A DNA stretch of 39,122 nucleotides from positions 1 to 39,122 of the forward strand of contig NZ_LGHS01000051.1 in assembly GCF_001202025.1 (NCBI RefSeq). Reading direction: 5' to 3'. The notes under the pieces are model-generated. The model was not told the DNA's origin. It ran no database searches and saw only the letters and a list, made by a program, of their open reading frames with translations. Positions 1-39,122 of this stretch are shown piece by piece (within the stretch, counting starts at the first letter, position 1; each line of letters begins with the position of its first letter). A program made the translations under genes and the position numbers. Source of the stretch: Pseudorhodobacter aquimaris. GTDB taxonomy: Bacteria > Pseudomonadota > Alphaproteobacteria > Rhodobacterales > Rhodobacteraceae.

Positions 1-201
1 TAAATGCTAAAATTTACACGTTCTGAATTCAAGCTACCGCGCGCTCAGCGTAAATTGCGCAGCCTTACGACAATCACACAGACCTCTATCGCCCTGAGCC
101 ATTCAGGTAACCAATTGAGCCTGCAGGGCAGTTTCCACACCACATAGATCGCTAAGTTTCTCTTCAGTGCGTCACTCACGGCCCAAAGCCGCCACTCGAC
201 A
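1..201. other. Left flank, no gene recognised
   Basis: This 201-base stretch lies between the window edge and the left insertion sequence. I see no open frame with a plausible start and ribosome binding site and no recognisable protein. It could be the end of a gene that starts outside the window or an intergenic remnant interrupted by the insertion sequence. Confidence 0.4.
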
Positions 202-229
202 GGTAATCCCCCCTAAAATAGTGGTGTTC
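202..229. repeat. Left terminal inverted repeat of the IS
   Basis: The first 28 bases of the left element match the reverse complement of its last 28 bases (1408-1435) at about 19 positions, including the outermost seven bases GGTAATC and a run of four C. Confidence 0.65.
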
Positions 230-271
230 AAAAGTAGAATTTTCTCGGCAAGATATCTGAGGAGATTTACG

Positions 272-538
272 ATGAAGAATGGACGATACAGCGACGCGCA
301 GATCATGGCGGTGTTGAAGCAAGCGGAGGGCGGTGTTCCGGTTTCTGAGCTTTGCCGGGAGCATGGAATGAGCAGCGCAAGTTTTTATAAATGGCGGGCG
401 AAGTTCGGCGGCATGGATGCGTCATTGATTTCAGAGATGAAGGATATGGCGGAGGAGAACCGCCGCCTGAAGCGCATGTATGCCGAAATGAGCATGCAAA
501 ACGACTTGCTGAAGGAAGCCCTTGGAAAAAAGCGCTGA
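272..538 (+). CDS. IS3-family transposase OrfA (helix-turn-helix subunit)
   Basis: 88-residue OrfA. In the IS3 family it supplies the DNA-binding helix-turn-helix and a leucine zipper, and is fused to OrfB by programmed -1 frameshifting. The HTH is at about residues 20-50 (VSELCREHGMSSASFYKW) and the heptad region follows at about 55-80. I chose the ATG at 272, preceded by GAGGAG, rather than an upstream frame extension. The 3' end carries an A-rich run (GGAAAAAAGCG near 526-536) just before the stop, suited to a -1 slip into the OrfB frame. Confidence 0.85.
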   Translation: MKNGRYSDAQIMAVLKQAEGGVPVSELCREHGMSSASFYKWRAKFGGMDASLISEMKDMAEENRRLKRMYAEMSMQNDLLKEALGKKR

Positions 539-540
539 AG

Positions 541-1396
541 CCATCTCGAAGGCGGGAGATGGCCATGAATGCGGTCGCGCAGAACGGGGTCAGCATTGCG
601 TTGGCTTGCCGTGCGTTTGAGATCAGCGAGACGTGCTACCGGTACGCCCAATCCTGAGCGACGAGAACGAGGAGATCGCCGCTTGGCTGGAACGGTTGAC
701 CGAGAATAAGCGAACCTGGGCTTTGGCCTATGTTTTTTGTATCTGCGCAACGTCCAAGGCTATGGCTGGAACCACAAACGCGTTTACCGGATCTACTGTG
801 AACTGGAGCTGAACCTGCGGATCAAGCCAAAGAAGCGCCTGAAGCGTGATAAACCCGAGCCATTGGCTGTGCCTGACAGACCCAATGAGACATGGTCGAT
901 GGATTTCATGGCTGATCAGCTCGCAGATGGGCGTTCGATCAGGACATTGAACGTGCTGGATGACTTTAATCGTGAAGGCTTATGTATTGAAGTGGACTTC
1001 TCGCTGCCCGCAGAGAGAGTTGTCAGAAGCTTAAACCAGATCATCGAATGGCGCGGACAACCTCAGGCAATTCGAGTCGACAACGGCCCAGAATATGTGA
1101 GTGGAAAGCTTATGGAATGGGCTGAAAAACACAATGTGCGGCTCGAATACATCCAGCCGGGCAAGCCTCAGCAAAACGCCTATATCGAACGCTATAATCG
1201 CACCGTTCGCGGCGAATGGCTGGGACAATACATCTTCGAAACGATTGAGGAGGCACAAGACCAGGCGACTGAATGGCTCTGGACTTACAACAACGAGCGG
1301 CCCAACATTCCTCTCACGGTTTGCTTGCAAACCGTTGCCGGACAGCGGGGCATCGGCGGCATAACTCCCGCAATGAAATTGAAAACAGCCGCATGA
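541..1396 (+). pseudogene. IS3-family transposase OrfB (DDE catalytic subunit), frameshifted
   Basis: OrfB carries the DDE integrase core that cuts and joins DNA. The parts can be followed through three frames: REMAMNAV...CYRY, then ILSDENEEIAAWLERL...RTW, then [11 protein letters not shown] to the end. Two single-base losses in short homopolymers (CCC near 647-650 and GGG near 718-720) break the frame twice beyond the normal OrfA/OrfB slip. The catalytic core is intact in the last piece (737-1396): WSMDFM, DNGPEY and YIERYNRT supply the D, D and E. Near the C-terminus, 39 in-frame bases (1309-1347) separate RPN from [12 protein letters not shown], which are nearly adjacent in the relatives I remember. 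Activity would need recoding or help in trans. Confidence 0.75.
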
Positions 1397-1407
1397 ATTC
1401 TATGGCT

Positions 1408-1435
1408 GGACCCCATTAAAAATGGGGAGATTACC
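1408..1435. repeat. Right terminal inverted repeat of the IS
   Basis: Partner of the repeat at 202-229. Read on the minus strand it begins GGTAATCTCCCC. The same end is found again at 38248 in the inverted right copy, which fixes the outer boundary of the element. Confidence 0.65.
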
Positions 1436-1453
1436 GCTTGACGGCGCTCAAAT

Positions 1454-2083
1454 CTAGACTGTTGCAGGGCTTACGACCCAAATGACTTCACATTCGGAGT
1501 CGCCAACCGTCCAGAATCGAACCATGGCCCTTGCCGGAAAAGCAAAACTGTCGCCTTTCTTGATAATATGCGATATTCCGTCAAGCTCCAGCCCCAAGTT
1601 GCCGCTGACCACCAGACCGCACTTCCCACCTTCTGTATTTGCGTAGGGCTCTCCTGAATCGGCGCCGGGCTGCATAAGAAACCTTAGCATTTGGATTTGG
1701 GGCTGGGTGTCGGGGGTCAGCAATTGCTTGCGCAATTTCCCGTCGTCAAAGGACAGCTCCCGACGGCTGTCTTGCCGGACAATATAATCCCCGCTGTCCT
1801 CTGGTCCTTCCAGGCCGGGTTCAAACAGCCAGGCGACAGGCATATCCAATGCGGCGCAAATTGCGCGCATTGATTTGACCGAGGGCAGGGCAAGGCCACG
1901 CTCGACCTGGCTAATCATGCCGATCGACAGATGCGCGCCCTGCGCCACCTGTTTAAGGGACATACCTCGCAGTTTGCGGCGTAAGCGTAAGCGCGCGCCG
2001 ATCTGGGCTTTCTCGTCGAGGGTGACGTTTAGGTTTGTCAGTGTGTCCATGTCATCATGCGATCCTGAAGTGCGCGGCAACAT
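1454..2083 (-). CDS. XRE-family transcriptional regulator with C-terminal cupin
   Basis: 209-residue regulator with an N-terminal XRE-type helix-turn-helix (about residues 29-85; MSLKQVAQGAHLSIGMISQVERG) and a C-terminal cupin sensor barrel (about 125-205). This architecture is typical of regulators of polyamine, amino-acid and betaine catabolism such as PuuR. I chose the ATG at 2083 because GGACGG lies 7 bases upstream; a GTG at 2098 and an ATG at 2050 are alternatives. It is divergent from the ABC operon starting at 2260 and probably controls that operon and itself from the AT-rich gap between them. Effector unknown. The insertion sequence ends just beyond its stop codon. Confidence 0.85.
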   Translation of the reverse strand: MLPRTSGSHDDMDTLTNLNVTLDEKAQIGARLRLRRKLRGMSLKQVAQGAHLSIGMISQVERGLALPSVKSMRAICAALDMPVAWLFEPGLEGPEDSGDYIVRQDSRRELSFDDGKLRKQLLTPDTQPQIQMLRFLMQPGADSGEPYANTEGGKCGLVVSGNLGLELDGISHIIKKGDSFAFPARAMVRFWTVGDSECEVIWVVSPATV

Positions 2084-2113
2084 TCGCGGTCCGTCCACTT
2101 ATATAAACTAAAA

Positions 2114-2137
2114 TAAAATTACTTGAATAATATTTTA
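2114..2137. promoter_or_regulatory. AT-rich imperfect dyad in divergent promoter region
   Basis: The gap between the regulator and the ABC operon is strikingly AT-rich. It contains an imperfect dyad with TAAAATTA on the left and TAATATTTTA on the right. It is a candidate operator for the XRE-cupin protein and overlaps likely promoter elements. The symmetry is weak, so this is only a suggestion. Confidence 0.3.
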
Positions 2138-2259
2138 ATCTTGCCAGAATTTGCAGACGAAAGTTAAGCTGAACAGGCCGCTCCATGAGTGTCGGGGGCG
2201 GCAGTCGGGATTGTCGTCAGGGCGTCGAGGAGGGGCCTTGTCCAACAGGGGGAGAATAT

Positions 2260-3294
2260 ATGAGTAATGTGATGAAGGTGATTGCGGTCTCTGGGATTGC
2301 TGTTTCGATGGCACAGGGCGCACAGGCGCGCGATCTTACGATTGCAGGCTGGGGGGGCAACTATCAAGACGCCCAGCGTGAAGCCTATTATACGCCGTTT
2401 GCCGACTCAAAGGGCATGGCCTTTACGGAAACGACCTATCTTGGCGGGCTGGCCGAGGTGAAAGCCATGGCTGACACCGGCAATGTGACATGGGATTTGG
2501 TGACCGTCGAGGGTGCCGACCTTCAGCTTGGCTGTGACGAAGGCCTGTTCGAGGTCATTCCGTGGGAGGATATCCCGACACAAAACGAGTTGAACCCCAA
2601 CGCGATCAATGAGTGCGGCGTGGGCAATGTGGTGATCGGCAACGGCTACGCCTATAACGCCGAAACCTTTGCCGATGCACCTCAGGATTGGGCTGATTTT
2701 TTTGACACCGAGAAATTCCCCGGCAAGCGTGCTGTTCGCAACCTGCCCAAGTGGAACCTGGAATATGCGCTTCTGGCCGATGGCGTTGCGGTGGATGACG
2801 TATATGACGTTCTGGCCACGCCCGAAGGCGTGGACCGTGCCTTTGCCAAGTTTGACCAGATCAAGGATGATGTCCAGTTCTGGGATGCAGGATCGCAGCC
2901 GGTTGAATGGCTTGCGGCGGGCAATGTTGTGCTGAGCACCGCCTATAACGGCCGGATCATTACCGCCAAAGCAGAAGGGCAACCGCTTGAGTTCGTCTGG
3001 AAGAATCACATCTACAGCATCGACTCCTGGGCCATCCCAACCGGCGCAGAGCATAAGGATGCCGCGTTGGAGTTTATCGCTTTTGTCAGCGAAGCGGAGC
3101 CGCAGGCAAAATTTTCGGAATTGATGCCCTACGGCCCGACCAACATGAAAACCGCAGGGATGTTGGCGGATGATATCGTAAAAGATCTGCCGACGGGAAA
3201 GAACACCGAAGATGCGCTGTTTTTCTCTGACGCGTTCTGGATTGACCATTCCGATGCCTTGACGGAGCGCTGGAACAACTGGGCGACGCAGTAA
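2260..3294 (+). CDS. ABC transporter substrate-binding protein, polyamine/opine type
   Basis: 344-residue periplasmic binding protein of the PotD/PotF-like extracellular solute-binding family. An N-terminal signal peptide (hydrophobic stretch VIAVSGIAVSMAQGAQA) ends near residue 23, followed by the typical first strand DLTIAGWGGNY. The ATG at 2260 follows GGGGGAGA; an upstream in-frame start at 2185 would bury the signal peptide. First gene of an operon with two permeases, an ATPase and two flavoenzymes. The family binds putrescine, spermidine, opines or similar amines, and the exact ligand cannot be read from sequence. A GC-rich hairpin follows it. Confidence 0.9.
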   Translation: MSNVMKVIAVSGIAVSMAQGAQARDLTIAGWGGNYQDAQREAYYTPFADSKGMAFTETTYLGGLAEVKAMADTGNVTWDLVTVEGADLQLGCDEGLFEVIPWEDIPTQNELNPNAINECGVGNVVIGNGYAYNAETFADAPQDWADFFDTEKFPGKRAVRNLPKWNLEYALLADGVAVDDVYDVLATPEGVDRAFAKFDQIKDDVQFWDAGSQPVEWLAAGNVVLSTAYNGRIITAKAEGQPLEFVWKNHIYSIDSWAIPTGAEHKDAALEFIAFVSEAEPQAKFSELMPYGPTNMKTAGMLADDIVKDLPTGKNTEDALFFSDAFWIDHSDALTERWNNWATQ

Positions 3295-3313
3295 TCCCTG
3301 ACCGGCACTCTTA

Positions 3314-3345
3314 CCAGCCCCGTCTGCCATGACCGGCGGGGCTGG
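3314..3345 (+). promoter_or_regulatory. Intercistronic hairpin after binding-protein gene
   Basis: Perfect 9-bp stem CCAGCCCCG/CGGGGCTGG (3314-3322 with 3337-3345) and a 14-base loop, with no T-tract after it. It lies between the binding protein and the first permease. Such hairpins commonly protect the upstream message or partly terminate, giving more binding protein than permease. Confidence 0.55.
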
Positions 3346-3363
3346 GCTACGGACCTGAATGGA

Positions 3364-4542
3364 ATGGAAAGAGCCATGCGAAACGCAAATGGCAACCGTT
3401 TGGCAACAGTGATGTTGCTTGTCATGCCGCTGATGATCTACCTGTTGTTCTATCTTTATCCGCTGCTGACAGTGGCCAGTCAAAGCGTTGATAACAGCAC
3501 CCTTTACGAACAGTTCCAGACCCTTTCCGAGGTGGTTGAGGAGGGCAGCCCGGATGAACGCGCCGCCGCCCTCGTCGCTGATCTGGTTGCTGCTGATCGG
3601 CGTGATCTGGCAGAGGCCGCCCGCAATTTGAACCAGGAACGCAGCGGTTTTCGGTCGCTGCTGATCAACTCTGGTAAGAAGGCCGAAGAAATCCCGCCGA
3701 CGATGGAGGGTTTGATCGCCTTTGACAAACGGTGGGGGCAGCAGGTCTATTGGGATATTCTGGCCCGCAATATCGCGCCGATCACTTGGCGGCATTTCCA
3801 AAAAGCTTCCGGTTTCAAGCCGGATGGCGATGGCGGTTTTGTTCAGGCCGAGGGTGATGACATCTATCTGCGGATCATGGTGCGGACCATTGTCATTGCA
3901 ACGCAGGTGACGCTTTTGACGCTGTTGGTCGGCTATCCGCTGGCCTATGCTGCGGCCAACGGTAAGCCGCGGCTGGCGACGATCGTGTTCATGGTCGTTT
4001 TGCTAAGTTTCTGGACGTCTATTCTGGTGCGGACCTCGGCGTGGGTGGTTTTGTTGCAGACCCATGGCTTGCTGAATAACCTTTTGATATCACTGCGGAT
4101 CATATCCGAACCTTTGCAGCTTATCTTCAACCGGTTCGGCACTGTGGTTGCGATGACGCATGTCTTGCTGCCCTTTGCGATCCTGCCGATATTCAACGTC
4201 ATGCGCACCATTCCAGTGTCCCAAAGCGACGCCTCACGCAGCCTTGGTGCCGGTGGGGTGGAAACCTTTTTGCGGGTCTATTTCCCGCAAACCCTGCGCG
4301 GCGTGGCCGTGGGCGGCGGCACCGTGTTTATCCTGGCGCTTGGCTTTTACATCACGCCCGCGCTGACAGGCGGTCCGAGCGACCAGATGCTGTCGTATTA
4401 CATCGCGGATTTTGTGAAAAAATCGCTGAACTGGGGCATGGCTTCGGTGCTCTCGGTCATGCTCTTTGGCTGTGTGGTGCTGATTTTGGGCCTTGGGTCC
4501 GGGGCTTGGCTCTTGTTCAAATCCCGCAAAGGAGGGCATTGA
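3364..4542 (+). CDS. ABC transporter permease (PotB-like) with enlarged periplasmic loop
   Basis: 392-residue inner-membrane permease. TM1 lies at about residues 14-37, the core transport region begins near residue 168 (IYLRIMVRTIVIATQV), and the cytoplasmic EAA-type loop is ASRSLGAGG. PotB-type permeases are usually about 280-300 residues. The excess sits between TM1 and TM2 (about residues 40-167): a mostly charged, helix-rich segment (EVVEEGSPDERAAALVADLVAADRRDLAEAARNLNQ and onward) predicted to be periplasmic. An ATG at 3376 with GGAAAGAG just upstream is an alternative start. It would pair with the permease at 4544. Confidence 0.9.
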   Translation: MERAMRNANGNRLATVMLLVMPLMIYLLFYLYPLLTVASQSVDNSTLYEQFQTLSEVVEEGSPDERAAALVADLVAADRRDLAEAARNLNQERSGFRSLLINSGKKAEEIPPTMEGLIAFDKRWGQQVYWDILARNIAPITWRHFQKASGFKPDGDGGFVQAEGDDIYLRIMVRTIVIATQVTLLTLLVGYPLAYAAANGKPRLATIVFMVVLLSFWTSILVRTSAWVVLLQTHGLLNNLLISLRIISEPLQLIFNRFGTVVAMTHVLLPFAILPIFNVMRTIPVSQSDASRSLGAGGVETFLRVYFPQTLRGVAVGGGTVFILALGFYITPALTGGPSDQMLSYYIADFVKKSLNWGMASVLSVMLFGCVVLILGLGSGAWLLFKSRKGGH

Positions 4543-4543
4543 T

Positions 4544-5332
4544 ATGTCCCGCGCAATCTATTGGATAAGCCTTGTCCTAAGCATGCTGTTTCTTGCGTTA
4601 CCTTTGCTTTTGGTCCTGCCGCTTGCCTTTAATGAGAGCTCTTTTCTGACCTATCCGATGGAGGGGTTTACCCTTGACTGGTTCAAGATCGCCTTTACCC
4701 AGCCCCCATGGATGCCTGCCTTTCTGAACAGCCTGAAGGTGGCATTCGGCGCTGCTGTGGTTGCGGTGGTGATTGGCGGGCTGGCCGCGATGGGGACCAT
4801 GCTTTCGGGGCGTTTTGGCCAGATTATCCTGTCGGGGCTGTTCATCTCGCCCATTGTCATCCCTTCGGTGGTCTTGGGCGTGGCCTTTACCTATGCGTTC
4901 GGGCGTGCGGGCTTTGGCGGGGGTTACATATCGCTGGTGCTGGCGCATGCGATCCTTGGCGCGCCGCTGGTGTTCTTGTCGGTGATGACATCGCTCAAGG
5001 GGCTGGACCCGGAGCTGGAGCGCGCGGCCGCATCGATGGGGGCATCGCGCGCTTATCGGTTTCGCACTGTGACCTTGCCGCTGGCGGCACCGGGTTTCAT
5101 GACGGGCGCGCTTTTTGCCTTTGTCACCTCATTCGATGAGGTGGTTGTCGCGCTGTTTCTGGCGGCCCCGCAATCAACGACGCTGCCGATCGCGCTGTTC
5201 TCGGGCCTTCGGGACCGGTTGGAGCCGACGATCATCGCTGTCGCCCTAATGCTCTCCTTGCTTTCGTTGATGTTCTTGCTGGTGCTGAACTGGCTGCAAC
5301 AACGTTCGCGCTACAAAACGCGTGGGAAATAA
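4544..5332 (+). CDS. ABC transporter permease (PotC-like)
   Basis: 262-residue inner-membrane permease of the binding-protein-dependent family. It has about six membrane segments, starting with IYWISLVLSMLFLALPLLLVLP, and an EAA-type coupling loop (LERAAASMGASRAYRFRTVTLPLAAPG). GGAGGG lies ahead of the ATG, which sits one base after the stop of the first permease, so the two are translationally coupled. An earlier in-frame start would overlap the previous gene and lacks support. It forms the channel with the 392-residue permease. Confidence 0.92.
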   Translation: MSRAIYWISLVLSMLFLALPLLLVLPLAFNESSFLTYPMEGFTLDWFKIAFTQPPWMPAFLNSLKVAFGAAVVAVVIGGLAAMGTMLSGRFGQIILSGLFISPIVIPSVVLGVAFTYAFGRAGFGGGYISLVLAHAILGAPLVFLSVMTSLKGLDPELERAAASMGASRAYRFRTVTLPLAAPGFMTGALFAFVTSFDEVVVALFLAAPQSTTLPIALFSGLRDRLEPTIIAVALMLSLLSLMFLLVLNWLQQRSRYKTRGK

Positions 5333-5333
5333 C

Positions 5334-6398
5334 ATGTCCTCTTTGGAAATCAAAAATATCGACAAGTTTTACGGCGCGACACAGGCGCTTTTTGATGTCT
5401 CGCTGAATATCGAGATGGGGGAGTTTGTGACCCTGCTTGGCCCTTCGGGATCTGGCAAAACCACCTTGCTGAAAATCCTTGCGGGGTTTGAGCCGGTCAG
5501 CAGCGGCACCATTCTGATGAACGGGCGCGACATCAGCCTGCTGTCGCCGGAAAAGCGAAATTTCGGGTTGGTGTTCCAAGGCTATGCGCTGTTTCCGCAT
5601 ATGACGGTGCATGAGAATATCGCCTATCCTCTAAAGGTGCGGCGTGTCGCCAAGGATGAAATTGATGAACGGGTAACAGCCATTCTGGACCTGGTGCAGC
5701 TTGGCAAATTCGCAGGCCGCTATCCGGCAGAGCTTTCGGGCGGCCAGCAGCAACGCGTGGCGCTGGCGCGCGCCTTGGTGTTCAAACCCGATCTGTTGCT
5801 GTTGGATGAGCCGATGTCGGCGCTGGACAAAAAGCTGCGCGTCGATCTGCAAGAGGAGCTGCGCGATATTCACCGCACGCTTGGCACGACCTTCATCAAT
5901 GTGACCCACGATCAGGAAGAAGCGATGCATATGTCCGATCGCATCGCGGTAATGAACCATGGCCGGATTGCGCAGTTTGACACCGCCTTCAATCTTTACC
6001 GTCATCCTGACACGCGCTTTGTCGCTGATTTTGTTGGCAAATCAAACATTCTGGACGGCGAGGTCGTGCAAGAAGGGGATACGGCCATGTTCCGCGCCAA
6101 GGGCGTTGCGGTCCCACTGCCCGAGGCGCCGACAATGCTGGAGGCAGAGCTGATGATCCGCCCAGAAGATGGCACGGTCGAGGTGGAGGCCGCTAATGAT
6201 GGCCGTATCTATCTGCCGGGCAAGGTGCTCAGTTCTACCTATTCCGGCGATCGCGCGCTCTATTCGCTGGCGATGGATATGGGGGAAAATTTCATCGTTT
6301 ATGGCTCTGCCCGCTCTGGGATCCATGGCGATGGGGCGCGGGTGCTGATGGGTTTTGCACCCGGCGACTGCACATTGTTGCGCAAGTTGAACGGCTAG
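5334..6398 (+). CDS. ABC transporter ATP-binding protein (PotA-like)
   Basis: 354-residue ATPase that drives import. Motifs in order: Walker A GPSGSGKTT, Q-loop QGYALFPHM, signature LSGGQQQR, Walker B LLLDEPMSALD, switch histidine in VTHDQ. A C-terminal TOBE-like region (about residues 240-350) follows, as in PotA/MalK-type subunits. The ATG at 5334 directly follows the stop of the upstream permease; an in-frame GTG at 5322 overlaps that gene and is less likely. Fourth gene of the operon. Confidence 0.93.
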   Translation: MSSLEIKNIDKFYGATQALFDVSLNIEMGEFVTLLGPSGSGKTTLLKILAGFEPVSSGTILMNGRDISLLSPEKRNFGLVFQGYALFPHMTVHENIAYPLKVRRVAKDEIDERVTAILDLVQLGKFAGRYPAELSGGQQQRVALARALVFKPDLLLLDEPMSALDKKLRVDLQEELRDIHRTLGTTFINVTHDQEEAMHMSDRIAVMNHGRIAQFDTAFNLYRHPDTRFVADFVGKSNILDGEVVQEGDTAMFRAKGVAVPLPEAPTMLEAELMIRPEDGTVEVEAANDGRIYLPGKVLSSTYSGDRALYSLAMDMGENFIVYGSARSGIHGDGARVLMGFAPGDCTLLRKLNG

Positions 6399-6415
6399 GC
6401 CCGAAGGGGGACGCG

Positions 6416-7717
6416 ATGAAAACGACGCCTTTCTGGTGGGAGGAGGCCGCGCCGGAACACGCCGAGCGCGTGATCGACCGCGACCATTGCGGGGTGCTGA
6501 TTGTCGGGGCGGGCTATACCGGCCTTTCGGCCGCGATCACCTTGGCCGAGGCGGGCGTCGATGTTATCGTGATTGAGGCTCAGCGGATCGGTGAGGGGGC
6601 AAGCTCTCGCAATGGCGGGCAGATCGGAAATACGCCCAAGTTTGATCTGGCCACAGCCAAGCGCAGGTTTGGCGACAAACGCGGTGCCGAGGTGATCGAG
6701 GATTACCGCCAATCGATGCCTTTTATGATCGGGCGGGTAAAGTCGTTGGGTGCGGATGTGGATCTGAACCTCAACGGTTCCGTCACCGGTGCGCATTGCC
6801 GTGCCGACCTAGCGAATATGCGCGCGGCCCGTGCCGCCTTGCCGCCCGAGGCGCAGGCAAAGCTGGAGATACTAGAGGAACATGAGGTCCCCCGCGCCAT
6901 CAAGACCGAAACCTACCGCGGGGCGGTGATCAAACACGGGCAAGGCTCTCTCCATCCGGCGAAATATGTGCGGGCCTTGGCCAATCATGCACGCGCGCTT
7001 GGGGTGCGTATCTTTACCGGCTGCCACTATGGGGGCGCGCAGCGCGGGCCTGCGGGGTTTGAGGTTGCGGTGACGGCGGAACAAGGCCCTATCATGCTGC
7101 GCGCCGATCAGGTCTTGATCGCGGTCAACGGCTATGCCGGGCCGGAAGTGCCATGGCTGCGCAAACGCGCGGTGCCGGTTCAAAGCTATATCATTGCGAC
7201 GCAAAGCCTGCCCTTGGAAATGATGGAAGAGTTGCTGCCGATGAACCGCGCGGCAAGCGATACCAAGCGGGTGCTGTGCTACTATCGCCGCTCACCGGAT
7301 GGGACGCGGATGCTGTTTGGCGGGCGCGCGCGGTTTCGCACCACCAGCGAGGCCCGTTCCGCGATCGGTTTGCGCGGCTATATGGAGCAGATCTTTCCCG
7401 GCCTCAAAGGGGTGGAGATCACGCATTCATGGCTTGGCAATGTGTGCTTTGCCTCGGATTTCACCAGCCATGTCGGCAGGATGCCGGACGGGCTGCATTA
7501 TGCGTCATGCTTTAACGGCAGCGGTGTGTCGATGGCGACCTATATGGGGCACCGCGTTGCCGGATTGATGCTGGGCCAAGAGGATGCGGATCGCGGTGTG
7601 GTCAATGCGCCTTTTCCCAAGGTGCCGCTTTATAATGGCAAGCCGTGGTTCTTGCCTGTGGTCGGCGGCTTGTACCGGCTTCAAGACAAATTGGCCCGTT
7701 GGCGCGACGGCGCCTAA
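6416..7717 (+). CDS. FAD-dependent oxidoreductase, DAO family (PuuB-like)
   Basis: 433-residue flavoprotein of the D-amino-acid-oxidase fold. The N-terminal Rossmann dinucleotide motif is GVLIVGAGYTGLSAA (about residues 22-36), followed by GEGASSRNGGQIG, a conserved element of gamma-glutamylputrescine oxidase and related glycine/sarcosine oxidases. The C-terminal FAD-closing region is FNGSGVSMATYMG. Family knowledge predicts oxidative deamination or demethylation of a secondary or primary amine. It begins 17 bases after the ABC ATPase, preceded by AAGGGGG, so it is co-transcribed with the importer. The substrate is inferred to be the imported amine and is not proven. Confidence 0.85.
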   Translation: MKTTPFWWEEAAPEHAERVIDRDHCGVLIVGAGYTGLSAAITLAEAGVDVIVIEAQRIGEGASSRNGGQIGNTPKFDLATAKRRFGDKRGAEVIEDYRQSMPFMIGRVKSLGADVDLNLNGSVTGAHCRADLANMRAARAALPPEAQAKLEILEEHEVPRAIKTETYRGAVIKHGQGSLHPAKYVRALANHARALGVRIFTGCHYGGAQRGPAGFEVAVTAEQGPIMLRADQVLIAVNGYAGPEVPWLRKRAVPVQSYIIATQSLPLEMMEELLPMNRAASDTKRVLCYYRRSPDGTRMLFGGRARFRTTSEARSAIGLRGYMEQIFPGLKGVEITHSWLGNVCFASDFTSHVGRMPDGLHYASCFNGSGVSMATYMGHRVAGLMLGQEDADRGVVNAPFPKVPLYNGKPWFLPVVGGLYRLQDKLARWRDGA

Positions 7718-7744
7718 GGCCCCACTTCATCCCAAGGAAAACCC

Positions 7745-9703
7745 ATGAACGCCAAGGCATTCCCGCATCTTTTTACCCCGCTGACGATCCGGGGCACCAC
7801 ATTGCGCAATCGTATCATGTCCACCGGGCATGATACGTTGTTGCCCCATGGCGGGCATGTCTCGGATGACTATATCGCCTATCAAGAGGCCCGCGCCCGT
7901 GGGGGGGCCGGTTTGATCGTCACGCAGGTGGCCGGTGTGCATGAGACCGCGCGCTATACCGCGCATTTGCTGATGGCCACCGATGACGATTGCATCCCCG
8001 GCTTTCGCAAACTGGCCGAGGCCTGCCATGCCCATGGCGCGGTTGTGATCTCGCAGCTGTTCCATCCGGGGCGTGAGATCATGGAGGGCGCGAATGGCCT
8101 GTTGGCAGTGTCCTATTCCGCCTCGGCGGTGCCGAACGAGCGGTTCAAGATGATGCCGCGTGCGATGGATAAGGCGATGATCGACGAGGTGGTGCGGGGA
8201 TATGCAGATGCCGCGCGCCGGATGTGGCAGGCGGGGTTTGACGGGGTGGAGTTTGTCGGCTCTCATGGCTATTTGCCCGCGCAATTTTTGAACCCTTCGG
8301 TGAACCTGCGCACCGATGATTATGGCGGATCGCCGGAAAACCGTTTGCGTTTCCTGCAAGAGGCCCTGGCCGCGATGCGCGCCGCCACGGATGGGAATTT
8401 TATCATTGGCATGCGGCTTTCTGCCTCGGAGCGCGACGAGGGCGGGCTGACGATAGAGGACGCCTTGCAGGCCAGCTGCGCCTTGCAAGAGCAGCTTGAC
8501 TACCTCTCGCTGACGGTCGGGACCTCGGCCACTCTGGGTGGTGCGGTACATATTACCGCACCGATGAACTTTCCCGCCGCCTATGTCGCGCCCGAGGTGG
8601 CACGATTCAAAAAGGCGCTGACGATTCCGGTTTTTGCCACCGGCCGCATCAACCAGCCGCAAGAGGCCGAGGGGATGCTGGCGCGCGGCGAGGCGGATGT
8701 TTGCGGCATGACCCGCGCGCTGATCTGTGATCCGGTGATGCCCAATAAGGCCGAGGCGGGGCAAGTGGATGATATCCGCGCCTGTATCGGCTGCAATCAG
8801 GCCTGTATCCACCATTTCCATAAGGGGCTTTCGATCAGCTGCATCCAGCATCCCGAAACAGGGCGCGAGCTGCGCTTTGGCACCAAGCCGCAGGCGGCCT
8901 CCCCCCGCAAGATCATGGTGATCGGCGGCGGCCCAGCGGGGCTGAAGGCGGCAGCCACCGCGGCCGGGCGTGGCCATGATGTCACCCTTTATGAGGCGGC
9001 GGCCCAGCTTGGCGGGCAGGCGCTTTTGGCGCAGCTTTTGCCGCATCGCGCGGAGTTTGGCGGTATTGTCACCAATCTGGCGGGGGAATGCCTGCGCGCA
9101 GGGGTAAAGATTGTCAAAGGCCAGATCGTCGATGCCGCGTTGATTGATGAAACCGCGCCTGATGCGGTTATTCTTGCCACAGGGGCTGTGCCCTATTTGC
9201 CGGACATCGAGACAGACGGAGAAATGCAGATCCTGAATGCCTGGGAGGTGTTGCGCCGTGAGGCCCGCGCCGGTGCGCGTGTGGTGATTGCCGACTGGCG
9301 TGCCGACTGGATCGGGATGGGGCTGGCCGAGATGCTGGCGGCAGATGGGTCGAATGTACGTCTGGCGGTCAATGCGCCGATGGCAGGGGATACGATCCCC
9401 TATTACGTGCGCGATACGATGCTGGGCAACCTGCACCGGCTGGGCGTGGAGGTGATCCCCTACGCGCGGCTTTACGGCACGCAGGATGATACGGTGTTCA
9501 TGCAGCACACCGCCTCACAAGAGCCGATCATGCTGGAGGGGGTGGACAGTCTGGTGCTGAGCCTCGGCCACCGCCCGCAAGATGCGCTGCAAGGGGTTAT
9601 CCGAGCGCGCGGCATAGAGTTGTATCAGATCGGCGACGCCATGACCCCGCGCACCGCCGAAGAAGCGGTTTTCGAGGGCATGACGGCGGGGACCAGCGTC
9701 TGA
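7745..9703 (+). CDS. FMN/4Fe-4S/FAD oxidoreductase, NADH:flavin oxidoreductase (TMADH/FadH-like) family
   Basis: 652 residues in two halves. The N-terminal TIM barrel (about 1-340) is of the old-yellow-enzyme type and contains GSHGYLPAQFLNP and DDYGGSPENRLRF. The 4Fe-4S motif C347-x2-C350-x3-C354-x11-C366 follows. The C-terminal half starts with the Rossmann motif VIGGGPAGLKAA and includes a second nucleotide-binding region. The same layout is found in trimethylamine dehydrogenase, 2,4-dienoyl-CoA reductase and N-methylproline demethylase. With an amine-type importer and a DAO-family oxidase upstream, N-demethylation or amine oxidation is the likeliest role, but this is inference. AAGGAAA precedes the ATG. 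Last gene of the operon. Confidence 0.88.
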   Translation: MNAKAFPHLFTPLTIRGTTLRNRIMSTGHDTLLPHGGHVSDDYIAYQEARARGGAGLIVTQVAGVHETARYTAHLLMATDDDCIPGFRKLAEACHAHGAVVISQLFHPGREIMEGANGLLAVSYSASAVPNERFKMMPRAMDKAMIDEVVRGYADAARRMWQAGFDGVEFVGSHGYLPAQFLNPSVNLRTDDYGGSPENRLRFLQEALAAMRAATDGNFIIGMRLSASERDEGGLTIEDALQASCALQEQLDYLSLTVGTSATLGGAVHITAPMNFPAAYVAPEVARFKKALTIPVFATGRINQPQEAEGMLARGEADVCGMTRALICDPVMPNKAEAGQVDDIRACIGCNQACIHHFHKGLSISCIQHPETGRELRFGTKPQAASPRKIMVIGGGPAGLKAAATAAGRGHDVTLYEAAAQLGGQALLAQLLPHRAEFGGIVTNLAGECLRAGVKIVKGQIVDAALIDETAPDAVILATGAVPYLPDIETDGEMQILNAWEVLRREARAGARVVIADWRADWIGMGLAEMLAADGSNVRLAVNAPMAGDTIPYYVRDTMLGNLHRLGVEVIPYARLYGTQDDTVFMQHTASQEPIMLEGVDSLVLSLGHRPQDALQGVIRARGIELYQIGDAMTPRTAEEAVFEGMTAGTSV

Positions 9704-9864
9704 CATACTGGTAGAAGGCTGACCTTGCGTCGCTTTTTCTGCGCAGGGTATTATCATGGTTAAGGATCGAAAAATTGGTCGAACTGCTTGGCACCGCAAG
9801 ATTATTACCTTGTAAATTTCCCTGCGATCGGTTTTCTTGCCAGCCTATATAGGGAGAGGCAGCT
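9704..9864. other. Intergenic region before TRAP operon
   Basis: 161 bases separate the flavoenzyme gene from the TRAP genes. I see no strong terminator hairpin. A 19-codon frame (9756-9815) has no convincing ribosome binding site or known product. The promoter of the TRAP operon presumably lies here but cannot be assigned. Confidence 0.4.
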
Positions 9865-10365
9865 ATGATCATCAAAGCGATCGATACTCTGAATGAGGTC
9901 GTTGGCAGGGTTGTGTCTGTGGTCGCGATTATTTTCGCCGCCATGATTATTTTCGACGTGATAATGCGATATGTTTTCAATGCTCCGACGCGCTGGGCGT
10001 TTGATGTGACCAAGCAGCTATACGGTTTTTACTTTGTGATGCTGGGGGGGTACGCGCTGCGTCACCAGTCGCATGTGCGCGTTGATCTGGTGACCGAAAC
10101 GCTGGGCAATACGGCGCGGCGCTGGGTCGAGGTTGCGGGCTATCTGATCTTTTTCTTTCCATTTGCCTGGGTGTTCGTCACCCGCTCGTGGGAGTTCGGG
10201 ATGCGGTCCTGGGCGCAGGGAGAGACCACCTACGGCTCCGTCCAGCTGCCTGTTTACCCCTTGAAACTGGCGATGGCTGCCGCGGCCTTTCTGTTGCTGA
10301 TACAGGGCATCTCCGAAGTGCTGAAACTTATCCTTGGACGCGAGGTTGCGCACCATGACACCTGA
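9865..10365 (+). CDS. TRAP transporter small permease (DctQ family)
   Basis: 166-residue membrane protein with four hydrophobic segments, the usual size and topology of the DctQ subunit. The first segment is VVSVVAIIFAAMIIFDVIMRYVF, including the family-typical D-x-x-x-RY element. It partners the large permease to drive sodium- or proton-coupled uptake of an organic acid delivered by the binding protein at 11699. AGGGAGAGG precedes the ATG at 9865. Its 3' end overlaps the start of the next gene by 11 bases. Confidence 0.92.
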   Translation: MIIKAIDTLNEVVGRVVSVVAIIFAAMIIFDVIMRYVFNAPTRWAFDVTKQLYGFYFVMLGGYALRHQSHVRVDLVTETLGNTARRWVEVAGYLIFFFPFAWVFVTRSWEFGMRSWAQGETTYGSVQLPVYPLKLAMAAAAFLLLIQGISEVLKLILGREVAHHDT

Positions 10366-11677
10366 GATTATCGCCCTTTGCATGTTCGGGCTTTTGCTGA
10401 CCGGCCTGTTCATGGGGCACCCTTTGGCCTTTGTGCTTGGCGGCACGGCTGTTCTGGGCACCTTGATTGCGGGCAAGCCGATGGTGCTGGGCATCGTGAT
10501 CAACCGGATTTTCGGCGATGTGCTGGATAACTTTACCCTGATCGCGATTCCCTTGTTTATTTTGATGGCGAGGTTCCTGTCCGACAGTGGCGTGACCGAC
10601 AAGATGTTCGAAAGCCTGCGTTTGCTCTTGTCCAACGTGCGGGGCGGGCTGGCGCTTGCGGTGGTGTTTATCTCCATCCTGCTGGCGGCGACGACCGGGA
10701 TTATTGGTGCCTCGATCACCGTGATGGGCGTTATGGCGCTGCGTCCGATGCTGCAATACGGCTATTCGCCGACGCTGACGACAGGGGTTATCGCGGCTTC
10801 GGGTTGTCTTGGCATTCTGATCCCGCCGTCGATCATGTTGATCCTGATGGCCTCCTATTCGCCGCTTTCGGTGGGCGAGCTGTTCGCCGGCGCGATGATC
10901 CCCGGTGTGTTGCTGGGCCTGCTCTATGCGGTTTGGGTGGTGATCGTTGCGATTTTCGACCCTAAATCGGCCCCTGCGGTAGAGCCGGACGAGAAGATCG
11001 AACGCGCGGCACTTTTGCGGATGCTCTTGATCGAGGCCTTGCCGCCGCTGGTGCTGATCCTTGGTATCCTTGGGTCGCTTCTGGCCGGGATTGCTACGGC
11101 GACCGAGGCCTCGGCCATTGGTGCGGCCTTGGCGCTTGGCATCGTTATCCTGCGCCGTAAATTTGAGTGGAAATCCTTCTATTCGGCGATGTTGGAGACG
11201 GGGCGGACTTCCGCGATGATCCTGTTCATTGTGGTGGGTGCCACGGCCTTTACCGGGGTGTTCAATATCACCGGCGGACTGCGCGCCACCCAAGAGATCA
11301 TCCGCGGCCTTGATATGGCTCCATGGCTCTTGATTGTGATGATGCTGTTCATCGTGTTTATTCTCGGGGCGTTTCTGGACTGGACTGGCATTGTGCTGTT
11401 GTCCTTCCCGATTTTCCTGCCCATCATCCAAGAGATGGACGTGAACCTTTTGTGGTTCGTGGTGTTGATGGCCTTGGTGCTGCAGACCTCGTTCCTGACG
11501 CCGCCGTTCGGCTATGCGCTGTTCTACTTGCGTGCAATCGCCCCCAAAGAGGTGCGCACCGGGCAGATTATCGCGGGTGTGATGCCCTTTATCGGGCTGA
11601 TTATTCTGATGTGTCTGGCCGTGGCACTTATACCGCAACTTGTGCTTTGGTTGCCACATACCCTTTATACTAACTGA
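10355..11677 (+). CDS. TRAP transporter large permease (DctM family)
   Basis: 440-residue, highly hydrophobic ion-coupled carrier subunit with about 12 membrane segments. Typical DctM stretches are present, such as ATTGIIGASITVMGVMAL and ASGCLGILIPPSIMLILM. I chose the ATG at 10355 with GAGG about ten bases upstream; it overlaps the end of the small permease gene, which indicates translational coupling. A longer in-frame start at 10334 is less likely. Works with the small permease and the binding protein downstream. Confidence 0.93.
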   Translation: MTPEIIALCMFGLLLTGLFMGHPLAFVLGGTAVLGTLIAGKPMVLGIVINRIFGDVLDNFTLIAIPLFILMARFLSDSGVTDKMFESLRLLLSNVRGGLALAVVFISILLAATTGIIGASITVMGVMALRPMLQYGYSPTLTTGVIAASGCLGILIPPSIMLILMASYSPLSVGELFAGAMIPGVLLGLLYAVWVVIVAIFDPKSAPAVEPDEKIERAALLRMLLIEALPPLVLILGILGSLLAGIATATEASAIGAALALGIVILRRKFEWKSFYSAMLETGRTSAMILFIVVGATAFTGVFNITGGLRATQEIIRGLDMAPWLLIVMMLFIVFILGAFLDWTGIVLLSFPIFLPIIQEMDVNLLWFVVLMALVLQTSFLTPPFGYALFYLRAIAPKEVRTGQIIAGVMPFIGLIILMCLAVALIPQLVLWLPHTLYTN

Positions 11678-11698
11678 CCTTTTGAGGAGGAGAGACGA

Positions 11699-12790
11699 AT
11701 GAAAACCATTCCTATGATCACTGCGGCGGCCTTGTCGTTTGGTGTTGCAGGCGCTGCTGTTGCACAAGAAAGCTGGACCATGACGACCACATGGCCCACC
11801 TCGCTGGAGCTGATCGAGATCGACAAGCATTTTGTCGAGCTGGCCAATAAGCTGACCGGTGAAGACCTCAACATCGAGTTCTTTGAAGGCGGCGCATTGG
11901 TTCCTGCCGGTGAGGTTTTCGGTGCGGTTGAATCGGGTACGATTCAGGCCGGCGCTGACTGGCCGGGTTATTGGGCCGGCCGCAACTCGGCATTCTCGCC
12001 TTTGGCCACGACAGCATCCCTTTTCAACGCAGTGGATTACGTGAACTGGATCCAGCAGTGGGGCGGTGCCGAGATCTATAACGAGATCTATGGCAAATTT
12101 GGCATGGTCTATTTGCCATACGGTGTGACCAACAACGAATCCGGTTTCCGCACCAACAAAAAGATCGAAACGCTGGATGACCTGCAAGGCATGCGTCTGC
12201 GCCTTTCGGGCTTGGAGCAGGGGCGCCTGTTGGAAGAGCTTGGCGGTAGCCAGGTATCCATAGCGGGTGGTGAGATCTATCAGTCGTTGGAACGCGGCGT
12301 GATCGACGGTGCTGAATTCTCGACCCCGAACGTCGATTTCTCGGGCGGTTTCCAGCAGGTTACCAAGTTCTGGGCGACGCCCGGTTGGCACCAGTCGGCA
12401 TCCATCTTTGGTGTGATGATCAACAAAGCCTCTTGGGATGCGCTCAAGCCTGAAACCCGTGAGATGCTGCAGGTTGCGGCGGATGCGAACCTGATCTGGT
12501 CGCTTGCCTTTACCGAAAAGCGCGCGACAGAGGCCTATCAGCAGTTCAAGGATGCCGGTATCGAGATCACCCGTTACGACGATGCCACGCTGGAAAAAGT
12601 TCAGGAAATGGCGAACGCCGTTATTGAAACAACAGCTTGTGAAAACCCCGATAGTGCGAAGGTTTACCTGAGCATGATGGAATATCTGGGTGATTACGCC
12701 AAGTGGCGTGACGCCTCGGCACCGTTCAACCTTGGCCGGACTCCAAATGGTCCTGACGTCGAGAAACTGCGTGAATGTGCGGCGCAATAA
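11699..12790 (+). CDS. TRAP transporter substrate-binding protein (DctP/TakP-like)
   Basis: 363-residue periplasmic receptor of the DctP superfamily. Signal peptide MKTIPMITAAALSFGVAGAAVA is followed by the mature start QESWTMTTTWPTS. The FRTNKKIETLDDLQGMRLR segment (about 155-175) holds the arginine that in this family pairs with the ligand carboxylate. SGLEQGRLLEELGG and LERGVIDGAEFSTP resemble the 2-oxoacid-binding TakP branch, but ligand assignment is tentative. A strong ribosome site, GAGGAGGAGAG, precedes the ATG. Last gene of the TRAP operon, followed by a clear terminator. Confidence 0.9.
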   Translation: MKTIPMITAAALSFGVAGAAVAQESWTMTTTWPTSLELIEIDKHFVELANKLTGEDLNIEFFEGGALVPAGEVFGAVESGTIQAGADWPGYWAGRNSAFSPLATTASLFNAVDYVNWIQQWGGAEIYNEIYGKFGMVYLPYGVTNNESGFRTNKKIETLDDLQGMRLRLSGLEQGRLLEELGGSQVSIAGGEIYQSLERGVIDGAEFSTPNVDFSGGFQQVTKFWATPGWHQSASIFGVMINKASWDALKPETREMLQVAADANLIWSLAFTEKRATEAYQQFKDAGIEITRYDDATLEKVQEMANAVIETTACENPDSAKVYLSMMEYLGDYAKWRDASAPFNLGRTPNGPDVEKLRECAAQ

Positions 12791-12812
12791 AAACGCGCTG
12801 AAATACCACCGG

Positions 12813-12839
12813 AAAGACCCGCTACAAGCGGGTCTTTTT
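12813..12839 (+). terminator. Rho-independent terminator of the TRAP operon
   Basis: Perfect 10-bp stem AAAGACCCGC/GCGGGTCTTT with a TACAA loop, ending in a T-run. It starts 23 bases after the stop codon of the TRAP binding-protein gene. Confidence 0.9.
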
Positions 12840-12983
12840 GTATCCAGTTGCGGGAATGGGTGCCGGGGTGCCGTTTTATATGGTAACGTAATGATATTGT
12901 TACACTATTATGTTTACCTCATGAATGCTTGAATAAGTTTGTTCAGGGCGGCAAAGTGCCTATACCACCATGGGAGAAATGAA
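12840..12983 (+). promoter_or_regulatory. Probable promoter region of second ABC operon, with GTAAC/GTTAC dyad
   Basis: After the terminator comes an AT-rich stretch leading to the second binding-protein gene. It holds the inverted repeat GTAAC (12883-12887) and GTTAC (12899-12903), spaced by 11 bases, which could be an operator. No regulator gene is adjacent to claim it. Confidence 0.35.
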
Positions 12984-14045
12984 ATGACACATAAACTATA
13001 TCTAGGCGCCACCGCGATTGCGCTTGCTCTGGCGGCCCCTGCACATGCGGACACCTTGCGGTTGCTGACATGGGGCGGCTATGCCCCCGATGCCGTCATC
13101 GACCTCTTTGAGGCAGAGACAGGCCACACGGTTGAGGTGACGCTGTCCAACAATGAGGAAATGATCGCCAAGCTGCGCGCCACCGGCGGCGGCGGTTTTG
13201 ATCTGGTCCAGCCAAGCCAGGACCGTATCGCAGGCCCCCAGCGTGAATTCGGTATCTACAAGCCGATTGATCTGAGCAAGGTCGACGCCTCGCTTTTCAT
13301 CCCTTCGATGTTGGAGGCGACCAAGGCCAATACCACCGTGGATGGCGAGGTTTACGGCTTGCCCAATATCTGGGGCACCTCCGGTCTGATCGTCAATTCC
13401 GCAGAGGCACCAAACGTCAAGGATTACACCGATCTTTGCGACGAATCGCTGACGGGCAAGGTGAGCTACCGTTTGAAGCGGCCAACCCTGATCGGCTTTG
13501 CCTTTGCGATGGGGATGGACCCATTTGCCGCCTATGACGACGAGGCCGCCTATAAGGATATCCTCGACAAGGTCGAGGCCAAGCTGATTGAATGCAAACC
13601 TGTCGTAAAGGCCTATTGGGGCGGCGGCGACGAGCTGTTGAACCTTATGCGCTCGGGTGAGGCGGTTGCCTCTATGGCGTGGGACACCGGCGGCTGGAAG
13701 CTGAACAACGACAACCCCGATATCAACTTTGTTGCACCGGCTTCGGGCGCTTTGGGTTGGGTTGATACCTTTGCCTTGCCCGCACAGGGCCGCGCGGATG
13801 ACGCCGCCTATGCCTGGATCAACTTTGTGATGAAGCCTGAAATCGCCGCGATGGTGACCGAGGCTGCGGGCAATTTCACGGCCTCCCTCGGGGCGGATGA
13901 ATTCGCGGATGAGGTGTTGAAGGCACAATATCAATCCAGCTTCCCGGCTGAGGCGATTGACAATATCCGTTGGTATCCTCCGGTTCCGGCCAATCTGGAA
14001 CGGATCGAAGGCGAAGCGCTGGACCGCGTCCAAGCCGCGAAGTAA
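12984..14045 (+). CDS. ABC transporter substrate-binding protein (PotD/PotF-like)
   Basis: 353-residue periplasmic binding protein. Signal peptide MTHKLYLGATAIALALAAPAHA is followed by the mature start DTLRLLTWGGYAPD, a signature of the spermidine/putrescine-binding family. GLPNIWGTSGLIVN and AYWGGGDELLNLMRSGE are further typical stretches. The ATG at 12984 follows GGGAGAAA. It heads a four-gene importer operon separate from the first one; the two binding proteins look clearly different in sequence, so substrates probably differ. Ligand unknown beyond the polyamine-like family. Confidence 0.92.
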   Translation: MTHKLYLGATAIALALAAPAHADTLRLLTWGGYAPDAVIDLFEAETGHTVEVTLSNNEEMIAKLRATGGGGFDLVQPSQDRIAGPQREFGIYKPIDLSKVDASLFIPSMLEATKANTTVDGEVYGLPNIWGTSGLIVNSAEAPNVKDYTDLCDESLTGKVSYRLKRPTLIGFAFAMGMDPFAAYDDEAAYKDILDKVEAKLIECKPVVKAYWGGGDELLNLMRSGEAVASMAWDTGGWKLNNDNPDINFVAPASGALGWVDTFALPAQGRADDAAYAWINFVMKPEIAAMVTEAAGNFTASLGADEFADEVLKAQYQSSFPAEAIDNIRWYPPVPANLERIEGEALDRVQAAK

Positions 14046-14065
14046 GAAGCGTTTTATTGCTATCG

Positions 14066-14093
14066 GACGGCCCGGTTTCCAGATCGGGCCGTC
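14066..14093 (+). promoter_or_regulatory. Intercistronic hairpin after binding-protein gene
   Basis: Perfect 9-bp stem GACGGCCCG/CGGGCCGTC (14066-14074 with 14085-14093) and a 10-base loop, without a strong T-tract. It separates the binding-protein gene from the ATPase gene and probably favours higher expression of the former. Confidence 0.55.
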
Positions 14094-14116
14094 TATTCCA
14101 ATTCAAAGGACATGAC

Positions 14117-15223
14117 ATGACTGCCGATCTTACCTCCGATTTGGAATGCCGCGCGCTGACACGGCATTTCGGTGATGTCGTTGCAGTGCAGGGGGTCGAT
14201 TTTTCGGTTGCTGCGGGGTCGTTCTTTTCGATACTCGGGCCGTCGGGCTGTGGTAAAACCACCATCATGCGGATGATTGCGGGGTTTTTGGAACCCACCA
14301 GCGGCGATATCCGCATCAAGGGACGGTCCGTTTTGGGGGTGCCGCCGAACAAGCGGCCGGTGAATATGGTGTTTCAGCATCTGGCGCTGTTCCCGATGAT
14401 GAATGTGGCCGAAAACATCGGCTACGGGCTGCGTCGCCAGGGTGTCGCCAAGGCTGAGATTATCCGCCGCACAGGTGAGGTTCTGGAGCGCATCAACCTG
14501 CCGGGTATTGGCACCCGCAAAGTGTCTGAACTTTCGGGCGGTCAGCGGCAGCGCGTGGCCATTGCCCGCTGCATGGTCTTGCAGCCGGATGTTTTGCTGC
14601 TGGATGAGCCCTTGGGCGCGCTTGACCTCAAGCTGCGCGAAAAGATGAAGGTAGAGCTGAAGGCGCTTCAGGCAGAGTTTGACACGACCTTTGTCTATAT
14701 CACCCATGATCAGGGTGAGGCGCTGGTGATGTCGGATGCTGTGGCGGTGATGAATGCCGGCCGGTTTGAACAGGTCGGCGCGGCGCGTGACCTTTATTAC
14801 CGCCCTGAAACCGCCTTTGTGGCCGGGTTTGTCGGTGAGGCAAACCGCTGGCGCGGGCGTGTGGAAGCCGTTGATGGCACGCTGGCAGAGGTGCGCAGCG
14901 AAAGCGGTCTGTTGATCCGCACCCAAGGCCAGAACCTGCGCCCCGGCGACAGGGTCGAGATTTTTGTGCGGCCAGAGGCGATTGCCATCAACCTCGATGC
15001 GAAAACTGCCGCTGCCAGCCCGAACCAGATGGCCGTGCAGGTCAGCGCTTTGTTGTTCAACGGCGCCAATAGCCGCGTTTTGGTGCGTGACCCGCAATCG
15101 GGTGCGGAAATCGACGTCGCCTTGCCGCAATCTGCCGAATTTTCAAACCTTGCCAAAGGCGCGCAGGTTCATATCAGCTGGGGCCGCGAACAGGCGCTTT
15201 GCTTTGCGGATGCAACGCTATGA
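14117..15223 (+). CDS. ABC transporter ATP-binding protein (PotA-like)
   Basis: 368-residue ATPase. Motifs: Walker A GPSGCGKTT, Q-loop QHLALFPMM, signature LSGGQRQR, Walker B LLLDEPLGALD, switch histidine in ITHDQ. A TOBE-type C-terminal domain (about 285-365) follows. The ATG at 14117 has AAAGGA seven bases upstream; the long in-frame extension to 13970 would overlap the binding-protein gene and is rejected. The stop overlaps the start of the next permease by four bases (ATGA). Confidence 0.93.
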   Translation: MTADLTSDLECRALTRHFGDVVAVQGVDFSVAAGSFFSILGPSGCGKTTIMRMIAGFLEPTSGDIRIKGRSVLGVPPNKRPVNMVFQHLALFPMMNVAENIGYGLRRQGVAKAEIIRRTGEVLERINLPGIGTRKVSELSGGQRQRVAIARCMVLQPDVLLLDEPLGALDLKLREKMKVELKALQAEFDTTFVYITHDQGEALVMSDAVAVMNAGRFEQVGAARDLYYRPETAFVAGFVGEANRWRGRVEAVDGTLAEVRSESGLLIRTQGQNLRPGDRVEIFVRPEAIAINLDAKTAAASPNQMAVQVSALLFNGANSRVLVRDPQSGAEIDVALPQSAEFSNLAKGAQVHISWGREQALCFADATL

Positions 15224-16083
15224 GCAGCAAACGCCTCGGGTTTTTCCTTTTGCTGGCACCTTTGGTGCTTTGGCTGGGGTTGCTTATCATCCTGCCGCAT
15301 ATCGATATGGCCATTGTCTCCTTGCGCACCCGTGTTGCGCCGCGTGAATATGCGCCAAGCCTTGATAATTACGCGGCCTTCGTGACAGAGCCGCTGTATC
15401 TCTTTACCTTCCTGCGCACTGCCGTGATGTCGATCCTCGTAACCGTGATCACCCTGATCATCGCCTTCCCGATCAGCTATTACATCGCCAAGATCGCCAA
15501 GGGCCGCAGTCAGGCCGCTTTGTTCCTGATGTGCCTTGTCCCCTTTTGGGTGTCAGAGCTGGTCCGCACCTTCGGCTGGATCATCTTGTTGCGCGAAACC
15601 GGCGTTATCAGCGGCTTTTTGCAATGGCTCGGGCTGGCGGATCAGCCGGTTGAGATGCTTTATAATGATGCCGCGATGATGCTGGGGCTTGTCTATACCT
15701 CGATGCTGTTCATGGTGGTGCCATTGACGACAACGCTGGAAAGCCTTGATGACGCGGTGATTGAGGCGGGCTATGACCTTGGCGGCACCGGCCCCTCGGT
15801 CCTGCGCGAGATCGTTATCCCCCACGCCATGCCGGGCATTGTTTCGGGCTGTATCGTGGTGTTCATGCTGTCATTGGGCAATTACCTGACGCCCACAATG
15901 TTGGGCGGCAAGGACAGCCTTTGGTTCACCCAGTTGATCTATTCGCAGTTCATCGTCCGCTTTAACTGGGAGCTGGGCGCGGCCTTTGGCTTTTGCCTGC
16001 TGTTTGCGTCATCGGTTATCGTCTGGGCCACGCTGCGCTTGACCGGCCAGACATTGGAACGCACAATGGGAGAAGGCTCATGA
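15220..16083 (+). CDS. ABC transporter permease (PotB-like)
   Basis: 287-residue inner-membrane permease of normal family length, with about six membrane segments beginning LGFFLLLAPLVLWLGLLIILP. Its EAA-type loop is AGYDLGGTGPSVLREIVIPHAMPG. Start and stop overlap the neighbouring genes by four bases each, indicating tight translational coupling. It pairs with the permease at 16080. Unlike the permease at 3364 it has no large extra loop after TM1. Confidence 0.92.
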   Translation: MSSKRLGFFLLLAPLVLWLGLLIILPHIDMAIVSLRTRVAPREYAPSLDNYAAFVTEPLYLFTFLRTAVMSILVTVITLIIAFPISYYIAKIAKGRSQAALFLMCLVPFWVSELVRTFGWIILLRETGVISGFLQWLGLADQPVEMLYNDAAMMLGLVYTSMLFMVVPLTTTLESLDDAVIEAGYDLGGTGPSVLREIVIPHAMPGIVSGCIVVFMLSLGNYLTPTMLGGKDSLWFTQLIYSQFIVRFNWELGAAFGFCLLFASSVIVWATLRLTGQTLERTMGEGS

Positions 16084-16928
16084 TCCCCTCAATCCCGCGC
16101 TCGCGCGCAATGCGGGTGGCTTATGGCGCCTATGTGACCGCGTTTTTCATGTGGCTGGCCTTGCCGCTGATCACCGTGTCGGTCTTTGCCTTCAACGACA
16201 GCCTGTTTCCTTCGCTGCCGTGGGAGGGGTTCACTTGGGGTTGGTTCTTTGGCGATGCCCGCCCGCAGATCGGCCTGTTCCATGAGCGGCGGATTTTGGC
16301 CTCTATCGGCACCTCGGCCTTTATTGCGACGGTGGTTTCGGCGCTTGCGGTGACGGTGGGCACGACCAATGCCTTCCTTTTCAACCGCTACAGCTTTCGG
16401 GGGCGCGGGTTCCTTTATGTGCTGATGCTGCTGCCGCTGGTGGTGCCGGGGATCGTGCTCGGGATCTCTATTTTGGTGTTTTCCAGCCGCGTGGCCGGCG
16501 TGGTACAGGATGTGACCGGGCTTTATACCGAGGTATTGCGACCGGGCCTGCCTTTGGTGATCGCGGGGCAGTTTTCCTTTATCACCACGATTGCGACGCT
16601 GGTGATTTCGGCCCGCCTGATCAAATTCGACCGCTCGCTAGAGGAGGCCGCGCTGAACCTTGGCGCGGGGCCCCTGACGGCGATCAGGACCGTGACCATC
16701 CCCTATTTGCTGCCCGCATTGGTTGGCGCATTCGTGGTGTCCTTCCTCATGAGCTTTGAGAATTTCAACACCACCTTGATGCTTGTAGGTTCCGATGCGC
16801 CGCTGACGATCACGATGTTCGACCGTCTGAAGGAAGGCTCCACCCCTGTTTTGAACGCGGTGTCCTTGTTGTTGATGCTGGGGTCGGCGGTGCTGGCGTT
16901 GTTGATGATCGCGGTGCAGCGGCGCTGA
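16080..16928 (+). CDS. ABC transporter permease (PotC-like)
   Basis: 282-residue membrane permease with about six segments. The first hydrophobic segment is VTAFFMWLALPLITVSVFAF, and the coupling loop is LEEAALNLGAGPLTAIRTVTIP. GGGAGAAGG lies ahead of the ATG, which overlaps the previous stop. Last gene of the second polyamine-type operon. Only six bases separate its stop from the stop of the convergent dehydrogenase gene, and I see no terminator between them. Confidence 0.92.
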   Translation: MIPSIPRSRAMRVAYGAYVTAFFMWLALPLITVSVFAFNDSLFPSLPWEGFTWGWFFGDARPQIGLFHERRILASIGTSAFIATVVSALAVTVGTTNAFLFNRYSFRGRGFLYVLMLLPLVVPGIVLGISILVFSSRVAGVVQDVTGLYTEVLRPGLPLVIAGQFSFITTIATLVISARLIKFDRSLEEAALNLGAGPLTAIRTVTIPYLLPALVGAFVVSFLMSFENFNTTLMLVGSDAPLTITMFDRLKEGSTPVLNAVSLLLMLGSAVLALLMIAVQRR

Positions 16929-16934
16929 CGTGGA

Positions 16935-17969
16935 TCACGGCAAAAGGGCGGTGATGCGGTCATGCAGGGCGGCTGAAATGGTGATGCCGTCCTTATGGGT
17001 TTGGGCGCGCCGCGCATAGCGTTGTTGCGAGGGCAGCCTTGCGCCTTGCTCTGTGAAGCCTGCGAAAAGCTGTTCGGCACGGGCGCTGTTTATCTCAGGG
17101 TCCGCCCCGCCAAGCAAGGCAGGGTCCAGCGCGATAATCAGTTCTCCGTGGCAGGGCGCGGCCTGCACGCCGCCATCAAAATCCATTGAGGCGCGGCTGG
17201 TCATATCCCCGATCAACGGCCCGGCAAGCAGTTCGATCATGGTGGAAAGGGCCGTGCCCTTATGCCCGCCAAAGGTTGACATTGCCCCGGCCAACACAGC
17301 CGCCGGATCGTTTGAGGGCTGACCCGCGGCATCCACCCCACAGCCGTCGGGCAGGGTTCCTCCCGCCAGCTTTGCCATTGCAATATCGCTGCGGGCCATG
17401 GCGCTGGTTGCAAAGTCGAATACGAAAGGTTCCCCCTTTGCGCGCGGCCAGCCAAAGGCCAGCGGATTGGTGCCGAGCACGGGGCTCGTGCCACCAAAAG
17501 GCGCCACCCATGCGTGACTCGGCGTCATCGCCAGCGAGACAAGACCCCGTTTGGCCAGCCGCTCCACCTCTGGCCAAAGCGCCGAAAAGTGAAAGCAGTT
17601 GTTGATGGCAAGCACCGCAACGCCGCAGGATTTGGCCTTTCGTTCCAACATGGGCAGTGCCCGTTCAAATGCCAGAAGCGAATAGCCAAAACCGGCATCG
17701 GCGCGTACGACAGCGGGGCTGGGGTTGGTGATTTCCGGCTCGGCATAGGCGACAAAATTCGGGCTTTGGATTGTCATCACACAACCGGGCAAGCGTTGCA
17801 GCCCATGAGAGGCGCGCCCGTCCGCCTCACAATCCGTGATCGTTTGTGCCACCGGCCCAGCCTGTGCATCCGATAGCCCCGCGTGGCGCAAAACCGACAA
17901 GGCCAGGGATTTTACCTCATCAAGGGTCAGTTTGATATTGACGTGGGAAGCGGCTGTCTTGTCAATCAC
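16935..17969 (-). CDS. Malate/L-lactate dehydrogenase family (LDH2-type) oxidoreductase
   Basis: 344-residue NAD(P)-dependent dehydrogenase of the LDH2/MDH2 family, which includes malate, L-sulfolactate, ureidoglycolate and delta-1-piperideine/pyrroline-2-carboxylate enzymes. The catalytic DGRASHG motif is at about residues 51-56 (H55). The cofactor-binding region includes APFGGTSPVLGTNPLAF, and GGHKGTALSTMIELLAG is also typical. I chose the GTG at 17969 because AAAGGAAA lies seven bases upstream and the length then fits the family; an ATG at 18095 would add 42 unrelated residues. Divergent from the LacI-type gene, with a candidate operator between them. Substrate not deducible. Confidence 0.82.
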   Translation of the reverse strand: MIDKTAASHVNIKLTLDEVKSLALSVLRHAGLSDAQAGPVAQTITDCEADGRASHGLQRLPGCVMTIQSPNFVAYAEPEITNPSPAVVRADAGFGYSLLAFERALPMLERKAKSCGVAVLAINNCFHFSALWPEVERLAKRGLVSLAMTPSHAWVAPFGGTSPVLGTNPLAFGWPRAKGEPFVFDFATSAMARSDIAMAKLAGGTLPDGCGVDAAGQPSNDPAAVLAGAMSTFGGHKGTALSTMIELLAGPLIGDMTSRASMDFDGGVQAAPCHGELIIALDPALLGGADPEINSARAEQLFAGFTEQGARLPSQQRYARRAQTHKDGITISAALHDRITALLP

Positions 17970-18081
17970 GAGATTTTCCTTTGGGCGGCGTGTAACGATC
18001 TGTGCTGCGATACAGCCCTGAAAACAGCAAAGAGTCAAACTTGACGCCCCCCGAAGTATTTTCATAAGGTAAGTTATATAA

Positions 18082-18095
18082 TTAGCGCGCGTCAA
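18082..18095. promoter_or_regulatory. Candidate LacI-family operator (imperfect palindrome)
   Basis: TTAGCGCGCGTCAA matches the perfect palindrome at 19166-19179 (TTTACGCGCGTAAA) at 11 of 14 positions, sharing the central CGCGCG core. It lies between the divergent dehydrogenase and regulator genes, just upstream of the regulator start. It would allow autoregulation and perhaps co-control of the dehydrogenase. Confidence 0.5.
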
Positions 18096-18124
18096 TGTTG
18101 GGGTGCCTGGGACGGGGTGTCATC

Positions 18125-19153
18125 ATGACTGAACATAAGATCCGCAACATGGAGGAGTTTTCCGCCAAATGTGGTGTGTCGCGTCCCACCGTTTCAAAAT
18201 ACTTCAATGATCCGAACAGCGTTCGGAAGTCGACGAGAGATCGCATCGAGGCTGCGTTGGAGAAGTTCGATTTTCGGCCGAATGTTTATGCGGTAAATCA
18301 GAACCGGCGGCTGACCAAGAATATCGGGATCGTTGTCCCCTTCGTGGCCGATCCCTTTTTTGCAGAGCTGGCCCGCAATATCGAGCGGCGCTGCATCGAT
18401 GCAGGTTTTTCGCCGTCAACTTTCAGCGCGCACGGCAGTGTGGAGCATGAGAACGAAATTCTTGAAACCCTCAGGTCCATGCGGCCTGCGGGTGTTTTAC
18501 TGGCGCCGCTTGGCCGTGCCTCGGATAAACGTAAGATCGAATCCTTTTGCGAGAATGTCCCGACCGTTCTTTTTGACTGTAATATCGAGGGGATAGGCGT
18601 TCCGTTCATCGGTTCGAACAATTTCCAGTCGGTGCCGCTTATGGTGGATTACCTTTGCCGCACCGGAGAACCGCCGTGTTTTTTCGAGATGGCGCCAGTA
18701 AACCCGAATGCGAACAAACGGCGTGATGCCTACCGTCTGGCGATGGAGAGATTGGGTCATGAGCCGAAAATCCTACGTGTAGAGGGGCAGGGCTGGGAGT
18801 TTGAGAGCATCGGCTATGGGGGCGGGATGCGTGCCTTTGCCGAGGGCGGATTTGGAAGCAGCACTGTCCTTTGCAGCAATGACCGTCTGGCAATTGGCCT
18901 GTTGGCTGCGGCCTATGAGAGCGGTGTGCGTGTTGGCCTTGGCGCGGGGTGCAGCCTGCGTGTCGCGGGCCATGATGATCACCCGTTCTCGCGGTTCACA
19001 TGCCCGTCCCTGACGACGATGGCACAGGATTACAAGGCCATCTCTGAGCGGAGCGTGGAAACATTGCTGGCGCTGATCGAAGGTGGATCTGCGGATGATT
19101 CGGCGCTGAGTGGCTTATTTGACGGGCATCTTGTGCTGCGTGCATCCGCTTGA
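18125..19153 (+). CDS. LacI-family transcriptional regulator of the polyol operon
   Basis: 342 residues. The N-terminal LacI-type helix-turn-helix (about residues 8-32) reads MEEFSAKCGVSRPTVSKYFND, followed by the hinge-helix region FRPNVYAVNQNRR. The periplasmic-binding-protein-like effector domain covers about 65-340 (NIGIVVPFVADPFFAELA). The recognition part SRPTVSKYFN matches the family consensus closely. ATG 18125 fits the family start; an in-frame ATG at 18095 is an alternative. It sits directly upstream of smoE with a palindromic operator between, so repression relieved by sorbitol, mannitol or a metabolite is likely. Confidence 0.9.
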   Translation: MTEHKIRNMEEFSAKCGVSRPTVSKYFNDPNSVRKSTRDRIEAALEKFDFRPNVYAVNQNRRLTKNIGIVVPFVADPFFAELARNIERRCIDAGFSPSTFSAHGSVEHENEILETLRSMRPAGVLLAPLGRASDKRKIESFCENVPTVLFDCNIEGIGVPFIGSNNFQSVPLMVDYLCRTGEPPCFFEMAPVNPNANKRRDAYRLAMERLGHEPKILRVEGQGWEFESIGYGGGMRAFAEGGFGSSTVLCSNDRLAIGLLAAAYESGVRVGLGAGCSLRVAGHDDHPFSRFTCPSLTTMAQDYKAISERSVETLLALIEGGSADDSALSGLFDGHLVLRASA

Positions 19154-19165
19154 ATTTGCCCATAC

Positions 19166-19179
19166 TTTACGCGCGTAAA
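19166..19179. promoter_or_regulatory. Perfect palindromic LacI-type operator before smoE
   Basis: TTTACGCGCGTAAA is a perfect 14-bp palindrome with the central CG typical of LacI-family operators. It lies 12 bases after the regulator stop and 74 bases before the smoE start, inside the presumed promoter region. A related site is at 18082-18095. Confidence 0.7.
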
Positions 19180-19253
19180 ATTTATATTGACGCCGCGCAG
19201 TGCTGCCGTTTACTCTTATCCCCAAGAAGAGGGACACTAAGGGAGGACGACAC

Positions 19254-20561
19254 ATGAGACTGAAGGCACCATTGACCATGGCGAGCATGGTTGCACTGGC
19301 CACGGCTGGCTTTGCGCAGGCAGAGACAACGCTGACCATTGCGACCGTGAACAACGGCGATATGATCCGCATGCAGGGTCTGGCCGAGGATTTCACATCG
19401 AAAAACCCTGACATCAAGCTGGAATGGGTCACGCTGGAAGAGAACGTTCTGCGCCAGCGCGTAACACAAGATATTGCGGCCAAGGGCGGGCAGTTCGACG
19501 TGATGACAATTGGCACCTATGAGGTTCCGATCTGGGGTGCGCAGAACTGGCTGGTCTCGTTGAATGATCTGCCGGCCGAATGGGATGCGGATGATATTTT
19601 GCCCGCGATCCGTGGCGGTTTGACCATCGACGGCGAACTTTACGCGGCACCTTTCTATGGCGAAAGCTCGATGGTGATGTATCGTCGCGATCTGATGGAG
19701 GCCGCGGGCCTTGAGATGCCGGATGAACCGACTTGGGCCGATATTGAAAAAGCCGCCGCGGCGATGAACGACAAGGAAAACGAGGTCTACGGTATCTGCC
19801 TTCGCGGCAAGGCCGGTTGGGGCGAGAACATGGCGTTCTTGACCGCGATGGCCAACTCCTTTGGTGGACGTTGGTTTGACGAGGATTGGAAAGCCCAGTT
19901 TGACAGCCCCGAGTGGAAGACGACGCTTGATACCTACATGAACCTGATGAACAACTACGGCCCTCCGGGGGCGTCGACAAACGGGTTTAACGAGAACCTG
20001 TCGTTGTTCCAGCAAGGCAAATGCGGGATGTGGATTGACGCGACCGTTGCCGCTTCTTTTGTCACAAACCCTGAAGATAGCACTGTGGCCGATAAGGTCG
20101 GCTTTGCGCTTGCCGCCGATAACGGGCTTGGCAAACGTGGCAACTGGCTTTGGGCTTGGTCCTTGGGCATCCCTGCAGGTTCTGACGCCACAGAAGAGGC
20201 CAAGAAGTTTATCGCCTGGGCCACAAGCAAGGAATACACAGCCTTGGTTGCGGCAAGCGAAGGCTGGGCCAATGTTCCTCCGGGCACGCGGACCTCTCTT
20301 TATGAGAACCCCGAGTACCAGAAAGTGCCTTTTGCGGAAATGACCCTGCGGTCCATCAACTCCGCCGATCCGAACGAACCAACGGTTGATCCGGTGCCTT
20401 ATACCGGCGTGCAATTCGTTGCGATCCCGGAATTTGCGGGCATCGCGACACAGGTTGGCCAAGAGTTCTCGGCCGCCCTTGCAGGCCAGCAATCGGTGGA
20501 TGAGGCGCTTGCCAAAGCGCAGGCCCTGACCACTGACGAGATGGAAGCCGCTGGCTACTGA
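19254..20561 (+). CDS. smoE: Sorbitol/mannitol ABC transporter substrate-binding protein
   Basis: 435-residue periplasmic binding protein of the sugar-binding extracellular family 1. Signal peptide MRLKAPLTMASMVALATAGFAQA precedes the mature start ETTLTIATVNN. AAPFYGESSMVMYRRDLMEAAG and WAWSLGIPAGSDATEEAKKFI are family-typical. The ATG at 19254 follows GGGAGGACG. The order binding protein, two permeases, ATPase, sorbitol dehydrogenase, mannitol dehydrogenase matches the Rhodobacter sphaeroides smo/mtlK operon, which gives the name. Probably controlled by the LacI protein upstream. A strong hairpin follows the gene. Confidence 0.9.
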   Translation: MRLKAPLTMASMVALATAGFAQAETTLTIATVNNGDMIRMQGLAEDFTSKNPDIKLEWVTLEENVLRQRVTQDIAAKGGQFDVMTIGTYEVPIWGAQNWLVSLNDLPAEWDADDILPAIRGGLTIDGELYAAPFYGESSMVMYRRDLMEAAGLEMPDEPTWADIEKAAAAMNDKENEVYGICLRGKAGWGENMAFLTAMANSFGGRWFDEDWKAQFDSPEWKTTLDTYMNLMNNYGPPGASTNGFNENLSLFQQGKCGMWIDATVAASFVTNPEDSTVADKVGFALAADNGLGKRGNWLWAWSLGIPAGSDATEEAKKFIAWATSKEYTALVAASEGWANVPPGTRTSLYENPEYQKVPFAEMTLRSINSADPNEPTVDPVPYTGVQFVAIPEFAGIATQVGQEFSAALAGQQSVDEALAKAQALTTDEMEAAGY

Positions 20562-20572
20562 TCTCCGGCTTA

Positions 20573-20600
20573 TGGGGGCGCGTCGGTTTGCGCGCCCCCA
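20573..20600 (+). promoter_or_regulatory. Intercistronic hairpin after smoE
   Basis: Perfect 10-bp GC-rich stem TGGGGGCGCG/CGCGCCCCCA (20573-20582 with 20591-20600) and an 8-base loop, without a T-run. It starts 12 bases after the smoE stop and probably stabilises the smoE message or attenuates transcription into the permease genes. Confidence 0.6.
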
Positions 20601-20661
20601 TTCGCACCCTAATTCCGACAGACGCAATCAACCGCGGCTTTTGCCCGCGAGGAGAAATGTC

Positions 20662-21528
20662 ATGGCGACCCATCAGTCCCGATCCGCAGCCCGTTTGATG
20701 ATGGCCCCCGCAGTTGTCCTGCTTCTTGGCTGGATGCTGGTGCCGCTGTCGATGACGCTTTATTTTTCATTCAAGAAGTACCTGCCCCTGCGCGGCGGTG
20801 ATCTTGGTTGGGTAGGGCTTGAGAATTACACCCGCTTTGTTACCTCCAGCGCGTTCTGGCCCTCGGTTCAGGCGACATTGGTTATTGTCGGAGCGGTTCT
20901 GGTGATCACCATCGTCTTAGGCATCCTGCTGGCGATGCTTTTGGACCAGCCGATGTGGGGGCAGGGGATTGTCCGCATTCTGGTCATTGCGCCCTTCTTT
21001 GTGATGCCAACGGTTTCGGCGCTGGTCTGGAAGAATATGTTCATGGACCCGGTGAACGGCTTGTTCGCGCATCTGTGGCAGTTCTTTGGTCTGGCCCCGA
21101 TCGAATGGCTCAGCCAGGCCTCGATGACCTCGATCATCATGATCGTGTCGTGGCAGTGGTTGCCCTTTGCGACGCTGATCCTGCTGACGGCGATCCAGTC
21201 GCTTGACGGTGAACAGATGGAGGCCGCCGAGATGGATGGCGCGCCTGCCCTGTCCAAGTTCTTCCACCTCGTGCTGCCGCATATGGCCCGCGCAATCACC
21301 ATCGTGGTTCTGATCCAGATGATCTTCCTTCTGTCGATCTTTGCCGAGATTTTCGTCACCACCCAAGGGTCCTTTGGCACCCGCACGCTGACCTATCTGA
21401 TCTATCAGCGCGTGCTGGAAAGCCAGAATGTCGGGCTCGGCTCGGCCGGTGGGATATTCGCGGTCATTCTTGCCAATATCATTGCCATCTTCCTGATGCG
21501 CATTGTCGGCAAGAATCTGGACGCCTGA
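20662..21528 (+). CDS. smoF: Sorbitol/mannitol ABC transporter permease
   Basis: 288-residue inner-membrane permease with six membrane segments, the first being LMMAPAVVLLLGWMLVPLSMTLYFSF. The EAA-type loop is QMEAAEMDGAPALSKFFHLVLPHM. I chose the ATG at 20662, preceded by GAGGAGAAA; a longer in-frame start at 20572 would run through the hairpin. Second gene of the smo operon and partner of SmoG. Confidence 0.9.
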   Translation: MATHQSRSAARLMMAPAVVLLLGWMLVPLSMTLYFSFKKYLPLRGGDLGWVGLENYTRFVTSSAFWPSVQATLVIVGAVLVITIVLGILLAMLLDQPMWGQGIVRILVIAPFFVMPTVSALVWKNMFMDPVNGLFAHLWQFFGLAPIEWLSQASMTSIIMIVSWQWLPFATLILLTAIQSLDGEQMEAAEMDGAPALSKFFHLVLPHMARAITIVVLIQMIFLLSIFAEIFVTTQGSFGTRTLTYLIYQRVLESQNVGLGSAGGIFAVILANIIAIFLMRIVGKNLDA

Positions 21529-21541
21529 GGGGGAACGTATA

Positions 21542-22372
21542 ATGGCACGCACAGTCACCACAAATCGCAAGATCATCAATACCGCCGCGGCCTGGACCAT
21601 CGGCTTGCTGATCTTCTTTCCGATCCTCTGGACCATCCTGACCAGCTTCAAATCCGAGGCAACCGCAATCGCCGACCCGCCGGTCTTCCTGTTCTTTGAC
21701 TGGTCGCTGGAAAACTACCGTGTGGTGTTGGAGCGGTCCGATTATGGGCGGTTCTTGCTGAATTCGGTTATCATTGCGGGTGGATCGATCATTCTGGGCA
21801 TCATCGTCGCGGTACCTGCGGCATGGTCGATGGCCTTTGTGCCGGGCAAATATACCAAGGACATCCTGCTTTGGATGCTCTCGACCAAGATGCTGCCCGC
21901 GGTCGGGGTGCTTTATCCGATCTATCTGATCTTCATCAAGATGGGGCTTTTGGACAGCCGGATCGGGCTGACGGTGATCTTGATGCTGATCAACCTGCCG
22001 ATCATCGTCTGGATGCTCTACACCTATTTCCGCGAAATCCCCGGCGAGATTCTGGAGGCCGCGCGGATGGACGGGGCGACCCTGCGCGAGGAGATCGTCT
22101 ATGTGCTGACCCCGATGGCGGTGCCGGGCATTGCCTCGACCTTGCTGTTGAACTTCATCCTTGCGTGGAACGAGGCCTTTTGGACCTTGAACCTGACGGC
22201 GGCAAAAGCGGCCCCGCTGACCGCTTTCATCGCCAGCTATTCCAGCCCCGAAGGCTTGTTTTACGCAAAACTCTCTGCCGCCTCGACCATGGCCATTGCG
22301 CCGATTCTCATCCTTGGCTGGTTCAGCCAGAAGCAGCTTGTGCGCGGTCTTACCTTTGGCGCGGTTAAATAA
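21542..22372 (+). CDS. smoG: Sorbitol/mannitol ABC transporter permease
   Basis: 276-residue inner-membrane permease with six membrane segments, beginning [24 protein letters not shown]. The coupling loop is [27 protein letters not shown], which fits the carbohydrate-uptake MalG class. AGGGGGAA precedes the ATG at 21542. It starts 13 bases after smoF and forms the channel heterodimer with it. Confidence 0.92.
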
Positions 22373-22383
22373 GGAATTATCTC

Positions 22384-23388
22384 ATGGGAAAAATTCAACT
22401 TAAGCAGGTCACCAAGAAGTTTGGCGACGTCCAGGTCATCCCGCCCCTTGATCTTACCATCGAGGACGGAGAGTTCGCGGTCTTTGTCGGCCCATCGGGC
22501 TGTGGCAAATCCACCCTGTTGCGCATGATCGCAGGTCTGGAGGATCTGACCACTGGCACCATCGCGATTGATGATGCGGATGCGACCGATACGCCACCGG
22601 CCAAGCGTGGGCTGGCGATGGTTTTCCAGTCCTATGCGCTTTATCCGCACATGTCAGTGCGCAAGAATATCGCCTTTCCGCTGCGGATGGCGAAGATGGA
22701 TAAGGCCGAACAGGACCGCCGGATTGCGGCGGCGGCAAGTGCGCTGAATCTGACCGATTATCTCGACCGCCGCCCCGGTCAGCTTTCGGGCGGGCAGCGT
22801 CAAAGGGTGGCCATCGGGCGCGCGATTGTCCGCGAACCTTCGGCCTTTTTGTTTGATGAGCCACTGTCGAACCTCGATGCCGCGTTGCGTGTCGGTATGC
22901 GGCTGGAAATCTGCGAAATGCACGAACGGCTGAAAACCACGATGATCTATGTCACACATGATCAGGTCGAGGCGATGACCATGGCCGACAAAATCGTGGT
23001 GCTGCAAGCCGGTGTGATTGAACAAGTGGGCAGCCCGCTGGAGCTTTATCATGCGCCGCGCAATCTGTTTGTTGCCGGCTTTATCGGGTCGCCAAAGATG
23101 AACCTGATTTCTGGCCCCGAGGCGGCCAAGCGCGATGCGGTGACCATCGGCATCCGGCCTGAACATATCGACGTCTCGGATAGCGGCGGGATGTGGCAGG
23201 GCAAGGTCGGGGTCGCCGAACATCTCGGCTCTGACACCTTCTTTCATATCCACGACACGGGTCTGGCCGAGATGATCACTGTGCGCGCCCCGGGTGAGGT
23301 CAGTTTCCGCCACGGCGACACCATCCATCTGACGCCCCGCGCCGATCAGATCCACCGCTTCGATGCAGAGGGGCTTAGGCTGTCATGA
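22384..23388 (+). CDS. smoK: Sorbitol/mannitol ABC transporter ATP-binding protein
   Basis: 334-residue ATPase of the MalK/UgpC class. Motifs: Walker [11 protein letters not shown]-loop QSYALYPHM, signature LSGGQRQR, Walker [12 protein letters not shown], switch histidine in VTHDQ. A C-terminal TOBE region (about 240-330) contains GIRPEHIDV, typical of sugar-type ATPases. Starts 11 bases after smoG, and its stop overlaps the start of smoS by four bases. Confidence 0.93.
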
Positions 23389-24152
23389 TGCGCCTAGAAG
23401 GAAAAACCGCACTGATCACGGGCGGTGCGCGCGGGATCGGGCGTGCCTTTGCTGCTGCCTATATCCGTGAGGGCGCAAAAGTTGCCATCGCTGATATCGA
23501 CATCGCACGGGCCCGCGAAACCGCGGCCGAGCTTGGGGCGATAGCGGTTGAAATGGATGTGTCATCCCAGGCCAGCATTGAGCGTGCTGTGGATGAGACT
23601 GCCGCCGCACTGGGGCATATCGACATCTTGATCAATAACGCCGCGCTATTTTCCGCTGATCCGATCGTCGAGATCAAGCGCGCCGATTTTGACAGGTTGT
23701 TTGCGATCAATGTTGCTGGCACGCTTTTCACTATGCAGGCGGTTGCAAAGAAAATGATCGCGCAGGGACAGGGTGGCAAAATCATCAATATGGCCAGTCA
23801 GGCGGGCCGTCGCGGTGAGGCGCTGGTCGGTGTCTATTGCGCGACAAAGGCCGCGGTGATCTCGCTCACGCAATCGGCGGGGCTTGATCTGATCAAATAC
23901 GGCATCAACGTGAATGCGATCGCCCCCGGCGTGGTCGACGGAGAGCATTGGGACGGGGTCGACGCATTTTTCGCCAAACATGAGAATAAGCTTCCCGGCC
24001 AAAAGAAGCGTGAGGTGGGGGCTGCCGTGCCCTATGGCCGTATGGGCCAAGCCGAAGATCTGACCGGGATGGCGGTGTTTCTGGCCAGCCCCGAGGCGGA
24101 ATATATTGTTGCACAAACCTATAACGTGGATGGTGGCCAATGGATGAGCTGA
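23385..24152 (+). CDS. smoS: L-iditol 2-dehydrogenase / sorbitol dehydrogenase (SDR family)
   Basis: 255-residue short-chain dehydrogenase/reductase that oxidises sorbitol to fructose (and galactitol or iditol in the Rhodobacter enzyme) with NAD. Cofactor motif TGGARGIG at residues 12-19, NNA at 84-86, catalytic S138 and Y151-x3-K155. The length equals that of the R. sphaeroides enzyme as I recall it. It overlaps smoK by four bases and mtlK by 13, so it is part of the same transcript. An ATG one codon later is equally possible. Confidence 0.92.
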
Positions 24153-25612
24153 TCCCCCTGTCAGATGCAACGCTCGGGCAGATGACCGTGCGCGTGCCAC
24201 GCTATGATCGCGCGGGCCTGCGTCCCGGCATCGTTCATATCGGGCTGGGCAATTTTCACCGCGCACATCAGGCGTGGTACCTGCACCGTTTGTTCGACGA
24301 AGGTCTCAACCATGATTGGGCCATTGTCGGTGCTGGCGTGCGCCCCGGCGATGCTGCCCAACGTGACCGGCTTCTGGCGCAGGATTGCCTGACCACCTTG
24401 ATAGAGCTGGACCCCTCGGGAAAATCGGCCGAGATCACTGGTGCGATGATTGATTTCTTGGCCGTAGAGGCGGGCAATGGCCCCCTGATCCGGCAAATGG
24501 CGGATCAGGACATTCGGATCGTGTCCCTGACGGTGACCGAAAGCGGCTATTTCACCGACCCAGCAACGGGTGATTTTGATGCGACCCATGACGATATTCA
24601 GCATGACGCCGCAAACCCGGACCGCCCGCGTACGGCATTTGGGGCCATGATTGCAGCGCTAAGGCTGCGCCGTGATGCTGGTGTTGGGCCCTTTACCTGC
24701 CTTAGTTGCGATAACCTGCAAGGCAATGGGACGGTTCTGCGTCAGGCAGTTCTGTCGCTTGCGCGTCTTTCGGACCCCGCGCTGGCCGATTGGATCGAGG
24801 CCGAATGCAGCTTTCCCAACTCGATGGTGGACTGCATTGTTCCGGCCACGGGCCCGGCCGAAATCGCATTGGCCCATAGTTTCGGGATCAAGGATGCCGC
24901 CCCCGTCACCCATGAGAATTTTCGTCAATGGGTGATCGAGGACAATTTTTGCGCCGGTCGCCCCGATTGGCACAAGGTCGGTGCGACATTTTCTGACAGG
25001 GTGCATGATTTCGAGATGATGAAGATCCGCATCCTGAACGGCGGACATCAGGTTATCGCAGCCTCGGGCGAATTGTTGGGGTTGGGGACGATTGCGCAAA
25101 CCATGGCGCATCCCGGTATCCGCGCGCTTTTGCGTAAAACCGTCACCGAGGAAATTGCGCCGCATGTGGCCTCAGTTCCCGGATGCTCGGCGCAGGAATA
25201 CCTTGACCTGGTTGAGCGGCGCTTTTCCAACCCAGAGATTGCCGATACCACCCGCCGCGTGGCCTATGACGGGTCAAGCCGCCACCCGGGGTTTATCGTG
25301 CCCTCTATCCGCACGGGATTGAAGGCTGGGACCCCTGTTCGCGGACTCGCACTCGTCTCGGCCATATGGGCGCGCTATTGCACGGGCATTCGTGAGGATG
25401 GCAGCGAAATAGCGCCAAATGATCCTCATTGGGATTTGTTGGTGTCCGCCGCAAATGCCGCAAAAACTGCGCCGAATGCGTGGCTGGATATGCGGCAGTT
25501 TTACGGAGAGTTGGTTGATAATAAAGGCTTTGCTGCGGAATTTTCAACCTGGATGACACTTATCCATAGCGATGGGGTCGAGGCCGCAATCGAGGCCTAT
25601 ACCCACAGCTAA
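24140..25612 (+). CDS. mtlK: Mannitol 2-dehydrogenase
   Basis: 490-residue long-chain polyol dehydrogenase that oxidises D-mannitol to D-fructose (and arabitol to xylulose in relatives) with NAD. The N-terminal nucleotide-binding domain contains HIGLGNFHRAHQAWY. The family catalytic motif K-x4-N-x2-H is present as K295, N300 and H303. The ATG at 24140 lies inside the end of smoS, as expected for a coupled gene. It is the last gene of the smo operon; no fructokinase follows, and xylB stands 4.1 kb further on. Convergent with pqiC, nine bases apart, no terminator seen. Confidence 0.92.
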   Translation: MDELIPLSDATLGQMTVRVPRYDRAGLRPGIVHIGLGNFHRAHQAWYLHRLFDEGLNHDWAIVGAGVRPGDAAQRDRLLAQDCLTTLIELDPSGKSAEITGAMIDFLAVEAGNGPLIRQMADQDIRIVSLTVTESGYFTDPATGDFDATHDDIQHDAANPDRPRTAFGAMIAALRLRRDAGVGPFTCLSCDNLQGNGTVLRQAVLSLARLSDPALADWIEAECSFPNSMVDCIVPATGPAEIALAHSFGIKDAAPVTHENFRQWVIEDNFCAGRPDWHKVGATFSDRVHDFEMMKIRILNGGHQVIAASGELLGLGTIAQTMAHPGIRALLRKTVTEEIAPHVASVPGCSAQEYLDLVERRFSNPEIADTTRRVAYDGSSRHPGFIVPSIRTGLKAGTPVRGLALVSAIWARYCTGIREDGSEIAPNDPHWDLLVSAANAAKTAPNAWLDMRQFYGELVDNKGFAAEFSTWMTLIHSDGVEAAIEAYTHS

Positions 25613-25621
25613 TCCTGCACC

Positions 25622-26188
25622 CTAGCGGCCCAGCTTCTTGATGATAACAGCCGCCAGATTGTCAATTGCAACCCCTGTCGCCTGTGCTACGGCGGCGGGG
25701 GAATTGTCTGTCATCGGGGCTGTTACCGTGAACCGCTGGATGGTTTCACGGATCGCACCACGGGGGGCGGCGATGGCGAACTGCCCGCTTAGCTCAAACT
25801 GACCATCCTTTTTCGCAATCATACGGTCGATGCGCACCTCCAGCCGGGCATCGGCGGAATCGGCCAATGGCCAAGGCTCGGCCGCGACATTGGCGGTGGA
25901 GCGCAGATCGAGGCTGCGGGCCAAGGCGCCGGTCACGCCGCGCACCGGATCATCGGCCCAGATCGCCTTGGACACAACCGTCAGCACGCCGTCTTCTTGC
26001 TCCACCACAATCTCCGAGGCGGCGGCATAGGCCGGAAGTGACACCTCACGCACCTCGATGCTCCGTACTGCCACCCGCGTTTGACTGGTCTCGGTCGGGG
26101 CGGCGATGGGAAAGCGCGCATTGGTATCCCCGCAGGCAAAAAGCGGCAGGGCGGAGGCGAGGGTGATGGCAGCGATACGCAGGGTCAT
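25622..26188 (-). CDS. pqiC: PqiC/YmbA-like outer-membrane lipoprotein
   Basis: 188-residue lipoprotein. The signal peptide ends in the lipobox LFAC with the lipidated Cys at residue 19. The rest is the ABC-type transport auxiliary domain found in PqiC/YmbA. In the Pqi system PqiC sits in the outer membrane at the end of the MCE tube formed by PqiB. It follows pqiB with one base between, so the two are coupled. Identification rests on this context plus the lipobox and size. Confidence 0.82.
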   Translation of the reverse strand: MTLRIAAITLASALPLFACGDTNARFPIAAPTETSQTRVAVRSIEVREVSLPAYAAASEIVVEQEDGVLTVVSKAIWADDPVRGVTGALARSLDLRSTANVAAEPWPLADSADARLEVRIDRMIAKKDGQFELSGQFAIAAPRGAIRETIQRFTVTAPMTDNSPAAVAQATGVAIDNLAAVIIKKLGR

Positions 26189-26189
26189 A

Positions 26190-28274
26190 TCAACGTCCTA
26201 AGATAAGGGAATTTGGGTTGCGCTCGATCGTGCGGGCAAGTTGTGCCACGGATTTGGCCGCCGCTTTCAACTCTCGCAGCAGATCGAGCGTTTCGGAATT
26301 GAAGGTTGATCGGTCGCCATAGGCCGACAATAGCGCATCGGCCTTGGAGACGACCTGATCCAGCTGTGCGGTGACATCGGGGAAATCACGCGCAGCTTGG
26401 GCAACCGCATCGGCGGCCTCGCGGGCCGAGGCCAGCGTTGCATTGGTGTTTGCGACCGCGCCACCCTCGCGCAATTCGCGCAAGGAGGCCTGTACCTCGG
26501 TCAGTGCCGAGGCGAGGGCGGGCGGGATATCCTTGATGCCCTCGGCGCCGATCAGCGCATCGGTGCTGTTCATCACACGGGTGACGGCGGCGATCAGCTC
26601 TTCGGCTTGCAGCTCGTTTACCTTGGTTGCGATGCTGCGCAGATCCTCGATCAACGCAGGCAGATCCCCCGAGGCGGCGGCGATATCGGCCGAGGCCTTG
26701 TCAACGCTGACCAAAGCGCTGGAAAGCTGGTCAACCGCGCCACGCTCTTTCAACTCGGCCATGATGCTGCGCAGATCTGCGATCACGCCGCGCACTTCGG
26801 CGGGGATGGCCTGGGTGTCCTCTTTGCCAATCAAGCCGCGGGCATCGTCGATCAGGCCCAAGATCGCATCGGGGGCAAGCTGGGTGCTTTGCGATGTCGT
26901 GATCGCCTCTATCGAGGCCATCAGCGAGATGGTCTGGTTCATCACATCCTCGATCGGGAGGTTGTTGATGCGTTGCAAGACCCCTTCGGCGGTCGCGGTG
27001 AAATCGGGCAGGTCGGAAATAACGCTCGGGATGATCGGCGTGCCGTCCCCGTCCTCGCCAAGCTCAGCGGGGGTGGCATCCTCAACATCGGCCAGCTCCA
27101 CTTTCAGGGCGGCGCTAAAGATGCTGGTCGTGGACAGGCGCGCGCGCACCCCTTCGGCAACCAGTTTTGCGATGAACGCTTGCGTGGTCTCGGCGTCGGC
27201 ATCGGCATCAAGGCCCAAGGCTTGCGGGTCGATGGAAATCACAGCCCGCATGTTTACCGCACTCCCCTTATCGGTTTTCACGATAAAGGCACCGATGCCG
27301 CTAACCTGCCCGATGCGCAGTCCGCGAAACTCCACCGGCGCACCAGAGGCAAGCCCGCTGATGGATTCACGGAACACCACCGACATCTTGACCGAATTGG
27401 CGCTGAGCTGGGTAAAGACGCTGTCGCGCGCGGCGGTTTCATTGGCAAAGAGGCGGATGATGGTATCATCGGTGATAGGCTCACCACCGCTGACCATATT
27501 TTCAAAGGCGACCCCGCCAGTCAACAACGACCCGAGGCTGGCGACATTGAGATCCAACCCGCTTGGCCCAAGCGTGACCGAAAACCCCGCCATGTTCCAG
27601 AACCGTGAATTTGTGTTCAGGAACTTGTCATAGGGCGCGTTGATAAAGGCTTCGACATCGGTGCTATCGGCGGTTTCCGACAGGCGGGGGGTGTCAAGGC
27701 GGCCCACCTCCATCCCTCGAAAAAACACCGGTGCGCCGGCGGTCAGGCTGGTCCCGTTCTTGGAGCGGATCTTGATACGCGTGCCCTCATGGCCGGGACG
27801 GATCAGTGGGGTTTCGGACAACCCCTTGAATTCACGCGCGTCCGAGGATGTCGTCGGGATCCATGCGGAATCGATATAAACGCCCGAAAGCACGGTCGAC
27901 AGCCCGCTGATGCCGCGCGCGCTGACCTCGGGCCGCACGACCCAGAACAGGGTGTCGGGGCTGAAGGTTGCGGCGACATCCTTGTCAATTCGTGCCGCCA
28001 CGATCACCTTGGACATATCGGATGAGAAGTTCACCTCTTCGACCGCGCCGATGATCACATCACGGTAGCGGATGGTCGTATCCTTGGGGGTGATCCCGGC
28101 AGCATCCTGAAAGACGATGGTGATCAATGTGCCCTTGTTGCTATAGCTTTGCCACGCAACACCAAGGGACACGATCAGCGCCAGCACCGGCACCAGCCAC
28201 ACAAACGACAGGTTGCGCCAGGGCGAGCGCTTTGCAGGGCTGACATCCATTTCCGGAACCTCGGGCTGTGTCAT
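26190..28274 (-). CDS. pqiB: PqiB-like MCE-domain intermembrane transport protein
   Basis: 694-residue protein with one N-terminal membrane anchor (LSFVWLVPVLALIVSLGVAW, about 24-43). Three MCE-type domains follow: VFQDAAGITPKDTTIRYRDVIIGAV near 54, IRSKNGTSLTAGAPVFFRGMEVG near 170, and VFRESISGLASGAPVEFRGLRIG near 300. A long helical C-terminal region covers about 430-690. MCE proteins form hexameric tubes that carry lipids between inner and outer membranes. The tail is longer than in the 546-residue E. coli PqiB. Start overlaps the upstream pqiA-like stop by four bases (ATGA). Confidence 0.9.
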   Translation of the reverse strand: MTQPEVPEMDVSPAKRSPWRNLSFVWLVPVLALIVSLGVAWQSYSNKGTLITIVFQDAAGITPKDTTIRYRDVIIGAVEEVNFSSDMSKVIVAARIDKDVAATFSPDTLFWVVRPEVSARGISGLSTVLSGVYIDSAWIPTTSSDAREFKGLSETPLIRPGHEGTRIKIRSKNGTSLTAGAPVFFRGMEVGRLDTPRLSETADSTDVEAFINAPYDKFLNTNSRFWNMAGFSVTLGPSGLDLNVASLGSLLTGGVAFENMVSGGEPITDDTIIRLFANETAARDSVFTQLSANSVKMSVVFRESISGLASGAPVEFRGLRIGQVSGIGAFIVKTDKGSAVNMRAVISIDPQALGLDADADAETTQAFIAKLVAEGVRARLSTTSIFSAALKVELADVEDATPAELGEDGDGTPIIPSVISDLPDFTATAEGVLQRINNLPIEDVMNQTISLMASIEAITTSQSTQLAPDAILGLIDDARGLIGKEDTQAIPAEVRGVIADLRSIMAELKERGAVDQLSSALVSVDKASADIAAASGDLPALIEDLRSIATKVNELQAEELIAAVTRVMNSTDALIGAEGIKDIPPALASALTEVQASLRELREGGAVANTNATLASAREAADAVAQAARDFPDVTAQLDQVVSKADALLSAYGDRSTFNSETLDLLRELKAAAKSVAQLARTIERNPNSLILGR

Positions 28275-28906
28275 TGGTCTTGATCCTTGTCAGCGTCCCA
28301 GATCAGCCTTGCATCAAAGCTTTGGGCCGAGAGCATTGTAAAAGCAACGGAGAGGGCAAAGCTTACAGCCGCGATACCGGGATGGATGCTGGCCGCCGAA
28401 CCCAATTGAACGAGTGCGGTCAAAATTGCAACGACAAAGACATCGATCATCGACCAGCGCCCGACAAATTCGACGACTTCATAGACTTGGTGACGCAGAT
28501 GCGCGCTGCTGCGATGCGGGCGGCCGATCCCCAGTGCCAGATAGGCAATGGCAAGGAATTTGCTGGCGGGGATAACGATACTGGCAAAAAATACGATACC
28601 CGCAATGCCCAGCGATCCGTGGTGCAGCAATTCCACGATACCGCCCAGCAAGGTGCTTTCGGACTGGCTGCCCAAGGTGGCGGTTTTCAGCATCGGATAG
28701 GTATTGGCGGGGATAAAGGCGATCACCCCCGCAATCCACCACGCCCAGACCTTTTGCAGGCTTTGCGTATCACGGCTGGCAAGCGTGGCTCCGCAGCGCA
28801 GGCATGTTTTCACGCCTGCGGGATGAAGCTTGCCGCAGGTCGTACAGCTGACCAACCCCGCCTCGCGGGCGGTCAGGTAGTTCCGCGCGTTTCCAGGGTT
28901 TTCCAT
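28271..28906 (-). CDS. pqiA: PqiA-domain membrane protein, second half
   Basis: 211-residue membrane protein matching one PqiA repeat. A zinc-ribbon-like CTTCGKLHP...CLRCGATL (CxxC pairs at about residues 20-40) is followed by four hydrophobic segments starting VWAWWIAGVIAFIPANTYP. E. coli PqiA is one protein with two such repeats; here each repeat is a separate gene. The ATG at 28906 lies 34 bases inside the upstream gene, so both halves are probably made in a fixed ratio from one transcript. Confidence 0.88.
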   Translation of the reverse strand: MENPGNARNYLTAREAGLVSCTTCGKLHPAGVKTCLRCGATLASRDTQSLQKVWAWWIAGVIAFIPANTYPMLKTATLGSQSESTLLGGIVELLHHGSLGIAGIVFFASIVIPASKFLAIAYLALGIGRPHRSSAHLRHQVYEVVEFVGRWSMIDVFVVAILTALVQLGSAASIHPGIAAVSFALSVAFTMLSAQSFDARLIWDADKDQDQ

Positions 28907-29529
28907 ATGATCAGACTGCTCATGAAGTTATCTTGAAGGATGGTGATCAGGACGAGGGCGGCAAAGGCCCAAAAGGCCGGCCCAATGGTCAGCGTGGCCA
29001 GCCCCCCGACCTTGACCAAGGCGACCGCCACACCAACGATGAACACCTCGGCCATCGCCCAGGGCTTGAGGTATTCCGCAAGACGAAAGGCCCGCGTCGC
29101 CCCGCGCACCGGATGATGCCCCAGCGCCATCGGGGCCACCGTATAAAGGATCGCGGTCAGACGTGTCAGCGGCAAGACCACGATCAGCGCGGCCATCGCC
29201 AGCGAGAGCGGCACCATCAACCCGTCCGAATAGGCAAGGATCGTATCGATCACCGAGGCCTGTTGGCGCAGGCCGTGGGTCTCGATCGTCAGGAAGGGAA
29301 AGCTGATGGCCGCCATCATCAGGATTGTGGCCGTGATCGCCAGCATCACGATCCGCGTCATCGCATTGGGGCGGGGGGTCGCCAGAACATGGTGGCAACG
29401 CTTGCATCTGCCGCGCCCGCCCTGCGGAATGGTCGAGAACCGGTGCAATGTATCGCAAACAGGGCATGCCACCAAATCCGTCAGATCGGTGCCAAGGCTG
29501 TTGTGTGCGAAGTTCAATGCGTGTTCCAT
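28873..29529 (-). CDS. pqiA: PqiA-domain membrane protein, first half
   Basis: 218-residue inner-membrane protein matching the first PqiA repeat. Cysteine pairs are CPVC near residue 22 and CKRC near 43, followed by hydrophobic segments such as IVMLAITATILMMAAISFPFL. First gene of the minus-strand pqi operon. I use the ATG at 29529; a TTG one codon earlier is possible. It overlaps the second-half gene in a different frame, so the split is not a simple single in-frame stop. Divergent from xylB across about 190 bases. Confidence 0.87.
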   Translation of the reverse strand: MEHALNFAHNSLGTDLTDLVACPVCDTLHRFSTIPQGGRGRCKRCHHVLATPRPNAMTRIVMLAITATILMMAAISFPFLTIETHGLRQQASVIDTILAYSDGLMVPLSLAMAALIVVLPLTRLTAILYTVAPMALGHHPVRGATRAFRLAEYLKPWAMAEVFIVGVAVALVKVGGLATLTIGPAFWAFAALVLITILQDNFMSSLIIWKTLETRGTT

Positions 29530-29717
29530 CAACGCCGTTTATAGTATTTTCCGGCCCCTGCAAAGCGACAACCTCGTGATGCAGGGGGCACTATGCCCGC
29601 GGCTTTGCCGTCTGGCGAAGAGCGGTTGAACTGGCTGCGGTTCTGCGGCACTCTGTGCGAAATTATACGTTGGCCAGCAATTGCATGGCTGGTCACCCCA
29701 AAACAGAAATCCTGTAT
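29530..29717. other. Divergent promoter region pqiA/xylB
   Basis: 188 bases between divergent genes. I find no copy of the CGCGCG-core operator seen before smoE and no EcfG motif. An imperfect repeat, TGGCCAGC and GCTGGTCA around 29673-29697, is the only symmetry noted. Confidence 0.3.
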
Positions 29718-31181
29718 ATGAGCTTTCTCGGCATTGATATTGGTACCTCGGGGCTGCGCGCCTTGCTGGTTGATGAGGGTGGTGCAGTGCTCGGCACGGC
29801 AGAGCAGCATTATACCACATCACATCCCCATTCTGGCTGGTCAGAGCAAGACCCCGCGGTCTGGATCGCGGCGCTGGAAGGGGCGGTGGCGCAGCTTCGT
29901 CATCGCCCCGAATTTTCCGGGCTTCGTGGCATCGGCGTGGCCGGGCATATGCATGGGGCGGTCTTGCTCGATTCCGATGACAAGGTGCTGCGCCCCTGCA
30001 TCCTGTGGAACGACAGCCGCAGCCATACCGAGGCCCATGCGCTGGACGCCCGCCCCGAGTTTCGCGCCATCAGTGGCAACATCGTCTTCCCCGGCTTTAC
30101 CGCGCCCAAACTGGAATGGCTGCGCAAGCATGAGCCTGATGTTTTTGCACGCGTTGCCAAGGTCTTGCTGCCTGCGGCCTTCCTGAACCTCTATCTGACG
30201 GGCGATCATGTTGCGGATATGTCGGATAGTGCGGGCACGTCATGGCTAGATGTCGCAGCGCGCGATTGGTCAGAAGTCTTGTTGAAAAACAGCCATATGC
30301 GCGCCGACCAGATGCCACGGTTGGTTGAAGGCAGTACAGAGGCGGGCGTGCTGCGCGCCGCGCTTGAGCGTGAATGGGGGCTTGCAGGACGGGTCAGCGT
30401 TGCGGGCGGGGCGGGGGATAATGCGGCGGCGGCCTGTGGTTTGGGTACGATGCATGAAGGGCAGGGGTTTGTGTCGCTAGGCACCTCGGGCGTGGTGCTG
30501 TTGGCGCGCGACAGGTTTTGCCCCGCCCCGCAAAATGCCTTGCACAGCTTTTGCCATGCGGTGCCGGATCGCTGGTATCAGATGGGGGTCATGCTGGCGG
30601 CGGCCGATAGCCTGACGTGGCTGTCCTCTATTACCGGTGCGAAGCCGCAAGTGCTGACCGAGGCACTGGGTTCCCAGATCAAGGCACCGGGACCAGTGGG
30701 GTTTTTCCCTTATCTTTCGGGAGAGCGTACGCCGCATAATGATGCGACGATCCGCGCAGGGTTCATCGGGATCGGCAAGGACAGCAGCCGCGAAGACCTG
30801 ACCCAAGCGGTGCTGGAAGGCGTCTGTTTCGGGTTGCGCGATTCATTCGAGGCGATCACCGCCACGGGCGCGCGTATCGACAGGCTCTATGCCATCGGTG
30901 GGGGCAGTGCCTCGGTCTATTGGCTCTCATTGCTGGCGACGGTGTTGAAAACGCCGCTGCATATTCCCGAAGGCCGTGAATTTGGCGCGGCCCTTGGGGC
31001 GGCAAGGCTTGGCATGACTGCGGCGTTGGGCGCCAATGTCGCGCAGGTCATGCACCCCGCCCCCACAGCGCAGGTGATAAAACCTGTTGCAAGCCTTATT
31101 GATGCCTTTGACGCGGCTTATGCCGATTTTCGTGCGGGTTACGCCATTTTGAAATCCCATCCGAGGGCGGGCCTGCAATGA
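29718..31181 (+). CDS. xylB: D-xylulokinase (FGGY family)
   Basis: 487-residue sugar kinase that phosphorylates D-xylulose. The N-terminal phosphate-binding DIGTSGLRALLVD (about residues 6-18), the substrate loop WNDSRSHTEA and the late GERTPHNDATIRAGFIG and GGGSASVYWLSLLATVL stretches are family-typical. I chose the ATG at 29718 because the motif must lie at the extreme N-terminus; the ORF extends further but lacks family support. The ribosome binding site is weak. In R. sphaeroides a xylulokinase gene is linked to mtlK; here the pqi operon lies between. It would serve arabitol or xylitol breakdown. Confidence 0.88.
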   Translation: MSFLGIDIGTSGLRALLVDEGGAVLGTAEQHYTTSHPHSGWSEQDPAVWIAALEGAVAQLRHRPEFSGLRGIGVAGHMHGAVLLDSDDKVLRPCILWNDSRSHTEAHALDARPEFRAISGNIVFPGFTAPKLEWLRKHEPDVFARVAKVLLPAAFLNLYLTGDHVADMSDSAGTSWLDVAARDWSEVLLKNSHMRADQMPRLVEGSTEAGVLRAALEREWGLAGRVSVAGGAGDNAAAACGLGTMHEGQGFVSLGTSGVVLLARDRFCPAPQNALHSFCHAVPDRWYQMGVMLAAADSLTWLSSITGAKPQVLTEALGSQIKAPGPVGFFPYLSGERTPHNDATIRAGFIGIGKDSSREDLTQAVLEGVCFGLRDSFEAITATGARIDRLYAIGGGSASVYWLSLLATVLKTPLHIPEGREFGAALGAARLGMTAALGANVAQVMHPAPTAQVIKPVASLIDAFDAAYADFRAGYAILKSHPRAGLQ

Positions 31182-31209
31182 CATGTGCCGAGTGTAAGAG
31201 GATGATTTC

Positions 31210-32241
31210 ATGACCGAACAAACAACTGCCGGCAAGATATTGATTACCGGAACCGCGGGGTTCATCGGTTTCCATCTGGCACAACTTCTGCTGGCTGAGG
31301 GGTTTGAGGTCCACGGCTATGACGGCATGACCGATTACTATGATGTCACCCTAAAGCAGCGCCGCCACGCGATGCTGCAACAGAACCCGAATTTTGCCGC
31401 CACCGAAGCCATGCTTGAGGACGCGGAAACATTCGATGCCGTCGCCGATGCGTTTCAGCCAGATATGATCGTCCACCTCGCAGCGCAGGCAGGTGTGCGC
31501 TATAGCCTTGAGAACCCGCGCGCCTATCTTGACAGCAATATCATCGGCACCTTTACGGTGATGGAGGCCGCGCGGCGGCTGAAGGTACAGCATTTGCTGA
31601 TGGCCTCAACCTCATCGGTTTACGGGGCGAATGACGTTATGCCCTTTGTCGAAACGGAAAAGGCCGATTTGCCGCTGACCATCTATGCCGCGACCAAAAA
31701 GGCGAATGAGGGGATGGCTCATGCCTATGCCCATCTGTGGGATATCCCGACAACGATGTTCCGGTTCTTTACCGTTTACGGTCCTTGGGGGCGGCCCGAC
31801 CTCGCGCTTTATAAATTTGTGGATGCGACCCTCGACGGTCGGCCGATCGATATTTACAACAATGGCGAGATGTACCGCGATTTCACCTATATTGATGATC
31901 TGGTGCGCGGTATCCGGCTGTTGATGGATGCGATACCGCAACAACCCGCCAGCAAGGAGGATATCCCCGCATGGGACAGCCTTTCACATGCGGCCCCTTA
32001 CCGTGTGGTCAATATCGGCAATTCCGACAAGGTGCGCTTGCTGGATTTTGTCGATGCGATCGAGGACTGTCTGGGCAAGAAAGCGATCCGCAATTACATG
32101 CCGATGCAGATGGGCGATGTGCCTGCCACCTGGGCAGATGCAACCTTGCTGAAAGAGCTGACAGGGTACCGCCCCCAGACCGATTTCCGCGACGGTATCG
32201 CGCAATTTGTTGATTGGTTCCGCGATTACTACGGCAAGTAA
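31210..32241 (+). CDS. NAD-dependent epimerase, UDP-glucuronate 4-epimerase-like
   Basis: 343-residue extended SDR enzyme. Cofactor motif GTAGFIG at residues 14-20, catalytic Y159-x3-K163, sugar-binding FRFFTVYGPWGRPDLA and YRDFTYIDDLVRG. These stretches are close to UDP-glucuronate 4-epimerases, which make UDP-galacturonate for surface polysaccharide. AGAGGATG precedes the ATG. It lies 28 bases after xylB and may share its transcript, although the pathways are different. Other UDP-sugar epimerase activities cannot be excluded. Confidence 0.85.
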   Translation: MTEQTTAGKILITGTAGFIGFHLAQLLLAEGFEVHGYDGMTDYYDVTLKQRRHAMLQQNPNFAATEAMLEDAETFDAVADAFQPDMIVHLAAQAGVRYSLENPRAYLDSNIIGTFTVMEAARRLKVQHLLMASTSSVYGANDVMPFVETEKADLPLTIYAATKKANEGMAHAYAHLWDIPTTMFRFFTVYGPWGRPDLALYKFVDATLDGRPIDIYNNGEMYRDFTYIDDLVRGIRLLMDAIPQQPASKEDIPAWDSLSHAAPYRVVNIGNSDKVRLLDFVDAIEDCLGKKAIRNYMPMQMGDVPATWADATLLKELTGYRPQTDFRDGIAQFVDWFRDYYGK

Positions 32242-32258
32242 CGCGCGTCCCCCATGAC

Positions 32259-32284
32259 GGAACCGGGCCCGCTTAGGCTGCGTT
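32259..32284 (+). promoter_or_regulatory. Candidate EcfG-type promoter of dps
   Basis: GGAAC at 32259-32263 and CGTT at 32281-32284, separated by 17 bases, fit the alphaproteobacterial general-stress consensus (GGAAC, about 16-18 bases, CGTT). The motif ends 62 bases before the dps start codon. Spacing to GTT is one base longer than in the two other copies here. Confidence 0.55.
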
Positions 32285-32346
32285 GTATTGACAAGGTGGG
32301 GCGAGCAGCCTTGCCAGCAATATGCAACAATGCGGAAGGAAACCCT

Positions 32347-32841
32347 ATGTCAGACGAAATGAACGTCACACCCCAAGCGGATAAGGTCAAAACCGGCATC
32401 ACGAAAACCAAGGCTTTGGCGGATGGCCTGACCAATGCTGTGGCGGATACATACCGGCTTGTTTTCAAGACCCATGCCTATCACTGGAATGTTGAGGGGC
32501 CGATGTTCTTCTCGATCCATCATCTGACCGAGGAGCAATATAACGATATGTTTGCCGCCGCCGATGTGGTGGCCGAACGTATTCGCGCCTTGGGGCATCT
32601 GGCACCGATGTCGCTCTCGGCGGTGATGGAGATGTCGGTGATCAAAGACCTAAAGGAAACCCCGTCAGCGCAGGAAATGGTTGAGGATCTTGCAAAAGAC
32701 CACACCACTGTTGCTCGCCGTTTCCATGAGTTGATCACATTGGCCGAAGAAAACAACGACCCCGTTACCGCTGATCTGGCCACGGCACGTTCAGCATTTC
32801 ATGAGCAGGCCGCGTGGATGCTGCGCGCCACATCCAAATAG
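32347..32841 (+). CDS. dps: Dps-family DNA-binding ferritin-like protein
   Basis: 164-residue miniferritin that oxidises and stores iron and protects DNA. The ferroxidase residues of the Dps family are present: H46 in HWNVEG, H58, E62 (replacing the E. coli Asp), D73 and E77 in DVVAERI. The ATG at 32347 follows GGAAGGAA; the longer frame from 32254 is rejected because it crosses the promoter motif. Single gene with its own terminator, lying next to the general stress regulators that probably control it. Confidence 0.93.
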   Translation: MSDEMNVTPQADKVKTGITKTKALADGLTNAVADTYRLVFKTHAYHWNVEGPMFFSIHHLTEEQYNDMFAAADVVAERIRALGHLAPMSLSAVMEMSVIKDLKETPSAQEMVEDLAKDHTTVARRFHELITLAEENNDPVTADLATARSAFHEQAAWMLRATSK

Positions 32842-32853
32842 GGCGGCATATGA

Positions 32854-32880
32854 AAAGGCCCCCGATACACGGGGGCCTTT
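32854..32880. terminator. Terminator between dps and phyR
   Basis: Perfect 10-bp stem AAAGGCCCCC/GGGGGCCTTT (32854-32863 with 32871-32880) around a 7-base loop. A and T tracts at the two sides let it work for both convergent genes. Confidence 0.85.
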
Positions 32881-32893
32881 GCGCAAGGAGGAT

Positions 32894-33697
32894 TTATGCG
32901 TGCAGCGTTTCGGTGCTGGCAAAGAACATCGCCTGACTGACGGCCGAACGCACCTGATCCTCGGAAAAAGGTTTGGTGATCAGGAAAGCAGGCTCTGGCT
33001 TGTCGCCTGTCAACAAACGTTCCGGGAAGGCTGAGATGAAGATCACCGGAATATCGGCGAATTGCGCCAGAATGTCATTCACCGCATCAATCCCGGATGA
33101 GTTGTCGGCCAGCTGGATATCGGCCAAAATCAGATCGGGCTTTTCAGAGGCTGCAAGGGTGACCGCCTCGGTACGTGTACGCGCAATGCCGGTCACTGAA
33201 TGGCCCATCTCTGCGACGATGGAACTTATGTCCATGGCGATAATCGCCTCATCCTCGATGACCATTACACGTCCGGCAAGGGCGGCCTCCATCTCTTCCA
33301 TGGCGACCGCGATCAGGTGAAGCGCCTCTTCGGTGCCAACACCCATGATCTGCCCGACCTCGGCGGGGGTGAACCCCTCGATGGCCTTGAGAAGCAGCGC
33401 CTCGCGGGAATTCGGGGTCAGATTGGCCATATGAGCCTGTGCGATAGCGGAAAACCGGGTGTCGGCTTCGCCTGTCGGGGCGCCTGCGCTGGACCAGACG
33501 ATATGGAAGGCGTGGAACAGATCCACGCGCGCATCGCCGGTGATCGTGTCGGTGTTTTCCAGAACCGCCTCAAGCGTAGCGGCGGCATAGCGGTCACCGG
33601 TTTCCTGGCTTCCGGTCAAGGCCCTTGCATAACGCCGCAGGAAGGGCAGCAATTTGCCTATGGTGGCGGCAAGATCGTCGCTCGCGGTATGTGGCAT
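32894..33697 (-). CDS. phyR: PhyR anti-anti-sigma factor / response regulator
   Basis: 267 residues. An N-terminal sigma-factor-like domain (about 1-135, PFLRRYARALTGSQETGDRYAA) mimics EcfG, and the receiver domain spans about 143-260. Receiver residues: E148/D149, phospho-acceptor D193 (LADIQLAD), K242 (TKPFS), plus the family-typical SAFPERLLTG. Phosphorylated PhyR binds NepR and releases EcfG. The ATG at 33697 has AGGAT six bases upstream and gives the usual family length; the frame extending to 33793 crosses the promoter. Divergent from nepR-ecfG through a shared palindromic promoter. Confidence 0.96.
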   Translation of the reverse strand: MPHTASDDLAATIGKLLPFLRRYARALTGSQETGDRYAAATLEAVLENTDTITGDARVDLFHAFHIVWSSAGAPTGEADTRFSAIAQAHMANLTPNSREALLLKAIEGFTPAEVGQIMGVGTEEALHLIAVAMEEMEAALAGRVMVIEDEAIIAMDISSIVAEMGHSVTGIARTRTEAVTLAASEKPDLILADIQLADNSSGIDAVNDILAQFADIPVIFISAFPERLLTGDKPEPAFLITKPFSEDQVRSAVSQAMFFASTETLHA

Positions 33698-33739
33698 TTT
33701 TATCCTCATTAATATCGATGATTGTTTTTTCCCGATTTC

Positions 33740-33777
33740 ATGGGAACCAAACGCATCGTACCGTGTTTGGTTCCCAT
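33740..33777. promoter_or_regulatory. Palindromic bidirectional EcfG promoter (phyR / nepR-ecfG)
   Basis: A 13-bp perfect inverted repeat, ATGGGAACCAAAC (33740-33752) and GTTTGGTTCCCAT (33765-33777), with a 12-base centre. On the plus strand it gives GGAAC (33743-33747), 17 bases, GTTT (33765). On the minus strand it gives GGAAC (33774-33770), 17 bases, GTTT (33752). Each strand therefore carries an EcfG-type promoter whose -35 lies on the other's -10. Predicted 5' leaders to nepR and phyR are about 45 bases each. Confidence 0.8.
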
Positions 33778-33822
33778 GTATATTGCGAAACAAGCGCCGG
33801 ACCAGCGGAAAGAAATATTAAC

Positions 33823-33981
33823 ATGCCTGATAGTGAGCCAAAAGCGAAATTACGCCAGCAAATCGACCAGAACCTGAAGCGTGTCTATCAAGAGGCGCTA
33901 GAAGAGGATGTGCCGGACCGCTTTAAGGACTTGCTTTTAAAGCTGCGTGACAAGGACAAACTGCGTGAGGCGAAATCATGA
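33823..33981 (+). CDS. nepR: NepR anti-sigma factor
   Basis: 52-residue anti-sigma factor that sequesters EcfG until phospho-PhyR binds it. The conserved core LRQQIDQNLKRVYQEALEEDVPDRFKDLLLKL (about 10-41) holds the two helices of the NepR family. ATG 33823 gives the normal short length; the open frame further upstream runs through the promoter. Its stop overlaps the ecfG start by four bases (ATGA), keeping sigma and anti-sigma translation coupled. Confidence 0.95.
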   Translation: MPDSEPKAKLRQQIDQNLKRVYQEALEEDVPDRFKDLLLKLRDKDKLREAKS

Positions 33982-34538
33982 ATGACGAACCCGATAGCTG
34001 TGATCCGCGCGACGAGATTGTCCAGTTCCTGCCCCAGATGCGGGCTTTTGCCATCAGCTTGACCCGCAATGTTCCGGCGGCTGACGATCTGGTTCAGGAC
34101 ACGATCGTCAAGGCGTGGACGAATATCGACAAGTTCAAAACCGGCACCAATCTGCAAGCCTGGCTTTTTACGATCTTGCGCAATACGTTTTATTCAAGCC
34201 TTCGCAAACACAAACGTGAGGTTGCGGACTCTGACGGGGTGCATGCGGGCAAGCTCTCGGTGAAGCCGGATCATGACGGCAAGCTGGCCTTTACCGATTT
34301 CCGCCATGCGTTTGACCAGCTTTCGGCGGAACATCGTGAGGTTCTTATTCTGGTCGGTGCGTCCGGCTTTACCACGGATGAGGCTGCCGAGATGATGGGC
34401 ATTGCCCCCGGCACTGTCAAAAGCCGCACCAGTCGTGCCCGCAAACATTTGGCAGAGCTGTTGCATCTGGTTGACGGGGAAAGTGCCGTTATCGACGGGT
34501 TGGAGGGTCTGGTCCCTCGTGGGATGGACGCTGCTTGA
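33978..34538 (+). CDS. ecfG: EcfG general stress ECF sigma factor
   Basis: 186-residue ECF sigma factor of the EcfG (ECF15) group. Region 2 is at about residues 12-80 (MRAFAISLTRNVPAADDLVQDTIVKAW, then LQAWLFTILRN). Region 4 is at about 110-165 (LSAEHREVLILVGASGFTTDEAAEMMGIAPGTVKSRTSRAR). It directs RNA polymerase to promoters with GGAAC and CGTT elements. Coupled to nepR by a four-base overlap and to the kinase gene by a one-base overlap (TGATG). Confidence 0.95.
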   Translation: MNDEPDSCDPRDEIVQFLPQMRAFAISLTRNVPAADDLVQDTIVKAWTNIDKFKTGTNLQAWLFTILRNTFYSSLRKHKREVADSDGVHAGKLSVKPDHDGKLAFTDFRHAFDQLSAEHREVLILVGASGFTTDEAAEMMGIAPGTVKSRTSRARKHLAELLHLVDGESAVIDGLEGLVPRGMDAA

Positions 34539-36322
34539 TGCCGATGGATATTGCTGCGAAATGGTTTCCGGCCTCGCAGCGCCTTGGCGTTCGGCTGGCA
34601 ACCTTGATGGTTGTGGCACTTTTGCCTTTGGGCATCGTGGCATATCTGCAAACCAGCAATCTGACCCGAGAGGCGAAGGGGCGTTCTGACGAGGCTTTGA
34701 TGGGCCAGACCTTGCGCGCAGCTTTGGGCGAGATCCGGGTGATCAGCCGCGCCGAAGGGTTGGTTGCGGGGGCTGCGGCAAGCTTGCCGACCGTGATCGG
34801 GGACAATGTTGCCTGCGTTGCACAGTTGCGCAGGTTGGCGGGGGATATGCCTGAATTGAGCCTGCTTTCTTTTGTGCCCGAGGACGGGCGTATGACCTGC
34901 TCTTCGAGCGGCGAGAGCTATGATTATTCCGATGTGCCGCTTTTCAAGACGCTGGTTGACGCACGCGAGCCCACGTTCACAATGACAGGGCAGGGACCGG
35001 TTTCGCGTACCTCGGTAATCGGTATCGTGCGCCCGATATTTGACGCGCAGGGCAGCTACCTTGGCTATCTTGGTGCATGGTTGCCACACTCCCGGCTGCG
35101 GATCCTGAAAGATAGTTCCGGTGAGGACGAGCAGAACGGCGTCAACTTTTGGTCGTTCAACCGCGCTGGTGAGGTACTGACAGCCAGCATGGGCTTTGAC
35201 AAGGTTGCAGCGACAGTTCCGGCCACCAGTGATCTTGCCGCTTTTGCCGGCGAAAAAGCGAGACTTTTCAACAGCATTTCGGGTGCCGGAGAGCGGCGGA
35301 CATATGCGACCCTGCCGGTCGTGCGAGATGAGCTTTATGTTATGTCAAGCTGGATCAATCCACCCAATGCCAACCGCAGCTTTCTGGGTGTGCGGCCGAT
35401 GTTGTTCCCGATCCTGATGTGGGTGGCGGGGCTTGTCGTTTCCATCTGGGCGGCGGAGATTCTGGTGGTGCGTCATGTGCGCTCTCTCAACCGATCCATC
35501 GCCTCTTTTGCGCATGGAATGCGCAGGCACCCCAATCTGGTGTTGAAAGACGCGCCGCTGGAATTGCGCGAAATGGCGCAGGCCTATACGGCGATGACCG
35601 ATGATATCATCCGCAACGAGGCAAGCCTTGAAGACGAGGTGCATCAAAAAGAAGTGCTATTGCGCGAGGTGCATCACCGGGTCAAAAACAACCTGCAACT
35701 AATTGCCTCGATCATGAATATGCAAATGCGCCAGGCTCGCACGCCAGAGGCCAAAAGCCTGTTAAAGAGCCTGCAAGAGCGGGTGATGAGCTTGGCGACT
35801 ATCCACCGCGGTCTTTATCAGACCACCGGGCAGTCGGATGTACATGCGCAAGAATTACTGACCGACATTACCCGTCAAACAGTGTCGCTTGCTTCTGCTC
35901 CGGGTCGACAGATCGACGTGGATACGGATTTTGACGATATCCTGCTTACCCCCGATCAGGCGGTTCCGCTGTCCTTGCTGATGACCGAGGCGCTGACCAA
36001 TGCGTTGAAATATGCGCGTGGGGTAGACGGCGCTGTTCCAACGCTCTCCATCAGCTTGAAGCGGATCGAGGATGGCCGAGTGGTCTTGCGGCTGGTCAAC
36101 AGCATTACAGAACCCGACGCCTTGCGTGATGGTGAGGGGATGAATACCAGCACCGGACTTGGCGCACAGTTGCAAACGGCCTTTGCCCAACAGATCGGCG
36201 GTACATTGAGTCAGGGCCGGGAAGGTGATAACTATCGGCTGGAAGTGATTTTCAGGGTGTCGGATTTGATGAAAGCAGAAAACCGCGCAGCTTCTGATGC
36301 GGATGAGGCCGATCCGTCGTGA
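34538..36322 (+). CDS. Membrane sensor histidine kinase, HWE/HisKA_2 type (PhyK-like)
   Basis: 594 residues. TM1 at about 18-37, a periplasmic sensor domain of about 250 residues (dCache-like by size and position), TM2 at about 287-311, a HAMP-like linker, the HisKA_2 phosphorylation motif REVHHRVKNN with His379/380, and a HATPase domain with N-box EALTNALKYA near 488 and STGLGAQL. Such kinases next to phyR usually phosphorylate PhyR in response to stress. Start ATG 34538 overlaps the ecfG stop by one base; the TTG one codon earlier is less likely. The signal sensed is unknown. The stop overlaps the PLD gene start. Confidence 0.9.
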   Translation: MPMDIAAKWFPASQRLGVRLATLMVVALLPLGIVAYLQTSNLTREAKGRSDEALMGQTLRAALGEIRVISRAEGLVAGAAASLPTVIGDNVACVAQLRRLAGDMPELSLLSFVPEDGRMTCSSSGESYDYSDVPLFKTLVDAREPTFTMTGQGPVSRTSVIGIVRPIFDAQGSYLGYLGAWLPHSRLRILKDSSGEDEQNGVNFWSFNRAGEVLTASMGFDKVAATVPATSDLAAFAGEKARLFNSISGAGERRTYATLPVVRDELYVMSSWINPPNANRSFLGVRPMLFPILMWVAGLVVSIWAAEILVVRHVRSLNRSIASFAHGMRRHPNLVLKDAPLELREMAQAYTAMTDDIIRNEASLEDEVHQKEVLLREVHHRVKNNLQLIASIMNMQMRQARTPEAKSLLKSLQERVMSLATIHRGLYQTTGQSDVHAQELLTDITRQTVSLASAPGRQIDVDTDFDDILLTPDQAVPLSLLMTEALTNALKYARGVDGAVPTLSISLKRIEDGRVVLRLVNSITEPDALRDGEGMNTSTGLGAQLQTAFAQQIGGTLSQGREGDNYRLEVIFRVSDLMKAENRAASDADEADPS

Positions 36323-37857
36323 CCACGCAGATCTTGCGGGCCGCCCATGTGACCGCGGCCGAAGCCTATCCCGCGCTTGAGGAGCATTTCCTCGATGCCA
36401 AAAGCAGCGTTTTGGCAAGCTTTATGGTATTTGACCTTTCAACCCGCCTGCGCTCTGTGCGGGGGCGGGAGGTCGGGGCGACATGGTTCGATCTTATCCA
36501 TCACACTTTGGCGCGGGGGGTGGATATTTCGATCTCGGTCAGCGATGTCGACCCGATTGGCCGCCCCGAAATGCACCGTGCCGCGATGCGCACTCGCCGC
36601 ATGTTTCTGGCCGCCGCAGGTGTCAGCAATCATCCCGGCAAGCTGGAATTGAAAGTGCTGCGCCATTCCGCGCAAACCGGCAGGCTGATCCGTCTGGCAA
36701 TCTGGCCCTATATCCTAAAACGGCTTTACGGCGTGGCCAAATGGCTGAACGCATTGCCCGAGGCTGAACGGACCGCGGCGCTGCGCGATATGCCGGGGAT
36801 GGCCCGGATGCTGATCTCGTGGCGGGGAAAGCTTTGGCCATGGCCCTTTGTGCTGCCCGCACTTTACCCTTGTCTGCATCATCAAAAGCTGGCGGTCTTT
36901 GATGAAAACCTGCTGTATATCGGCGGGCTGGATTTGAATGAGCGGCGGTTTGACACGCCGGAACACAATCGGGACGGCGACCAGACCTGGCATGATGTAC
37001 AGATAGAGGTGACAGGCGCGGGAGTGGATGCCGCCGCAGCGCATCTGCGTGGGTTTCATACCCATACTGCGGGAACAACGGCCCCCGCGCCTGAAACGCC
37101 GCCCTTCCTGCGCACAGTTTCCACACGTCGGCGGATCAACTGGGCACATTTCGGTCCGCATCACAGGGTCCATGAGCTACATCAGGCGCATCTGGACGAG
37201 ATCGCGCGGGCGGAACAGTTGATCTATATCGAGACCCAGTACTTCCGTGACCGTGCTTTGTCGCGTGCCTTGGCGCGTCGGGCCCGTTCGGCACCGGATT
37301 TGCGGTTGATCCTGATCCTGCCCGCCGCCCCTGATGACGTCGCCTTTGAGGGCAAGCGCGGGTTCGATGCGCGTTTCGGCGAATATCTGCAAGCGCGCGC
37401 CCTGCGCCGCCTGACGCGTGCATTCGGCAAGCGTGTTTTGGTGGCCTCGCCCGCGCAAAAGCGGCAAGCGGCTGGGGACGGTCCTGACCGGTTGAATGGT
37501 GCGCCTTTAATCTATGTGCATTCCAAGGTTTCGCTGTTTGACGATCGCGCGGCGATTGTCGCCTCGTCCAACCTGAACCGTCGCAGCCTGTTTTGGGATA
37601 CCGAGGCTGGCATCCGGCTTGATGCACCACAAGACGTCGCCAAGTTGACGGGGCGCGTGCTGCGCCATTGGTGGCCAGAGAACGAAATCCCTAAAGATGA
37701 AACTCCGCGCGCGCTTTATGATCGCTGGCGCCATGCGGTCTGGGCCAATGCCCAATGTGCGCCATCCGACCGTAAATGCCTGCTTTTGCCGCATGATATC
37801 GCACGGGCAGAGGCCTTTGGAAAACCGGTTCCGATCGTTCCCGAAGAAATGGTTTGA
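36319..37857 (+). CDS. Phospholipase D-family protein with two HKD motifs
   Basis: 512 residues. Two catalytic HxKxxxxD motifs are complete: H188-x-K190-x4-D195 with GGLDLNERR after it, and H401-x-K403-x4-D408 with ASSNLNRRS after it. The family cleaves or transfers phosphodiester bonds of phospholipids, and includes cardiolipin synthases. I see no signal peptide; a hydrophobic stretch near residue 130 may touch the membrane. GTG start 36319 overlaps the kinase stop by four bases, so it is a member of the nepR-ecfG-kinase transcript. It may remodel membranes under stress, which is inference. The exact substrate is unknown. Confidence 0.88.
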   Translation: MTTQILRAAHVTAAEAYPALEEHFLDAKSSVLASFMVFDLSTRLRSVRGREVGATWFDLIHHTLARGVDISISVSDVDPIGRPEMHRAAMRTRRMFLAAAGVSNHPGKLELKVLRHSAQTGRLIRLAIWPYILKRLYGVAKWLNALPEAERTAALRDMPGMARMLISWRGKLWPWPFVLPALYPCLHHQKLAVFDENLLYIGGLDLNERRFDTPEHNRDGDQTWHDVQIEVTGAGVDAAAAHLRGFHTHTAGTTAPAPETPPFLRTVSTRRRINWAHFGPHHRVHELHQAHLDEIARAEQLIYIETQYFRDRALSRALARRARSAPDLRLILILPAAPDDVAFEGKRGFDARFGEYLQARALRRLTRAFGKRVLVASPAQKRQAAGDGPDRLNGAPLIYVHSKVSLFDDRAAIVASSNLNRRSLFWDTEAGIRLDAPQDVAKLTGRVLRHWWPENEIPKDETPRALYDRWRHAVWANAQCAPSDRKCLLLPHDIARAEAFGKPVPIVPEEMV

Positions 37858-37884
37858 TACGCCGGTGTTTCACGGCTGCAAGCG

Positions 37885-37910
37885 GGAACCATAGCCATAC
37901 TGCCGTGTTA
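37885..37910 (+). promoter_or_regulatory. Candidate EcfG-type promoter of csbD
   Basis: GGAAC at 37885-37889, a 17-base spacer and GTTA at 37907-37910 repeat the geometry of the phyR/nepR promoter. The motif ends 53 bases before the csbD start codon. Confidence 0.65.
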
Positions 37911-37963
37911 TCCCTGTATAGAAGGCCAGCGCAGTGCAGGCCGTTTGCAAGGAGAAAGACCCG

Positions 37964-38161
37964 ATGAATATGGATCAAATCAAAGGCAAGTGGAAGCAGA
38001 TCAAGGGCGCCGCAAAAGAGAAATGGGGCGAGCTGACAGATGACGAGCTTGACCAGATCGAAGGTAACCGTGACCAACTGGTTGGTAAGGTGCAAGAACG
38101 CTATGGCCGCTCCAAGGAGCAGGCAGAACAGGAAGTGGATGAGTTCCTCAACAAATCCTGA
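37964..38161 (+). CDS. csbD: CsbD-family stress protein
   Basis: 65-residue hydrophilic protein of the CsbD family. Typical sequence MNMDQIKGKWKQIKGAAKEKWG at the N-terminus, then DELDQIEGNRDQLVGKVQERYG. CsbD proteins accumulate in general stress responses in many bacteria; the molecular role is not known. The ATG at 37964 follows AAGGAGAAAG. Own EcfG-type promoter and own terminator, so it is a single-gene member of the regulon. Confidence 0.93.
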   Translation: MNMDQIKGKWKQIKGAAKEKWGELTDDELDQIEGNRDQLVGKVQERYGRSKEQAEQEVDEFLNKS

Positions 38162-38191
38162 TCTCGTGTTTTTCTAACGTGAATATTTGGA

Positions 38192-38226
38192 ATGGCCCCC
38201 GCATCCAAAAGAGATGCGGGGGCCAT
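38192..38226 (+). terminator. Terminator of csbD
   Basis: Perfect 14-bp stem ATGGCCCCCGCATC/GATGCGGGGGCCAT (38192-38205 with 38213-38226) and a 7-base loop, 30 bases after the csbD stop. The T-tract after it is short (TTTAC). Confidence 0.8.
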
Positions 38227-38247
38227 TTACTTTGCAGATGGTACGAT

Positions 38248-39122
38248 GGTAATCTCCCCATTTTTAATGGGGTCCAGCCATAGAATTCATGCGGCTGTTT
38301 TCAATTTCATTGCGGGAGTTATGCCGCCGATGCCCCGCTGTCCGGCAACGGTTTGCAAGCAAACCGTGAGAGGAATGTTGGGCCGCTCGTTGTTGTAAGT
38401 CCAGAGCCATTCAGTCGCCTGGTCTTGTGCCTCCTCAATCGTTTCGAAGATGTATTGTCCCAGCCATTCGCCGCGAACGGTGCGATTATAGCGTTCGATA
38501 TAGGCGTTTTGCTGAGGCTTGCCCGGCTGGATGTATTCGAGCCGCACATTGTGTTTTTCAGCCCATTCCATAAGCTTTCCACTCACATATTCTGGGCCGT
38601 TGTCGACTCGAATTGCCTGAGGTTGTCCGCGCCATTCGATGATCTGGTTTAAGCTTCTGACAACTCTCTCTGCGGGCAGCGAGAAGTCCACTTCAATACA
38701 TAAGCCTTCACGATTAAAGTCATCCAGCACGTTCAATGTCCTGATCGAACGCCCATCTGCGAGCTGATCAGCCATGAAATCCATCGACCATGTCTCATTG
38801 GGTCTGTCAGGCACAGCCAATGGCTCGGGTTTATCACGCTTCAGGCGCTTCTTTGGCTTGATCCGCAGGTTCAGCTCCAGTTCACAGTAGATCCGGTAAA
38901 CGCGTTTGTGGTTCCAGCCATAGCCTTGGACGTTGCGCAGATACAAAAAACATAGGCCAAAGCCCAGGTTCGCTTATTCTCGGTCAACCGTTCCAGCCAA
39001 GCGGCGATCTCCTCGTTCTCGTCGCTCAGGATTGGGCGTACCGGTAGCACGTCTCGCTGATCTCAAACGCACGGCAAGCCAACGCAATGCTGACCCCGTT
39101 CTGCGCGACCGCATTCCTGGCC
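38248..39122 (-). mobile_element. IS3-family insertion sequence, right copy, cut by window end
   Basis: Inverted copy of the element at 202-1435; 38248 corresponds to 1435 and 39122 to 561. All positions I compared agree, including both frameshifts and the 39-base insertion. The one difference I found is at 39117 (C here, where the left copy predicts A), six bases from the window end. The terminal repeat begins GGTAATCTCCCC at 38248, 21 bases after the csbD terminator. Confidence 0.92.
38287..39122 (-). pseudogene. IS3-family transposase OrfB, frameshifted, partial
   Basis: Same protein pieces as the left copy. The intact catalytic section spans 38287-38946 on the minus strand ([20 protein letters not shown]). 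Upstream of it the same two homopolymer single-base losses put the N-terminal pieces in other frames. The 5' part and OrfA lie beyond the window. Confidence 0.75.

Follow-up and report, generated by a model that had tools for sequence, protein, structure and literature searches.

The intergenic region between phyR and nepR-ecfG of Pseudorhodobacter aquimaris contains a palindrome that we interpret, with a probability of about 0.85, as a pair of EcfG-dependent promoters that face each other and interleave within 32 bp. Two opposed EcfG promoters had been proposed in an initial annotation of the same DNA, and this proposal is well supported: -35 and -10 elements are conserved on both strands, the 16/17 spacer is coupled between the two promoters, and the reverse arm is missing in all six loci in which no divergent phyR was detected. 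The arrangement is a conserved variant of bidirectional promoters. In what follows, the window is the whole stretch of DNA that was analyzed (39,122 nucleotides; contig NZ_LGHS01000051.1).

The phyR/nepR-ecfG locus of the window

The genes around the palindrome are those of a phyR/nepR-ecfG stress locus, with a PhyR carrying sigma-like and receiver domains, NepR, an ECF sigma factor, and phyR in divergent orientation (Table 1). By its partners NepR and PhyR, the ECF sigma factor is EcfG. The start of phyR was picked by eye, with GAGGA upstream; the longest phyR open reading frame (32894-33793, minus strand) begins at a TTG at 33793 and runs across the palindrome. Because EcfG-type promoter matches flank the phyR-nepR-ecfG-kinase cluster on both sides, the region resembles a small stress-response island.

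Table 1. Features in and around the palindrome (window coordinates)
Feature	Position	Strand	Elements or evidence
EcfG-type promoter match	32259-32284	+	GGAAC-N17-CGTT; precedes ferritin-like (Dps-like) gene at 32347
phyR, anti-anti-sigma response regulator	32894-33697	-	PF22029, PF22233, PF00072
Palindrome	33739-33778	.	14-bp perfect arms, 12-nt centre; contains both predicted EcfG promoters
Predicted nepR-ecfG promoter	33743-33767	+	GGAAC-N16-TGTT; -35 33743-33747, -10 33764-33767
Predicted phyR promoter	33750-33774	-	GGAAC-N16-CGTT; -35 33774-33770, -10 33753-33750
nepR, anti-sigma factor	33823-33981	+	PF18557, 1.4e-14
ecfG, ECF sigma factor	33978-34538	+	PF04542, PF08281
HWE/HisKA2 histidine kinase	34535-36322	+	PF07568, PF07536
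EcfG-type promoter match	37885-37909	+	GGAAC-N16-TGTT; precedes CsbD gene at 37964; -10 same as that of nepR

Direct reading of the palindrome gives CATGGGAACCAAAC GCATCGTACCGT GTTTGGTTCCCATG (left arm, centre, and right arm). The initial annotation had described a perfect inverted repeat with 13-bp arms at 33740-33777; the repeat is indeed perfect, and an outer C/G pair extends its arms to 14 bp. The 12-base centre and the divergence of phyR from nepR-ecfG were confirmed by direct reading and Pfam. The window has two perfect inverted repeats with arms of at least 14 bp and a loop of at most 40, of which the palindrome is one. The second (38191-38227, 15-bp arms) adjoins an open reading frame on the minus strand (38287-38946) that appears transposase-like by eye, and this repeat is perhaps the end of an insertion sequence.

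Elements and register of the two predicted promoters

On each strand the palindrome reads GGAAC, 17 bases, and GTTT, at 33743-33768 (plus) and 33774-33749 (minus). The annotation had these letters right; set against the EcfG consensus, the fit is N16-CGTT for phyR and N16-TGTT for nepR. GGAAC-N16-CGTT is a published EcfG motif. The pattern of an EcfG (ECF15) promoter, GGAAC with a CGTT-type -10 at 16-17 bp, was found in both directions, exactly for phyR and with one mismatch (TGTT) for nepR. As the -10 of nepR, TGTT in place of CGTT occurs in 12 of 136 family loci and counts against the two-promoter reading. Taken alone, the bare pattern is unremarkable: GGAAC-N16-18-GTTT matched twice in the window versus 0.84 expected, a number equalled by 25 of 100 shuffles. 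The overlapping pair is remarkable: GGAACNNAACN{8,18}GTTNNGTTCC has a single match in the 3.8-Mb genome, and reversing the pattern as a control gave none.

The two promoters had been said to overlap completely, with the -35 of one on the -10 of the other. As wholes they do overlap, but their elements have no bases in common: bases 33748-33749 (C-A) lie between the plus-strand -35 and the opposing -10. Each arm would be built as GGAACC-n-AACG(C), in which the -35 of one promoter is followed by two bases and then by the reverse complement of the other's -10. A single -10 serving both strands, as in sigma70 bidirectional promoters, was not found; the -10s of phyR and nepR are distinct, with near ends at 33753 and 33764 and ten bases between them. 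Judged from the position of the elements, transcription would start at about A33776 on the plus strand and at the mirror A at 33741 on the minus strand, approximately 35 bp apart.

Conservation of the layout in the family

A search for the EcfG protein in 394 genomes of the family found matches in 189. The loci taken were the best-scoring 150 of these matches, including the window's own, so that the sample is biased toward loci resembling that of the window. Six Rhodobacterales relatives were added (Gemmobacter, Sedimentitalea, two Sulfitobacter, Heliomarina, and Phaeobacter; the order was looked up for two). After removal of five entries that were re-reads or duplicates and of a Chitinophagaceae match that was unrelated, the set comprised 153 loci, 147 of which had a divergent phyR. 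Among these best-scoring family matches and relatives, GGAAC...GTTCC spanning 31-34 bp was present in 137 of the 147 divergent loci. The span was 32 bp in 79, 33 bp in 52, 31 bp in 4, and 34 bp in 1 of 136 loci; together with L039, which has 32 bp, 132 of 137 loci span 32 or 33 bp. One further locus (L121) has the layout with one mismatch, and nine of the 147 lack it, among them three in which the span is 27 bp. Each of the six relatives carries the layout, which recurs in considerably more than 100 genera within one family.

An alignment of the phyR/nepR region across Rhodobacteraceae had been suggested as a check, and both orientations proved to be conserved. The annotation had also considered the full symmetry unusual. 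This is not true of the layout, which is the rule in the family, but it is true of the perfection of the arms, since perfect arms of at least 14 bp occur in 3 of 136 family loci, the window included, and the median perfect arm is 7 bp. In six loci the stretch retrieved showed no divergent phyR; none of these had the 31-34-bp layout, and five retained the forward GGAAC-N16/17-NGTT.

A looser pattern matched 379 of the 394 genomes and was of no use as a test; a strict pattern was used instead. It matched in 24 of 120 family genomes, once in each, and the reversed control gave no match. All 24 matches were at the phyR/ecfG locus, 22 beside matches of the EcfG search and two between phyR and ecfG. 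Within these 120 genomes the strict layout is therefore confined to that locus; the pattern reaches under half of the 55 genomes among them that have an ecfG match.

Aligned 32-mers have the form GGAACCAAACGC-n8-GCGTTTGGTTCC, and the 33-mers are identical except for n9. The conserved columns are GGAACCnAACGC and their mirror image, with weaker inner arm ends; the centre (8-9 bp), which takes up the extra base of the 33-mers, holds 0-0.3 bits. The sample was chosen by GGAAC and GTTCC, which are therefore invariant; the -10 columns played no part in the choice. Their conservation beside the -35 indicates that each arm consists of a -35 and the reversed -10 of the partner. NGTT lay at a suitable distance in 129 of 136 loci for nepR, in 127 for phyR, and in 121 for both; CGTT is the -10 of nepR in 88 and of phyR in 101. 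The best spacers were 16/16 in 54 of the 79 32-mers and 17/17 in 41 of the 52 33-mers. As the spacers are coupled in this way, one central base alters both of them.

In this set, preselected for spans of 31-34 bp, the register was 32-33 in 131 of 136 loci (96%), compared to a mean of 12% when positions were permuted among loci. Only 21 of 27,200 shuffled regions matched; the permutation and shuffle controls preserve composition and ignore relatedness. The 131 loci were placed on a quick PhyR tree, where switching between 32 and 33 took at least 28 steps; shuffled labels needed 41 on average. Gain or loss of the palindrome took 7 changes on the phyR tree, with L039 counted as lacking it.

Covariation of the arms was also considered as a sign of template-switch homogenization or of a dimeric binder. 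At position 7 the arms were complementary in 77 loci versus 62 expected (z = 3.45 by permutation), with z values of 1.3 and 2.4 within the 32-mers and 33-mers, and several other arm positions had permutation p values of 0.02-0.05, uncorrected for multiple tests. CGTT was associated between the two -10s (73/15/28/20; Fisher p = 0.0036). On independent tree pairs neither signal was significant; among the arm positions listed there, position 7 had 13 supported pairs and a median p of 0.45. The covariation fades in this comparison and is suggestive only.

Predicted promoter layouts in other alphaproteobacterial families

In the wider class, NepR was found in 60 of 385 genomes. The set from outside the family comprised 66 loci (L160-L229 minus four of the family) and was scanned for promoters with one mismatch permitted and no shuffle control. 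A phyR divergent within 600 bp was present in 35 of the 66 loci, and 23 loci had promoter matches on both strands. By this one-mismatch scan, the commonest layout was back-to-back with the -35s 6-9 bp apart, seen in 12 of the 23 loci from 8 family codes (L160, L168, L170, L171, L173, L174, L177, L178, L183, L188, L195, and L197). Eight of the 12 have a gap of 8 bp, and several have a T-tract directly after GGAAC. L183 has a second, equally good match at 47 bp, and three of the 12 also have a poorer 27-bp alternative. The remaining 11 loci were back-to-back at a wider distance of 22-88 bp (5), interleaved at 32 bp (4), interleaved at 27 bp (1), or convergent (1). Three of the interleaved 32-bp loci belong to one genus of family code f42 and the fourth, with one mismatch, to f149.

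The 27-bp register was noted at L163, L166, L180, and L224 and, in the family set, at L055, L098, and L143. Here the -10 of one strand forms part of the complement of the other strand's -35, so that the description of a -35 lying on a -10 comes closer to the truth for this rarer register than for that of 32/33 bp. Three f13 loci have a 27-bp site; the divergent open reading frame of L163 and L166 resembles, by eye, a sensor kinase and not phyR. These cases weigh little, because GGAAC-N17-GTTCC fits both promoters almost by definition.

Alternative explanations

The palindrome might instead be the operator of a dimeric transcription factor, a reading that we consider very unlikely. The perfect arms of the window reach beyond the promoter elements (outer CATG), and the excess of arm complementarity at position 7 is a weak point in the same direction. 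However, that excess loses significance on independent tree pairs, the outer extension is not conserved, and the columns that are conserved belong to two EcfG promoters; half-sites of fixed spacing conserved past the promoter elements were not found. The distance between the half-sites has drifted repeatedly between 32 and 33 bp, which is unexpected for a dimeric repressor site and expected from an EcfG spacer of 16-17, and interleaved promoters therefore fit the data where a repressor site does not. It also seems improbable that just one of the two orientations is functional, with the opposite arm being a relic or symmetric by chance. Of the two -10s in the window, that of nepR is the weaker, and nepR also has the lower count of CGTT in the family; yet both -10s are NGTT in 121 of the 136 aligned loci, the reverse arm is missing wherever no divergent phyR was detected, and the promoter match before csbD has a TGTT -10 as well. 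An RNA hairpin, terminator, or attenuator is barely credible. The 14-bp stem and 12-nt loop could fold as RNA, but the predicted starts would leave the palindrome out of both transcripts, and an Rfam search at gathering scores found no match.

A different kind of alternative concerns why two interleaved promoters persist. A shift or a central indel would harm both of them, and the layout could be kept by this evolutionary lock-in, with exclusive occupancy having no regulatory role. We place this explanation somewhat short of even odds; it competes with the functional step proposed below and not with the two-promoter reading. In its favor, the register tracks the EcfG spacer tolerance of 16-17, the palindrome was gained or lost few times on the phyR tree, and E. 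coli bidirectional promoters are described as free of interference at basal activity (PMC12825309). Against it stand the 32-bp register in f42 and f149 and the back-to-back pairs of eight family codes, which are packed too. Both kinds of cases may result from common descent or transfer.

Relation to known systems and a possible role

In Alphaproteobacteria generally, phyR and nepR-ecfG are both said to be EcfG controlled (PMC8103513, PMC4814048), and the locus of the window resembles the divergent locus described there in gene content, orientation, and EcfG-type promoters on both units. It differs from the commonest arrangement outside the family, which is back-to-back. In passages of the open-licence literature, we found no description of the promoters of this locus as overlapping, symmetric, or palindromic. 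Bidirectional sigma70 promoters are likewise reported to have pseudo-symmetric DNA on which the polymerase binds either way, with divergent transcripts and exclusive binding (PMC12825309, PMC10268837). There the symmetric element is a common -10 and starts lie mostly 18 bp apart (7-25 by definition), whereas here it is complete ECF promoters, with their -35s, that interleave, and the expected starts are farther apart.

According to our model, EcfG-RNA polymerase bound one way would produce the phyR mRNA and, bound the other way, the nepR-ecfG mRNA; from the motifs, we infer that both promoters fire. Each start would lie just outside the partner's -35, so neither transcript would run through the partner promoter as the two diverge, and binding and opening would be the only steps open to interference. 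A polymerase in one orientation would cover the opposing promoter. Occupancy by one polymerase at a time, as the annotation had supposed, is likely from geometry, and opposing polymerases are stated to be unable to bind together at sigma70 bidirectional promoters (PMC12825309). For five such promoters of E. coli, basal firing was described as too low for competition, but one side, if strongly activated, could repress its counterpart (PMC12825309). EcfG promoters under stress might reach this regime. A precedent for repression by an ECF polymerase is the hrpJ/hrpL region, where the polymerase with HrpL at one divergent promoter represses the opposite direction (PMC5263251); that direction is sigma54 dependent, whereas here the same ECF sigma would serve both.

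Exclusion would matter for output, namely for how much PhyR is made relative to NepR-EcfG, once EcfG becomes abundant, and ecfG feedback would be tied to PhyR output, as had been suggested. PhyR on one side and NepR and EcfG on the other would compete for the single polymerase site of a master stress switch. Possibly, though we are doubtful, the layout was selected as a device by which promoter strengths set the ratio of PhyR to NepR plus EcfG in cis, whatever the EcfG level. Such a ratio is plausible because the behavior of the sigmaB network is said to be set by the rates at which sigma, anti-sigma, and anti-anti-sigma are made relative to one another (PMC5207722); there the partners share an operon, whereas here the ratio would come from competition between two orientations. 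If this holds, the partner switch would stay balanced during positive feedback, and the closely spaced back-to-back pairs elsewhere would achieve this exclusion in a different way, a heat-shock holoenzyme being quoted as covering DNA as far as -60 (PMC5263251). The family layout and the commonest layout elsewhere offer a natural comparison for whether promoter geometry sets the protein ratios of a partner switch. Were competition irrelevant, the palindrome would still be a clear case of two promoters bound together by a common spacer.

In Rhodobacter sphaeroides, ecfG (RSP_1272) mRNA is reported to rise only in membrane stress and in a PhyR-dependent manner, and phyR mRNA not to rise in that stress but in response to singlet oxygen, superoxide, and diamide (PMC5830050). 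These mRNAs suggest that phyR and ecfG are not simply coupled there. In the same report, the promoter of nepR-ecfG is located opposite phyR coding sequence (PMC5830050). This could reflect an over-long phyR annotation, since the longest phyR open reading frame of the window also crosses the palindrome. With its TTG start beyond the palindrome, automatic annotation could likewise place the promoter inside phyR.
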